A stretch of 64,000 bases of DNA from Halomicrobium urmianum (lineage in GTDB: Archaea > Halobacteriota > Halobacteria > Halobacteriales > Haloarculaceae). The notes beneath the pieces are model-generated. The model had not been told where the DNA came from. It did no database searches and worked only from the letters and a program-made list of their open reading frames with translations. Below, piece by piece: positions 1 to 64,000 of this stretch; the stretch's first letter is position 1; every line of letters starts with the position of its first letter. The translations under genes were made by a program, and so were the position numbers. Location of the stretch: assembly GCF_020217425.1 (NCBI RefSeq), contig NZ_CP084090.1:1984001-2048000 (forward strand), read 5' to 3'.

Positions 1-969
1 GACGTCCTGCCAGCCGTCGTCGGTGTACGCCTGCAAGTTGTACTTGTGGCGGTTGCCGGTTCCCCGCTCCTCGCCGGAGACGTTGGTCATCGAAATCGAG
101 ACCGTGTCGCCGTATTCGGCTTCGAGCGCGTCGACCCGCAGCGCGAAGACCGGGTCGCCGTCCCCGGCAGTGGCTTCGCCCCACGCCAACTCGTCCTCGT
201 CGACCCAGCTCCCGAGGCGTTCGAACCCCTCCCGGTCGCAGGTCAGCGGGTCGCGGACGACCGGCGGGTCCCCGTCGGGCCGGACGTAGCCGTCGAGGTC
301 GGCGGGATCGATCGGCCCCTCGGACGCTGTCTCGACCGTCTCCTCGTTGCCCCAACCGTCCGTGATCCGCACAGTCGCCCTGCTCGGCACGGGCCCGTCG
401 ACGGTGACCCGCACGATCGCGGCCGGGAAGGTGATGGACTGGGCGCACAGCCGGTCGCCATCGCTGGCGTCCACGGCCCGCGCCGCGAACCGGACGCGCC
501 CGTCCGACACCTCGGCGTCAGAGACCTCGACCTCGCGGTAGCATGCGTCGGGGCCGACGGACTGGACGAGGACGAGCAACGATCGCTCGAAGTCCGTGCC
601 GTCGACGAACGCGCGGACGCGCTCGCGGCGGTCCTCGGGGAGGGCGTCCAGGTCGAGGATCGCGTCGGCTCGCTCCGGTGAACTGATCAGGGTCGTCCGG
701 CCGACGAACTCCTCGCTGTACTCCGGAGACTCGACGGCCGGCCCGAGCTGAATCGACTCGACGTCGGTCAGTTCCGGGTCCGGCGTTCCGCCGTCGGTCG
801 CCGTCGGACCGTCGGTCGCTGATCCGTCGCCGGTCGTAGGGCCTTCGTTCGATCCGTCGCCGGGATCGCCGCCGGACCCACCCGGGTCGTTCCCGCCGAC
901 GCAGCCGGCCAGCGCCGTTCCGAACCCGGCGGCCAGACCTAGGAGGCGTCGTCTATCGATCGGGGACAT
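1..969 (-). CDS. Tat-exported lipoprotein, C-terminus beyond window edge
   Basis: The reading frame is open from ATG at 969 to the first base of the window, so 323 codons are visible and the C-terminus is missing. The N-terminus begins MSPIDRRRLLGLAAGFGTAL and continues into a lipobox LAGC at about residues 20-23, the usual haloarchaeal Tat lipoprotein signal. A Gly/Asp/Thr/Ser-rich linker (residues 25-60) follows, typical of surface-anchored halophile proteins. The remainder is an acidic mixed alpha/beta region with two visible cysteines; I recognise no family. A TATA-like TTATCT lies at about 990-997, some 27 nt before the ATG, which supports a leaderless transcript and this start. The protein is probably a cell-surface protein of unknown function. 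Confidence 0.85.
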   Translation of the reverse strand, partial: MSPIDRRRLLGLAAGFGTALAGCVGGNDPGGSGGDPGDGSNEGPTTGDGSATDGPTATDGGTPDPELTDVESIQLGPAVESPEYSEEFVGRTTLISSPERADAILDLDALPEDRRERVRAFVDGTDFERSLLVLVQSVGPDACYREVEVSDAEVSDGRVRFAARAVDASDGDRLCAQSITFPAAIVRVTVDGPVPSRATVRITDGWGNEETVETASEGPIDPADLDGYVRPDGDPPVVRDPLTCDREGFERLGSWVDEDELAWGEATAGDGDPVFALRVDALEAEYGDTVSISMTNVSGEERGTGNRHKYNLQAYTDDGWQDV

Positions 970-1067
970 GATCGAGAGGTCGCTACCCGCAGATAAGGCC
1001 CTTGTGTAGGCTTCGACGCCGTTCGAAGCGTCCGTCGATCGACACGGTGCTCGCCCCTCGTCGGTCG

Positions 1068-2504
1068 TCACCGACAGGGCACTGCGTGGACGCCACTGCT
1101 GTTCCTGATCACGGCGACGGTGCACTCGGAGGCGTTTGTCGCCGACTCCCCGACCAGCTGCGGGCTCCCGCTGGCGTTCGCCAGCTTTCGCCCCTCCACG
1201 GGTACCTCGCCGTACATGAGTACCCGGACCACGTCGGGGCGGTCGAGGTACGTCGGCGGGACGTCGTCGAAGTGCCACTCGCCGACGAAGGCGACCTCCG
1301 ACGCGTCGTCGACGTCGTGCGCGGCGAGTTCGGCCCCGCCGTCCCGGAACTCCTCGCCTCTGGCCCAGTCGATCTCGCTGTGCCGGTCCGCGCCGGTTCG
1401 CCCGAGTTCGAACGCGGCGCCGTAGAACAGCGCCGAGCAGACTAGCGCGACGGCGACCAGTTCGGCGGCCGCGTCGGCCGGGACGGCTTCGCGGGCCGCC
1501 AGCCGATCGACGGCGAGCGCGAGCGCCAGCCCGCCGGACAGCGCCAGCGGGGCCAGCAGGGCCCACAGGTAGTAGTCGTGGTACCGCCACCCCCGCGGGA
1601 GGAGCACGAGGATGGTGAGGCCGCTGACGAGCCACGAGAGCAGGAGCAGTCGCGGCTCGGTCGGATCCCGTATTGCGGCCACTGCGAGCGCCGCAACCGC
1701 GACGAGGCTGAGCGGCACCGTCAGCGACACGGCCGCCTCCAGCGGCGTCGCGAGCGTCAGTTCGTCGCGGAACAGCCAGTCCACCCGGAGCAGGAACCCG
1801 GGGTGGTTCCAGACGCTGTAGCTCTCGACGAGGCTGGCGCCGGCCGGCTGGAGGGACTGCACGGCCTCCACGGCGCCGACAGACAGGCCGGTCGCCGCGA
1901 CGACGCCGCCGGCCCTCGCGAGCGCCCGTCGCCGCAGGTACAGCACCGTCACCGGGAGCGCGACGCTGGCCTCCCAGAGGTGGTTGCCGATCCCGAGCGC
2001 TAGCGCGGCCAGGGCCAGCCCGTACCACAGCGCGCCCCCCTCGTCGCGCAGCGCGGCGTACGCGGCGGCGACGGTCAGGAAGATGCCCAGCGCCTCGGGG
2101 TACCACCGCGTCGCGAAGCGGGCGAACAGCGGGTGGAGCCAGAGGAGCGCCGCGGCGACGGTCCCCGCTCTCCAGTCGAGCAACTGCCGGCCGATCCCCC
2201 ACACCAGCAGCGCCGACCCGACCGCGGCCAGCAGCGAGACCACGCGCCCGGCCTCGGTGACGCCCGCGGCGAACAGCGGCGCGCTCAGCCACGCGTAGAC
2301 GTGGACGCCGGCCCCGGTCTCCAGCGGCGTGAGGTAGGTGTAGGAGGCCAGCCCGTCCTCGACGAGCGCGAACGTCTGGTAGTAGCTCGCTATCTCGACG
2401 CCCGCGTGGTCCAGTTCCGGGAGCGGGATCGTCAGCACCGGCGCGAGCACGGCCACCGGGGCGACCGCGACGAGCAGGCCGAGTCGGCGCCGGTCGGAGC
2501 GCAT
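1068..2504 (-). CDS. polytopic membrane protein, GT-C glycosyltransferase-like (PMT/ArnT type)
   Basis: The product has 478 aa from the ATG at 2504. A longer frame exists upstream, but the TATA-like CTTAACTC about 28 nt before 2504 favours this start as leaderless. Roughly ten to twelve hydrophobic segments alternate with short loops. A long first extracytoplasmic loop carries acidic and His residues (PELDHAGVEIASYYQ), and a later run reads LHPLFARFATRWYPEALGIF. This layout resembles dolichyl-phosphate-mannose/ArnT-type GT-C enzymes, which transfer sugars from lipid carriers on the outer face. The C-terminal soluble domain ends in PCR. The family assignment is inference from topology; no decisive catalytic motif was identified. 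Confidence 0.6.
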   Translation of the reverse strand: MRSDRRRLGLLVAVAPVAVLAPVLTIPLPELDHAGVEIASYYQTFALVEDGLASYTYLTPLETGAGVHVYAWLSAPLFAAGVTEAGRVVSLLAAVGSALLVWGIGRQLLDWRAGTVAAALLWLHPLFARFATRWYPEALGIFLTVAAAYAALRDEGGALWYGLALAALALGIGNHLWEASVALPVTVLYLRRRALARAGGVVAATGLSVGAVEAVQSLQPAGASLVESYSVWNHPGFLLRVDWLFRDELTLATPLEAAVSLTVPLSLVAVAALAVAAIRDPTEPRLLLLSWLVSGLTILVLLPRGWRYHDYYLWALLAPLALSGGLALALAVDRLAAREAVPADAAAELVAVALVCSALFYGAAFELGRTGADRHSEIDWARGEEFRDGGAELAAHDVDDASEVAFVGEWHFDDVPPTYLDRPDVVRVLMYGEVPVEGRKLANASGSPQLVGESATNASECTVAVIRNSSGVHAVPCR

Positions 2505-2606
2505 ACACCCTCGTACGCGAACCACCGAGTTAAGCGACGGACCGGCGCGTGCAACGGGCACCCCGAGGACGACGACCATTTACGTCGGCGCTGAGTAGTC
2601 CGAGAC

Positions 2607-3260
2607 ATGACTGACGCCACACCGGGCGAGCGCGTCGCGCTCCCGTGCCCGGCGTGTTCGCCGGACCTGGAGACGGTCCATGAGGTGCTGAGCCCGGGCA
2701 GCCACGTCACCGTGCGCTGCACGGAGTGCGACCACACGCACAAGGAGCAACTGCCGGAGGAAGAGGAGGTACAGCGGCGCGTCGTCGTCTCCCAGGAGGG
2801 CGACTCCTTTACCGCCAGCGTCGACGTCCCCGAGGGAGAGCAACTCGCCGTCGGCGAGGAGTTCCTGCTCGACGCCGAGGAGGCGCTCATGACCGTCCGG
2901 ATCACCAGCCTGGAGACCGAGGGCGACCGGGTCGAGGAGGCCCCCGTCGAGGACGTCGAGACCATCTGGTCCCGGGCGGTCGGCAACGTCGCCGTCGACG
3001 TCACCATGCACCCCAAGGACGGCGCACACGACGAGACGGAGAGCTTCAAGATCCGGGTGCCCGGCGACTACGAGTTCACCGTCGGCGAGACCGACGAGTT
3101 CGGCGACAACGAGTTCACCGTCGAGGGCTTTCTCGTCCGCGACGACGCCCACGGCTACGACCGCGACCAGTACGAGATGGACGGCGACGCGGCCGAGGCC
3201 AAGGACCTCAAGCGGCTCTACGCCCGGGACGAGCAGACCCGGGCCTGGTCCGCCTGGTGA
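2607..3260 (+). CDS. HVO_0476-type zinc-finger protein
   Basis: This is a 217-aa acidic protein. The N-terminus has two CxxC pairs, CPAC (about residues 14-17) and CTEC (about 37-40), consistent with one zinc-binding ribbon; an all-beta, KOW/OB-like region follows. The architecture matches the haloarchaeal family typified by HVO_0476, which has no established role. The TATA-like ATTTACG at about 2577-2584 lies 27 nt before the ATG and suggests leaderless transcription. The stop codon overlaps the ATG of the downstream pcm gene, so the two are almost certainly translated from one mRNA, hinting at a link with protein repair or RNA binding. Confidence 0.8.
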   Translation: MTDATPGERVALPCPACSPDLETVHEVLSPGSHVTVRCTECDHTHKEQLPEEEEVQRRVVVSQEGDSFTASVDVPEGEQLAVGEEFLLDAEEALMTVRITSLETEGDRVEEAPVEDVETIWSRAVGNVAVDVTMHPKDGAHDETESFKIRVPGDYEFTVGETDEFGDNEFTVEGFLVRDDAHGYDRDQYEMDGDAAEAKDLKRLYARDEQTRAWSAW

Positions 3261-3880
3261 TGGACTTCGCGGCTCGCCGCGGGGAGCTGGTCGAGCGCCT
3301 CGCCGAGCGGGTCGACGACGAGGACGTCCTGGCAGCGATGCGCGCGGTCCCCCGCCACGAATTTGTCCCCGAGGACCGCCGCGGGAACGCCTACGCCGAC
3401 CGCCCGCTCCCCATCGGCGGGGGCCAGACGATCAGCGCGCCCCACATGGTCGCGATGATGGCCGAGCTGCTGGACCTGCGCGAGGGCGACGCCGTGCTGG
3501 AAGTGGGCACCGGCTGCGGCTACCACGCCGCCGTCACGGCCGAACTGGTCGGCGACGAGGGCGTCTACACTGTCGAGTACCGCGAATCGCTCGCCGAGGA
3601 CGCCCGCGAGCGGCTGGCGGACCTGGGCTACGAGGGAATCTCCGTCCGCGTCGGCGACGGCAAGGAGGGGTGGGAAGCGCACGCCCCTTACGACCGGGCG
3701 TACCTGACCGCCGCCGCACCGGAGTTCCCTGGTCCCGTCGTCGAGCAGGTCCGTCCCGGGGGGCTGCTGCTCGCGCCCATCGGGACCGGCCGCCAGCGGC
3801 TCGTCCGGGCGCGCAAGCGCGCCGACGGCGAACTCGACCGCGACTCGCACGGCGCGGTGCGGTTCGTCAGGCTGCAGTAG
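3260..3880 (+). CDS. pcm: protein-L-isoaspartate O-methyltransferase
   Basis: The product has 206 aa. It transfers a methyl group from S-adenosylmethionine to L-isoaspartyl residues in damaged proteins, starting their repair in the cytoplasm. The PIMT signature GGGQTISAPHMVAMM is intact near residues 52-66, and the SAM-binding glycine loop VLEVGTGCGYHAA follows at about residues 77-89. The length is normal for the family. The start ATG at 3260 overlaps the upstream TGA, which indicates translational coupling with the zinc-finger gene. A second, more divergent paralogue lies at 4460-5197. Confidence 0.93.
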   Translation: MDFAARRGELVERLAERVDDEDVLAAMRAVPRHEFVPEDRRGNAYADRPLPIGGGQTISAPHMVAMMAELLDLREGDAVLEVGTGCGYHAAVTAELVGDEGVYTVEYRESLAEDARERLADLGYEGISVRVGDGKEGWEAHAPYDRAYLTAAAPEFPGPVVEQVRPGGLLLAPIGTGRQRLVRARKRADGELDRDSHGAVRFVRLQ

Positions 3881-3892
3881 GCGGACTTCGGA

Positions 3893-4315
3893 TCAGCACT
3901 CCTTCTGGTCGAACTCGACGGATAGATCGTCCGTGACGGTGACGATCAAGGTCTGGTGATAGCACCCCGCCGGGGCCCACGTCGTCGTGAACGGTTCGGT
4001 GGACTTCGACTGATCCATCGTCTCGACGGTGACTTCCACCTCGTACGTCCCCGTCTGCACGACGTTCGTGTCACCGGCACGGTAGTGTTCTGTGGGAAAG
4101 ATTCGATACTCCTCGTGGTACTGGACGCTCTTCGCGGAGAAAAGACCTCCCTGCGATCGGACGACCGTTTCGACCCACACCTCCTCGTCGCGTTCGTTGA
4201 TCCACTGGACGGAGCCGTATCAGGACGAGAGCGCAGACGTCCCGGCGTAGACGCCGCCGCCACCCACCACTGCTCCGCCCGCGAACGCCAGCAGGTACTT
4301 CCTTCGAGTCGCCAC
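3893..4315 (-). pseudogene. small exported protein interrupted by an in-frame TGA
   Basis: Reading from GTG at 4315, a signal sequence is encoded (MATRRKYLLAFAGGAVVGGG and onward), followed by ...TSALSS, then TGA at 4220-4222. The same frame continues without further stops as YGSVQWINERDEEVWVETVV to the end at 3893 (...FDQKEC). A TATA-like AGTAAAAC lies about 29 nt upstream of the GTG, so the promoter looks intact. The simplest reading is one gene of about 140 codons with a TGG-to-TGA change (a Trp would read SSWYGS). The downstream part alone could start at an internal Met (4180) but would lose its export signal. The function is unknown. Confidence 0.75.
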
Positions 4316-4459
4316 GATGGGCGACCGTTGCGTCCGTGACTGGTTTTACTTTCTGGATTGACTTGGCCGTATACATCTGCCCCGTCCCGGAGTTCGAACG
4401 CCGAGAGGCGACCCGCAGCGGGACACGTGATTCATATACTTCGCCGTCCAATCGCGACT

Positions 4460-5197
4460 ATGGACCTCGCGGTACTGCGGGACGACCTGGTCGACAGCCT
4501 GGAACACGAGAGCAAGGGCATCGTCCAGTCGCCCCGGCTGTCGGACGCCATGCGGACCGTCCCGCGCGAGGCATTCCTCGCCGACGGCCAGGAGGCCTAT
4601 TCCGACCGGCCCTTCGAGCGCCTCGGAACGCGCGTGCTCTCGCCGAGCACGGTCGCCCGCCTCCTCGAGGCGCTGGACCCCGAGGAGGGCGACGACGTGC
4701 TCGTCGTCGGCGCCGGCGTCGGCTACACCGCCGCCGTCATCGCCGAGCTCGTCGGCGAGGCCAACGTCCACGCCATCGACATCACCCGCCGGCTCGTCAT
4801 GGACGCGCGCTCGAACCTCGCGGCGGCCGGCTACGAGGGCGTCCTCGTCGACCGCCGCGACGGCGCCGACGGCCTCCCGGAGTACGCCCCCTACGACTGC
4901 GTCCTGCTCGAAGCCGCAGCCATCGAACCGCCCGCCGCGCTGGTCGACCAGCTGACCGAGGACGGCCGGCTGGTCATGCCGCTCGGGGCCGGCGAGCAGA
5001 GCCTCGCCGTCGTCGAACCCGACGGCGTCGCCGAGCGCCTCGGCGGCGTCGCCTTCCAGCCGATGCTCGTCGAGGGCGAGCAGGCGGACACCCCCGAGCG
5101 CAACCGCACCCAGCGCGAGGACCGCGAGCGCGCCCGCCGGGCCGCCCAGTCCCGGGCCGGGTGGGAGCAGGAGTGGATCGACTGGGACAGCCGCTGA
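4460..5197 (+). CDS. PIMT-like methyltransferase paralogue, divergent
   Basis: This is a 245-aa SAM-dependent methyltransferase related to the pcm product upstream (MRTVPREAFL matches the PIMT N-terminal MRxVPRHxFV pattern). The PIMT substrate signature is not conserved: the region reads ERLGTRVLSPSTVARLLEAL. The SAM loop is VVGAGVGYTAA instead of the usual VGTGCGYHAA. The acidic C-terminal tail (to ...WEQEWIDWDSR) is longer than in standard PIMT. The TATA-like TCATATAC at about 4428-4436 places the ATG as leaderless. Haloarchaea commonly carry two PIMT-like genes; this one may act on another substrate or bind without repairing. Confidence 0.85.
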   Translation: MDLAVLRDDLVDSLEHESKGIVQSPRLSDAMRTVPREAFLADGQEAYSDRPFERLGTRVLSPSTVARLLEALDPEEGDDVLVVGAGVGYTAAVIAELVGEANVHAIDITRRLVMDARSNLAAAGYEGVLVDRRDGADGLPEYAPYDCVLLEAAAIEPPAALVDQLTEDGRLVMPLGAGEQSLAVVEPDGVAERLGGVAFQPMLVEGEQADTPERNRTQREDRERARRAAQSRAGWEQEWIDWDSR

Positions 5198-5243
5198 ACC
5201 CGAACCGGCCCGCAGTTCCGTCCGTCGTCTCCGCCGACCGCGA

Positions 5244-6422
5244 TCAGATCGGGTCCAGCTCGTTCGCGTCGTCCGTCAGCAGCTCCTCGATTTTATCCTC
5301 CCGCGAGCTCGCCTGCTGCTCGATGTCGCCCTTGGCGGAGACGGCCTGGTCCTGGAGGGCGTCGACGCGCGGGACGTCGGTGACGTTCGAGAGCAGCACG
5401 ACGGCCGACAGCGCGTCGGCGTCCTCGCGGGGGTCGTCGCCGGCCAGCACCTCGACGCTGCCGGCCTCCTGCTCGATCCACTGCCGGGCGTGGCGCAGCC
5501 CCTTCTGGGAGAGCTCCCGCGGCGGCCCGGAGACGACGATCAGCGCCCGCTCGGCCGAGGAAACCTCGGCGGGACAGGTGAGCCGCGACTGGACGGCCTG
5601 GCGGACCAGCCCGTGGACCTTCATCGCGAGGTCGGTGTCCTCGCCGTCGTGGCCGTTCGTGCTGAACCGGCCCAGCAGTCCCTGGTCCTTGCGGGTCTCG
5701 GGTTCCAGTTCAGTCTCGGCGTAGGCGATGGTGCTGAGCCCGCCCGTGGCCATCGTGCGCCGGATGTCGCTGGAGTCCATGGCCGCCTCGGAGACCTGCG
5801 AACCGTCCAGTTCGCCCGCCGCGAGCAGCGTCACGATGCGCCGGGCCAGCTCCCAGTTGGTCCGCTCGTAGCCCGCCTCGACGGAGTCGTTGGGGGCGTG
5901 CCAGGCGTCGTTGTCGAACAGCAGGAGGTTGTCCGTCGCGTCGGCGAAGGACTGGAGGGCGCGGGCGGCGTTCAGCGACGGGCGACCGCCCTCCGCTGAA
6001 CCGGGGAGCACGCCCAGCCCGTACACCGGTTCGTCGTAGGTGTCGCCGATGCTCTCCGCGATCACCGCGGCGCCGCCGCTGCCGGTCCCGCCGCCGAGGC
6101 CGGCGACCACGAGGAAGGCGTCGGTGGTGTGGATCGGCACGTCGTCGAGCGCCCGCTCGATCTCGGTCCGGTCCCGGCGGGCGACCGCCGAGCCGAGTTC
6201 GGGGTCCGCGCCGACGCCGCGGCCCTTGACCTTCTCGTGGGTCTGGCCGATCAGGACCTGCCGGTCCTTCGGGATGCGTTCGAGCCGGGCCAGGTCGACG
6301 GACGCGGAGTTGACCGCGAGCACGGACGTCGTCAGCGACCGGCCCGTCTCGGACTCGAACTCGACGAGCCGGTCGGCGATCTTGCCGCCGGCGTTGCCGA
6401 CGCCGATGACGGTGATCTGCAT
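5244..6422 (-). CDS. cetZ: CetZ-type tubulin/FtsZ superfamily GTPase
   Basis: The product has 392 aa. It is a cytoskeletal GTPase; CetZ proteins control cell shape and motility in haloarchaea instead of forming the division ring. The tubulin signature loop LGGGTGSGG is at residues 109-117, with the N-terminal nucleotide-binding VGNAGGKIADRL at 8-19. Other CetZ-like features are YGLGVLPGSAEGG, NLLLFDNDAWH and TNWELARRI. The length and lack of a long FtsZ-like C-terminal tail fit CetZ. The TATA-like TTAATC about 27 nt before ATG 6422 indicates a leaderless monocistronic mRNA. Whether it is the CetZ1/2 or another subgroup cannot be decided here. Confidence 0.92.
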   Translation of the reverse strand: MQITVIGVGNAGGKIADRLVEFESETGRSLTTSVLAVNSASVDLARLERIPKDRQVLIGQTHEKVKGRGVGADPELGSAVARRDRTEIERALDDVPIHTTDAFLVVAGLGGGTGSGGAAVIAESIGDTYDEPVYGLGVLPGSAEGGRPSLNAARALQSFADATDNLLLFDNDAWHAPNDSVEAGYERTNWELARRIVTLLAAGELDGSQVSEAAMDSSDIRRTMATGGLSTIAYAETELEPETRKDQGLLGRFSTNGHDGEDTDLAMKVHGLVRQAVQSRLTCPAEVSSAERALIVVSGPPRELSQKGLRHARQWIEQEAGSVEVLAGDDPREDADALSAVVLLSNVTDVPRVDALQDQAVSAKGDIEQQASSREDKIEELLTDDANELDPI

Positions 6423-6526
6423 ACCGCGACGGTCCCACCGATATCGATTAACTATGGACCCGTTTACGGGCCGGAGCGGGGGAATAGCCTCGCCTTACCG
6501 GCGGTTGCGGGCAGTCACGGACCGTT

Positions 6527-6969
6527 TCACTCCCGGACCACGAGGATCGCCGTGTTGCCCCGGCGGTCGGTGTAGCCGCCGTTCGCCGGCGGCTTGACGT
6601 CGACCTCGAGTTCTCCGTCTCCCTGATTGGGCCCCAGCGACGGGTCCACGGTCACCATCGCCGTCCCCCCGTCGTCGGTCTTCGCCGTCGCCACCCCGCC
6701 CATCGTCGCCGTCCGCCCGAGACCACTACCGTCGCATCGGCCACCGGTGACCCGTCCGGTTCGACCACGGTCAGGTCGACTTCCGTCTCCTCCGGCCCGA
6801 TCACCTCGGGTTCGGGGTCGACGTCGACCTCGGTGACGCTCATCGCGTCCAGCCCGGAGATGGTGTTCATCATGACGCTCAGACTGGCCACGCCCACGAC
6901 GAGCGCGATGACGAGCCTGATCGGCAGTCCCTCGATGGCGCGGTCGTCACGCCAGAGCTCCTCGAACAT
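6527..6969 (-). pseudogene. membrane-anchored beta-sandwich protein with a frameshift
   Basis: From ATG 6969 the frame encodes a short cytoplasmic segment, one membrane helix (IRLVIALVVGVASLSVMM) and an Ig/CarboxypepD_reg-like domain (VDLTVVEPDGSPVADATVVV). After VVVSGG, at about 6712-6713, the original frame turns into Arg/Trp-rich junk and stops at 6652. The frame obtained by adding one base continues sensibly (TATMGGVATAKTDDGG...) to ...NTAILVVRE and a TGA at 6527-6529. One base is therefore missing between 6712 and 6713. The promoter looks intact (TTTATG about 27 nt upstream). This is either a recent pseudogene or an error in a GC-rich stretch. Confidence 0.75.
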
Positions 6970-7044
6970 GGGTCCGCCTGGCTCCGTCTCCGGGCATAAA
7001 CCCACGTCCTCATCTGGAAGGGCGAAGGCGGGCCCACCCCCGCC

Positions 7045-8082
7045 ATGGTCGTCCTCGGCCGGACCGACGAACGCGGTGCGAGCGGGCACCTGGGTCGCTA
7101 CCGGGCCCGGGACGGGAGCGCGGGAGCGCGCGTGTCCATTGACCTGGACCGGCCCCACGCCGTCGCCGTGGTCGGCAAGCGAGGGTCGGGCAAGAGCCAC
7201 ACGCTGGGCGTCCTCGCGGAGGAACTCGCGGCGGCTCCGGGCGTCGCCCCCGTCGTCGTCGACCTGATGGGCGCGTTCCGGACGCTGGCCGCCGACCCCG
7301 TCGACGCGAGGGTCGTGGAGCCCCGCGTCGCCGCAGGATCGCTCGGCCCGCGGGCCTGGTGTTCGCTGCTGGATCTGGACCCCGAGAGCGGGCCCGGGTC
7401 GCTCGTGTGGCGCGCCGCGGACGAACGCGAGACGCTGGCGGCCATGCGCGAGCACGTAGCCGACGCGGACGCACCGCCGGCGACGCGCCGTGCGGCCGCG
7501 AACCACCTTCACCTGGCCGACGCGTGGAGCGCGTTCGACCCCGACGGCCTCGGCGCGGCCGCGCTCGTCGACGGACCGGTCGTGCTGGACTGCGCCGGGC
7601 TGGACCGCGCGCCCGCCAACGCCGTCCTCGCGGCCGTCGCAACGCTGCTGTACGAGGCCCGCCTCGCAGACGCCGTCGACGCCCTCCCGTGGCTCCTCGT
7701 GGACGAGGCCCACGCAGCCGACGGCGTGGCCGAGGGCGCGCTCCGCCGGCTCCTGACCCGCGGCCGCCAGCCCGGCGTGAGCACCGTCCTCGCCACCCAG
7801 CGGCCGGCGGCGCTCCCCGACGTCGCCGTCTCCCAGTCCGACCTGCTGGTCTCCCACCGGCTCACCGACCGCGCCGACCGCGAGGCGCTGCGGGCGGCGC
7901 GGCCCGCCTACGTCGCCGGGACCGTCGACGAGCGTCTGCCGAGCGCGACGGGCGAGGCCCTGGTCGTCGACGACGCGACGGAGTCCGCCCACGAGATCAG
8001 GGTACGCGAGCGGGAGACGCCCCACGGCGGCGATTCGCCGCGGGCGTCGGCGCTGATCGACGGCAGTGGACGACCGGGCTGA
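7045..8082 (+). CDS. HerA-like P-loop ATPase
   Basis: The product has 345 aa. Walker A is VGKRGSGKSHT (residues 43-53) and a hhhhDE-type Walker B, LLVDEAH, is near residues 216-222. A sensor-like LLTRGRQPGVSTVLATQRP follows. This is the DUF87/HerA/VirB4-related fold found in DNA-translocating ATPases. Unlike full HerA (about 500 aa), the N-terminal beta-barrel is very short and there is no adjacent nurA, so a role in end resection is doubtful. The crcB pair lies 63 bp downstream on the same strand; any functional link is unproven. Target and cellular role are unknown. Confidence 0.8.
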   Translation: MVVLGRTDERGASGHLGRYRARDGSAGARVSIDLDRPHAVAVVGKRGSGKSHTLGVLAEELAAAPGVAPVVVDLMGAFRTLAADPVDARVVEPRVAAGSLGPRAWCSLLDLDPESGPGSLVWRAADERETLAAMREHVADADAPPATRRAAANHLHLADAWSAFDPDGLGAAALVDGPVVLDCAGLDRAPANAVLAAVATLLYEARLADAVDALPWLLVDEAHAADGVAEGALRRLLTRGRQPGVSTVLATQRPAALPDVAVSQSDLLVSHRLTDRADREALRAARPAYVAGTVDERLPSATGEALVVDDATESAHEIRVRERETPHGGDSPRASALIDGSGRPG

Positions 8083-8145
8083 GGCGGCCAGCGCGGCGGT
8101 CGCGGACCGCAACCGACGAGTGGGTCGGCGTCCTCGCCGACACCG

Positions 8146-8523
8146 ATGGAACGGTCGCTGCCGACCGGTCGGGCCCGGCGGATCGCGCTGGTCGCCGCCG
8201 GCGGCTTCGCCGGCGCGACGAGTCGACACGCCGTCGTCCTCGCGGCCCCGACGCCGGAACTCGGAACGCTGGCCGTCAACGTCGCGGGGAGCTTCGCGCT
8301 CGGGATCCTCCTCGACCTGGCCCGGCGGACGGACGCCGTCTCGCGGCGAGCGCGCCTCCTCCTCGGGACGGGCTTTCTCTCCTCCTTTACGACCTACAGC
8401 ACGTTCGCCGCCGAGACGGCCGCGCTCGCGCCGCGCTGGGCGGTCGCCACCGTCGCCGCGAACTACGCGCTGGGCTTCCTGGCGGTCGTCCTTGCGGGCT
8501 TCCTCGGGAGGTGGGCGGCGTGA
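8146..8523 (+). CDS. crcB1: CrcB fluoride channel subunit 1
   Basis: This is a 125-aa protein with four hydrophobic segments. Family motifs are visible: GGFAGATSRHAVV near the start, LAVNVAGSFALG, and the phenylalanine-box region GFLSSFTTYSTF. Fluc/CrcB subunits assemble as dual-topology dimers or, when two genes are present as here, as heterodimers that export fluoride through the cytoplasmic membrane. The stop TGA overlaps the GTG start of crcB2 by 4 bp, implying coupled translation in equal amounts, as a heterodimer needs. I saw no fluoride riboswitch upstream. Confidence 0.93.
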   Translation: MERSLPTGRARRIALVAAGGFAGATSRHAVVLAAPTPELGTLAVNVAGSFALGILLDLARRTDAVSRRARLLLGTGFLSSFTTYSTFAAETAALAPRWAVATVAANYALGFLAVVLAGFLGRWAA

Positions 8524-8879
8524 CGGACCTCCTGCTGGTCGGCCTCGGCGGCGTCGCTGGCGCGGTCGCGCGCCACCTCGTGGCCGCCGCCGTCGAGCGA
8601 GATCAGTGGGACACGCTGGCCGTGAACGTCCTCGGGAGCTCCCTCCTGGGTGCGCTCGTGGCGGCACCGGCCGGCGAGTCGCTCCTGCTGGCCGCGGGTA
8701 CCGGGTTCTGCGGTGCCTTCACGACGTTCTCCTCGTTCGCCGTCGACACCGTGTGGCTCGCGGAGACCGGCCGCCTGCGGCGTGCCGCACTCAACGCCGT
8801 CGGTACGCTCGCCGCCGCGCTGGTCGCGGTCGCCCTGGGCGGCGCCGTCGGCGTCGCGCTCGGCGCCGTCGCCCCGTGA
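8520..8879 (+). CDS. crcB2: CrcB fluoride channel subunit 2
   Basis: This 119-aa partner of the preceding channel subunit starts at GTG 8520, inside the TGA of crcB1 (GTGA overlap). Conserved segments are VGLGGVAGAVARHLV, LAVNVLGSSLLG and GFCGAFTTFSSFAVDT, aligned with the corresponding pieces of subunit 1, and four membrane segments are evident. Two adjacent single-domain crcB genes usually encode oppositely oriented subunits of one fluoride exporter. The next gene begins only 30 bp later, so it may share the transcript. Confidence 0.93.
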   Translation: MTDLLLVGLGGVAGAVARHLVAAAVERDQWDTLAVNVLGSSLLGALVAAPAGESLLLAAGTGFCGAFTTFSSFAVDTVWLAETGRLRRAALNAVGTLAAALVAVALGGAVGVALGAVAP

Positions 8880-8909
8880 TTGAAGCCCGGAGCGGCCCCA
8901 CGTGCCCAC

Positions 8910-10013
8910 ATGGACCCCGACGAGTTGCGCGCCGACATCCCGGCGCTGGAGCGGTGCACGTACTTCAACACGGGCGCGAGCGGGCCGACGCCCCGGCGCG
9001 TCGTCGACGCCGCGACCGACTTCCTGGAACGGCACGCGTTCGAGGGACCCGTCGAGGGTCCCTATCCGATGGCCTGGGACGCTATCGACGCCGCTCGCGA
9101 GGTGGTCGCCGGCCACATCGGCGCGGCGCCCGAGGACGTCGCGTTCACCCGCAGCACGGCCGACGGCGTCAACCTCGTGGCGGGCGCAATCGACTGGCAG
9201 CCCGGCGACGTGATCGTCCGCACCGACCTGGAGCACCCCGCCGGCATCCTCCCCTGGGAGCGGCTGGCCGACCGGTGCGACGTCGACGTCCGTGTTCTAG
9301 AGACCGAGGGCGGGCGACTCGACGTGGACGCGCTGAAAGACGCCGTCGCGGACGCCCGGCTGGTCGTCCTGAGTTCGCTCACCTGGACCCACGGGACGCG
9401 CCTGCCCGTCAGCGAGGTCGTCGAGGTCGCACACGACGCCGGCGCGCGAGTGCTCGTCGACGCCGTCCAGTCACCCGGTCAGCACCCGGTGGACGTCAGC
9501 GAGTGGGGCGCCGACTTCGTCGCCGGTGCCGGCCACAAGTGGCTGCTAGGCCTCTGGGGCGGCGGGTTCCTGTACGTTGACCCGGCGGCACTCACGGACC
9601 TGGACCTCCAGCGGATCGGCTACCGCGGCGTCGAGGACCCCGCCGGCGAGGGCTACGAGTACGTCGCCGGCGCCCGCCGGTTCGAGGTCGGCACCACGTC
9701 GCCGGTGCCCTACGTCGCGCTCGCCGAGGCGGTCGAGACCGTCGAGGTGGTGGGGTACGACGCGATCCAGTCCCGCGTCGAGCGGCTCACCGACCGGCTG
9801 AAGGACGGTCTCGACAGGGAGATCTACAGCCCGCGCGAGTACGAGTCGGGGCTAGTGACCTTCGCCGCCGAGGACCCCGAGGCGACGGTACAGCGACTCG
9901 GCGAGAACGGCGTCGTCGTGCGATCGCTACCCGGACCCGACGCCGTCCGGGCGTCAGTCCACGCGTTCAACACGGCGGCGGACGTCGACCGACTGCTCGA
10001 CGGCCTCGACTGA
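8910..10013 (+). CDS. class V aminotransferase / cysteine desulfurase-like PLP enzyme
   Basis: The product has 367 aa. The N-terminus (YFNTGASGPTPRRVVDA) and the Schiff-base lysine region GAGHKWLLGLWGGGFLYV (about residues 206-223) are class V (SufS/IscS/isopenicillin epimerase-like) PLP motifs. HGTRLPV and VDAVQSPGQHPVDV supply the ring-stacking and Asp contacts. The cysteine loop that carries the sulfur-accepting Cys in true SufS is not apparent near the C-terminus, so the enzyme may act on another substrate. ATG 8910 is preferred over a TTG 30 bp upstream. The crcB genes upstream are probably unrelated functionally. Confidence 0.85.
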   Translation: MDPDELRADIPALERCTYFNTGASGPTPRRVVDAATDFLERHAFEGPVEGPYPMAWDAIDAAREVVAGHIGAAPEDVAFTRSTADGVNLVAGAIDWQPGDVIVRTDLEHPAGILPWERLADRCDVDVRVLETEGGRLDVDALKDAVADARLVVLSSLTWTHGTRLPVSEVVEVAHDAGARVLVDAVQSPGQHPVDVSEWGADFVAGAGHKWLLGLWGGGFLYVDPAALTDLDLQRIGYRGVEDPAGEGYEYVAGARRFEVGTTSPVPYVALAEAVETVEVVGYDAIQSRVERLTDRLKDGLDREIYSPREYESGLVTFAAEDPEATVQRLGENGVVVRSLPGPDAVRASVHAFNTAADVDRLLDGLD

Positions 10014-10094
10014 TCGGCGTCGCTGTCCGTCGGCAGCCAGCCTCGCCCCGCCCTCATCCCCACGTCGCTTCCGCCCTACTGCCCCCGCTCGCCG

Positions 10095-10400
10095 TCATTC
10101 GGCGTCGGTCTCGAAAATGCCTTTCAGCCCCTCGACGCGGTCCGCGAGGTGGTCCATCCCCTCGTTGATCGCCTCGATGCGCTCCGCGATATCGTCGACC
10201 GGAACGGCGCCCTCCGGCGTCGGTTCCACCAGCTCGTCGTCCTCCAGCATCCGCAGGGAGTAGCGGACCTTGTGCTCCGGCACGTCCGTCTCCTCGGAGA
10301 GCCGGGCGATTCCCATCGGCCCGTGTTCGAGCACGGCCGCGAGCACTGTCAGGTCTCGCGCCTGCTTGTCAACCTGTTCGCCGAGTCGATCCAGTCCCAT
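10095..10400 (-). CDS. small winged-helix protein with C-terminal coiled coil
   Basis: The 101-aa protein starts at ATG 10400. Residues about 1-60 form a predicted winged helix: LTVLAAVLEHGPMGIARLSE, then a recognition segment ETDVPEHKVRYSLRMLEDDE and a wing LVEPTPEGAV. Residues 62-101 are a heptad-like helix (IAERIEAINEGMDHLADRVE) suited to dimerisation. It is probably a DNA-binding regulator of a type common in haloarchaea; its targets are unknown. A TTTATG box lies about 33 nt upstream. A longer open frame exists but would add an unlikely Arg/Pro-rich leader. Confidence 0.75.
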   Translation of the reverse strand: MGLDRLGEQVDKQARDLTVLAAVLEHGPMGIARLSEETDVPEHKVRYSLRMLEDDELVEPTPEGAVPVDDIAERIEAINEGMDHLADRVEGLKGIFETDAE

Positions 10401-10481
10401 TGGCCTCGGCCGTGGCTTCCCGCCGGCACCACATAAACGCAACAGGTGTGTGTACGAGGCCCGGCGTTCACCGGTGCGCCG

Positions 10482-11132
10482 TCACTCGTCGATGGGCGTC
10501 CGGCGCAACTCGTCGAGATCGTCCCGCAGCCGCGCCAGTTCCGACTCCAGTTCCTCGCGCCGGTCGATAAGCTCGCTCAGCTCCTCCGTGTTCACCGAGT
10601 ACTCGCTCTCCAGAGCCACCTCCAGAGCGTCCGTCGTGGCGGCGGCCAGATCGGTCGCCGCGTGCAGCACCTCGGCGGGGGTCCCCCGCGACTCGAACAG
10701 CTCGCGGTCGCCCGAGAGGGGTCGGTAGGTCACCATCGGCGACTCCACGCCGCGGTGGTAGGAGACGCTGTACTCGACGTCGGTCACCGGATTCCGGCGG
10801 TCCTCGGACAGCTCCGTCCGCACGACGGTGAACGGCTCGGCCAGCGACGGGTACGTCTCCGCGAGGTCACGCAGCCGGTCGGCCGCGGTGACGTCCAGCT
10901 GCGCCTCCACGTCGCCGAAGAACTGCGACGAGTCCGCGAGGCTGAAGGCGACGGTGTAGAAGACCGCCTCGTCGTGTTCCGCGAGGTTCCGGATCCGGTC
11001 GTACAGCTCCTCGGTGCGGCCCTCGATGGACAGCTTCTCGAGCTCGTCGAGCAGCGCTCGCGTCCCCCGCTCCCGCTCCAGGAACGCCTCGACGATGACT
11101 CGCGGCATCTCCTCGCCGTCCACGTCGTCCAT
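10482..11132 (-). CDS. acidic coiled-coil protein of unknown function
   Basis: The 216-aa protein starts at ATG 11132; an in-frame ATG at 11156 is possible. The TATA-like TTTAGTGG at about 11157-11164 sits some 27 nt before 11132 and favours the shorter form as leaderless. The N-terminal half is mostly helical and acidic (IVEAFLERERGTRALLDELE), the middle has a beta-rich stretch (PVTDVEYSVSYHRGVESPMV), and the C-terminal 35 residues form a strong coiled coil (LSELIDRREELESELARLRD). I do not recognise a family. It does not appear to be exported. Confidence 0.7.
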   Translation of the reverse strand: MDDVDGEEMPRVIVEAFLERERGTRALLDELEKLSIEGRTEELYDRIRNLAEHDEAVFYTVAFSLADSSQFFGDVEAQLDVTAADRLRDLAETYPSLAEPFTVVRTELSEDRRNPVTDVEYSVSYHRGVESPMVTYRPLSGDRELFESRGTPAEVLHAATDLAAATTDALEVALESEYSVNTEELSELIDRREELESELARLRDDLDELRRTPIDE

Positions 11133-11294
11133 GGACGTGGATTCGAGCGACCCCACTAAACAGTTTGCAAGGATGGGGTGACACTCGGCCGCGGGTCACG
11201 CTTTCGGGGATTAGATCCCGGAGGCCGCACACCGATTTCGGGACTGTTCGCGACACGCCGACGGCGGTCGCTCACGGTGTTGAAATCGGAGAAG

Positions 11295-11367
11295 CGCCCG
11301 AGGCGGGATTTGAACCCGCGTCACGACCGTGACAGGGTCGTATGATGGGCCACTACACCACCCGGGC
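11295..11367 (-). tRNA. tRNA-Asp (GTC), copy 2
   Basis: The 73-nt gene on the minus strand folds into a standard cloverleaf. The 7-bp acceptor stem pairs GCCCGGG with CTCGGGC (one G-U), the anticodon loop CTGTCAC carries GTC, and the T arm is CGCGGGTTCAAATCCCGC. Discriminator base is G; CCA is not encoded. It is identical to the copy at 11409-11481 and lies 41 bp after it in the direction of transcription, so both are probably processed from one precursor. Confidence 0.96.
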
Positions 11368-11408
11368 ATTCGGGTGCGTCGCAGCGTTCGTCACAGCGTT
11401 AGTAGAAG

Positions 11409-11481
11409 CGCCCGAGGCGGGATTTGAACCCGCGTCACGACCGTGACAGGGTCGTATGATGGGCCACTACACCACCCGGGC
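11409..11481 (-). tRNA. tRNA-Asp (GTC), copy 1
   Basis: This copy is identical in all 73 nt to the gene at 11295-11367, with the GTC anticodon and the same arms. It is the first of the pair to be transcribed. A likely promoter is the AT-rich CTTAATAAG at about 11521-11530 on the minus strand, some 40 nt upstream, leaving a short 5' leader for RNase P. No intron is present. Confidence 0.96.
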
Positions 11482-11735
11482 ACGCTGGCACTTCGCTGCA
11501 CTTCTTCGTATCCGGGTATTCTTATTAAGGCTTTCCAAACGGACCGCCATTGTGTGGCGGTGTCGTGCCTCTCTCCGGGCAGACGGCGGTCCCGTCTGGT
11601 CGACGCGGAGTGAGAAAGAGAGTCCGTCGGCGTGGGGCCGACTGATCACCTACGAACGGCAACCGGAAGCTCTGGGTCGGTTGTCGCCGCTGTTCAGCCC
11701 TCGTACTGCAGGTCGCCCTCGTGGACCCACCAGAA
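11482..11735. other. intergenic region with tRNA-Asp promoter and the lost 3' codons of the peptide-binding gene
   Basis: The right end (11694-11735) reads in frame with the substrate-binding protein gene after its TAG and would encode FWWVHEGDLQYEG before a TGA, so it is probably former coding sequence. The left end holds the tRNA promoter. I see no other gene in the middle. Confidence 0.6.
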
Positions 11736-13490
11736 CTAGGGCCACTTGACTTTCCGGTTGGTGGTGCCCTCTTCGGCCACCGTCCACTCGTCGTCAGTTG
11801 TCCAGGACTGCTCGAACTTCGAGACCAGTCCCAGGAAGGGCAGTTCGATGTGGTTGTGCCAAGCGGCCTGCTGGACGTACTGGCGCGACTCCTCGTCGGT
11901 GGGCTGCTTGGCGATGTTCTCGGTGGTCTGCAGCGGGTTGAGCGTCATCTCGCCGCCGTCGCGGCCGGGGATGCTCTGTTCGGAGTCGGCCTTCTCGCGG
12001 TAGTTGTGGCCGCCGCCGATGTCGGTGGCCCACAGCTGGTAGTACAGCGGGAAGTACGGGAACGCCGAGCGCGACCCGCCCGGCAGCCAGTAGAACGACC
12101 CCATCGAGAAGTTGCTCTCGGAGTAGCTGCTGAACCAGTCGTTGCTCGGCAGCGTGTTGATGGAGAAGTCGAAACCGAAGTCGTTGAGCTGGCTGACGAC
12201 CGTCTCGCTCATGGTCGTCCAGTCGTTCCAGCCGGCGGGCGAGTAGTAGTCCCCGCCGACCGTGTCGCCGCCCTCGTCGACCCAGTTGCCGTTGTCCCTG
12301 GAGTAGCCGGCCTCCTCCATCAGCTGGGCGGCCGTCTCGGTGTCTTCCGATTCGGGACTGTAGGTCTCGAAGTCGCCGAACCAGTCGCCGAGCCAGCTCT
12401 CCTGGTCCTGCGGGGCGATCCCACAGGGAATCGGCGCGGTGAACTTCGTCCGCGGGCCGGCGTTGTCGACCAGCGCCTGGCGGTTGATGGCGTGGGCGAC
12501 GGCCTGGCGGACCTCGCGCTGGCCGAAGTGCGGATCGTCGTGGTTGAACACGACCCCGTAGCCCCACTTGGCCGGGATGTTGACCTCGACGACGTGGTCC
12601 GGGAACTGCTCGGCGATCTCCGGCGGCGTGAACGAGCTCACCGCGCCGTCGACGTGGTCGCCGGCCATGAGCGCCTGATGCTGGGCCGAGCCGCCACCGG
12701 TGTTCTCGATGAGATGCGTCTGGAAGTTGACGTTGTCGGCGTTGTAGAACTCAGGGTTGCGCTCGAACTCGAAGGCCTGCTGGTCCTTGCTGACGAACGA
12801 CCACATGCCGCTGGCGACCGGGTCCTCCCACGCCCACTGGAGGAACTCGGCCTCGTCTGCGTCGAGGAACTCCTCGTGGGTCTCTTTCTTCGTGTCGACG
12901 AAGAAGTTCGTCAGCTCGAACTGGATGATCCGCGGGTTCGTCGCCCCGGAGAGCTGGAGGCGTGCGGTCTTCTCGTCGACGATCTCGTAGTCGTCGACGT
13001 ACCCCCACAGCGAGGTACCGGTCTTCTCGGCCAGCTGCAGTTGCACGTCGAGGTCCTCGGTGGTCCAGTCGTCGCCGTCGTCCCACGTCAGGTCCTCGCG
13101 GAACGTCAGCGTGACCTCCTCCCCGTCGATTTCGAGGTCTTCGAGCGCGCCCAGCAGGAACTCGTCGTCGGTGAACGAGTACTTCAGGAACGGCGCGAAC
13201 ACCGCCCGCCCGGCCGGCCAGGCGTAGTTCTGCGTCCCCGAGGTGTTGAAGTGCAGGTCTGCCGGGTTGCCCGTGTACGCGTCGTTGTACGTGGCGTCGT
13301 GGACGGTGGTGCCGCCGCCCGACGTCTCGGAGCTCTCGGACGTCTCGGTCCCCCCGGATCCGCTAGATTCGCCGTCGCCGCCGCCGTTGCACCCGGCGAG
13401 CGCAGCGATACCGGACGCCCCTGCGACGGAGAGCATTCTCCGTCGACTGACCACGTCGTTGTACCTGTCGTTTCCGTCGTCGGCTGCCAT
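11736..13490 (-). CDS. ABC peptide/solute-binding lipoprotein (SBP_bac_5 family), probably C-terminally truncated
   Basis: The product has 584 aa from ATG 13490. The Tat lipoprotein signal is SRRRMLSVAGASGIAALAGC, followed by a Gly/Ser/Glu linker and a family 5 binding-protein body (VTLTFREDLTWDDGDDW, EVRQAVAHAINRQALV, AAQLMEEAGYSRDNGNWV). Such proteins capture peptides or similar solutes outside the membrane and hand them to DppBCDF-type permeases, but no permease genes are adjacent, so this is an orphan. The TAG at 11736-11738 follows KVKWP; the same frame continues FWWVHEGDLQYEG then TGA, which looks like the genuine C-terminus. A TATA-like GTTAATAAATA about 29 nt upstream of the ATG supports the start. 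Confidence 0.88.
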   Translation of the reverse strand: MAADDGNDRYNDVVSRRRMLSVAGASGIAALAGCNGGGDGESSGSGGTETSESSETSGGGTTVHDATYNDAYTGNPADLHFNTSGTQNYAWPAGRAVFAPFLKYSFTDDEFLLGALEDLEIDGEEVTLTFREDLTWDDGDDWTTEDLDVQLQLAEKTGTSLWGYVDDYEIVDEKTARLQLSGATNPRIIQFELTNFFVDTKKETHEEFLDADEAEFLQWAWEDPVASGMWSFVSKDQQAFEFERNPEFYNADNVNFQTHLIENTGGGSAQHQALMAGDHVDGAVSSFTPPEIAEQFPDHVVEVNIPAKWGYGVVFNHDDPHFGQREVRQAVAHAINRQALVDNAGPRTKFTAPIPCGIAPQDQESWLGDWFGDFETYSPESEDTETAAQLMEEAGYSRDNGNWVDEGGDTVGGDYYSPAGWNDWTTMSETVVSQLNDFGFDFSINTLPSNDWFSSYSESNFSMGSFYWLPGGSRSAFPYFPLYYQLWATDIGGGHNYREKADSEQSIPGRDGGEMTLNPLQTTENIAKQPTDEESRQYVQQAAWHNHIELPFLGLVSKFEQSWTTDDEWTVAEEGTTNRKVKWP

Positions 13491-13565
13491 TGCGTGGCGG
13501 CAATCTCGATAATAGTTAATAAATACTGTGAGGTGTATAATACTAGTGCTGTAGTACTGTGACAA

Positions 13566-13905
13566 ACGTCGGGCGGCGACATATTAAGGGAGCTCGAACC
13601 GGCGTACGATCCTATGTGATCTCAGCAGAATTTCGACTCGCATTGCGAGCGGAATCGGTTCCGGACTCGAGGTCGCGCGGCCGCCGGAACGCGTTGCGAG
13701 TCTGGGCGCCGACGAGCGGTGGCCGGCACCCAAACGCCTTTGAGTGAGTTATTCGTATATACGGCCAAGCCGCACCGGCCGGCGGGGGTCGGATAGCCAC
13801 GGCAGACTTACTTGGTAAGGGTTAAGTGCGCCAGCACTGTATGACCCTGTAGTATCTCGTGACAGCCACCTTCTCCAGCAGCCGGCCACACGCACACGCA
13901 CACAC
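13566..13905. promoter_or_regulatory. promoter region upstream of the RNA polymerase operon
   Basis: This is 340 bp without a convincing gene. A TATA-like GGTTAAGTG lies at about 13820-13828 on the plus strand, giving an expected transcript start near 13850 and a leader of about 55 nt before rpoH. This makes the operon one of the few non-leaderless units here. A second AT-rich spot, TTCGTATATACGG at about 13749-13761, could be an additional promoter. The leftmost 30 bp are palindromic-looking and AT-rich and belong to the divergent lipoprotein promoter. No riboswitch-like fold was evident. Confidence 0.5.
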
Positions 13906-14133
13906 ATGGTAGACGTAAGTAACCACGAACTCGTCCCCGACCACAGCGTCCTCGATCAGGACGCTGTCGAGGACGTCCTCGAGGAGTACAACATCAAGAA
14001 AACCGATCTGCCGAAGATCAAACGCACCGACCCGGCGCTGCCGGACGACGCGTCGGTCGGCGACGTGATCGAGGTCACCCGGGACTCCCGGACGGCCGAC
14101 CAGGCAACCGTGTACCGACTGGTGGTATCCTGA
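13906..14133 (+). CDS. rpoH: DNA-directed RNA polymerase subunit H (Rpo5)
   Basis: This is a 75-aa small subunit homologous to the C-terminal domain of eukaryotic RPB5. Conserved residues are visible in [11 protein letters not shown] and [18 protein letters not shown], and the C-terminus [11 protein letters not shown]...ATVYRLVV is the family hallmark. It binds the DNA-entry side of the polymerase jaw. It is the first gene of the rpoH-B2-B1-A1-A2-nusA unit; the stop TGA overlaps the ATG of rpoB2, giving translational coupling. Confidence 0.98.
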
Positions 14134-15695
14134 TGGACACCAACGACCGCCGCGCAATCTCGCGGGAGTACTTCTCCCGGGAACGGCTCGCGGAGCACCA
14201 CTTCCGCTCGTTCAACGCCTTCCTGGACCGGGGCATGCAGGAGGTCGTCGACGAGAAGGAGACGATCGACACGGACATCGGAGACAAGGAGGGCGAGGAG
14301 CCCGTCTTCGTCGAACTGGGCGACGTCCGCGTCGTCACCCCGCGCGTCCGGGAAGCCGACGGCAGCGAGGAGCTGCTCTATCCCCAGGAGGCCCGCCTCC
14401 GGAACATCACCTACGCCGCGCCCGTCTTCATGGAGATGGCGATCGTCAAGGGCGGCGAGGAGGAGGAGGAGCGCGTCGTCGACCAGACCGAGACGAAGAT
14501 CGGCCGCATGCCGGTCATGGTCGGCTCGGACAAGTGCAACATCGCCGGGTTCTCCGACGAGGAGCTGATCGACATCGGCGAGGACCCCGCCGACCCCGGC
14601 GGCTACTTCGTCGTCAACGGCTCCGAGCGGGTCCTGATGACCAGCGAGGACCTCGCGCCGAACAAGATCCTCGCGGAGTACGACACCAAGTACGGCGACG
14701 AGGTGCAGGTCGCGAAGACCTTCTCCCAGCGCCGTGGCTACCGCGCGCTGGTGCTGTGCGAGCGGACGCGGGACGGCATCCTCGAGGTCTCCTTCCCGTC
14801 GGTCTCGGGCTCGGTCAACTTCGTGACGCTCGTCCGCGCCCTCGGGCTCGAGTCGGACGAGGAGATCGTCCACCGCGTCTCCGAGGACCCGGAGATCGTG
14901 AAGTTCATGCTGGAGAACCTGGAGGCCGCCGACGTCCAGACCACCGAGGAGGCCATCGAGACGCTCGGCCAGCGCGTGGCCTCCGGCCAGGGCAAGAACT
15001 ACCAGCTCAAGCGGGCCAACTACGTCATCGACCGGTACCTCCTCCCGCACCTCCACGAGGAGGGCGTCGACGAGGAGGACGTCCGGATCAACAAGGCCTA
15101 CTACCTCTGCCGGATGGCCGAGGCCTGCTTCGAGCTCGCGCTGGGCCGCCGCGAGGCCGACGACAAGGACCACTACGCCAACAAGCGCCTGAAGGTCAGC
15201 GGCGACCTGATGCGCGACCTCTTCCGGACGGCGCTGAACAAGCTGGCCCGCGACGTGAAGTACCAGCTCGAACGCGCCAACATGCGTAACCGGCAGCTCT
15301 CCGTGTCGACGGTGGTCCGGTCGGACGTGCTGACCGAGCGCCTGGAGCATCCGCTGGCGACCGGCAACTGGGTCGGCGGCCGCTCGGGCGTCTCCCAGCT
15401 GGTCGACCGCACCGACTACATGGGCGTCCTGTCGCACCTTCGCCGGCTGCGCTCGCCGCTGTCGCGCAGCCAGCCCCACTTCGAGGCCCGCGACCTCCAT
15501 GCCACCCAGTGGGGGCGCATCTGTCCCTCCGAGACCCCGGAGGGCCCCAACTGCGGCCTCGTCAAGAACTTCGCGCAGGCGATGGAGCTGTCCCAGAACG
15601 TCGAGGACGACCAGGAACTGAAGCAGGAACTCGCGGACATGGGGGTCCAGGGGATCCCCGGAATCGACCGGATCGAACAGCCGGCGGACGACTAA
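14133..15695 (+). CDS. rpoB2: DNA-directed RNA polymerase subunit B'' (N-terminal half of beta)
   Basis: The product has 520 aa. In halophiles and methanogens the beta subunit is split; this is the upstream half, containing the protrusion, lobe and fork regions. Recognisable pieces are [20 protein letters not shown] near residues 160-180 and, near the C-terminus, [22 protein letters not shown]-type sequence (here [20 protein letters not shown]), the universally conserved beta motif. The length is normal. The start ATG 14133 overlaps the rpoH stop, and the gap to rpoB1 is 2 bp. Confidence 0.98.
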
Positions 15696-15697
15696 GC

Positions 15698-17548
15698 ATG
15701 AGTCAGGGACGAGACGCCAAGGTATACGTCAACGGTAGTCTGGTCGGGACCCATCCCGACCCGGAACAGCTCGCAGAACAGATCCGACAGGCGCGCCGAC
15801 GGGGCGACGTCTCGGAGATGGTCAACGTCTCCGTGCGGGACCGCACGGACGAGGTCATCGTCAACGCCGACGCCGGCCGCGCCCGGCGACCGCTGCTGGT
15901 CGTCGAGAACGGCGACCCGCTGATCAGCGAGGAGGAGGTCGAACAGCTCAAGGCCGGCGAACTCGGCTTCGAGGAGCTCGTCGAGCGCGGCGTCGTCGAG
16001 TTCATCGACGCCGAAGAGGAGGAGGACATCCTCGTCGCGGTCGACGAGGGCGACCTCGAACCGGGCTCCGACGGCGCCGACCCCGAGGCCTACACCCACC
16101 TCGAACTGGACCCGCAGCTGATGTTCGGCATCGGCGCGGGGATGATCCCCTACCCCGAGCACAACGCCTCGCCCCGGATTACGATGGGCGCGGGGATGAT
16201 GAAGCAGTCGCTCGGGCTCCCGGCGGCGAACTACCGGATCCGCCCGGACACGCGCCAGCACCTGCTGCACTACCCGCAGCTGTCGCTGGTCAAGACCCAG
16301 ACGACCGAGCAGATCGGCTACGACGACCGACCGGCGGCCCAGAACTTCGTCGTCGCAGTCATGTCCTACGAGGGGTTCAACATCGAGGACGCCCTCGTCA
16401 TGAACCAAGGCTCGGTCGACCGCGCGCTCGCCCGCTCGCACTTCTTCCGGACCTACGAGGGCGAGGAGCGCCGGTACCCGGGCGGTCAGGAGGACCGCTT
16501 CGAGATCCCCGACGACGAAGTGCGGGGCGCCCGCGGCGAGGAGGCCTACACCCACCTCGACGAGGACGGCCTCGTCAACCCCGAGACGGAGGTCGACGAG
16601 AACGCCGTCCTGCTGGGCAAGACCTCGCCGCCCCGGTTCCTCGAGGAGCCCGACGACATGGGCGGCCTCTCGCCCCAGAAGCGCCGCGAGACGTCGGTCA
16701 CGATGCGCTCGGGCGAGTCCGGCGTGGTCGACACGGTCACGCTGATGGAGGGCGAGGACGGCTCCAAGCTCTCGAAGGTCTCCGTGCGCGACGAGCGGAT
16801 CCCGGAGCTCGGTGACAAGTTCGCGTCACGCCACGGTCAGAAGGGCGTCGTGGGCCACATCGCGCCCCAGGAGGACATGCCCTTCACCGAGGAGGGCGTC
16901 GTCCCGGACCTCATCCTCAACCCCCACGCCCTGCCGTCGCGGATGACCGTCGGCCACGTTCTGGAGATGCTCGGCGGCAAGGTCGGCTCGCTTGAGGGCC
17001 GCCGCGTCGACGGCACCGCCTTCACGGGCGAGGACGAGGAGGAACTCCGCGGCGCGCTGGAGGGCCGCGGGTTCAAGTCCTCGGGCAAGGAGGTCATGTA
17101 CTCCGGCGTCACGGGCGAGAAGATCGAGGCGGAGATCTTCGTCGGGACCATCTTCTACCAGAAGCTCTACCACATGGTCTCGAACAAGCTCCACGCCCGC
17201 TCCCGTGGCCCGGTGCAGGTGCTGACCCGCCAGCCCACCGAGGGCCGCGCCCGCGAGGGCGGCCTGCGCGTGGGCGAGATGGAGCGCGACGTCCTGATCG
17301 GCCACGGCGCCGCGATGGCGCTGAAGGAGCGCCTGCTCGACGAGTCCGACCGCGAGTGGATCAACGTCTGCGGGGAGTGCGGCATGACCGCCGTCGAGAA
17401 CGTCGAGCAACGGCGGATCTACTGTCCGAACTGCGAGGAGGAGACCGAGATCCACGAGGTCGAGATGTCCTACGCCTTCAAGCTCCTGCTGGACGAGATG
17501 AAGGCGCTCGGCATCGCGCCCCGGATCGAACTGGAGGACGCTGTATAA
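15698..17548 (+). CDS. rpoB1: DNA-directed RNA polymerase subunit B' (C-terminal half of beta)
   Basis: The product has 616 aa from ATG 15698, 2 bp after rpoB2; a longer upstream frame exists but overlaps rpoB2 and is rejected. It carries the hybrid-binding and wall domains: [30 protein letters not shown] and the clamp Zn ribbon [20 protein letters not shown] (CxxC...CxxC) near residues 560-585. It pairs with B'' to form the complete beta-like subunit of the catalytic core. The stop TAA directly abuts the rpoA1 ATG. Confidence 0.98.
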
Positions 17549-20464
17549 ATGAGCGCGCAAGGATCACCCAAGGAGATCGGTCAGATCAGCTTCGGGCTGA
17601 TGGACCCCGAGGAGTATCGAGAGATGAGTGCCACGAAGGTCATCACGGCCGACACCTACGACGACGACGGATTCCCCATCGACATGGGGCTGATGGACCC
17701 GCGTCTGGGCGTGATCGACCCGGGCCTGGAGTGCAAGACCTGCGGCAAGCACTCCGGCTCCTGTAACGGCCACTTCGGCCACATCGAACTCGCCGCGCCG
17801 GTCATCCACGTGGGCTTCTCGAAGCTCATCCGCCGGCTGCTGCGGGGCACCTGTCGGAACTGCTCGCGGCTCGTCCTCGACGAGCGCGAGCGCGAGGAGT
17901 TCCTCGACCGCCTCGACCGGACCCGCGAACTGGGCCAGGACCTCAACGACGTCACCAAGGCCGCCATCCGGCAGGCCCGCAAGAAGGACGCCTGCCCGTT
18001 CTGCGGCGAGCCCCAGTACGACATCAAACACGAGAAGCCGACAACCTACTACGAGGTCCAGGACGTGCTGTCCTCGGAGTACTCCCAGCGCATCGTCGCG
18101 GCCATGGAGCCCGACGAGGAGCAAGGTCGCGAGCGCACCACGCCCCAGGAGCTGGCAGACGAGACGGGCATCGCCCCCTCGCGGGTCCAGGAGATTATCT
18201 CGGGCGAGTTCCGCCCGCGCGAGGAGGACCGCCGGGCCATCGAGTCGGCGCTGGACGTCGACCTGACCGAGGAGGACGAGAACAAGCTGATGCCCTCGGA
18301 CATCCGCGACTGGTTCGAGGACATCCCGGACGGGGACATTGAGGTGCTCGGCATCAACCCCGAGCGCTCCCGGCCCGAGTGGATGATCCTCACCGTCCTC
18401 CCCGTGCCGCCGGTGACCGCTCGGCCGTCCATCACGCTCGACAACGGCCAGCGCTCCGAGGACGACCTCACCCACAAGCTGGTTGACATCATCCGGATCA
18501 ACCAGCGGTTCATGGAGAACCGCGAGGCCGGTGCGCCCCAGCTGATCATCGAGGACCTCTGGGAGCTGCTGCAGTACCACGTCACCACCTTCATGGACAA
18601 CGAGATCAGCGGTACGCCGCCGGCGCGACACCGCTCCGGCCGGCCGCTGAAGACCCTCTCCCAGCGCCTGAAGGGCAAGGAGGGCCGCTTCCGGGGCTCG
18701 CTCTCGGGCAAGCGCGTCAACTTCTCGGCGCGGACCGTCATCTCGCCGGACCCGACCCTCTCGCTGAACGAGGTCGGCGTCCCGGACCGCGTGGCCACGG
18801 AGATGACTCAGACGATGAACGTCAACGAGCGCAACCTCGACGACGCTCGTCGCTACGTCTCCAACGGCCCCGAGGAGCACCCCGGCGCCAACTACGTCAA
18901 GCGCCCCGACGGCCGGCGCCTGAAGGTCACCGAGAAGAACTGCGAGGAGCTGGCTGAGAAGGTCGAACCCGGCTGGGAGGTCTCCCGGCACCTGATCGAC
19001 GGCGACATCGTGATCTTCAACCGGCAGCCGTCGCTGCACCGGATGTCCATCATGGCCCACGAGGTCGTGGTGATGCCGTACAAGACCTTCCGGCTGAACA
19101 CGGTCGTCTGCCCGCCGTACAACGCCGACTTCGACGGCGACGAGATGAACATGCACGCCCTCCAGAACGAGGAGGCCCGTGCCGAGGCCCGCGTCCTGAT
19201 GCGCGTCCAGGAGCAGATGCTCAGCCCGCGGTTCGGCGAGAACATCATCGGCGCCATTCAGGACCACATCTCGGGCACCCACCTGCTGACCCACACGAAC
19301 CCGCACTTCAACGAGACGCAGGCGCTCGACCTGCTGCGGGCGACCCGGATCGACGAGCTCCCGGAGCCCTCCGGCGAGGAGGACGACCGTCCCTACTGGA
19401 CCGGTCGGGCGCTCTTCTCGGAGCTGCTGCCCGACGACCTGGACCTCGAGTTCACCAGCGAAACCGGCGACGAGGTCGTCATCGAGGACGGCCAGCTGGT
19501 CGAGGGCACCATCGACGACAGCGCGGTCGGCGGCTTCGGCGGCGAAATCGTCGACACCGTCGCGAAGCGCTACTCCAAGACCCGGGCCCGCATTCTCGTC
19601 AACGAGGTCGCCTCGCTGGCGATGCGCTCGATCATGCACTTCGGGTTCTCCATCGGGATCGACGACGAGTCCGTCCCGCAGGAGGCCGAGGCCCAGATCC
19701 AGGAGGCCATCGAGAACGCCTACGAGCGCGTCGAGGAGCTCATCGAGACCTACGAGCGGGGCGAGCTCGAGAGCCTGCCCGGTCGGACCGTCGACGAGAC
19801 GCTGGAGATGAAGATCATGCAGACGCTGGGCAAGGCCCGCGACTCCGCCGGTGACATCGCCGAAGAGCACTTCGACGACGACAACCCGGCCGTCGTGATG
19901 GCCGAGTCCGGCGCGCGTGGCTCGATGCTGAACCTGACCCAGATGGCCGGCTGCGTCGGCCAGCAGGCGGTCCGCGGCGAGCGGATCAACCGCGGGTACG
20001 AGGACCGCACCCTGAGCCACTTCGAGCAGGACGACCTCTCCGCGGACGCCCACGGCTTCGTGGAGGCCTCCTACCGGGGCGGGCTCGGCCCGAAGGAGTT
20101 CTTCTTCCACGCGATGGGCGGCCGCGAGGGCCTGGTCGACACGGCGGTCCGGACCTCCAAGTCCGGGTACCTGCAGCGCCGGCTGATCAATGCGCTGTCC
20201 GAGCTGGAGACCCAGTACGACGGTACCGTCAGGGACACCTCGGACAACATCGTCCAGTTCGAGTTCGGCGAGGACGGCACCTCGCCGGTGCGGGTCTCCT
20301 CCAGCGAGGAGGACGGCGTCGACGTCGAACAGATCGCCGACCGCGTGATGGAGTCGGAGTTCGACTCCGAGGAGGACAAGGCACAGTTCCTGGGCGAACG
20401 GACCGAGCCGACCAACCTCTCCGAACACGCCGACGACTGGTGGATGGCGGAGGGTGACGACTGA
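17549..20464 (+). CDS. rpoA1: DNA-directed RNA polymerase subunit A'
   Basis: This 971-aa protein is the N-terminal two thirds of the beta'-like largest subunit. The active-site magnesium loop [13 protein letters not shown] is intact at about residues 521-533. N-terminal zinc sites are visible as [17 protein letters not shown] (residues 60-76) and CRNC...CPFC. Between the zinc region and the dock is an insertion of roughly 80 residues containing an HTH-like segment ([20 protein letters not shown]) at about 195-245. [20 protein letters not shown] and the bridge-helix region near [19 protein letters not shown] are canonical. The stop overlaps the rpoA2 ATG (ATGA). Confidence 0.98.
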
Positions 20465-21651
20465 TGAGCCGAGCAGACGTATCAGCCGACGTCGAGGCCG
20501 TCGTGGAGGACACCGAGCTTCCGCGGCGCCTCAAAGACCAGGTGTACAGCGCGGTGGCCGAGCGCGACGCGACCGTCGAGGAAGCCGACGAGATCGCCCA
20601 GGCCGTCGAGTCGCGGTACCTCGATACCCGGGTCGACCCGCTCGACCCGGTCGGGACGGTCTCGGCGCAGTCGATCGGGGAGCCCGGCACCCAGATGACG
20701 ATGAACACGTTCCACTACGCCGGGGTCGCCGAGATCGACGTGACCCAGGGGCTCCCCCGGCTCATCGAGCTGGTGGACGCCCGGAAGACGCCGGACACGC
20801 CGATGATGACCGTCCACCTCGAGGACGAGTTCGCAGTCGACCGCGAGCGGGCCCACGAGGTCGTCTGGAAGATCGAGGCCACGCGCATCCTCGCGCTGGG
20901 TGACATCTCGACGAACGTGGCCGACATGCTCGTCCAGATCGACCTCAACGAGCAGACGCTGATGGAGCGGTGGCCCACCGAGAACGACGTCGAGGTCGTC
21001 GCCGAGGAGATCGCCGCCACCATCGAGTCGAAGCTGGGCGTCGAGGCCCGGCAGGTCGGCACGAACATCGAGTTCGGCCCCGAGGAGCCGTCCTACCGGG
21101 ACCTGCTCCAGCTGGTCGAGGACCTCCGTGAGATCGTCTTCAAGGGGATCGACGACATCGATCGGGTCGTCATCCGCAAGGAGGAGACCGACCAGGGCGA
21201 GGAGTTCGTCCTCTACACCGAGGGGTCGGCCTTCGGCGACGTGCTCGACATCGAGGGCGTCGACGCCTCCCGGACCACGTGTAACAACATCCACGAGATC
21301 CACCGCAACCTCGGCATCGAGGCGGCCCGCGAGACCCTGATCAACGAGACGATGCACACCCTCGAGGAGCAGGGGCTCGACGACGTGAACATCCGCCACC
21401 TGATGCTGGTCGCGGACATCATGACCAACCGCGGCGAGATCGAGTCGATCGGCCGCCACGGCATCTCCGGCAACAAGGAGTCCGTGCTGGCCCGCGCCGC
21501 GTTCGAGGTCACGGTCAACCACCTGCTCGACGCCGCCATCCACGGCGAGATCGACGACCTCAACGGCGTCACCGAGAACGTCATCGTCGGCAAGCCGATC
21601 AAGCTCGGCACCGGCGACGTCGACCTCCGGATGGGCGCCAGCCAGGACTGA
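20464..21651 (+). CDS. rpoA2: DNA-directed RNA polymerase subunit A''
   Basis: The product is 395 aa, the C-terminal part of the largest subunit including the trigger loop: [20 protein letters not shown] at about residues 67-86, then [15 protein letters not shown]. The C-terminal jaw/cleft region ends with [29 protein letters not shown] and [16 protein letters not shown]. All are as expected of archaeal A''. The gene is translationally coupled to rpoA1 by a 1-bp ATGA overlap. nusA follows after 7 bp, in the usual archaeal order. Confidence 0.98.
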
Positions 21652-21658
21652 CGGTCCG

Positions 21659-22084
21659 ATGGAGGTCGCCCTCTCGGACGAGGCACGCCGGCTGGTCGCC
21701 CTGTTCGAAGACGAGACGGGCGCTGCGGTCCGGGACTGCGTCGTCGACGACGAGCACGATCGGCTGGTCTACCTCGTGGCCGCGGGCGACATGCCCGACG
21801 CGATCGGTCCGGGCGGCGAGGCCGTCCGGCGCGTCGAGGACCGCCTCGACCGCGAGATTCGGCTCGTCGAGGACGCGGAGACGGCCGCCGACTTCGTCGC
21901 GAACGCGCTGTCCCCGGCCGCGGTGTACAACGTGACGATCTCCGAGAACGGCGACACGGTCGCCTACGTCGAGGTCGCGCAGGCCGACCGCGGCGTCGCC
22001 ATCGGCGAGGGCGGCAAGAACATCGAGGCCGCGCGCACGCTCGCGAAGCGGCACTTCGGCGTCGACGGGATCGAACTGCCCTGA
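21659..22084 (+). CDS. nusA: NusA-like KH-domain transcription factor
   Basis: This is the 141-aa archaeal short form of NusA, made only of the two KH domains without the bacterial N-terminal polymerase-binding or S1 domains. KH signatures are AIGPGGEAVRRVEDRL and VAIGEGGKNIEAARTLAKRH. It is the last gene of the polymerase operon and presumably binds nascent RNA to modulate termination or rRNA transcription. In most haloarchaea rps12 follows directly; here a transducer gene on the opposite strand intervenes. Confidence 0.95.
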   Translation: MEVALSDEARRLVALFEDETGAAVRDCVVDDEHDRLVYLVAAGDMPDAIGPGGEAVRRVEDRLDREIRLVEDAETAADFVANALSPAAVYNVTISENGDTVAYVEVAQADRGVAIGEGGKNIEAARTLAKRHFGVDGIELP

Positions 22085-22147
22085 GCGGCGCTCGCTTTTC
22101 GCTCTCTCACAGCTCCCGAGCGACTGCCACGGAAACTGCGCTCACGA

Positions 22148-24568
22148 TCAGTCGCCGCCCGCGTCGCTCGCCCCGCTGCCGTCGGCGACGGCGGGCCGGT
22201 CGTCGCCGCCCTCGACCGGCCCGCGGTCCTCGCCGTCGGCGTCCGCGCTCGTCTCGAAGTGCTCGGTCAGCGCCCGGAGGTCACTGGCCCGGTCGGACAG
22301 CGAGTCGATGTTGCGCGTGACCTCCGTGATGGCGGCGGTCTGTTCCTCGGCCGCGGCGGCGGCGCTCTCGGCCCGCTCGGCCGTCTGGGAACTGACGTCG
22401 CCGACCTCGTCGACCATGGCGACGACCTCCTCGGTGGAGGCGGCCTGGTCGTCGGTGGCGTCGCTGATCGACTGGACGCCGTCGTCGGCGTCCTCGACGC
22501 GTTCGACGATCTCCGCCAGATTCTCGACGGTCGCCTCGACGCCGTCGACACCGTCGGCCACGCGGTCGCTCATCTCGCGCACGTCGGCCACGGCCTCGCC
22601 GGTGGCGTCCTGGACCTCGGCGATCAGGTCGCCGATCTCGCCGGTGGCCTCGGTCGTCTCCCGGGCCAGCGACTTGATCTCGTCGGCGACGACGGCGAAG
22701 CCCTCGCCCGCCTCGCCGGCGCGGGCGGCCTCGATCGAGGCGTTCAGCGCCAGCACGTTCGTCTGCTCGGCGACGTCCTCGATGAACTCGACGACCTCCC
22801 CGATGCGGTCCATCTCGGCGTCGAGGGCCTCGATCTGCTCGGCGGTGGCCCCGGCGGTCGCCTCGACGGCGTCCATCTCCTCGACCGTCCGGGCGGCCGT
22901 CGTCCGCCCCTCGGCGCCGGCCTCGGCGGCGGCCTGCGAGGTGCCGGCCACCGCGTCGGCTGAGGAGGCCACCTCCTCGATGGTCGCCGAGAGGTCGGTC
23001 ATCTCGTCGGCGGCCTCCTGGACGGTCTCGTCCTGGCGCTCGGCGTCGGCGGCGATGGCCTGGACCGTGTCGCTGACCTCCTCGCTGGCGGTCTCGACCT
23101 CGCGGGCGCTGGCGGCGATGGTCTCGCTGGCGCCGTCGACCTCCCGGGCGAAGTCGTCGATGCGGTCGACGGTCCGCTCCAGTTCGGCCAGCATCTCGTT
23201 GCAGGCGCGGGCGATCTCGCGCATGGCGTCGCTGTCGACGCCGTCGTCGAGCCGCTGCGTCAGGTCTCCGTCGGCGGCCCGCGCCATGGTTGCACTGAAC
23301 TGCTCTGCCTGTCGTTCGAGGTCGCTGGCCAGACGCTCGGCCTCCTCGCGGGCCTGCTCGGACTCGGCCCGGGCCTGCTCGATGTCGTCGACGAACCCCT
23401 CGAGGTCCCGGTGCATCCGGTCGAGAGACTCGCCGAGGGCCCCGGGGACGTCCTCGTCGAGGGCGTCGTCGTCGAACTCCCGGGCGGCCAGCGCCTCGGC
23501 CTGCGCGGCGACTGTCTGGAGGTACACCTGCGTCTCGCGGACCGCCGCCTGGACCTCGCCGACCTCGTCGATGCGGTCGCTGGCTGCCATCTCCGTGTCG
23601 AGGTCGCCGGCGGCCAGCGCGCGAGCGCGACTGGAGAGCGTACCCAGCGACCCCTTCACGTCCCGTCCCACGACGACGCCGATGACGGCCAGTCCGCCCA
23701 GGGCGACGGCAACGAGCGCGACGACGTTGGTCTGGACCTCGTCTCGCAGGCTGTAGGCGGCCGCGGTGGGTACGGACTTGACGACGACCCAGTCGGTGCC
23801 CGCGACGGGCGCGTAGGCGAGCAGCGATCCGTTGGCCCGGACGACGCCGGGGTCGCCGCTCTCGTTCAGGGCCGCGACGGCGCGCTCGCCCTGCGGGTCG
23901 ACCGTCAGTTCCCGAGACTCGTTGGGAGCGAACAGGACCCGCCCCTCGCGGTCGACGACGCGGGTGTCACCGCCCTCGATCGCGTTGCGGAAGTCCCCCG
24001 CGACGGCCGTCGTGTTCACCACGAGCATGACGCCCGTCTCGCGGTCGGGGACGGGGCTGGCGAACGCCTGTCGGTTGACGGCGAGATGCCGGTACGTGTC
24101 GGAGGTCGCCACGTCCCCGTCGCTCTCGAACGTCAGCGCGCCGCGCTCCCACTCGGCCCCGAGCTTGTCCATCGTGAGCCCCATCATCGACACCCCGGAG
24201 CTCTGCTCGACCTTCTGCCGCTCGAAGTCCACGTAGTGGATCGCCTGGACGTACGCCGGCAGTCGGTCTCCCTCCTGGTCGAGCAACTCGCCGATTCTGC
24301 TCTGCTCGCCGGACCTGACGACCGCGTGGTTCGAGAGCAGGCGGGTCGCCTCCCGCTGGCGCTGCGCCCAGGTGGCCATCCCCGCGGCCTCCTGCTGGAC
24401 GCTGGTCTCCAGCTGGGCGTCTCGCTGGTCGGTCAGCTCCGCGCCGACCCGCTCCTGTGTGTACAGTCCGAGGGCGGTCACGGCGACGGTCACCACGAGG
24501 ACGACCAGTGCGAACTTCCTGAGGTAGCTCTTCCGGACGACGTCGGGGAGCGCGGATTCGAGGGACAT
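22148..24568 (-). CDS. methyl-accepting chemotaxis transducer (halobacterial Htr type)
   Basis: The 806-aa sensory transducer has a first transmembrane helix at about residues 18-38 and an extracytoplasmic sensor (Cache-like) to about 280. A second helix near 285-305 ends in VVGRD. A HAMP region and a methyl-accepting coiled coil follow, with the conserved tip [20 protein letters not shown] at about 590-625. The tail is acidic. It would relay an extracellular signal to CheA/CheW; the ligand is unknown. It is transcribed against the ribosomal genes and separates nusA from rps12. A possible TATA (CTTTAAGCC) lies about 44 nt before the start. Confidence 0.94.
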
Positions 24569-24689
24569 GCGCCGGTCAGTGTTCGGAGGAGCCCCGCGAC
24601 CCGGCTTAAAGGCTGCCCGCGGAGTATCAGCCCTGATAGCGGCGTCGCGGGTCTGTGGACGCGTGACGTGGAGCGAACAGAAAGAGGAG

Positions 24690-24698
24690 CCTTAAGTA
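24690..24698 (+). promoter_or_regulatory. promoter of rps12-rps7
   Basis: CCTTAAGTA lies about 30 nt before the rps12 ATG at 24724, the spacing expected for a TATA box driving a leaderless or nearly leaderless transcript. Its presence fits the loss of cotranscription with nusA caused by the inverted transducer gene. Confidence 0.6.
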
Positions 24699-24723
24699 GC
24701 TCGGCCGGGTACCACGGCCTACT

Positions 24724-25152
24724 ATGGCGAACGGCAAGTACGCCGCACGCAAACTCAAGAAGGACCGCCAGAACCACCGGTGGTCCGACTCCGACTACGC
24801 GCGCCGGGAGCGGGGCCTGGGCAAGGCTTCGGACCCGCTCGAGGGCGCGCCCCAGGGTCGGGGTATCGTGCTCGAGAAGGTCGGCATCGAAGCGAAGCAG
24901 CCCAACTCCGCGATCCGGAAGTGCGTCCGGGTCCAGCTCATCAAGAACGGGAAGCAGGTCACCGCGTTCTGTCCCGGTGACGGCGCCATCTCGTTCATCG
25001 ACGAGCACGACGAGGTCACCATCGCCGGCATCGGCGGGGCGAAGGGCCGCGCGATGGGCGACCTCTCGGGCGTCAACTACAAGGTCGAGAAGGTCAACGG
25101 CGTGTCGCTGATCGAACTCGTCCGCGGGAACGCCGAGAAGCCGGTGCGATAA
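24724..25152 (+). CDS. rps12: 30S ribosomal protein S12 (uS12)
   Basis: The 142-aa archaeal/eukaryal-type S12 has conserved stretches [20 protein letters not shown] and the loop at the decoding centre ([16 protein letters not shown]). It contacts mRNA-tRNA pairing in the A site. It is followed after 2 bp by rps7, the standard str-operon pair. The start ATG 24724 matches the family N-terminus ([20 protein letters not shown]). Confidence 0.98.
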
Positions 25153-25154
25153 TC

Positions 25155-25769
25155 ATGTCGGCAGAAGACTCTCCCGAGCCGGACGCCCCCGCGGGCTCCG
25201 ACGAGGAAACCACTTCGGCCCAGCTCTTCGGCGAGTGGGACGTCACGGACATCGAGTTCCAGGACCCCTCGACCGAGCGCTACATCACGGTCACGCCCAT
25301 CGCCCACACGATGGGGCGCCACACGGACAAGCAGTTCAAGAAGTCCCAGATCTCCATCGTCGAGCGGCTCATCAACCGCCTGATGCAGACCGAGGAGAAC
25401 ACGGGCAAGAAGCAGCTGGCGACCACGCTGGTTCAGGACGCCTTCGAGATCATCCACGAGCGCACGGAGGAGAACCCGGTGCAGGTACTCGTCACCGCCG
25501 TCGAGAACTCCGCGCCGCGCGAGGAGACCGTCCGCCTGAAGTACGGTGGCATCTCCGTCCCGAAGGCCGTCGACGTCTCGCCCCAGCGCCGCGTCGACCA
25601 GGCCCTGAAGTTCCTCGCCGAGGGCGTCTACGGCGACTCCTTCAAGACGACCACCGACGCCGAGGATGCGCTCGCCCAGCAGCTCATGGGCGCAGCCAAC
25701 AACGACGTCGGCACCTACGCCGTCAACCAGAAGGAAGAGAAGGAACGCGTCGCGGCGGCCGCTCGGTAA
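25155..25769 (+). CDS. rps7: 30S ribosomal protein S7 (uS7)
   Basis: The 204-aa protein organises the head of the small subunit by binding the 3' major domain of 16S rRNA. The core sequences ERLINRLMQTEENTGKKQLA and PQRRVDQALKFLAEGVYGDS are characteristic. The acidic N-terminal extension of about 30 residues (AEDSPEPDAPAGSDEETT) is typical of haloarchaea. It is coupled to rps12. aEF-2, which closes the operon in many archaea, is here 7.6 kb away with its own promoter. Confidence 0.98.
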   Translation: MSAEDSPEPDAPAGSDEETTSAQLFGEWDVTDIEFQDPSTERYITVTPIAHTMGRHTDKQFKKSQISIVERLINRLMQTEENTGKKQLATTLVQDAFEIIHERTEENPVQVLVTAVENSAPREETVRLKYGGISVPKAVDVSPQRRVDQALKFLAEGVYGDSFKTTTDAEDALAQQLMGAANNDVGTYAVNQKEEKERVAAAAR

Positions 25770-25842
25770 GCCGTTCTGCGATCTCTCCCCGTCTTCTTCT
25801 CGCCCGTAGCTTCGGGTCCGTGCGTCTCGCCCTGACCGTCCG

Positions 25843-26661
25843 TCAGAGCCCCATCTCGTTGCGCAGGAAGAGCCCGGCCGACCTGAGCAGCGACGGCCGC
25901 GCGATCCGCTCCATCTCGGCGTCGGTCAGTTCGAAGTCGAACACGGCGAGGTTCTGTGCGAGGTGCTCGCGGCTCGTCGACCTGGGAATCGCGGTGACAC
26001 CGTCCAGCTGGGTGATCCACCGCAGTGCGACCTGGGCGGGCGTCTTGCCGTAGCGCTCGCCGATCCGGCCCAGCAGGCCGTCGTCGACGAGGCCGCCGTG
26101 AGCCAGCGGGCTGTAGGCGGTCACCAGCATCTCCGCCGACCGGCAGTACTCCCGGAGCGTCCGGTGCGGGTAGTGGGGGTAGAGTCGCACCTGATCGGCC
26201 AACAGCGGGATCGGCGATTTCTCGCGGGCGCGCTTCAGGCGCCAGCGCCGGAAGTTGCTCACGCCGGCGTGCCGGATCAGCCCCTCGTCGCGCAGTTCGG
26301 CCATCGCCCGCGCCGTCCCCCGGAACGAGACGAGTGGGGCAGGCCAGTGCAGCAGGAGGAGGTCGACGTAGCCGGTGTCAAGCCGTTCGAGGCTCTCCCG
26401 TGTGGACTCGATCACGTCGTCGTAGCGGGCGTTGCCCGGATGGACCTTCGTCGTCAGGAAGACGTCCTCGCGGTCCACGTCGGCGTCGGCGATCGCCGAT
26501 CCCACCTCGCGCTCGTTCTCGTACAGCTGTGCCGTGTCGACGTGCCGGTAGCCGAGGTCCAGCGCGGTCGACACCGCCTCGTAACACTGCTCTCCGGTGA
26601 GTTGCCACGTCCCGAGTCCGATCGCGGGGACCTCGGCGTCCCGGACCCGCACGTACTCCAT
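25843..26661 (-). CDS. aldo/keto reductase
   Basis: The 272-aa AKR-superfamily enzyme starts at ATG 26661. A TTTTAGTTACC box about 27 nt upstream supports a leaderless start and argues against the longer frame. Motifs are GLGTWQLTGEQCYEAVSTAL, GYRHVDTAQLYENE (catalytic Asp and Tyr), LTTKVHPGN (catalytic Lys) and LLLLHWPAP (His), with NADPH-binding IPRSTSREHLAQNLAV near the C-terminus. It probably reduces aldehydes or ketones in the cytoplasm; the substrate is unknown. A second AKR gene is at 45952-46794. It shares a divergent promoter region with the sugar dehydrogenase gene. Confidence 0.92.
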   Translation of the reverse strand: MEYVRVRDAEVPAIGLGTWQLTGEQCYEAVSTALDLGYRHVDTAQLYENEREVGSAIADADVDREDVFLTTKVHPGNARYDDVIESTRESLERLDTGYVDLLLLHWPAPLVSFRGTARAMAELRDEGLIRHAGVSNFRRWRLKRAREKSPIPLLADQVRLYPHYPHRTLREYCRSAEMLVTAYSPLAHGGLVDDGLLGRIGERYGKTPAQVALRWITQLDGVTAIPRSTSREHLAQNLAVFDFELTDAEMERIARPSLLRSAGLFLRNEMGL

Positions 26662-26743
26662 AGTCCCACGACGGCCGACGGTAACTAAAACAGCCGTCCT
26701 CCGTTCCGTCACTCTTACTACCGCTTGCCCATCAGTCACGGGC

Positions 26744-28150
26744 ATGTCAGACGAATCGGAATGGGGGGCGTCCCGGCGGCGCTTTCTGGCGCTGGCCGGC
26801 GGAGCGGCGCTCGCTGGCTGTACGTCGCCCGGGGCACCGTCGCAGGGCGAGCCGAACGGGTCCGACGGGTCGTCGAACGAGTCGACGACGAGCCCGTCGT
26901 CGGGGGGCGAGGAACTGCTGGGTTACGACGTCGGTATCGGGCACGACGAGACGGCGTGGGACGGATACGACACCGAGTGGTCGCCGCCGACCGACGCCCC
27001 GCCGACCGACCTGACGACCGAGCGGCTCGTCGAGAACCTGGAGATACCGTGGGACCTCTCGTTCGGGACCGACGGGACGCTGTTCATCACGGAGCGGGTC
27101 GGCCGCGTGCTGGCCTTCGAGGACGGCGAGGTGCGGACGCTCGCCGAGCCCGACGCGGCCATCGACGCCGGCTCCGTCGAGGCGGGGGCCGACGAGTCCA
27201 GCTGGTACGTGCAGGGCGGCGAGGGCGGCACGCTGGGGGTCGCGGCCCACCCGGCCTATCCCGATCCGCCGATCGTCTACGTCTACTACACCTACCAGAC
27301 CGAGGACGGCCGCTTCAACAGGGTCGCGTACGTCGACGCGTCCGCCGACGACCCCGCCGAGGCGACGGGCACGCTGATCGACGAGATCCCGGCCGACAGC
27401 TACCACAACGGGGGCCGCCTGGAGTTCGGCCCGGCGAACTACCTGTGGGTCACCTGCGGCGACTCCCTCGAGGGCTCGCTCGCGCAGGACACCTCGTCGC
27501 CGGCGGGGTCGATCCTGCGGGTGACCCCGGCGGGCGACCCCGCGCCGGGCAACCCCGACCTCGGCGAGGACGCCGACCCGCGCGTCTTCACGTACGGCCA
27601 CCGGAACCCGCAGGGGGTCGTCTGGCTCCCCGACGGGACGCCGATCGCCACCGAGCACGGCCCCACCGGGCGGGACGAACTCAACCGCCTCGTCGCCGGG
27701 GGGAACTACGGCTGGCCCGACGTCCGCAAGCGCGACGAGTATCTCGACGCCGACGACGTCCGCAAGCCGCTGGTCAACACCGGGACGGACGACAGCTGGG
27801 CGCCCTCCGGGGCGGTCTTCTACACCGGTGACGCGGTGCCCGGCCTGCGTAACCGGCTGCTGGTCGGCGGCCTGATCAGCCAGCGGCTGAACGTCGCGAC
27901 GGTGACGCCCGGGGACGCGGAGGCCCCGCCGGTCGAGGACGGGGTCCGCTACGACCAGGAGTGGACCGACCCCGACTACGTGACCACCGCCCACCACCGC
28001 CTGGCCGACGAACTCGGTCGGATCCGGCACGTCGAACAGGGTCCCGACGGCGCGCTGTACGCCGTCACCTCCAACCGCGACGGCCGCGCCAGCGGCGAGT
28101 TCCCGACCGAGAGCGACGACGTGCTCGTGCGGATCAGTTCCGCCGAGTGA
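26744..28150 (+). CDS. PQQ-dependent sugar dehydrogenase-like lipoprotein
   Basis: The product has 468 aa. The Tat lipoprotein signal is ASRRRFLALAGGAALAGC, with the lipidated Cys at about residue 26 followed by a Ser/Gly/Asn-rich linker. From about residue 90 it forms a soluble-glucose-dehydrogenase-type six-bladed propeller: VENLEIPWDLSFGTDGTLFI, GGTLGVAAHPAYP, YTYQTEDGRFNRVAYV, YHNGGRLEFGP, GHRNPQGVVWLPDG and EHGPTGRDELNRL. Family members oxidise aldose sugars using PQQ outside the cell, though many archaeal relatives are untested for cofactor. The TATA-like CTTACTACC about 29 nt upstream supports ATG 26744. Confidence 0.9.
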   Translation: MSDESEWGASRRRFLALAGGAALAGCTSPGAPSQGEPNGSDGSSNESTTSPSSGGEELLGYDVGIGHDETAWDGYDTEWSPPTDAPPTDLTTERLVENLEIPWDLSFGTDGTLFITERVGRVLAFEDGEVRTLAEPDAAIDAGSVEAGADESSWYVQGGEGGTLGVAAHPAYPDPPIVYVYYTYQTEDGRFNRVAYVDASADDPAEATGTLIDEIPADSYHNGGRLEFGPANYLWVTCGDSLEGSLAQDTSSPAGSILRVTPAGDPAPGNPDLGEDADPRVFTYGHRNPQGVVWLPDGTPIATEHGPTGRDELNRLVAGGNYGWPDVRKRDEYLDADDVRKPLVNTGTDDSWAPSGAVFYTGDAVPGLRNRLLVGGLISQRLNVATVTPGDAEAPPVEDGVRYDQEWTDPDYVTTAHHRLADELGRIRHVEQGPDGALYAVTSNRDGRASGEFPTESDDVLVRISSAE

Positions 28151-28266
28151 CGCCGTCACCGGCGGAGTGATACTGCCGGCGGCGCGTGACGCGACCGGCC
28201 GACCGATCCCTCGCCCCAATCCCGTAAACCAGCATCTATTTCCCCGTTGACGGTGGACGGTCCCCC

Positions 28267-28842
28267 ATGGCAGGGGAACACGAATCGGTCGAACTCGTCG
28301 GCGATCGGACCGTCGAGCTGTTCGCGCGGGCGGTGCTGTTCGCGGCGTTGACCGCGGCGCTCGCACAGGTGTCGATCCCGCTGCCGGGCGGCGTCCCCTT
28401 CTCGCTACAGCACTTCGGCGCCTTCTTCGCCGGGCTCCTGCTGGGGCCGCTGTGGGGCGGGTTCGCGTTGCTGGTGTACGTTCTGGCCGGTGCGGCGGGC
28501 GCGCCGGTGTACTCGAACGGCGCTGCGGGACTGGGCCACCTGTTCGGCCAGACCGGCGGCTTCCTCTTCGGCTTCCTCGCCTGCGCCGTCGTAGTCGGCG
28601 GTGTCGTCCACCGTCGGGTTGAACCGCGCGACCTCGCGGCCGTCTCGATTCCCGTCCAGGTGGCGGCCGTCCTCGTCGGACTGGTCGCCATCTACGTGGT
28701 CGGCGTCCCGTGGATGGCGTTCGTGGCGGGGCTCCCGCTGGAGCGGGCGGCCGGGGCGATGGCGCCGTTCTTCCCGCCGGACGTCGTGAAGGCCCTCGTC
28801 GCCGTCGCCGTGGTGCGGGGCGGCGACCTCATCCGCCGATGA
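28267..28842 (+). CDS. bioY: biotin ECF transporter substrate-binding component BioY
   Basis: The 191-aa polytopic membrane protein shows the BioY pattern: AQVSIPLPGGVPFSLQHFGA, FAGLLLGPLWGG, YVLAGAAGAPVYSN and GHLFGQTGGFLFGF, with about six helices. It binds biotin with high affinity in the membrane. The stop overlaps the ATPase gene (4-bp ATGA), and the three genes bioY-bioM-bioN form a compact importer operon. Possible TATA upstream: CGTAAACC at about 28225. Confidence 0.95.
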   Translation: MAGEHESVELVGDRTVELFARAVLFAALTAALAQVSIPLPGGVPFSLQHFGAFFAGLLLGPLWGGFALLVYVLAGAAGAPVYSNGAAGLGHLFGQTGGFLFGFLACAVVVGGVVHRRVEPRDLAAVSIPVQVAAVLVGLVAIYVVGVPWMAFVAGLPLERAAGAMAPFFPPDVVKALVAVAVVRGGDLIRR

Positions 28843-29534
28843 TCGAGGTCCGCGGCCTCGTCCACCGGTACGACGGCGAGGCGGCCGTCGACGGAGTGAC
28901 GCTGACGATTCCGGACGGCGAGTTCCTGCTGCTCGTCGGGCCGAACGGGTCGGGGAAGACGACGCTCGTGCGCCACTTCGACGGTCTTCTCGAGCCGGAC
29001 GCCGGGACCGTCGCGGTGGACGGCCGCGACGTGACCGAGCACCCGGTCGCCGCCCGGACGAGCGTCGGGATGGTGTTCCAGCATCCCCGCGACCAGTTCG
29101 TCGCCGCGACGGTCGGCGCCGACGTCGCCTTCGGCCCGGAGAACCTGGGGCTGGACCGCGACGAGATAGACCGCCGGGTCGAGGACGCCCTCGCGGCGGT
29201 GAACATGGCGGGCCGGGCCGACGACCGGATCGACGCGCTCTCCGGGGGCGAGCAGGCCCGCGTCGCCGTCGCGGGCGCGCTCGCGATAGACCCGGACCAC
29301 CTCGTGCTCGACGAGCCGCTGGCGGGGCTCGACCGGCCCGCCCGCGAGTCGCTGCTGGAGCGGCTGGCGAGCCTCCACGCGGACGGAACCGGGATCGTCG
29401 TGGTCACCCACGACGTCGGCGGGCTGCTGGACCTGGCCGACCGCGTCGTCGGGCTCAGCGACGGGCGGGTCGCCGTCGACCGGCCGCCCGGCGCGGCCCG
29501 CGAGGAACTGGACCGCATCGGCGTGGGATGCTGA
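28839..29534 (+). CDS. bioM: ECF-type biotin transporter ATPase
   Basis: The 231-aa ABC ATPase has Walker A GPNGSGKTTL at about residues 34-43, Q-loop VFQHPRDQ, signature LSGGEQARVAVAGAL, Walker B LVLDEPLAGLD, and the switch His in VVTHDV. The start is ATG 28839 within the bioY stop. It energises the BioY/BioN complex. The C-terminus overlaps bioN by 7 bp. Confidence 0.95.
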   Translation: MIEVRGLVHRYDGEAAVDGVTLTIPDGEFLLLVGPNGSGKTTLVRHFDGLLEPDAGTVAVDGRDVTEHPVAARTSVGMVFQHPRDQFVAATVGADVAFGPENLGLDRDEIDRRVEDALAAVNMAGRADDRIDALSGGEQARVAVAGALAIDPDHLVLDEPLAGLDRPARESLLERLASLHADGTGIVVVTHDVGGLLDLADRVVGLSDGRVAVDRPPGAAREELDRIGVGC

Positions 29535-30241
29535 GCTACGAGCCGGGCGACGCGCTCGCCCACCGGCTGGACCCGCGGGCGAAGCTGTTCTTCCAGGCCG
29601 GCGCGGCGGTCGCCGCCTTCGCCAGAACCGACCCCGCGTGGCTGGCCGGGACGGCGCTGCTCGGCCTCTCGGCGTGCTGGCCGGCGCGGCTGTCGCCGCT
29701 GCGCGTTCTCCGGTCCTACCGCGTCGTGCTGATCGCCCTGGGGTTCGCACCGCTGCTCGCAGGGATCGCTCTCGGTCCGCCGTGGTTCCGGGTCGGCCCG
29801 GCGCTGGACTCGCTCCGGGCCGTCGCGCGCGTCGTGCCCGTCCTCTTCGTCAGCGCCGCGTACGTGACTACCACGCCCGTACGGGAGACGCGGGCCGCGA
29901 TTCAGTGGCTCGTGCCCGGCCGGGTCGGCCAGGCGCTCGGCGTCGGCGTCTCGCTGACCGTCCGCTTCTTCCCGCTCGTCCTGCGAGACGTGCGGGCCAC
30001 GCGGACCGCGATCTTCGCGCGGCTGGGCGACGAGCGGGCGCTCACCGACCGGGCGCGCCGGCTCTCGGTCCGGAGTCTCCACCGGGCGCTGGACCGCTCG
30101 GACCGCCTGGCGCTGGCGCTGCGCGCCCGGTGTTTCGCCTGGAACCCGACGCTGCCGCCCCTCTCCTTCGAGCCGCGGGACTACCCCGTCCTCGCTCTCG
30201 GACTCGTCCTGCTCGCGACGCCGCTGCTGGCCCTCGTCTAA
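29528..30241 (+). CDS. bioN: ECF-type transporter transmembrane component (T component)
   Basis: The 237-aa CbiQ/EcfT family membrane protein starts LDPRAKLFFQAGAAVAAF, the family N-terminus. It contains Ala-Arg-Gly-like coupling helices (DVRATRTAIFARLGDE and LRARCFAW) that contact the ATPase. It completes the BioYMN biotin importer. The stop TAA (30239-30241) overlaps the stop of the convergent thiolase gene by 2 bp. Confidence 0.93.
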   Translation: MLSYEPGDALAHRLDPRAKLFFQAGAAVAAFARTDPAWLAGTALLGLSACWPARLSPLRVLRSYRVVLIALGFAPLLAGIALGPPWFRVGPALDSLRAVARVVPVLFVSAAYVTTTPVRETRAAIQWLVPGRVGQALGVGVSLTVRFFPLVLRDVRATRTAIFARLGDERALTDRARRLSVRSLHRALDRSDRLALALRARCFAWNPTLPPLSFEPRDYPVLALGLVLLATPLLALV

Positions 30242-31146
30242 TCGGCCGTCAGAACCGTCACGACCGCGCAGTTGCCGAACCCGCCGACGTTGCAGGCCAG
30301 CGCGGTCGACGCTGGCACCTGCCGGTCACCGAGGGACTCCCTCCGGTCGCCCCTCGAGCCCACACTCGCTTCACTCGCGTGGACGCCCGCCCGGTCCGTC
30401 AGCTGGTCGTACAGATCGACGAGCTGGGCCACGCCGGAGGCGGCGATGGGGTGGCCCTTCGCCTTCAGCCCGCCGGAGGTGTTGACGGGCAGCCGGCCGT
30501 CCCGCGCCGTCGCGCTCTCGACGGCCAGCCGCCAGCCCGCGCCCCGCTCGGCGAACCCCAGCGCCTCAAGCTGGAGCGGCTCCAGTATCGTGAACATGTC
30601 GTGGACCTCCAGCAGATCGACCTCGTCGCGGTCGATGCCGGCCCGTCCCAGCGCCTCCCGGGGCGCGTCGTAGCGGTCGAGGTAGCGCCGGGCAGTCAGG
30701 CCCGCGAAGGCGGGGACTGTCACCCCGTGACGGTAGGCCGCGGGGTGAGCTACCGCGGAGATGCGGTCCGTCGCGGCCGCGGTCGAGGCGTGGGTCAACT
30801 TCTCGCCGCCGACCACGAGCGCGCAGTCGACCTCTCCGGCCCGGATCGCCCGCACGGCCGAGTACACCGCCGCAGCGCCCGCGGCGGAGGTCTGCTCGAC
30901 GCACGTCGCGTGGGCCGGCGCCAGTCCCAGTTCGCCGGCGACGGCGGCCGCCAGTCCCTGCCTGCTGTCGTAGGAACCGCCCGACTCGGCGACGTAGAGG
31001 TGGTCGACGTCGCCGGGTTCGACGGCCGCGTCTGCGAGGCAGTCCCCCGCTGCGTCCGTCAGGAGGCCGACGAGGGGCTCCCCGAGCTCGCCGAACCGGG
31101 TCATCGCTGCCCCGGCCAGGGCGACCGTCCGGATCACGGGGTACAC
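30238..31146 (-). pseudogene. thiolase-family protein, internally deleted and lacking the catalytic Cys
   Basis: The open frame of 302 aa (GTG start) belongs to the SCP-x/acetyl-CoA acetyltransferase thiolase family, normally about 385 aa. C-terminal motifs LLEVHDMFTILEPLQLEALG, NTSGGLKAKGHPIAASGVAQ and ACNVGGFGNC are intact. Two defects are visible. Where the family has VENGCASG, this protein has VEQTSAAG (near residue 88), so the nucleophilic Cys is Ser. RYDAPREALG is followed directly by RAGIDRDEVD, missing about 80 residues. An extra segment HASEASVGSRGDRRESL near the C-terminus is encoded by palindromic DNA. I infer a decaying or repurposed gene. A TTTACG box lies about 30 nt upstream. 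Confidence 0.75.
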
Positions 31147-31260
31147 CCCCCTGCGGGCTGCCCGACTGCCCCGAACGTAAACCTCGACTTCAGCATGCGT
31201 TGACGACGTTCCGCGAGGGCCGTAAAGAAGTCGATGTGGAGGGTCCCGGCGGGAATTCGG

Positions 31261-32013
31261 TCAGTCGGCGGCCTGGTCGGTGCCGTTCGCGGTAGCGTAG
31301 GCCTGCGTGACGTCGACGAGCGCCTTCCGGTACTCGCTCTCGTCGGGATCCCGGGAGAGCGACCGGAAGTGCCGCTTGAACGAGTCCAGGCTCACGTGCG
31401 GGGCGTCGGCGGCCGCGGCGTGGGCGAGGTCGTAGATCGGGTGCCCCTCGTCGGCGAGGTCGTGGCGCTCGACCAGCCCCAGCGCGAAGGCGGCGTTGAC
31501 CGCCGTGATGTCCGGGTCCGCGCCGGCGGTCAGCCGGTCCCACGCACCCCGCTCCCGGGGCGCGTCCAGCACCGCCGCGGCGAGGCTCGACTCCAGGAAG
31601 TCTACCAGTTTGTCAGCCGGCGCCACGTCGAGCCAGACGTCGTCGGCGTAGATGTCCTTCATGTGGTTGGCGATCTGGTAGCAGTGGGTCAGCGTCCGCC
31701 GCTCGACGCTCTCCCCCGCCAGCGCCAGGTAGATGGCCTCCCGCGTGGACTGGGTGTGGGAGGGGTGCTCGCGCTCGTAGTGGTGCATGTGGGCGAACTC
31801 GTGGAGGGCGAGTTCGCGGACCATGGCGCTCGTGGCCGCCTGCTGGGAGATGATCAGCAGGTGGCTCTCCTCGTCGTGGCTCACCCGGGTCCGCTCGTCG
31901 GGGTCCTCGCGGATCCGGATCGTCACGGGCCGGTCGAGGTCGTGCTCGGTCTCGAAGAGGTCCCGGGCGCCGAGAAACGGCTCCGCCGGCCCACCCTGCA
32001 CGTGGACGTCCAT
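31261..32013 (-). CDS. HEFAH-motif metallopeptidase-like protein (DUF5781 type)
   Basis: This is a 250-aa cytoplasmic protein. The zincin motif HEFAH, in LALHEFAHMHHYEREHPS at about residues 70-87, suggests a zinc metallopeptidase, with a possible third ligand in the following helices. No signal peptide or membrane helix is present. The overall sequence resembles the haloarchaeal DUF5781 family, whose substrate is unknown. A TATA-like AGTAATAC lies about 28 nt before ATG 32013. It is not obviously in an operon; a hairpin repeat array begins about 135 bp upstream of its start. Confidence 0.8.
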   Translation of the reverse strand: MDVHVQGGPAEPFLGARDLFETEHDLDRPVTIRIREDPDERTRVSHDEESHLLIISQQAATSAMVRELALHEFAHMHHYEREHPSHTQSTREAIYLALAGESVERRTLTHCYQIANHMKDIYADDVWLDVAPADKLVDFLESSLAAAVLDAPRERGAWDRLTAGADPDITAVNAAFALGLVERHDLADEGHPIYDLAHAAAADAPHVSLDSFKRHFRSLSRDPDESEYRKALVDVTQAYATANGTDQAAD

Positions 32014-32147
32014 ACGTTACACAGGAAGGGATTCCGCCGTATTACTCTTGCGGGGGCGTGACACGGGCCGCACGACGGCGGCGGTATCGGCGTCGTTCCC
32101 GTGGGTCCTCGGGAATCGTTCTCCGCTGCGACCGTCCGCCCCTCCAA

Positions 32148-32306
32148 CGAGCGTTCATTTGCGTGCTTCCAGTTGTCGCACGCACGCGGAAACACCGATA
32201 GACGGCTCCCTGCCGGTCGCCGTCTATCGAGCGTCCATTTGCGTGCTTCCAGTTGTCGCACGCAAATGGAAACGCCGGGAGACTCGTCGCTGCCCTCCTC
32301 GTCTCC
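32148..32306 (+). repeat. tandem two-hairpin repeat array, units 1 and 2
   Basis: Two adjacent units (32148-32227, 80 bp; 32228-32306, 79 bp) both begin CGAGCGT and share CATTTGCGTGCTTCCAGTTG and TCGCACGCA. Each unit holds two stem-loops. Hairpin one in unit 2 is a perfect CATTTGCGTGC/GCACGCAAATG stem with an 11-nt loop. Hairpin two is GATAGACGGC/GCCGTCTATC in unit 1 and GGGAGAC/GTCTCCC in unit 2, so the stem is kept while its sequence changes. A third, IS-split unit continues at 32307-32314 and 33328-33366. Confidence 0.85.
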
Positions 32307-32314
32307 CGAGCTTC
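32307..32314. repeat. 8-bp target-site duplication, left copy
   Basis: CGAGCTTC is repeated exactly at 33320-33327 on the other side of the insertion sequence. Eight base pairs is the duplication length known for IS1595-family elements. Joining the two flanks at this octamer restores the third hairpin-repeat unit. Confidence 0.85.
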
Positions 32315-33319
32315 CGCTCATGGGTAAGCGATTGTTGGTGGCGTCATAGCGCGGTTTCGAGGATCGTTTTGAGTGCTTCCTCACCGGGTTTCCGGCGGAC
32401 GCGTTGGCGAAGCTGAAACGCTCTGAAGTAGGGCGTGAGCCTGTCTTTGGAGACGCCTCGATGTGGCGAGAGCCACCGTCGCGCCAGCGACGCGTGGCTC
32501 TCGCAGGTGTTCACGTGAACATCTCCATCAGCGTATTCCCCGTCGCCATGGACGACGTATTCGCGGTTGAACTCCTCGTCGTCCTCTAGCGGGTCGTAGG
32601 CCCGAAATCCATCCGTATAGACCGTCAGCGACTCCTCTTCATGACCGGAGAGCAGAAGTCGAACGGTCGATTCCTCGGCGGATTTCGCTGGCAGCACGTA
32701 GCAGTCGTTCGTTGCCCGATCAACCAGAACGAACACAGGCGGCTTGTCCTCGGCATATTTTCTACGTCCGCGTGTGGACAGCCCACGCGAGCGCGACGGT
32801 CGGTCGCGCTCGCGGCCTTTCAGGCCAGCTTTGACGTACAGTTCGTCGAGTTCGACCGGCCCGTCCAACTGTGGCCGAGGCGCGTCCAGCGCTCGCAGGA
32901 AGCGCTGGACGCGCCGATACACCGTCTTGTAGGAGACATCGATCTCCACGTCCAGCTGCCGAAGACTGGTGTTGAACCGGATGTAGGCGTAGACAGCGAG
33001 AAACCACTTCCTGAGTGCGATCGAAGAATGCTCGAAGACGGTTCCTGTCTTGTCGTTGAACGTGCGGTCGCAATTCTTACAGCGATACCGTTGAAACACC
33101 CGATAGCTGCCGTACCGAATCACGGATTCGGCACGGCAGCGCGGGCAATAGACGCCGTCACGCCAGCGAATCTGTGTCAGCAGATTCGCGGCACGACGCT
33201 CCGAGACGAACGTCTTGAGTGGAATCATGCTTCGTCGGGTGGCGCGTTCGCGCCACCCTTGCCCGCTGTGACTTCCAGCTACTGCTGCGAACTGACCAAC
33301 AATCCTCTACCCAAGAGCG
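32315..33319 (-). mobile_element. IS1595-family insertion sequence, complete (1005 bp)
   Basis: The ends are defined by imperfect 25-bp terminal inverted repeats: the left reads CGCTCATGGGTAAGCGATTG then TTGGT, and the right, read inward on the minus strand, reads CGCTCTTGGGTAGAGGATTG then TTGGT (21 of 25 matches). They are flanked by the 8-bp duplication CGAGCTTC. One intact transposase gene fills the element, which looks recently active. It interrupts a hairpin-repeat array just upstream of aEF-2. Confidence 0.9.
32344..33228 (-). CDS. IS1595-type (ISXO2-like) transposase
   Basis: The 294-aa transposase has an N-terminal zinc ribbon [14 protein letters not shown]...[10 protein letters not shown] (residues 27-60), then the [20 protein letters not shown] helix region common to IS1595 transposases. 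A DDE-type catalytic core follows: [21 protein letters not shown] and the C-terminal [20 protein letters not shown] (N/H/E positions). The frame is uninterrupted, so the enzyme is probably functional. Lower-GC codon use than the neighbouring elongation-factor gene fits mobile origin. The short inverted repeat GGGTGGCGCG/CGCGCCACCC upstream (33237-33260) could block read-through transcription. Confidence 0.93.
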
Positions 33320-33366
33320 CGAGCTTCGGTGTTCGTGCTCCACTCTGTCGCACTCACACCGAAACA
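33320..33366 (+). repeat. third unit of the hairpin-repeat array, with right copy of the target duplication
   Basis: After the octamer CGAGCTTC (33320-33327) the sequence aligns with units 1 and 2 (GTGCTCCACTCTGTCGCAC versus GTGCTTCCAGTTGTCGCAC). The stem is different in sequence but still self-complementary: TTCGGTGT pairs with ACACCGAA and GTGC with GCAC, separated by TC/TC mismatches. The second hairpin of the unit is absent; the aEF-2 promoter starts there instead. Confidence 0.8.
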
Positions 33367-33371
33367 CTACC

Positions 33372-33379
33372 CTTTTGAT
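33372..33379 (+). promoter_or_regulatory. probable aEF-2 promoter TATA box
   Basis: CTTTTGAT lies about 29 nt before the aEF-2 ATG (33405), fitting a leaderless transcript. The IS ends 85 bp upstream of the start and has left this box untouched. Confidence 0.5.
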
Positions 33380-33404
33380 GCTGCTGCTGATAGTCAGCCG
33401 TATA

Positions 33405-35591
33405 ATGGGCCGACGTAAAAAGATCGTTCAGGAATGTGAGACACTGATGGACTCACCGGAGCAGATCCGGAACATCGCCATCGCTGCTCACGTGGACCAC
33501 GGGAAGACGACGCTCACGGACAACCTCCTCGCGGGCGCGGGTATGATCTCCGACGAGACTGCCGGCGAGCAGCTCGCGATGGACACCGAAGAGGACGAAC
33601 AGGAACGCGGGATCACCATCGACGCGGCGAACGTCTCGATGACCCACGAGTACGAGGGCGAGAACCACCTCATCAACCTCATCGACACGCCGGGCCACGT
33701 CGACTTCGGTGGGGACGTCACGCGTGCGATGCGCGCCGTCGACGGTGCGCTGGTGGTCGTCGACGCCGTCGAGGGCGCGATGCCCCAGACCGAGACCGTC
33801 CTGCGACAGGCGCTGCGCGAGGGCGTCAAGCCGACCCTGTTCATCAACAAGGTCGACCGCCTGATCTCCGAGCTCCAGGAGGGGCCCGAGGAGATGCAGC
33901 GCCGGCTCCTGAGCGTCATCGACGACGTCAACGAACTCATCCGCGGGATGACCGAGGAGATGGACGACATCGATGACTGGACGGTCTCCGTCGAGGAGGG
34001 CACCGTCGGCTTCGGCTCCGCACTGTACAAGTGGGGCGTCTCCATGCCGTCGATGCAGCGCACCGGGATGGACTTCGGCGACATCATGGAGCTCGAGCGC
34101 GCCGACAAGCGCCAGGAGCTCCACGAGCGCACGCCGCTGTCCGACGTCGTGCTCGACATGGTCTGTGAGCACTTCCCGAACCCCATCGACGCCCAGCCCC
34201 GTCGTATCCCGCGCATCTGGCGCGGCGACGCGGACTCGGAGCTGGCCGACACCATGCGTCTGGTCGACGAGGAGGGCGAGGTCGTCCTGATGGTCACCGA
34301 CATCGGCGTCGACCCCCACGCCGGCGAGATCGCCGCGGGCCGCGTCTTCTCCGGCACCCTGGAGAAGGGCCAGGACCTGTACGTCTCCGGGACCGCCGGG
34401 ACGAACCGCGTCCAGAGTGTCGGCATCTACATGGGCGGCGAGCGCGAGGAAGTGGATCGCGTCCCCGCCGGCAACATCGCGGCCGTCACCGGCCTGAAGG
34501 ACGCCATCGCGGGTTCGACCGTCTCCAGCGTCGAGATGACGCCGTTCGAGTCCATCGAGCACATCTCGGAGCCGGTCATCACGAAGTCCGTCGAGGCCCA
34601 GAACATGGACGACCTGCCGAAGCTAATCGAGACACTCCAGCAGGTCGCCAAGGAGGACCCGACGATCCAGATCGAGATCAACGAGGACACCGGCGAGCAC
34701 CTCATCTCCGGACAGGGCGAACTCCACCTCGAAGTGATCGGCCAGCGCATCGAGCGCAACCAGGGCATCCCGATCAACACCGGCGAACCGATCGTCGTCT
34801 ACCGCGAGGCGCCCCAGACCGAGTCCCGCGAGGTCGAGGGTATCTCGCCGAACCGCCACAACCGGTTCTACATCTCCATCGAGCCCCTCGACGAGGACAT
34901 CGTCGAGACGATCAAGATGGGCGAGGCCTCCATGGACATGCCCGAACTGGAGCGCCGTGAGGCCCTCCAGGAGGCCGGCATGGACAAGGACACCTCCCAG
35001 AACATCGAACACATCCACGGGACGAACGTCCTCATCGACGACACGAAGGGTATCCAGCACCTCAACGAGACGATGGAGCTCCTGATCGAGGGGCTCGAGG
35101 ACGCGCTCAACGACGGCCCGCTGGCCGCCGAACCGGTCCAGGGGACGCTCCTGCGCCTGCACGACGCGCGTCTCCACGAGGACGCCATCCACCGCGGTCC
35201 GGCACAGGTCATCCCGGCGATGCGCGAGGCCGTCCACAACGCACTCATCGACGCCGAGATCCGCCTGCTCGAGCCGATTCAGGACGTCCGCATCGACGTC
35301 CCCAACGAGCACATGGGCGCCGCCTCCGGCGAGATCCAGGGTCGCCGTGGCCGCGTCGACGACATGTATCAGGAGGGCGACCTCATGGTCGTCGAGGGCG
35401 TCGCTCCGGTCGACGAGATGATCGGCTTCTCCAGCGACATCCGGAGCGCCACGGAGGGCCGCGCCTCCTGGAACACGGAGAACGCCGGCTTCCAAGTCAT
35501 GGCCGACAACCTCCAGCCCGACAAGATCACGGAGATCCGCGAGCGCAAGGGCATGAAGACAGAACTGCCCGAAGCGATCGACTACCTCTAA
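33405..35591 (+). CDS. fusA: translation elongation factor aEF-2
   Basis: This 728-aa GTPase catalyses ribosomal translocation. G motifs are intact: [11 protein letters not shown] near residues 25-35, DTPGHVDF, and FINKVDRL. Domain IV and the diphthamide loop region ([20 protein letters not shown]) are present near residues 595-615, with the modified His expected there. The start [16 protein letters not shown] matches the family; a longer upstream frame runs through the hairpin repeat and is rejected. It is transcribed alone, separated from rps7. Confidence 0.98.
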
Positions 35592-35600
35592 GCTACCACC

Positions 35601-35634
35601 TTTTTATTGCGGGGGGTCGCCTCCGGCGACCCCC
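35601..35634 (+). terminator. T-run and GC hairpin after aEF-2
   Basis: A TTTTTATT tract (35601-35608) 9 bp after the stop codon resembles the T-rich archaeal termination signal. It is followed by a perfect stem GGGGGTCGCC/GGCGACCCCC with loop TCC (35612-35634). This hairpin is the first of the cluster described next. Confidence 0.6.
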
Positions 35635-35870
35635 GTCTGCTCACGGGCGCGTAGCGCCCGTTCGCACGGCCAGCGGGACCTTCGGTCCCGCTCGGCTTGC
35701 AAACACGTGGGCGAAAAACTCCCGGACGCTCGCTTCGCTCGCGTCCTCACGAGCGTCAGCGAGTGAGGGGTCGTCAGAGCTTCACTCTGACGGTGAACCG
35801 CGCTTCACTTCGCCCCGTGAGCGAAGCGAACGGGGGCTCGGAAGAGCTTGCTCTTCCGGTGGTCGGTGCG
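35612..35870. repeat. intergenic hairpin cluster A (after aEF-2)
   Basis: No gene is visible between 35592 and 35940. Instead, short perfect stem-loops follow one another: GGGCGC/GCGCCC (35645-35659), AGCGGGACC/GGTCCCGCT with loop TTC (35672-35692), CTCAC/GTGAG (about 35745-35767), GTCAGAG/CTCTGAC (35773-35791) and GGAAGAG/CTCTTCC with loop CTTG (35840-35857). Imperfect GCTCGC-TTC-GCTCGC repeats lie between. The same style recurs at 40.3, 47.8 and 63.0 kb. Confidence 0.75.
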
Positions 35871-35940
35871 GATACTTGCCGCCTTCTCTTTCCGCTCTGT
35901 TGCCCCCAGCCTTAGGTCGGTCCGCCGCCAATCCGCGGGC

Positions 35941-36162
35941 ATGGGCGACCGTATCCACCAGGTCGTGGACATCCTCGTGGCGGCCCTGATCGGCGGCTCC
36001 ACCACGTGGCTATGGGCCTTCGCCCTGCCGCCGGGGCTCGCACTGACGCTGGGGAGCATCTTCGCGGCGATGTGGTACTTCTCGCGTAACCCGTGGGGGA
36101 GCGCCCGCGGCGAGGAGTACAACGCGTGGATCGACGACCTCTACGACCGGTACCTGCCGTGA
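35941..36162 (+). CDS. small two-helix membrane protein
   Basis: The 73-aa protein starts at ATG 35941. Two hydrophobic stretches, VVDILVAALIGGSTTWLWAF (about 8-27) and PPGLALTLGSIFAAMWYFS (about 30-48), are followed by a polar tail ending YNAWIDDLYDRYLP. There is no recognised family. Codon use and acidic tail look genuine. It stands alone between the hairpin cluster and the zinc-ribbon genes. Confidence 0.6.
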   Translation: MGDRIHQVVDILVAALIGGSTTWLWAFALPPGLALTLGSIFAAMWYFSRNPWGSARGEEYNAWIDDLYDRYLP

Positions 36163-36267
36163 TCGATGGGCTCGCCGTCGGTGATACGCCACCGGCGGGG
36201 GACCGGCATTCAGCGACGGCCGTGGCTCTGGCTGCGCTGGTCTCCGGGCCGGCGATCAGGTCGCGAG

Positions 36268-36402
36268 TCAGTCGGCACCCTGGCCGGGCACGTACCCACA
36301 GGAGTCACAGGAGCCGGAGAAGTCACTACTGTCGAACTGTGCGTTGCATCGCGGGCAGGCGTTCGCCGGTGCCGTGGTACGGCTGCGGGTTCGTGCTGCC
36401 AT
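36268..36402 (-). CDS. 44-aa zinc-ribbon micro-protein, copy A
   Basis: ATG 36402 encodes a protein of 44 residues with two CxxC pairs, NACPRCNAQFDSSDF and GSCDSCGYVPGQGAD, a one-zinc ribbon of the CPxCG type known among haloarchaeal micro-proteins. A longer open frame upstream is AT-rich and contains the promoter; TTCAAGT lies about 28 nt before this ATG. It is clearly paralogous to the gene at 36670-36795, differing mainly in the first 12 residues. Such proteins are thought to be regulatory or RNA/protein adaptors; no specific role is shown here. Confidence 0.75.
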   Translation of the reverse strand: MAARTRSRTTAPANACPRCNAQFDSSDFSGSCDSCGYVPGQGAD

Positions 36403-36669
36403 CGTACGGACGAACTCGTCGCGGAAACTTGAAACTAGCCAAAGCATGAAAATTAATGACGAGCGGGCCGACGCGATAGTGTTATTATAAAAATATATTG
36501 GTCGGTCGACGTGACTCCGCTCATCGTCACAAACGAGCCGTGTAGAGCACGGGATCTCCGACGGCGTCAGCGGCGTCGCTGACGGGCGTAGAAAAGGAAA
36601 GAAATGAACCACGACAGCCAGGGAACCGGCTCCGGAACCTGCTGGGCACAGAGTCGGCGGCGCTACGGG
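36403..36669. promoter_or_regulatory. AT-rich intergenic region between the two zinc-ribbon genes
   Basis: The 267 bp contain an unusually AT-rich patch for this genome, TGTTATTATAAAAATATATT at about 36479-36498. It probably serves as an upstream promoter element for copy A or for an unannotated RNA. No open frame here looks coding. Confidence 0.45.
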
Positions 36670-36795
36670 CTAGTCGGCGCCCTGTCCGGGGATGTAGCCG
36701 CAGTGGCTACAGAAGCCGGGGAAGTCGGTGCTGTCGAACGATTCGCTGCAGTGCGGACAGGCGTTCGCCGGTGCCGCGTGGATGCGTGCTGTCAT
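36670..36795 (-). CDS. 41-aa zinc-ribbon micro-protein, copy B
   Basis: ATG 36795 to TAG 36670-36672 encodes 41 residues with CxxC pairs in ANACPHCSESFDSTDF and GFCSHCGYIPGQGAD. The last 31 residues match copy A at about three quarters of positions, including the exact C-terminal PGQGAD. A clear TATA box, CTTATATC at about 36820-36827 on the minus strand, is 28 nt upstream, so the mRNA is leaderless and this start is well supported. The gene is too short for most automatic callers. Confidence 0.82.
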   Translation of the reverse strand: MTARIHAAPANACPHCSESFDSTDFPGFCSHCGYIPGQGAD

Positions 36796-36980
36796 CACCC
36801 CAGCGGAACCGGTCGAGAGATATAAGCTTGCCTATAATATAGAAATGGTTATATAAGGTTGGTAATACGCATCAATATAGGCAACTGCTGGGTCCACTCG
36901 CGCGTTCGGGAACGACGCCACCCGTGATCGCCGGCGGGAACGGACGGATTCTTATAGCTCCCGCTCCCTGCTGTGGGATA
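36796..36980. promoter_or_regulatory. AT-rich divergent promoter region
   Basis: Contains the leaderless promoter of zinc-ribbon copy B on the minus strand. On the plus strand it has several AT patches (TATAATATAG, GGTTATATAAGG) and a TATA-like TTCTTATAG at about 36950-36958, 26 nt before the short upstream ORF of the ACT gene. No tRNA or longer gene is seen. Confidence 0.5.
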
Positions 36981-37028
36981 ATGAGCGGACGGACGCACGA
37001 CGACTCGCGGGAGGTGATCGGGCGATGA
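36981..37028 (+). CDS. 15-codon upstream ORF overlapping the ACT gene start
   Basis: ATG 36981 is placed 26 nt after a TATA-like TTCTTATAG, so a leaderless transcript would begin with this ORF and not with the ACT gene. It encodes MSGRTHDDSREVIGR and its TGA overlaps the ACT ATG (ATGA at 37025-37028), which would couple their translation. It may be only a re-initiation device. The peptide has one Thr and one Ile and is not an obvious attenuator. Confidence 0.45.
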   Translation: MSGRTHDDSREVIGR

Positions 37029-37558
37029 GCGACTCGACCGACGAGGTGCGGGCCTACACAGTCCGGCTCGAACTCGTCGACGAGCCGGGCGAGCTGCTGC
37101 GCGCGCTCGAACCCATCGCCGAAAACGGCGGCAACCTCCTCTCTATCTTCCACGAGCGGGGCAACCTCACGCCCCGCGGCCACATCCCCGTCGAGGTCGA
37201 CCTGGAGACGACGCCCGATCGCTTCGACGTCATCGTCGAGGCCCTCCAGGCGGCCGACTTCGACGTCATCCAGGCCGGCGCGGAGCGCTACGGCGAGGCG
37301 CTGACCGTCATCCTTTCGGGCCACATCGTCAACACGGACCTGTCGGATACCCTCTCGCGGATCCGCACCTCCAGCGACGCCACAGTGACGGACCTCTCGC
37401 TGTCCGCGCCCGAGGGCGAGGAGGACGTCTCCAGCGCCCGCCTGCGCCTGGCCACCGAACCGGGCAAGGTCGAGAACACGCTCACCGCAGTCCGGGAGAT
37501 CGCCGACGAGAAGGACCTCACCGTGGTCGAGCCGCTCGCCGCGGGTGATGCGGCGTGA
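37025..37558 (+). CDS. ACT-domain protein, likely regulator of homoserine dehydrogenase
   Basis: The 177-aa protein has two ACT-type modules. The first (residues 10-75) contains VRLELVDEPGELLRALEPIA and GNLLSIFHERGNLTPRGHIP; the second (about 95-170) contains TVILSGHIVNTDLSDTLSRI and TEPGKVENTLTAVREIADEK. ACT domains bind amino acids such as threonine. The stop overlaps the GTG start of hom, and in haloarchaea this pair is conserved, so the protein probably supplies allosteric feedback control to the short homoserine dehydrogenase, which lacks its own ACT tail. Confidence 0.88.
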   Translation: MSDSTDEVRAYTVRLELVDEPGELLRALEPIAENGGNLLSIFHERGNLTPRGHIPVEVDLETTPDRFDVIVEALQAADFDVIQAGAERYGEALTVILSGHIVNTDLSDTLSRIRTSSDATVTDLSLSAPEGEEDVSSARLRLATEPGKVENTLTAVREIADEKDLTVVEPLAAGDAA

Positions 37559-38505
37559 GACTCGCCGTCGTGGGCGCCGGCGCCGTCGGTAGCTCCGTTG
37601 CGGAACTGGCCGGCGAGTACGGCCACACCGTGACCGCGCTGGCCGACTCGAAGGGAGCCGTCGTCGATCCCGACGGGATCGACGTGGAGTCGGCGCTGGC
37701 GGCCAAGCGCACGGACGGCGTCGTCGGAAGCGCCGCCCCCGAGGACGCGCTGGACGGCGAGTACGACGTCCTCGTCGAGGCCACGCCGACGACGCTGGGC
37801 GACGCCCAGCCCGGGTTCGGCCACGTCCGGGCCGCGCTGGAGCGGGGCCGCCACGTCGTGCTGGCCAACAAGGGCCCAGTCGCCGAGCGCTACGGCGAGG
37901 TCGTGGAACTGGAGCGGGACAGCGACGGCGAGGTGCTGTTCGAGGCCACCGTCGGCGGCGCGATGCCGGTGCTCTCGACCATCGACGACTTCGGACCCGA
38001 GCACATCACCGCGGCCCGGGGCGTGCTCAACGGCACGGCCAACTTCATCCTCTCGCGGATGGCCGCCGAGGGGCTGGACTACGAGCACGTCCTCGCCGAG
38101 GCCCAGGACCTCGGCGTCGCCGAGGCCGACCCGACCTTCGACGTTGAGGGGACCGACGCCGCGCTGAAGTGCGTCATCGTCGCGAACGTCCTCGCGCAGG
38201 GCGACCGGGAGTACAGCCTCGAGGACGCCGAGGTCGAAGGGATCAGCACCATCCCGGGCAGCGCGCTGGAGCTGGCCCAGGAGGACGGCCGCACGATCCG
38301 GCTGATCGGCGAGGTCGTCGACGGCGAGGTCCGCGTCGGCCCGCGGCTCGTCCCCGAGAACGCGGCACTCGCCGTGTCGGGCACGCGCAACATCGTCCAG
38401 TTCGAGACCGAACACGCCGGCCGGCTGAACGTCTCCGGCCGCGGCGCGGGCGGACCCGAGACGGCGACCGCGGTGCTGGCCGACGTCGGTCGCCTGTCCG
38501 AGTAA
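37555..38505 (+). CDS. hom: homoserine dehydrogenase
   Basis: The 316-aa enzyme starts at GTG 37555 within the stop of the ACT gene. The N-terminal Rossmann loop is VVGAGAVGSSVAELAGEYGH. The catalytic region has VLANKGPVAERYGE (active-site Lys), ATVGGAMPVLSTID and the family signature GVLNGTANFILSRMAAEGLD. It reduces aspartate semialdehyde to homoserine with NAD(P)H, feeding threonine and methionine synthesis. It is compact because the regulatory ACT domain is on a separate protein. Confidence 0.95.
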   Translation: MRLAVVGAGAVGSSVAELAGEYGHTVTALADSKGAVVDPDGIDVESALAAKRTDGVVGSAAPEDALDGEYDVLVEATPTTLGDAQPGFGHVRAALERGRHVVLANKGPVAERYGEVVELERDSDGEVLFEATVGGAMPVLSTIDDFGPEHITAARGVLNGTANFILSRMAAEGLDYEHVLAEAQDLGVAEADPTFDVEGTDAALKCVIVANVLAQGDREYSLEDAEVEGISTIPGSALELAQEDGRTIRLIGEVVDGEVRVGPRLVPENAALAVSGTRNIVQFETEHAGRLNVSGRGAGGPETATAVLADVGRLSE

Positions 38506-38652
38506 CCGCGCCCCGCCGCTGACCCGCCACCGATTCCCGGGCTCCGCCTCGACGACGGGCCCGCTCGGCCGTCCCGCGTCCCCGGCCCAGCGTGTGACTG
38601 CGTGGCAAATCGCAGGAGGGCTCCGTGATGGCCTGTACGGGACTTCGAAATG

Positions 38653-38690
38653 GTTTTATGAACAACCGCGCAAAGATTCCGATATAGCGC
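38653..38690 (+). promoter_or_regulatory. two candidate TATA boxes upstream of aEF-1alpha
   Basis: GTTTTATG at about 38653-38660 lies 52 nt before the ATG, and GATATAGC at about 38681-38688 lies 28 nt before it. The second would give a leaderless mRNA and the first a leader of about 25 nt. Two start sites would be plausible for such a highly expressed gene. Confidence 0.5.
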
Positions 38691-38711
38691 CTCTGCGCGT
38701 GAGATACACCA

Positions 38712-39977
38712 ATGAGCAACGATCGCCACCAGAACCTGGCCATCATCGGCCACGTGGACCACGGGAAGAGTACGCTCGTCGGGCGACTCCTGTACGAGAC
38801 GGGATCCGTCCCCGAGCACGTCATCGAACAGCACAAGGAAGAAGCCGAGGAGAAGGGCAAGGGCGGCTTCGAGTTCGCTTACGTCATGGACAACCTCGCC
38901 GAGGAGCGCGAGCGCGGGGTCACCATCGACATCGCCCACCAGGAGTTCAGCACGGACACGTACGACTTCACCATCGTCGACTGTCCGGGTCACCGCGACT
39001 TCGTGAAGAACATGATCACGGGCGCGTCCCAGGCCGACAACGCCGTCCTCGTCGTCGCCGCTGACGACGGCGTCGCGCCCCAGACCCAGGAGCACGTGTT
39101 CCTGGCCCGCACGCTCGGCATCGGCGAACTCATCATCGGCGTCAACAAGATGGACCTCGTCGACTACGGCGAGTCCGACTACAACCAGGTCGTCGAAGAG
39201 GTCAAGGACCTCCTCAACCAGGTCCGCTTCGACACCGAGAACGCGAAGTTCATCCCGATCTCCGCGTTCGAGGGCGACAACGTCGCCGAGCAGTCCGACA
39301 ACATGGGCTGGTACGACGGCCCGACCCTGCTCGAGTCGCTCAACGACCTGCCCGAGCCGGAGCCGCCGACGGACGCCCCGCTGCGCCTGCCGATCCAGGA
39401 CGTCTACACGATCGACGGCATCGGTACCGTGCCGGTCGGCCGCGTCGAGACGGGCATCCTGAACGACGGCGACAACGTCAGCTTCCAGCCCTCGGACGTC
39501 GGTGGCGAGGTCAAGACCATCGAGATGCACCACGAAGAGGTGCCCAAGGCCGAGCCCGGTGACAACGTCGGGTTCAACGTCCGCGGCATCGGCAAGGACG
39601 ACATCCGCCGGGGCGACGTCTGTGGCCCGGCCGACGACCCGCCGACGGTCGCCGAGACCTTCCAGGCCCAGGTCGTCGTCATGCAGCACCCGAGCGTGAT
39701 CACGGCCGGTTACACGCCGGTCTTCCACGCCCACACGGCTCAGGTCGCCTGTACGATCGAGTCCATCGATCAGAAGATCGACCCCTCCTCCGGCGAGGTC
39801 GCCGAGGAGAACCCGGACTTCATCCAGAACGGCGACGCCGCCGTCGTCACGGTCCGGCCCCAGAAGCCGCTCAGCATCGAGCCGTCGAGCGAGATCCCCG
39901 AGCTCGGGAGCTTCGCCATCCGCGACATGGGCCAGACCATCGCCGCCGGCAAGGTCCTGAGCGTCGACGAGCGATAA
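38712..39977 (+). CDS. tuf: translation elongation factor aEF-1alpha
   Basis: This 421-aa GTPase delivers aminoacyl-tRNA to the ribosome. G motifs are complete: [16 protein letters not shown] (G1), DIAHQEF (switch region), [15 protein letters not shown] (G3), [10 protein letters not shown] (G4) and the ISAFEGDN region (G5). Beta-barrel domains II and III follow. It is highly acidic, as expected. It is followed after 3 bp by rps10, the widespread archaeal pair. Confidence 0.98.
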
Positions 39978-39980
39978 CGC

Positions 39981-40289
39981 ATGCAGCAGGCACGCGTCCG
40001 GTTGGCGGGCACCAGCCCCGAGGACCTCGACGACATCACCGAGGACGTCCGGGACATCGCCAACAAGACCGGGGTCGAACTCTCCGGTCCGGTCCCGCTC
40101 CCGACGAAGACGCTGGAAGTTCCCACTCGCAAGTCCCCCGACGGTGAAGGGACTGCGACGTGGGAGCACTGGGAGATGCGCGTCCACAAGCGCCTCATCG
40201 ACATCGACGCCGACGAACGGGCGCTGCGCCAGCTGATGCGCATTCAGGTCCCGAACGACGTCTCGATCGAGATCGTCCTCGAGGACTGA
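39981..40289 (+). CDS. rps10: 30S ribosomal protein S10 (uS10)
   Basis: The 102-aa protein has motifs [40 protein letters not shown] and [20 protein letters not shown], standard for archaeal S10, part of the head of the small subunit near the A site. It is cotranscribed with aEF-1alpha. The stop region (GACTGAG) contains the ACTGAG motif that recurs between the hairpins downstream. Confidence 0.97.
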
Positions 40290-40290
40290 G

Positions 40291-40480
40291 CAAACCCGAA
40301 CAGGTTTGCGAAGGTCGGAAGACGGCGGAGCCGTCTTCCGGTACTGAGTGGAATCCCTGATTCCATGAGGGTCGAAAGACGCCTTCGGCGTCTTTCGGGA
40401 CTGAGCTGAACTGACCGCGGTTTGCGGTACCCGAGGTGCGCGACGCGCCTCGGTCTGAGCCCGCGCGGTGCGGGTTCGAC
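40291..40480. repeat. hairpin cluster B with recurring ACTGAG spacer (after rps10)
   Basis: Consecutive perfect stems are CAAACC/GGTTTG (40291-40308), GGAAGACGGC/GCCGTCTTCC loop GGA (40317-40339), GGAATC/GATTCC (40350-40364), CGAAAGACGCC/GGCGTCTTTCG loop TTC (40373-40397), ACCGC/GCGGT (40414-40428) and CCGAGG...CCTCGG (40431-40453), plus an imperfect CCCGC/GCGGG pair (40460-40475). ACTGAG or CTGAG occurs at 40285, 40343, 40400 and about 40455, punctuating the series. The rest of 40480-40725 holds only the tRNA-Ala upstream region; I see no gene. Confidence 0.8.
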
Positions 40481-40725
40481 CTCCGCTGTATGCTCGCTCG
40501 CAGAGGTGTTCGACCTTCGATCGCCTCTCTTTGCCTCTCCGAGCGGCGACACGACGACGTACTATTTGCGAGGCTCCAGTCGCCCAGTGGCGTCTCCGAC
40601 GCTTTCTGACGACCACTCGAACGGTTGCGGCGGCTGCAGCGGCGCGGGTCATTGTCCGACACGGTGGCTCAAACCCGCGACAGAACGGAAGCCTCAAGTA
40701 CGACTCGCCCGGTACGATTGGATGC

Positions 40726-40797
40726 GGGCTCGTAGATCAGTGGCAGATCGCTTCCTTCGCAAGGAAGAGGCCCCGGGTTCAAATCCCGGCGAGTCCA
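40726..40797 (+). tRNA. tRNA-Ala (CGC)
   Basis: The 72-nt cloverleaf has acceptor GGGCTCG pairing with CGAGTCC (one G-T), D arm GATC...GATC, anticodon stem CTTCC/GGAAG with loop TTCGCAA (anticodon CGC), T arm CCGGGTTCAAATCCCGG and discriminator A. CCA is not encoded. The last 13 bases before the discriminator (TCCCGGCGAGTCC, 40784-40796) are duplicated at 40877-40889. Confidence 0.95.
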
Positions 40798-40876
40798 TTC
40801 CTTCCTTCCGCTCACTTCGTTCGCTCCAGTCAGTCATTCCCTCGCCGACCCTCGCGAAGCCTTCGGCTTCGCTCGG

Positions 40877-40889
40877 TCCCGGCGAGTCC
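40877..40889 (+). repeat. 13-bp duplicate of the tRNA-Ala 3' end
   Basis: TCCCGGCGAGTCC is identical to 40784-40796 inside tRNA-Ala and lies 93 bp downstream. Such duplications mark att sites of integrative elements, but no integrase gene is present in the window, so this could be a solo or remnant site. Confidence 0.5.
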
Positions 40890-40995
40890 TCTGTTTGATC
40901 CAGTCGTAGCGTTTCTACTCCAGTCAGAGTAACTAACCGTCGCGATAGTAGTCGGTTACTTTGATAACAGTGGATGGGGCATCGTTCATACAGTT

Positions 40996-42096
40996 ATGGA
41001 CGAAAAAGCGGTGAGGGATTACGTGGCCGAGACACAGTCCGTCATCGACGCCTCACCGCAGATGGACGAAGCGAACACCAAGGCAGCAGTTCTCCGGGAC
41101 TTTCTCGAACTTCTCGGGTGGGAGGTCCCCGCGAACACGCAACTCGAATACTCGGTGGAAGCGTTCGGGAGGACCTACCGAGTCGATTATGCCCTGGTGC
41201 TGGAAGGCACGCCTGTCGCGTTCATCGAGGCCAAGGGTGTCGACACGGCCCTCTCCGAGAAGCACCGCGACCAGTTAGCCGCGTATCTGAAGAACGAGGA
41301 CGTGAACTGGGGAATTCTGACGAACGGGGAGGAGTACGAGTTCTACCGTCGTCGAGTCGTCGACTCGAAGGTAACTGTGAACGCGCTCTCCGATGCGACA
41401 CTTCAGAGCCTGCCCGACCAGATCAATATCCTGCGAGCGTTCACGGAGCACGCGATCCAGACGGGCGATGCGGAGAAAATCGCCACCCGGGTCAACGAAC
41501 TGAAGCGCGCCCGAAAGACGCTCGAAACCGAGAAAGACCGGCTGGCTCTCGAGGTCACTGAACTGTTGACCGATTCCGTCTCCGACGTCGTCGCTTCTCC
41601 CGCCGAATCGCAGGCCAAGGAGATGATCGACGGACTCGTCCAGGAGATCGAGCGCGAGATAGACCCAGACAGGGCGTCCCCGTCCGCGGCGGATTCGGAT
41701 GCGAGCGAGGACGGGATGGACGGCCTGATCCGAAACGGCGGCAGGAAGCGGCGGCCGTTCGACACCTCGGGCAGATACGTGATCAGGATCTACGACGGGG
41801 ACGACGCCGTAGCCGCAGTGAGCGACCGTACGCAGGCGAAAGCGATGGTCGGAGTCGCTAACTATCTCGTCAGGTTTCACGGGCTGACGGATCGAATAGA
41901 CGTCCCGTGGGTGCCCTCCCGGAACAAGGCGATAATCAACGACGAACCGGAGTGGGCCGAAGCCGATCCGGTGTACAAGGAACTGGTCGACGGGCATCAC
42001 ATCGATACGAAACTGAGCAAACGCGGGAAGAAGCGAGAAGTAGAACGGATGGCCGCTGAATGCGGGGTCACTGTCGAGTTCGACGGTGACTGGTGA
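40996..42096 (+). CDS. PD-(D/E)XK nuclease-like protein (HSDR_N type), orphan
   Basis: The product has 366 aa. The N-terminal 150 residues resemble the type I restriction R-subunit N-terminal domain: VLRDFLELLGWEVPANTQLE, then the nuclease core YRVDYALVLEGTPVAFIEAK with D, E-x-K spacing (about residues 58-77) and DQLAAYLKNEDVNWGILTNG. A coiled coil follows near 150-220 and an acidic linker near 220-245. The C-terminal domain (YVIRIYDGDDAVAAVSDRTQ) could bind DNA or a partner. No methylase, specificity or helicase gene is adjacent. Lower GC and position beside tRNA-Ala suggest horizontal arrival. Role in defence is possible but unproven. Confidence 0.82.
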   Translation: MDEKAVRDYVAETQSVIDASPQMDEANTKAAVLRDFLELLGWEVPANTQLEYSVEAFGRTYRVDYALVLEGTPVAFIEAKGVDTALSEKHRDQLAAYLKNEDVNWGILTNGEEYEFYRRRVVDSKVTVNALSDATLQSLPDQINILRAFTEHAIQTGDAEKIATRVNELKRARKTLETEKDRLALEVTELLTDSVSDVVASPAESQAKEMIDGLVQEIEREIDPDRASPSAADSDASEDGMDGLIRNGGRKRRPFDTSGRYVIRIYDGDDAVAAVSDRTQAKAMVGVANYLVRFHGLTDRIDVPWVPSRNKAIINDEPEWAEADPVYKELVDGHHIDTKLSKRGKKREVERMAAECGVTVEFDGDW

Positions 42097-42309
42097 GTGG
42101 ACTGGTTTTCGAGACACGGAGTTCCCTCAATCCGCTGTGGGTTCTCTTCCTGCGGCAGGGATTTCGTAGCACCCTGAGACCGGACTGCGGTTCTTCTGTG
42201 GTGGGACGAAGAACGGGCGTCGAACTCCCGCATCACGACGAATCCCGAACACGTCGCTCACAGCGGCCGCCACTACATCTTTCCTTCGTCACCCGTAATA
42301 CCATACTGA

Positions 42310-43023
42310 ATGACACTACCAGTCACCGTCGCAGACGTCCACCAGATGACGCCCGACGTGAAGCAGTTCCGCCTCGTGGCAGAGGACCACACTTTCGAGT
42401 ACGAACCCGGCCAGCACACCCACATTCACTTCGAGCAGGACGGCGAGGAGGTCGAGCGCCCGTACACGGCCGCGTGCCTGCCGGGGACGGGCCAGATCGT
42501 GATGGCGATCAAGCGCTACGACGACGGGACGGCGTCGGTCTGGATGCACGAACGGACGCCGGGCGACGAGATCGAGATCAACGAGGTCGACGGCGATCTC
42601 TACGTGCGGGACCTCGACCGGGACGCCGTGTTCGTCGCGACGGGGACGGGCATCACGCCGATCTACCCGATGCTGAAGCAGTACGCCCGCGAGGGCGAGG
42701 GCAACGCCCACCTCGTGTTCGGCGAGCGCGACGAGGACCACCTCATCTTCCGGGAGAGCCTCGACCAGCTCAACGCCGAACACGACCACGTCGACGTCGA
42801 CTACGTGCTCTCCAAGGCCGACGACGACTGGCCGGGTCGGGAGGGCCACGTGCAGGACCACCTCCCCGACGCGCTGGAGCGCGTCGCCATCGACGAGGCG
42901 GCCGTCTACGTCTGCGGCGTCCCCGAGATGGTCGTCGAGACGGAGGAGCTGTTCGTCGACGCAGGCGTCGACGAGGAGCGGGTCTACACCGAGGGCTGGG
43001 AGGCGGACGCGGCCGGGGAGTAG
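42310..43023 (+). CDS. FAD/NAD(P)-binding ferredoxin-reductase family protein
   Basis: This is a 237-aa FNR-superfamily protein. Its FAD domain has YEPGQHTHIHF and the flavin-binding ERPYTAACLP (RPYT box, residues about 48-57). The NAD(P) domain has VFVATGTGITPIYPMLKQYA (about 108-127) and the C-terminal YVCGVPEMVVETEELFVDAG. No 2Fe-2S domain is fused, so an external electron carrier is needed. It starts at ATG 42310. Substrate and partner are not evident from the neighbours. Confidence 0.9.
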   Translation: MTLPVTVADVHQMTPDVKQFRLVAEDHTFEYEPGQHTHIHFEQDGEEVERPYTAACLPGTGQIVMAIKRYDDGTASVWMHERTPGDEIEINEVDGDLYVRDLDRDAVFVATGTGITPIYPMLKQYAREGEGNAHLVFGERDEDHLIFRESLDQLNAEHDHVDVDYVLSKADDDWPGREGHVQDHLPDALERVAIDEAAVYVCGVPEMVVETEELFVDAGVDEERVYTEGWEADAAGE

Positions 43024-43114
43024 GGAACCGGAAGCCAATCGATGGGAAGCCGCATCTACGTGCGGACCACCTCGAATGAGCGCTTACACCCGCTGCGCTC
43101 CAATCACCGACGCA

Positions 43115-43465
43115 ATGGAACTCATCGACGAACTCGGCGAGGTCGGCCAGAAACAGCCGATAGAGATCACGGCGGACGACGGGACGACGGTCGAGGGGCA
43201 CGTCAGCCAGTCGATCTACGAACCGGGCAACAAGCTCCGGCTGGAGATTTCGGCCGGCGAGGACGACGGGTACCAGCGCTTTCAGGTCCGGGCGGACGCC
43301 GAAGACGGCGACTGGCCGACGCCCCACGTCAGGGGCCGAGAGACGGGGAACGACGACTGGACGGACCTGGGGACGGTCGCCGACGTCGAGGTAGAGACGG
43401 GCCACCGGACGAACACCGAGGACATGGACGTCCAGGGCGAGGCCGACCCGGACGCGGAGGAGTAG
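43115..43465 (+). CDS. small acidic protein of unknown function
   Basis: The 116-aa protein starts from ATG 43115 (MELIDELGEVGQKQPIEITA); an in-frame ATG at 43076 would add 13 residues with two Cys-free and one Cys-containing stretch and is less likely. Predicted beta-rich core: DGTTVEGHVSQSIYEPGNKL, FQVRADAEDGDWPTPHVRGR. Acidic tail. I do not recognise it. It follows the flavin reductase by about 90 bp and may be cotranscribed. Confidence 0.6.
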   Translation: MELIDELGEVGQKQPIEITADDGTTVEGHVSQSIYEPGNKLRLEISAGEDDGYQRFQVRADAEDGDWPTPHVRGRETGNDDWTDLGTVADVEVETGHRTNTEDMDVQGEADPDAEE

Positions 43466-43505
43466 CGGCAGCCCGCATCGGCCCGGCAGTCCCGACGACC
43501 GCGGA

Positions 43506-43898
43506 CTACCGCTCGTCGAGGGCGGCGTTGGCCAGGTCGTCGGCGGCGCCGTTGTCCGACCGGCCGACGTGGCGGATCTCGAAGTCGTCGAACTCGTCGG
43601 CGAGCTCCCGGACCTCCTCGTAGAGGTCGATCAGGTTCGATGCACGAACGTCGTACTGGCCGCGGACCTGCCGGACGACGAGCTCGGAGTCGCCCTCCGC
43701 GATGACGTCGGTGTGGCCGGCCTCCAGTGCGCGTTCGAGGCCGCGCCGGAGCGCCCGGTACTCGGCCTCGTTGTTGGTGGCCTCGCCGACGAACTCGTGG
43801 CCCTCGACGCCGTCGCCGTCCGCCAGGACTCGGTACCCGATAGCGGCCGGACCGGGGTTGCCGCGCGACGCGCCGTCGAACTCGACGAAGGTTGGCAT
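43506..43898 (-). CDS. rnhA: ribonuclease HI
   Basis: The 130-aa archaeal type 1 RNase H starts at ATG 43898. Catalytic acidic residues are visible: VEFDGASRGNPGPAAIGY (first Asp, about residue 8), NNEAEYRALRRGL (Glu), AEGDSELVVRQVRGQY (Asp), and RHVGRSDNGAADDLANAA (final Asp). It cleaves RNA in RNA-DNA hybrids in the cytoplasm. The length is normal for the compact archaeal form without an N-terminal hybrid-binding domain. Confidence 0.95.
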   Translation of the reverse strand: MPTFVEFDGASRGNPGPAAIGYRVLADGDGVEGHEFVGEATNNEAEYRALRRGLERALEAGHTDVIAEGDSELVVRQVRGQYDVRASNLIDLYEEVRELADEFDDFEIRHVGRSDNGAADDLANAALDER

Positions 43899-44004
43899 GG
43901 GGGTACGCGAACGTCGTCCCACAAGAACCCACTGGATTCGGTGCCGGTTCTGAAAACCGGCCGTCGCTCGCTGTGCGGCCCGTACCGCGGAGTCGACACC
44001 GGCG

Positions 44005-44250
44005 TCAGGAACTCCTGATCTCCAGGATCCCGTCGTTGGTCGTGATCTCGGTCGCCTCGGGCGGGACCTCGAACTCGAACTGTCGGTCGCCGGCGACGAC
44101 GATGGCCGTGTCACCGACGATGTCGAGGCCGGCGTCGACGCCCTGGCCGAAGTCCACCACGAGGACGGTCTCGTCGTCGTAGTTCCGCTGTGTGATCGTC
44201 ACGTCCTCTCCCTGATCCGCGGCAGAACGGAGTGGGGCTGGCGCCTCCAT
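44005..44250 (-). CDS. small Hsp20-like haloarchaeal protein
   Basis: The 81-aa protein contains ITQRNYDDETVLVVDFGQGV, DIVGDTAIVVAGDRQFEFEV and a C-terminal TTNDGILEIRSS, which resembles the last strands of alpha-crystallin/Hsp20 folds, as in GvpH-like and related haloarchaeal proteins. It is too short for a complete chaperone. The assignment is by pattern only. It stands alone, convergent with no neighbour. Confidence 0.65.
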   Translation of the reverse strand: MEAPAPLRSAADQGEDVTITQRNYDDETVLVVDFGQGVDAGLDIVGDTAIVVAGDRQFEFEVPPEATEITTNDGILEIRSS

Positions 44251-44429
44251 ACTCGTCGTTGGGTCGGCGCAGGGTTAAGTCCACTACCTGTGTCCATACG
44301 TCCGATTCGCCGATCGCGAACGCCTGCCGTGCGGCTCCGCAGCGGGACCGCCGTCACGCGGTTTCGCGGCGCAGCGCCGCGGCGCCGTCAGCCGCCCGAT
44401 ACCCGCGACCGCTGACGCCTGTGGGCGCG

Positions 44430-44606
44430 TCAGCCGCCGTCGTCCTCGGCGTCTGCTTCTTCGTCCTCCTGCTCCTGTGGTTCCTCCTCCTCACCTTTCT
44501 CCCACTCCTCCTGCTGTTGCTCGGTCGGCATCGTCTGGGTCTCCTCGCTGGAGGTGTGGCCGGTCCCGTCTTCGCTGTCCTCCTCGTTGCCGTTGCCGTC
44601 GGACAT
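44430..44606 (-). CDS. 58-aa highly acidic, low-complexity protein
   Basis: Starts at ATG 44606 (MSDGNGNEEDSEDGTGHTSS) and is almost entirely polar: Glu/Asp/Gln-rich with EEWEKGEEEEPQEQEDEEAD. No fold is predictable. Similar short acidic proteins occur widely in haloarchaea, but chance open frames are also common at this GC, so confidence is moderate. Confidence 0.5.
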   Translation of the reverse strand: MSDGNGNEEDSEDGTGHTSSEETQTMPTEQQQEEWEKGEEEEPQEQEDEEADAEDDGG

Positions 44607-44723
44607 AGCAGCAGAACGTAGGGGCGGCACGCCGTTGTCGCTTGTTGCCAGCTACCGCTCTCTGCGGACCGATCGGCTGCCAGCTGTCGATCGGTCGCCG
44701 CGCCTACCCCGCTCCGACGGGGG

Positions 44724-53330: not shown

Positions 53331-54581
53331 CTACCGCTCGATACCTGCCGGCCCAGCGTCGAACGCGCCGCGAGCCGGTTCGGGGACGTACCCCGACAGG
53401 TCGGCGTCGTCGAGGTCGATCCGCTCGCCGCGCTCGGCCGCGAGGTACGAGGCGGCGACGAGTTCCGCCACCTCCAGGCCGTCTTTGAGGTCCTCGCTGG
53501 CGTCCTCGCCGGCGCGGAACGCCTCGACGACGTGTTCGTTCTGATCGAGGTAGCCGTAGGTGGCGCCCTCCTGCGGGAGGACGGGCATCTTCCCGCGGTC
53601 GGCTTCCTGCTTCTCGACCACGTAGCCGGCGTCCTCTGCCGCGCGGTCCGAGAAGAACACGTCCGTGCCGGACTCCAGCGTGTTGATCGTGCCCGAGTAC
53701 TCCGGCCCGAGCAGTTCGATGGTGATCCGCAGCCCGGACCCGACGAAGCACCAGGAGTTGGTGGCCTCGCCGACGACGAGGTCGCCCTCCGGCGTCTCGT
53801 AGAAGACGCTGGCCGACGCGTAGTCCTCCGAGGGCGCGCCCGCGTAGTCGACGCCGTACTCCTCGGCGAGGTCGTCGGCGTACTCCTCGCGGCCCCACTT
53901 CAGCGTCGAGATGTCGGCCGACACCGCGACGGGTTCCAGGTCGTCCGTCTCGCCCGGGCGCGAGAGGAGGTGTTTGTTCACTTTATGCGAGTGACACATC
54001 ATGTCGTTGAGGACGCCGCCGCCCTGCTTCTCGCCGTCCCAGAACCACGTCGAGTGCGGGCCGGAGTGCTCCTCGGCGGACCGGGCGAGGTACGGCCGGC
54101 CCGAACCCTCGGCGCTGTCCCATAGCAGTTCGCGCATCCTGTCGACGCCGGGCATGTGGACCTGGTTCTCCAGGTACGCCTCGTTCAGCCCCGTCCCCTC
54201 GACGAGGTCGACGACCTCGCGGGCCTCGTCGACCGTCCGGGCCAGGGGCTTCTCGACGGCGATGCCATCCAGTTCCGCCCGGCCCTGCTCGACCTCCTCG
54301 ACGATGGCCTCGACCGTCTCGACGCGCGTGTGGTTGGGCGAGGTGACCCACACCGCGTCTACCTCGTCGTGGCGGACGAGGTCACGCACGTCGCCCGTCG
54401 TCATCGGGTCGCCGCTCCCGGCCTCGCGACACTCCTCGGCCACCGCCTCGGCCTTGCTCACCGTCGGATTCATGACACCGGTCACGTCCGCGCCGCGGAT
54501 GCGTTCGAAGGTCGCCGCGTGGAACTCCCGCGTGATGAAACCCGCGCCGACGAAGCCGACGCCCAGTCGCTCTGATGGCAT
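53331..54581 (-). CDS. Gfo/Idh/MocA-family oxidoreductase 1
   Basis: The 416-aa NAD(P)-dependent sugar-type dehydrogenase has N-terminal Rossmann VGFVGAGFITREFHAATFER (about 7-26), then VWVTSPNHTRVETVEAIVEE and the EKP signature VEKPLARTVDEAREVV. The C-terminal substrate domain includes KQGGGVLNDMMCHSHKVNKH with the GGG-DxxxH pattern. It probably oxidises a sugar or inositol. TATA-like CTTTTTGTC lies about 28 nt upstream. A second family member is encoded just upstream at 54705-55850 in the same direction. Confidence 0.92.
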   Translation of the reverse strand: MPSERLGVGFVGAGFITREFHAATFERIRGADVTGVMNPTVSKAEAVAEECREAGSGDPMTTGDVRDLVRHDEVDAVWVTSPNHTRVETVEAIVEEVEQGRAELDGIAVEKPLARTVDEAREVVDLVEGTGLNEAYLENQVHMPGVDRMRELLWDSAEGSGRPYLARSAEEHSGPHSTWFWDGEKQGGGVLNDMMCHSHKVNKHLLSRPGETDDLEPVAVSADISTLKWGREEYADDLAEEYGVDYAGAPSEDYASASVFYETPEGDLVVGEATNSWCFVGSGLRITIELLGPEYSGTINTLESGTDVFFSDRAAEDAGYVVEKQEADRGKMPVLPQEGATYGYLDQNEHVVEAFRAGEDASEDLKDGLEVAELVAASYLAAERGERIDLDDADLSGYVPEPARGAFDAGPAGIER

Positions 54582-54704
54582 GTGTCGCGGTGACTCACCA
54601 GGAGGACAAAAAGATTGTTTCGATAGTTCAAAAAACTACGAGCTCCGCCGTCGCTGATCCGGTCGCGACGGACTGGCGTCACGGACCGCCGGCCACGACG
54701 CCGC

Positions 54705-55850
54705 TCAGAGGTCGATCGACCGAGAAGGCGACTCCTCGGCGACCTCGTCGACGCTGACCTCGCGGCCGAGTTCGTCGGCGAGGTAGATCCCCTCCATGAC
54801 GAGCATGGAGTTGAGCGCGATCTCGCCCGTGGGGATCGGGTCGACCGTGCCGCGGACGGTCTCGACCCAGTGGTCGAACTGCGTCGGGCGGTCGCTGGCG
54901 TCGTAGCCGGACTCGCTCTCGATGAGCGCCTGCCGGCGCTCGTAGTCCTCGACGTCGACCTCGGCAGTGATCTCGTAGTCGCTCGCCGTGGTCAGGTACT
55001 CGAGCGGGTCGAACGCCAGGCCGCCCTCGCTGCCGACGACCGTACCGCGCTCGTCGGGAGAGAACATGTGCCAGGCGGCCCGGATCTCCAGGCGGGAGCC
55101 GTCCGCGAGCCGGGCGGCGCCCGTTCCCGCGTCCTCCACGTCGTAGTCCGACTCCTCGAAGCGCTCCTCGTAGAGCTCCTCGTTCTCGCCGACCAGCTCC
55201 TCGCCGTAGCTGTCCTCGTGGTACTCGAACGTCTGGCCGTTGACGCGCTCGACGGCCGGGTTCCCGAGCAGGTACAGCATGCGCCCGATCTCGTAGGTCC
55301 CGATGTCGAACACCGGGCCGCCGCCCGCCGACTCCTTCTGGACGAACGAGGGCGTGCCGTACCCGTCGACGTACGGCCGGCCGCGGCGGCGCGAGTAGAC
55401 CGAGCGGGCGAACGAGACGTCGCCGAGCCGCCCCTCCTCGACGAAGCGCTTCGCCGCGCGCGTCTCCCCAGTGAACAGCTCCATGTTCTGGACGCCCAGG
55501 TGTTTGCCCGCGTCTTCTGCGGCCTCGAGGATGCGCTTCGCGTCCGCGTAACTCCCCGCGAGGGGCTTCTCGCAGAAGACGTGCTTGCCCGCATCGAACG
55601 CCTCGACGGCCATCGGTTCGTGAAGGTTGTTGTGTACGCAGACGCTGATCGCGTCGATCTCGTCGTCGGCCAGCATGTCGCGGAAGTCCGCGTAGACGTC
55701 GGGGACGCCCAACTCCTCCGCGAGCGCCGTCGCCGCGTCCTCGTCGACGTCCGCGATGGCCTTCACGCGCGTGTCTTCGACCGCCTGATACTCCTCGGTG
55801 TGCTTCCGGCCGCGGTTGCCCGCGCCGATGATACCGATCGTGACTGTCAT
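54705..55850 (-). CDS. Gfo/Idh/MocA-family oxidoreductase 2
   Basis: The 381-aa enzyme starts at ATG 55850 (MTVTIGIIGAGNRGRKHTEE). The Rossmann motif GAGNRGRKH, VCVHNNLHEPMAVEAFDAGK and the CEKPLAGSYADAKRILEAAE signature are intact. C-terminal domain with ESAGGGPVFDIGTYEIGRML. It shares only family-level features with the downstream paralogue. The two may act in sequence on one sugar; there is no transporter or kinase nearby to suggest which. Confidence 0.92.
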   Translation of the reverse strand: MTVTIGIIGAGNRGRKHTEEYQAVEDTRVKAIADVDEDAATALAEELGVPDVYADFRDMLADDEIDAISVCVHNNLHEPMAVEAFDAGKHVFCEKPLAGSYADAKRILEAAEDAGKHLGVQNMELFTGETRAAKRFVEEGRLGDVSFARSVYSRRRGRPYVDGYGTPSFVQKESAGGGPVFDIGTYEIGRMLYLLGNPAVERVNGQTFEYHEDSYGEELVGENEELYEERFEESDYDVEDAGTGAARLADGSRLEIRAAWHMFSPDERGTVVGSEGGLAFDPLEYLTTASDYEITAEVDVEDYERRQALIESESGYDASDRPTQFDHWVETVRGTVDPIPTGEIALNSMLVMEGIYLADELGREVSVDEVAEESPSRSIDL

Positions 55851-56098
55851 GGTTGGATCTTCGCCGGTCGCCCGACGCGTGAGATACCCACTCATTCGCC
55901 AGCCACCTGTTAAAAGCATCGACGACAACAACACCCGCTGTTAATTGCCACACGTATCTACTTCGTTTAACGGAATCTGACGGCGACGGCGCTTTCGCGC
56001 CCTTTCAGTGACAACAGGGGCCGTAGTCGCGCCGCGACCGCGGGCGACCGCCGACCGAAACCGCGCTCCATATGCCGCTCGCCCGGCTACGGGCGGGT

Positions 56099-56716
56099 AT
56101 GTTCGAGACGCGACCGGACCGGTCGAGCGAGGTGGTGCTCGTCGGCCGGTCGAACGTCGGCAAGTCGACGCTGATGCGGGAGATAACGGGCCACGACGTC
56201 TCCACCGGCCAGCGACCGGGCGTCACCCGGGAGCCGAACCACTTCGACTGGGTGTCCGAGGACTTCGTCGTCACCGACCTCCCCGGCTTCGGGTTCATGG
56301 ACGGCGTCCCCGAAGAGGTCCGCGAGCGGATCAAGACCGACGTGGTCCGCTACGTCGAGGAGCACGCCGACGAGATCCTCGTCGGCATCCTCGTGCTCGA
56401 CGGCAAGGCGGCCGTCGACATCATGGACCGCCACTCCGGCCCCGACGAGGTGCCCCACGCCGTCGAGCTGTTCCACTTCCTCCGGGACGTCGACGTCGAA
56501 CCCGTCGTTGCCGTCAACAAGATGGACAAGGTCGACGACGAGGACGACCGGCTGAACGACATCTGCGAGCGGCTCGGCCTCGTGCCGCCCTGGCAGCAGT
56601 GGCCCGAGACCATCGCCCCCATCAGCGCCAAGCGCGGTACCGTCGAGCCGCTCAACGAGGCCGTCCGCGAGCACCTCCACGAGGCCGGACGGGACGACCT
56701 GTTCCAGTTCTTCTGA
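56099..56716 (+). CDS. engB: GTP-binding protein EngB
   Basis: The 205-aa GTPase starts at ATG 56099 ([20 protein letters not shown]). G1 GRSNVGKST (residues 16-24), G2/switch [13 protein letters not shown]3 [11 protein letters not shown]4 [10 protein letters not shown] and G5 ISAKRG are all present. EngB/YihA proteins assist ribosome assembly in bacteria; the archaeal form is less studied. Alone in its orientation between the dehydrogenases and the surface protein. Confidence 0.94.
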
Positions 56717-56990
56717 CGCGACCGGCGTTCGCCCTCGCCCACGATCGTCTGTCTCACTTTCGTCGCCGCGAGTGACGACTGCCGCCGTCTCCGGTTTGAA
56801 TTTACGACCTGTCTAGACGAGGGCAAAGTTCGAAACATCGTAAAATACGCCTTCGACTATGAAAATGTTACCCTAAAACTAGCGTAATAAATCAGCATGG
56901 GTGGGGGTCGAACGCGAGGTGACGTGACGTGTCCGCGGGTGGGACCGCGGTGGTCGCCCCGCGTTCGCCTTCTCTGGTGGGTGTGAACGA
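56717..56990. promoter_or_regulatory. AT-rich region upstream of the PGF-CTERM protein gene
   Basis: Contains several AT-rich spots, TCGTAAAATACG at about 56838-56849, ATGAAAATGTTACCC at about 56859-56873 and CGTAATAAATC at about 56883-56893, candidates for promoter elements of the downstream surface-protein gene, which would then have a leader near 80-130 nt. No gene seen. Confidence 0.4.
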
Positions 56991-58754
56991 ATGACGGCGA
57001 ACGAATCACAGCGGTCGACGGCGAACAGTGTATCGAGTATCCGGTGTTCGCGGGGGGACGGCGCGGACGCCGCCGACGGGGGAATCGGCGCGGTCACCGC
57101 GGTCGTCCTGGCCCTGGCGCTGCTGGGCGTTCCGGCGGTCGCAGCGGTGGGATCCGCCCAGGACGCGACGCCGATCGAGATCTCGGCGCCCGACTCGGTC
57201 GAACCGGGCGCGACGACGGAGGTGTCCTACACCGTCACGAACCCGACGGCCGACGCGCGAGGCTTCTCGGTGACGAACGGCCTCCCGAACGGCTGGGAGA
57301 TCCGCGGGGTCACCAGAACCGGTCCGGTGATGTACGGACCCCTCTCGGGCACGTGGATGTGGACCGAGCCACTCGCACCGGGCGAGTCGCGCACCGTGTC
57401 GGCGACCGTCGAGGTGCCCGCGAACGCCAGCGGCACCGCGACGCTCACGCCGGAGGTACTGGCGGCGAACGGCGCGAACTGGACCGCGTCCGAGAGCGTG
57501 GCCATCGACGACGGGGACGAGACCGATCCCGGAGAAGGCGACGAGAGCGACGACACCGGAGACGGTAGTGACGGCGAAGAATCGGACGACGGCGGATCTG
57601 ACGCCGGTGACGCACCGGATGAGGACGACGACGAGAGATCCGATCAGGACGAGGACGCCGGTGAGAGCGAACCGCTGTCGGTCTCCGCACCCGAGTCCGT
57701 GACGCCGGGCGCGACGGCGGAGGTGTCCTACACCGTCACGAACACGGACGAGAGGAGTCGCAGCTTCAGTCTCAACGACGGGGTCCCGGACGGCTGGACC
57801 GTCCGGAACGCCACGAAGACGAGCACGTTGCTGTACGCGAACTCGTCCGGTGTCTGGATGTGGATCGAGCCCTTCGCGTCGGGCGAGTCTCGCACGGCGT
57901 CGGTGACCGTCGAGATGCCCGAGAACGCCAGCGGCACCGCGACCGTCGCGCCTGAACTGCTCGTCGACAACGGCGAGAACGTGACGATCACCAGGACGCT
58001 GTCGGTGACGTCAACCGGTGACGGAACGGGCGACGACGGCGGAGAGGGCGACGAGAGCGACGAGAGCGACGGAACTGATGGTAACGACAGCGACGAGAAC
58101 GACAGCGGCTCCGATACCGAACCGGATCAAGACGACGACGCCGACGATGGTGACGAGACCGACGGTGACGAATCGGACCAGAGTGACGGTGTCGGTGACG
58201 GTCCGGACCAGGGCGGCGACGAGAACGAGGACGAGAGCAGTCCTCCGAGCGACGGCGCAGATCCTGGAGAAGACGACGATAACGACTCGAACGACGAGAC
58301 CGATCCGGACGACACCAGTGACTCGGACGACGATGCCGACGACGACTCGGACGACAACGGCTCGAACGACGACGATTCGGACGACAACGGCTCGAACGAC
58401 GACGATTCGGACGACAACGGCTCGAACGACGATTCGAACGACAGCAGCTCCGGCGGCAGCTCCGCTAGTAGCGGCGGCGTCCCTCCCGGCGACGACGCAG
58501 GCGGCGACGAGACGACGGCGTCGGCGACCCCGACGCCCGCGACGACGACTGCTGTCACCACGACGCAGAGTGAGACGACGGCGGCCGTCACCGAGACGGC
58601 GGTCGCGACTGGGACCTACACGCCGACCGAGACGGAGGTACCGCCCACACCGATGACGGAAGCCGAGCCGACGACCGGCTCCGGCCCCGGATTCACCGGT
58701 GCGACGGTCCTGCTGTCGGTGCTAATCACGGTCGCGGTGCTCCGGCGGCGCTGA
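56991..58754 (+). CDS. cell-surface protein with duplicated beta-sandwich domain and PGF-CTERM sorting signal
   Basis: The 587-aa protein has an N-terminal hydrophobic signal (IGAVTAVVLALALLGVPAVA), then two copies of a NEW3/DUF11-like beta-sandwich: PDSVEPGATTEVSYTVTNPT (about residue 66 on) and PESVTPGATAEVSYTVTNTD (about residue 234 on), each with MWxEPxxxGESRT and PxNASGTAT motifs. Asp/Glu/Ser/Asn-rich linkers separate and follow them; the last includes three 10-residue repeats. The C-terminus TGSGPGFTGATVLL...RRR is a PGF-CTERM archaeosortase signal, so the protein is likely lipid-anchored after processing, and N-glycosylation sequons are frequent. Confidence 0.9.
   Translation: MTANESQRSTANSVSSIRCSRGDGADAADGGIGAVTAVVLALALLGVPAVAAVGSAQDATPIEISAPDSVEPGATTEVSYTVTNPTADARGFSVTNGLPNGWEIRGVTRTGPVMYGPLSGTWMWTEPLAPGESRTVSATVEVPANASGTATLTPEVLAANGANWTASESVAIDDGDETDPGEGDESDDTGDGSDGEESDDGGSDAGDAPDEDDDERSDQDEDAGESEPLSVSAPESVTPGATAEVSYTVTNTDERSRSFSLNDGVPDGWTVRNATKTSTLLYANSSGVWMWIEPFASGESRTASVTVEMPENASGTATVAPELLVDNGENVTITRTLSVTSTGDGTGDDGGEGDESDESDGTDGNDSDENDSGSDTEPDQDDDADDGDETDGDESDQSDGVGDGPDQGGDENEDESSPPSDGADPGEDDDNDSNDETDPDDTSDSDDDADDDSDDNGSNDDDSDDNGSNDDDSDDNGSNDDSNDSSSGGSSASSGGVPPGDDAGGDETTASATPTPATTTAVTTTQSETTAAVTETAVATGTYTPTETEVPPTPMTEAEPTTGSGPGFTGATVLLSVLITVAVLRRR
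58341..58430 (+). repeat. three tandem 30-bp coding repeats
   Basis: Three 30-bp units (58341-58370, 58371-58400, 58401-58430), the last two identical and the first differing by one base, encode DDSDDNGSND three times in the linker of the surface protein. Such in-frame repeats can expand and contract. Confidence 0.95.
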
Positions 58755-58923
58755 CGGGCGGAGGACCCGCTCTGTTCGCCTCTCTACTCCCTGCTCCCGA
58801 CGCACCAGAGATTCCCGTGCCCGCGAGAGCGAGGCCAGCGACCGTCTCGAGACACATCTGCTCCACGCCTGGTTCGCCGCGTCGTTCCCACGCAGACGGT
58901 CGAGAGCGGCGCCGTCGATAGCG

Positions 58924-60237
58924 TCACTCCCAGCCGGCCCACTCGCGGTGCCGCGCCGCGACGGCGTCGACGCCCTCGTCGTCCAGCGGGCCGTCCTCGG
59001 TGACGACGGTGACCGCCTCGGACGGCGTCACGTCGAACGTCGGATTGGCGACGGAGACGGACGCGTCGCCGTCGTACACCTCGGTCGGGTCGCGCTCTTC
59101 GCGTTCGATCCGCTCGCCTGCGGCGATCTTCGCGCTCGCGGCGACGACGTAGCAGGGACAGACCGCCGGCGCCGCCAGCGCGGCCGCCCGCGTGCCGACC
59201 TTGTTGACGACCCGGCCGTCCGGGAGGATCCGGTCGGCGCCGACGACGAGCGCGCCCTCCTCGCGCCGGGCGAGTTCCGCGGGGAAGGCCGCGTCCGTCG
59301 TGAGCGTCACCTCACACCCGTCGGCCAGCGATTCCGCAACGCCGACGCCCTCGCGACCGGGCCGCGACTCGGCGACCAGGACCGCGTCGGGATCGGCCGC
59401 TGCCAGGGCCCGTCGGACGGTCCCGGACCGCGAGAGCGTCGCGACGCGGTCCGGCAGCCGATCCGCCGCGGCCGCGGCGGCTCGCTCGTCCGCGTAGTAG
59501 GCGCGCTCGATCCCCGTCGCCGCGGCGCGCTCGACCGCGGCCGGGGTCCGCTCGTCGCCGGCCTCGTGCATCGCGCGGTTGACCCGGTTCTCGACGACGG
59601 CCATCGAGGGCCGGGCGTCAAGCAGCGCCGCCGCGACGGCGGCGAGTCCGTCCCAGCCCGCCGCGTCGTCGCCGTCGCCGCTCTCGCCGTCAGCGAACCG
59701 CTCGCGCTCGGTCGCCTCCGCCGCGCGCTCTCGTCCCTCGACCGCCGCGGCCGCCTCGTCGCGCAGGACTTCCAGCGCCCTGACCGAGAGCCACGACGAG
59801 CCGTGCTCGCGGTCCTCGCGCACGGCGGCCGCGCGCGGCCGGACGCGGTCGTAAGAGGTCCACAGCGCCGGGACCGTCTCGCGGCGGAGGATCTCCGTCG
59901 GCGGGACCCACTCGTACTCGGCGGTCTCCCAGTCGGTCTCGACGTCGCGGTCGTCGATCTCGAAGAGGAACGGGTGGACCCGCCAGCGATAGTCGCCGTC
60001 CTCGACCTCGAAGGACTCGCCGGCCCGGACCGGCGTCGCGTTGACCACGCCGACCTCCTCGCCGAGCTCCGCACGCGCCGCTGCCTCGGGGTCGCGGTCC
60101 CGGCCCTCGTCGTCGGCGACGTGGCCGGCGACCCCGCCCCACCGGCCCGGATAGGAGCCCACCTCGTCGCTGCGGCGCAACAGGAGCACGTCGCTGCGAT
60201 GGCGCAGGAAGCACGTGACCACGGGCGTCGCGTCCAT
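58924..60237 (-). CDS. NUDIX domain fused to eIF2B-like (ribose-1,5-bisphosphate isomerase-like) domain
   Basis: The 437-aa fusion starts at ATG 60237. Residues 1-130 are NUDIX-like: VVTCFLRHRSDVLLLRRSDE, GRWGGVAGHVADDEGRDRDP and AELGEEVGVV; the box is degenerate (no Arg before the first Glu). Residues about 165-437 resemble eIF2B alpha/e2b2 proteins: AVVENRVNRAMHEAG, VLVAESRPGREGVGVAESLA, GADRILPDGRVVNKVGTRAA and PTFDVTPSEAVTVVTEDGPL. eIF2B-type archaeal homologues isomerise ribose-1,5-bisphosphate in AMP recycling. The fusion suggests the NUDIX part prepares or guards a nucleotide or sugar-phosphate substrate; this is inference. Confidence 0.85.
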   Translation of the reverse strand: MDATPVVTCFLRHRSDVLLLRRSDEVGSYPGRWGGVAGHVADDEGRDRDPEAAARAELGEEVGVVNATPVRAGESFEVEDGDYRWRVHPFLFEIDDRDVETDWETAEYEWVPPTEILRRETVPALWTSYDRVRPRAAAVREDREHGSSWLSVRALEVLRDEAAAAVEGRERAAEATERERFADGESGDGDDAAGWDGLAAVAAALLDARPSMAVVENRVNRAMHEAGDERTPAAVERAAATGIERAYYADERAAAAAADRLPDRVATLSRSGTVRRALAAADPDAVLVAESRPGREGVGVAESLADGCEVTLTTDAAFPAELARREEGALVVGADRILPDGRVVNKVGTRAAALAAPAVCPCYVVAASAKIAAGERIEREERDPTEVYDGDASVSVANPTFDVTPSEAVTVVTEDGPLDDEGVDAVAARHREWAGWE

Positions 60238-60355
60238 GGTGAGTGGTCGGACCGGAGCCGCAATCAATCCGGGGGGACGGGCCTCGTCGTGCGCGAAGCG
60301 GCCTACGGCGACGCCTCTCGCCGGGCCTTTTACCCAGGGTGGCCTACCGGCCAAC

Positions 60356-60838
60356 ATGGAGATAGCCATCGTCAGCGACACGCACGTTCCCTCTCGGGCG
60401 TCGCGGATTCCCGAGACCGTCCGCGACCGGATCGCGTCGGCGGATCACGTGCTCCACGCCGGCGACTTCGACTCCAGAGGGGCGATAGCGAACGTCCGCG
60501 ACCTGGCGCCGGAACTGACCGCCGTCGCTGGGAACGTGGATCCCGCCGTGGGCCTGCCCTCGGTGGCCTCGGTCGACCTCGGCGGCGTGACGTTCGTGGT
60601 CACCCACGGCACCGGGCCCGACAGGGGCTACGAGGACCGCGTGGCCGACGCCGTCCGCCAGCGCGACGGCGACGTGGGCGTCTCGGGCCACACCCACGAG
60701 GTGATGGACGTCGAGCGGGACGGGATGCGGCTGCTCAACCCCGGCTCGGCGACCGGGGCCGCGCCGGCCCGGCGGACGACGATGATGACGGCGACGGTCG
60801 AGGACGGAGACCTGGACGTGGAGCTGCACGAGATTTGA
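60356..60838 (+). CDS. YfcE/MJ0936-type metallophosphoesterase
   Basis: The 160-aa calcineurin-like phosphodiesterase has complete metal motifs: VSDTHVPSRA (D-x-H, residues 6-10), HAGDFDS (GD), AVAGNVDPAV (GN), FVVTHGTG (H) and SGHTHEVMDV (GHTH). It probably hydrolyses phosphodiesters or nucleotide cofactors in the cytoplasm. ATG 60356 is chosen because upstream frame sequence is Arg/Pro-rich and overlaps the divergent NUDIX gene. cofE follows after 69 bp. Confidence 0.93.
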   Translation: MEIAIVSDTHVPSRASRIPETVRDRIASADHVLHAGDFDSRGAIANVRDLAPELTAVAGNVDPAVGLPSVASVDLGGVTFVVTHGTGPDRGYEDRVADAVRQRDGDVGVSGHTHEVMDVERDGMRLLNPGSATGAAPARRTTMMTATVEDGDLDVELHEI

Positions 60839-60907
60839 CCGGTCCCGACGGTGGCGACCCTTACTGGTATCGGGCCCCTTTTTCCGGTCCCCTGACGAGG
60901 GTGGCGT

Positions 60908-61666
60908 ATGGAGGTCTTCGCGGTCGAGGGACTGCCGGAGGTGCGCCCCGGCGACGACCTGGCGGCCATGATCGACGAGCGGGTCGACCTGCGGCCCGAC
61001 GACGTGGTCTGCGTGGCCAGCACCGTCGTCTCCAAGGCGGAGGGCCGGCAGGCGGACTTCGACGACTTCCCGGCCGGCGAGCGGGCCCGCGGCATCGCCG
61101 AGCGGATCGGCGACCTCGCGGGCGAGGAGAAGGACCCCCGGTTCGCACAGGCAGTCCTCGACGAAAGCGAGGAACTGCTGCTGGAGGTCCCGTTCCTGCT
61201 CGCCACGACGCGCTTCGGTCACAGCACCGTCAACGCCGGGATCGACCGCTCGAACGTGCCCGACGCGGACCTGCTCCTGCTGCCCGAAGACCCGACGGCC
61301 AGCGCCGAGCGGATCAGGTCCGGGCTGGGCGGCGACCCAGCCGTGATCGTCACGGACACCTCCGGTCGGCCGTTCCGGCACGGCCAGCGCGGCGTGGCGC
61401 TGGGCTGGGACGGCGTCCCCGCCGCCCGCGACTGGCGCGGCGAGCGGGACCGCGACGGCCGGAAGATGGACGTCACCGTCCAGGCCGTCGTCGACGAACT
61501 CGCAGCCGCGGCCAACCTCGTCACCGGCGAGGGCGACGGGGGAACCCCGGTCGCCGTGGTCCGCCACTTCGAGTTCGGCGACCACGACGGCAGCGACGCG
61601 CTGTTCCGCGACCGCGAGGGCGACCTCGTCAGGCAGGCGCTGGCCGAGTGGGAGTACGAGGACTGA
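60908..61666 (+). CDS. cofE: coenzyme F420-0:L-glutamate ligase
   Basis: The 252-aa enzyme adds glutamates to F420-0 using GTP. Family sequences: EVRPGDDLAAMIDERVDLRP, DVVCVASTVVSKAEGRQ, FLLATTRFGHSTVNAGIDRSN, and VIVTDTSGRPFRHGQRGVAL. The length matches archaeal CofE (about 250). It is immediately upstream (18 bp) of an F420-dependent Mer-type reductase, an informative pairing of cofactor maturation and use. Confidence 0.95.
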   Translation: MEVFAVEGLPEVRPGDDLAAMIDERVDLRPDDVVCVASTVVSKAEGRQADFDDFPAGERARGIAERIGDLAGEEKDPRFAQAVLDESEELLLEVPFLLATTRFGHSTVNAGIDRSNVPDADLLLLPEDPTASAERIRSGLGGDPAVIVTDTSGRPFRHGQRGVALGWDGVPAARDWRGERDRDGRKMDVTVQAVVDELAAAANLVTGEGDGGTPVAVVRHFEFGDHDGSDALFRDREGDLVRQALAEWEYED

Positions 61667-61684
61667 TTCGACCGACCACGAGCG

Positions 61685-62665
61685 ATGTACGCAATCGAGA
61701 TCACCCCCGAGCATCCGATCGAGGAACTGACCGAGCTGGCCGTCGCGGCGGAGGAGGCCGACTTCGACGCCGTCGTGGCCAGCCACCACTACAACAACCG
61801 CGACCAGTTCATGGCATTGACTGCCATGGCCCGCGCCACGGAGGAGATCCGGGTAGGCACGGGCGTCGCCAACCCCTACGAGACCCACCCCGTGACGCTG
61901 GCCTCGCGGACGGCGACGCTGTCCGAGGTCAGCGACGGGCGCGCCCTCTTCGGGATCGGTCCCGGCGACGGCTCGACGCTCTCGAACCTCGGCGTCGACC
62001 GGGACCGTCCGCTCCGGCGCGTCCTGGAGACGTTCAAAGTGGCCCAGCGGCTCTGGGACGGCGAGCGCGTCGACCACGACGGCACCTTCACCGCCCGCGG
62101 CGCCGGCCTCAACTACGACGTCGGCGACGTCCCGGTCTACGTCGGCGCGCAGGGCCCGCACATGACGCGGATGGCCGCCAAGCACGCCGACGGCGCCATG
62201 TACAACGGCGCCCACCCGCGGGACCTCGCGTGGGCCGCCGAGCGCGCGGCGGAGGGAGCGGAAGACCGGCCCGACGAGCGCGGCGAGTTCGACCTGGCCG
62301 CCTACGCCAGCGTCTCGGTCGCCGAGGACGAGGAGCGCGCCCGCGAGGCGGCACGCCGCCCCGTCGCCTTCATCGCCGCCGGCGCTCCGGAGCCGGTCCT
62401 GCAGCGCCACGACCTCGATCCCGAACGGGCGGAGAACGTGGGCGAGGCCATCGCTGCCGGCGACTTCCGGGCGGCCGACGAGCGCGTCTCAGAGGCGATG
62501 ATCGACGCCTTCTGCGCCGCCGGCACGCCGGAGACCGTCGCCGAGCGGACCGACGAACTGCTCGAACACGCCGACAGCGTCGTCTACGCCTCGCCGCTCG
62601 GCCCCGACCCGGAGCGGGCTATCGATCTGCTCGCGGCTGCCCGCGACTCCCGACGTCGGGCGTGA
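61685..62665 (+). CDS. mer: F420-dependent methylenetetrahydro(metano)pterin/folate reductase-like, Mer
   Basis: The 326-aa LLM-class (luciferase-like) F420 enzyme starts at ATG 61685. Motifs: AIEITPEHPIEELTELAVAA, DAVVASHHYNNRDQFMALTA, IRVGTGVANPYETHPVTLAS, GRALFGIGPGDGSTLSNLG and PVYVGAQGPHMTRMAAKHAD. Methanogen Mer uses methanopterin; haloarchaea use folates, so here the likely step is methylene- to methyl-tetrahydrofolate. Its 3' end overlaps a convergent small gene. Confidence 0.92.
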   Translation: MYAIEITPEHPIEELTELAVAAEEADFDAVVASHHYNNRDQFMALTAMARATEEIRVGTGVANPYETHPVTLASRTATLSEVSDGRALFGIGPGDGSTLSNLGVDRDRPLRRVLETFKVAQRLWDGERVDHDGTFTARGAGLNYDVGDVPVYVGAQGPHMTRMAAKHADGAMYNGAHPRDLAWAAERAAEGAEDRPDERGEFDLAAYASVSVAEDEERAREAARRPVAFIAAGAPEPVLQRHDLDPERAENVGEAIAAGDFRAADERVSEAMIDAFCAAGTPETVAERTDELLEHADSVVYASPLGPDPERAIDLLAAARDSRRRA

Positions 62666-62840
62666 TCAGGTCGACGGCCGCGCCCAGCGTCAGATAGCCC
62701 ATCACCGCGATCGAGGCGCCGATCAGCAGTCCACCCATTACGACCAGAAGTGCCGAGAGGGGGTCGACCGTCATGACCTCCAGGAACTCGCCCGGCATAC
62801 TGACGATGCTGTCGATCAGCTCACTCAGCAGCGATTGCAT
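62619..62840 (-). CDS. 73-aa one-to-two-helix membrane protein, convergent with mer
   Basis: Starts at ATG 62840 (MQSLLSELIDSIVSMPGEFL). Central hydrophobic segment SALLVVMGGLLIGASIAVMG followed by YLTLGAAVDLI, ending with a basic/polar tail GSRGQPRADR. The last 47 bp lie within the 3' end of mer on the other strand. No family recognised. Composition before the hydrophobic segment looks coding, so it is likely real. Confidence 0.55.
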   Translation of the reverse strand: MQSLLSELIDSIVSMPGEFLEVMTVDPLSALLVVMGGLLIGASIAVMGYLTLGAAVDLITPDVGSRGQPRADR

Positions 62841-62931
62841 GGGGGACCGTTGGCACACCCGCCACTTGGCTCTCCCGGTCCGCTTCTAGGAACGGTGTGT
62901 ACCTTCTGTGGGGACAGGTCCGTTATGATTG

Positions 62932-63320
62932 GGAACAACCAGAAAGCCCCGGCCTGTTCGACTCGGGGGTGGTTCGAGAGACGGCTCTCCCGTCTCTCGT
63001 CATCACGAAAGATGCCTCTGGCATCTTTCGAACGACCTCGCTGTGCGCTTCGCTCACTCCGTTCGCTGCAGTGCTTGCGTCGGCCGCCGTCGTCGAACAG
63101 GCCGCCCCTTTCAGTCCCACCCGTGTCGGCTGGTCAATCAGCCGAAAGGTGGGACTGAAAGGGGCCGACCCGCTCCGGGAACCCCGGCGAAGCAAGCACC
63201 GTCGTTCGAGAGAGTCTCGTGATCACGAAAGACGCCGGAGGCGTCTTTCGAACGACAACACAGTGAGGACCGCAGCGAGCCGCGGGACCGGAGCAGGTCG
63301 GGGGCTTTCTGGTTCTCGTC
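62932..63320. repeat. hairpin-cluster element D with terminal inverted repeats
   Basis: The 62841-63389 gap holds this structured element. Ends: GAACAACCAGAAAGCCCCGG (62933-62952) is largely the reverse complement of CGGGGGCTTTCTGGTTCTC near 63299-63317. Stems inside: GAGAGACGG/CCGTCTCTC (62976-62998), CGAAAGATGCC/GGCATCTTTCG (63006-63030), a perfect 18-bp GCCCCTTTCAGTCCCACC pair (63104-63121 with 63148-63165) enclosing CGGCTG/CAGCCG, and CGAAAGACGCC/GGCGTCTTTCG (63226-63250). The 40-nt core at 63040-63079 differs from element C at three positions. No gene seen. Confidence 0.85.
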
Positions 63321-63389
63321 CTATCCAGTTGCTAGGCTACACGCGACGGTGGCGGGGAACCTAAGGCCCGCGAGCGCACAGCGAGAGGT

Positions 63390-63668
63390 ATGTCGGAGGA
63401 CGCATCGCTGACCGACTTCGCGGCGGGCGACGACGGCGAGAGCGGCGACGAGCCGGTGAGCGACGGCGAGGCGGCCGACGAGAGCGACGGCGCCACGGAC
63501 GGCGACGGGACGGGGACCGACGAGACGACCGCGACGGACGACGTCGAGCCGGCGGAGACGACCTTCGCGTGGTCGCCGGACGGCGTCTGCGAGGCCTGCG
63601 GGGTGGGCGCCGAGCGGCGGTGGCGCGGCGAGGCGGGGCTGGTCTGCGGCGAGTGCAAGGAGTGGTGA
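63390..63668 (+). CDS. 92-aa acidic protein with C-terminal CxxC zinc ribbon
   Basis: Starts at ATG 63390. Residues 1-60 are Asp/Glu/Gly/Thr low complexity; the C-terminal 30 residues are TFAWSPDGVCEACGVGAERR and LVCGECKEW, two CxxC pairs forming a likely single zinc site. The arrangement matches a haloarchaeal family of disordered-tail zinc-ribbon proteins (possibly DUF7573; the number is from memory). Function unknown. Confidence 0.75.
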   Translation: MSEDASLTDFAAGDDGESGDEPVSDGEAADESDGATDGDGTGTDETTATDDVEPAETTFAWSPDGVCEACGVGAERRWRGEAGLVCGECKEW

Positions 63669-63856
63669 ACAGCGGCGAATCGTCGACGCGGTCGTGACCG
63701 CTCTGCCGGGACCGCACGGCCGTACGGACGCACTGATTCCCCCAGCAGAGTTACAAGTGTTCGACCCATAGACGGCCGCACGACAGGAGTACGCGCCGCC
63801 GTGGGTCGCCCCCGGGGGAGGGGTGCCCCCGCCGCTGGCGCGAAGCGTCGGAAACC

Positions 63857-64000
63857 ATGACAGATACGGACACCACACGAGGGACGCAGGTCGAGACCAC
63901 GGTCGGGGACGCCAACCGGGTCGCGACGGAGGTGATCGAGAACGTCGAGGAGGTGATCGTCGGTCACCGCGAGGAGATCGAGCACATCGTGACGGCGATG
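63857..64000 (+). CDS. MoxR-family AAA ATPase, N-terminus only
   Basis: ATG 63857 opens a frame that runs off the window (48 codons). After a Thr/Asp-rich start it reads VATEVIENVEEVIVGHREEI and EHIVTAM, the conserved MoxR N-terminal helix preceding the Walker A region, which lies beyond the edge. MoxR ATPases act as chaperones for VWA-domain or other protein maturation. Upstream, AGTTACAAGTG at about 63749-63759 could be promoter sequence. Confidence 0.8.
   Translation, partial: MTDTDTTRGTQVETTVGDANRVATEVIENVEEVIVGHREEIEHIVTAM

What the first reader, a model, noticed from the sequence alone, without database searches (positions are those of the whole stretch)
62932..63320. Second copy of the element (D) with an 18-bp perfect stem and shared core
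Element D repeats the terminal motif of C, carries the same 40-nt core (63040-63079), and adds a striking 18-bp perfect stem (63104-63121 with 63148-63165) enclosing a smaller stem. The stem CGAAAGACGCC/GGCGTCTTTCG occurs here (loop GGA) and in cluster B (loop TTC), 23 kb apart. Such modular reuse of stems in different contexts suggests an active generative process, not isolated terminators.
Basis: partly seen in the sequence, partly recalled or inferred. Interest (0 to 1): 0.75.

Follow-up and report, generated by a model that had tools for sequence, protein, structure and literature searches.

The report
Nested palindrome mobile element in haloarchaea
The stretch is one copy of a scattered, gene-free DNA element of salt-loving archaea that is built of hairpins inside hairpins; related copies carry the ends of a known jumping gene, and copies in sister species differ by small double hairpins and by being flipped in place.

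Summary
Element D (window 62933-63319) has inverted ends, an 18-bp perfect central stem and two double hairpins. It belongs to a dispersed family: 74 matches in its own 4.25-Mb genome, centre hairpin in 33 of 146 genomes and 16 of 56 genera of the order. It folds as a nested palindrome. Arms have copy-private sequence yet stay self-complementary: 93% paired within copies, 51% when partners are shuffled (43 copies). In 9 of 72 copies, from Haloarcula and one other genus of the same family, both outer ends match the ends of an IS6-family insertion sequence that is also present in the window's genome; 5 of 10 such copies have perfect 8-bp target duplications, and one copy's site is empty in two sister species. 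The family is therefore best read as MITEs of an IS6-type transposase. None of five complete copies in the window's genome, D included, shows these outer ends, so for D this is inference. The unusual part is the interior: orthologous copies differ by 48-60-nt double hairpins and by in-place inversions. "Active generative process" is largely supported; terminators are not.

The parts
62933..62950 (+). left inner terminal repeat GAACAACCAGAAAGCCCC
   Evidence: shared by copies across the genome
62951..62962 (.). arm 1 basal stem, left strand (pairs with 63092-63103)
   Evidence: sequence; fold; copy-private pairing in the family
62971..63037 (.). double-hairpin module in arm 1 (hairpins 62975-62999 and 63006-63030)
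   Evidence: similar modules are 48-60-nt gaps between orthologues elsewhere
63040..63079 (+). 40-nt core at the tip of arm 1; a diverged, interrupted reverse complement lies in arm 2
   Evidence: one genomic stretch (C1:566013-566076) matches arm 2 directly and arm 1 in reverse
63092..63103 (.). arm 1 basal stem, right strand
63104..63165 (.). central hairpin, 18-bp perfect stem, hallmark of the family
63166..63179 (.). arm 2 basal stem, left strand (pairs with about 63288-63300)
   Evidence: fold
63201..63256 (.). double-hairpin module in arm 2 (hairpins 63207-63219 and 63226-63250), next to AAGCACC, where modules sit in relatives
   Evidence: relatives
63288..63300 (.). arm 2 basal stem, right strand
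63301..63319 (-). right inner terminal repeat (GGGGCTTTCTGGTTCTCGT)
62903..62932 (.). expected place of the left outer shell, by analogy only; no IS6-type end recognisable
   Evidence: distance taken from L376/L378; D's end scores are 5 and 7, not above shuffle
63320..63348 (.). expected place of the right outer shell, by analogy only
   Evidence: as for the left
47870..48000 (+). start of related subtype C (same inner end and core)
40310..40400 (.). cluster B: separate perfect 11-bp hairpins, one with the stem found in D

Best explanation
D is an old copy of a haloarchaeal family of non-autonomous mobile elements (MITE type; 210-503 bp between the inner motifs in the copies held). SHOWN in relatives: outer inverted repeats like those of an IS6-family insertion sequence, 8-bp target duplications, an empty site in sister species, and a near-identical second copy in the same genome. 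INFERRED: the IS6-type transposase copies the elements in trans, and D descends from such an insertion although its outer ends are no longer recognisable. Inside lies a nested palindrome: inner ends, arm 1, a conserved central hairpin (18-19 bp), arm 2. SHOWN: arms have copy-specific sequence but stay self-complementary; orthologous copies differ by 48-60-nt double hairpins, by a whole arm, and by inversion in place at more than one nested level. INFERRED mechanism: when the DNA is single-stranded or extruded as a cruciform, template switching within a strand, or recombination between the two strands of each stem, flips the enclosed loop, rewrites one stem strand from the other (so stems stay perfect) and brings in hairpins from elsewhere. 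A role in gene regulation is not needed to explain it.
For: Dispersed family. Outer ends: of 144 ends, 24 score >=9 (3.2 expected from shuffles), 21 >=10 (1.0 expected), 14 >=12 (0.06 expected); nine of 72 copies have both ends >=9 and a tenth (L390) has 15 and 8. 8-bp duplications: perfect in 5 of these 10 (L376, L378, L377, L334, L385), 7 of 8 in L375; 0 of 90 mismatched flank pairs reach 7. IS6 partner: six copies with both ends in the window's genome, transposase NF033587 E 6.1e-53, same ends; 8-bp duplications at four of the six (L410; L443, L444, L445, read from the flanks printed). Site of L378 empty in G080 and G123; L376 and L378 97.4% identical over 416 bp. Copy-private complementary arms. 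Double hairpins: seven gaps of 48-60 nt, six of them two perfect hairpins; L376/L384 are otherwise almost identical. Inversions: L109 whole element with collinear flanks (222 of 261 nt reverse-only, best paralogue 105), L111 (196 of 283, best paralogue 86), L382/L394 in a second genus (126 of 305, best paralogue 114).
Against: None of the five complete copies from the window's genome in the set of 72, D included, has outer ends above background (no end scores over 7); copies with such ends come from only two genera of the same family. The element-free sites opposite D in G003, G005 and G006 are too diverged (about 75% in the flanks) to place its boundaries. Two of the six IS6 copies in the window's genome (L424, L435) lack matching duplications. 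Arms are shared nearly unchanged between loci, so part of the apparent inversion could be replacement by a paralogue: of 7 reverse-dominated G005/G006 pairs only 4 exceed the best paralogue. Most other pairs keep orientation (9 of 14; six Haloarcula pairs by inspection apart from short stretches). G005 and G006 are drafts (20 and 6 contigs). The six pairs were chosen because an insertion had been seen, so they give no rate. No transposition or inversion was observed in an experiment.
Confidence: 0.66

Rival explanations
1. The elements encode a structured RNA or regulatory hairpins kept by selection (terminators, processing sites or an RNA with a three-armed fold).
For: Strong predicted folds; arm stems keep pairing while their sequence changes; the central stem is nearly invariant (in copies picked by that motif).
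Against: No Rfam match in the window other than three tRNAs; copies lie in all gene orientations; sites are empty, inverted or rearranged in sister species. Both DNA strands fold alike, so pairing does not single out RNA.
Confidence: 0.1
2. D belongs with elements like the small mobile repeats (SMR) of Haloquadratum: inverted ends unrelated to a transposon, no target duplication, unknown mobiliser. The IS6 ends of copies in other genera are then a secondary capture.
For: No IS6-type ends in five complete copies of the window's genome; PMC3119063 describes SMRs with inverted ends, no duplication and insertion into palindromes (passages).
Against: Copies with the same inner ends, arms and centre in Haloarcula and genus g5 have IS6-type ends at a fixed distance and 8-bp duplications; SMR-A are about 110 bp.
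Confidence: 0.16
3. The palindromes are binding sites for a nucleoid or junction-binding protein and spread or are kept for that reason.
For: Conserved central stem; a paper on the archaeal nucleoid protein MC1 surfaced for the word cruciform (search listing only).
Against: Patchy presence (33 of 146 genomes) and turnover between sister species.
Confidence: 0.05
4. The hairpins are chance products of a G+C-rich genome, or assembly artefacts.
For: Draft assemblies of repeats can be wrong; G+C-rich DNA folds strongly.
Against: Shuffle and reversed-pattern controls; recurrence in many assemblies, some in one contig.
Confidence: 0.03

Closest known systems
MITEs of Halobacterium (ISH2, MITEHsal1, MITEHsal2)
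   Same: ISH2: no transposase, termini related to ISH8, mobilised in trans, 10-bp duplication; MITEHsal2: 411-413 bp with 6- and 8-bp duplications (PMC10264941, passages)
   Different: nothing on a nested palindromic interior in the passages seen; whether MITEHsal2 is of this family was not tested
IS6 family insertion sequence (NF033587), about 700 bp
   Same: outer ends GG-NN-GTGTTTAGTT and 8-bp duplication
   Different: the elements carry no transposase; by eye the likeness ends after about 20 nt
SMR-A of Haloquadratum walsbyi
   Same: short, no transposase, inverted ends, association with palindromes (PMC3119063, passages)
   Different: SMRs lack target duplications and IS-like ends and are about 110 bp
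Palindromic repeats of green algal plastids (Chlorosarcinopsis)
   Same: hairpins with 8-13-bp stems and 3-nt loops, loop inversion, palindromes moving into palindromes (PMC7043297, passages)
   Different: plastid, A+T-rich, not inside a MITE; loop inversion on its own was not supported here
GC clusters of yeast mitochondria, RHE of sponge mitochondria, double-hairpin elements of Allomyces
   Same: mobile hairpins without genes; merger and shuffling of GC clusters (PMC4478555 and PMC2800124, abstracts; the Allomyces work is recalled, not read)
   Different: organelles; here the double hairpins sit inside a larger nested element

Membership tests
MITE of an IS6-family transposon (the family as a whole) | terminal inverted repeats related to a resident transposon | tested here: met
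   both ends in 9 of 72 copies, one end and a weak second in a tenth; IS6 with these ends in G000
MITE of an IS6-family transposon (D itself) | terminal inverted repeats related to a resident transposon | tested here: not met
   end scores 5 and 7, within shuffles; decay or a different origin cannot be told apart
MITE of an IS6-family transposon (the family as a whole) | target duplication of the partner's length (8 bp) | tested here: met
   5 of 10 perfect, 0 of 90 null pairs reach 7 of 8
MITE of an IS6-family transposon (D itself) | 8-bp target duplication | tested here: inconclusive
   outer ends not placeable; empty sites in relatives too diverged
MITE of an IS6-family transposon (the family as a whole) | no transposase gene inside | tested here: met
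   210-503 bp between inner motifs; two frames over D have no Pfam match; inner frames of other copies not profile-searched
MITE of an IS6-family transposon (the family as a whole) | mobilised in trans by that transposase | not testable with these tools
   needs an experiment
SMR (Haloquadratum) | inverted ends unrelated to any transposon and no target duplication | tested here: inconclusive
   not met for copies with intact ends; undecided for D and its genome
PATE / IS605-type | no terminal inverted repeats and no duplication | tested here: not met
transcription terminators | position downstream of genes | tested here: not met
   34 copies in all orientations, 11 divergent
double-hairpin element (small modules only) | short indels made of two adjacent hairpins | tested here: met
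   seven gaps of 48-60 nt, six with two perfect hairpins, one with one perfect and one imperfect
double-hairpin element (small modules only) | independent mobility | tested here: inconclusive
   same entry point within a base in L109, L111 and L376; gain and loss not separated
known RNA family | Rfam match | tested here: not met

The most novel reading that the evidence does not exclude
The small double hairpins are themselves mobile units, a prokaryotic counterpart of the double-hairpin elements of mitochondria, that enter palindromes without any gene of their own, while the nested inverted repeats act as spontaneous flip switches between genes, so that these MITEs are self-rewriting palindromes maintained by copying one stem strand from the other.
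Probability: 0.3. Interest if true: 0.85.

Novelty: new variant of a known kind. Interest (0 to 1): 0.6.

Why it matters
Palindrome dynamics of this kind (hairpins entering hairpins, loop inversion, shuffling) are described from organelles of algae, yeasts and sponges. A free-living, genetically workable group of archaea in which sister species differ by single steps would make the mechanism testable. The result also links a widespread class of haloarchaeal intergenic palindromes to an IS6-type transposon, with insertion, inversion and hairpin gain that can be measured.

Tried and rejected
Rfam scan: three tRNAs only. The end motif as a word in papers gave 50 papers, 20 listed, all unrelated by title (probably primers), none opened. 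Searches for a published description of this family gave papers on Haloquadratum SMR/PATE/MITE and on Halobacterium MITEs but none that I could match by sequence; supplements could not be read. The Haloferax and Haloarcula genome papers hold nothing on it in the passages found. No match in 50,697 phage records; 14 plasmid records with partial matches, 11 of them without an annotated feature under the match, 2 without annotation, 1 under a hypothetical protein. A supposed empty site at L212/L167 was wrong: G006 keeps a short form there. At L125 G006 lacks the element, but no duplication could be read. My first view that these elements make no target duplication was wrong: the true ends lie about 36 nt outside the inner repeat. 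L112, L126, L196 and L364/L374 are reverse-dominated but do not exceed the best paralogue, and L386/L394 only equals it, so they are not counted as clean inversions. L118 is nearly even (18 against 16 nt). L114, L122 and L355/L369 share no 16-mers with their orthologues. Inversion of the loop of small hairpins alone: 1 of 9 matched hairpins, inside a larger inverted stretch, so not supported. Model R1 had its structure shifted by two columns through my error and was not used; R2 replaced it. One search dropped 7 of 50 copies as duplicates (same first 60 nt); one search took only copies with 120 nt on both sides.

Full report
WHAT IS THERE. The window is part of a 3.36-Mb contig of a 4.25-Mb haloarchaeal genome. 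D lies between two divergent scored reading frames, 62619-62858 (-) and 63390-63668 (+); in G003, G005 and G006 the corresponding genes are separated by a short spacer without the element.

A GENOME-WIDE FAMILY. D has 74 matches in its own genome (palindromes count on both strands). Its end motif CCAGAAAGCC occurs 52 times against 5 for the reversed control. A covariance model of the centre finds 33 of 146 genomes and 16 of 56 genera at E <= 0.001.

ANATOMY. Copies fold as inner ends enclosing three stems: arm 1, centre, arm 2. In 43 complete copies (some are orthologues of each other) the basal 12 nt of arm 1 has 38 different left sequences but pairs 93.4% within a copy, against 50.7% (maximum 58.5%) in 2000 reshufflings; arm 2 85.3% against 47.9% (maximum 56.0%); the 12 nt outside the inner repeat 65.5% against 49.8% (maximum 58.5%). 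The centre is conserved in sequence rather than covarying (these copies were chosen by that motif). Arm 2 resembles a reverse complement of arm 1 (one stretch matches both, in opposite directions), so the whole is a palindrome of palindromes. Short forms lack arm 2, with the junction GGGACTTTCTGG; G005 L212 is long where G006 L167 is short.

MOBILITY. In genus g5 (G147, G080, G123) two copies in G147 are 97.4% identical over 416 bp. The site of one of them (L378) has no element in G080 or G123 (53 and 18 bp between the matching flanks). Both copies are bounded by 8-bp direct repeats outside GG-NN-GTGTTTAGTT. Over 72 copies, 24 of 144 outer ends score at least 9 (3.2 expected from shuffles) and 14 at least 12 (0.06 expected); nine copies have both ends at 9 or more and a tenth (L390) 15 and 8. 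These ten come from Haloarcula (L139, L218, L334) and genus g5. Five of the ten have a perfect 8-bp duplication and one 7 of 8; the other four reach 4-6 of 8; none of 90 mismatched flank pairs reaches 7. The same ends flank an insertion sequence of about 700 bp, present six times with both ends in the window's genome, whose protein matches the NCBIfam IS6 transposase at E 6.1e-53 (Pfam DDE_Tnp_IS240 at 26.9 bits, just under its cut-off of 27). Four of the six have 8-bp duplications (L410; L443-L445, read); L424 and L435 do not. D and the four other complete copies of the window's genome in this set have no end above score 7, so D is placed here by its shared interior. Three further G000 stretches with a single GTGTTTAGTT hold no inner motif of the family.

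CHANGE BETWEEN SISTER SPECIES. Double hairpins: in six orthologous pairs, chosen because an insertion had been seen, nine gaps of 30 nt or more were found. Seven measure 48-60 nt; six of these consist of two perfect hairpins (stems 7-10 bp, loops 3-5 nt) and the seventh of one perfect and one imperfect. The other two are a split insertion at L109 (32 nt) and the whole arm 2 of L212 (151 nt). L376/L384 are otherwise almost identical, so their two differences look like single events. In L109, L111 and L376 the modules sit at the same point within a base, AAGC-ACCGC.

Inversion: in 13 G005/G006 pairs, reverse-only matches exceed forward-only in 7 (L109, L111, L112, L116, L126, L196, L211), the opposite holds in 4 and 2 share nothing; 4 of the 7 (L109, L111, L116, L211) exceed the best paralogue. 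At L109 the whole element with about 50 bp of shell on each side is inverted while the flanks stay collinear. In 14 pairs from two other genera, 4 are reverse-dominated (two of them one locus), 9 forward, and 1 shares nothing; 2 (L382/L394, L356/L361) exceed the best paralogue and L386/L394 equals it. Six Haloarcula pairs keep orientation by inspection, apart from short stretches in L341/L354. Flanks matched in reverse in 1 of these 27 pairs (19 nt, L195). Arms are also nearly identical at other loci (for example L109 arm 1, 92 of 94, in L124), so exchange between loci is a second source of change.

HOW IT MOST LIKELY WORKS. Spread: an IS6-type transposase acting on the outer ends (inferred from ends, duplications and the presence of the transposon). 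Interior: hairpin-driven template switching or recombination would explain with one process the perfect stems, the flipped segments, the lost arms and the entering hairpins; it is not demonstrated. Terminators and a conserved RNA are disfavoured by position in all gene orientations (34 copies: 11 divergent, 8 convergent, 11 tandem, 4 undetermined; 7 overlap a scored frame) and by turnover.

KNOWN AND NEW. As a transposable element the family is of a known kind, the MITE. The nested palindromic interior with double hairpins and in-place inversion resembles what is described for algal plastids (PMC7043297, passages) and yeast mitochondrial GC clusters (PMC4478555, abstract). I found no description for archaea in the searches listed under Tried and rejected. 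Hence: new variant of a known kind.

Noticed in passing
L424 and L435 (G000:C1 about 1377546 and 1424396): These two IS6 copies lack duplications, but their left flanks are exact 8-bp reverse complements of each other and their right flanks agree in 7 of 8: fits an inversion of the DNA between two copies by recombination.
   Followed up: no
L127 497-890; L128 755-932: Tandem arrays of a 54-bp unit containing GAACAGCCAGAAAGCCCC (seven and three copies) in two genomes of one genus, one of them Halorussus amylolyticus.
   Followed up: no
L144 193-612: A member in G267 carries inside its centre and arm 2 the two strands of another long near-perfect inverted repeat (AGTGTTTGTTGC...GCAACAAACA).
   Followed up: no
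L119 from 1331 and L212 from 1391: The right flanks of two G005 elements on different contigs are identical over the 170 nt printed: duplicated segment or assembly duplicate.
   Followed up: no
G000:C1 1829640-1830480, 2766360-2767040, 1729010-1729550: C-type elements up to about 800 bp with the same architecture, centre CGCCCTTTCATCC, and a further inner stem CACCACTCCTCCCC.
   Followed up: partly
window 11290-11499: Two adjacent tRNA genes in a tandem duplication (96 nt, 93% identical).
   Followed up: no
window 32140-32294: 75-nt direct repeat, 81% identical, 80 nt apart.
   Followed up: no
window 40310-40500: Cluster of perfect hairpins just after a short reading frame ending at 40289; one stem is shared with D.
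   Followed up: partly
MITEHsal2 of Halobacterium salinarum 91-R6 (PMC10264941): 411-413 bp with 6- and 8-bp duplications, close in length to the 416-bp elements here; possible member, sequence not compared.
   Followed up: no
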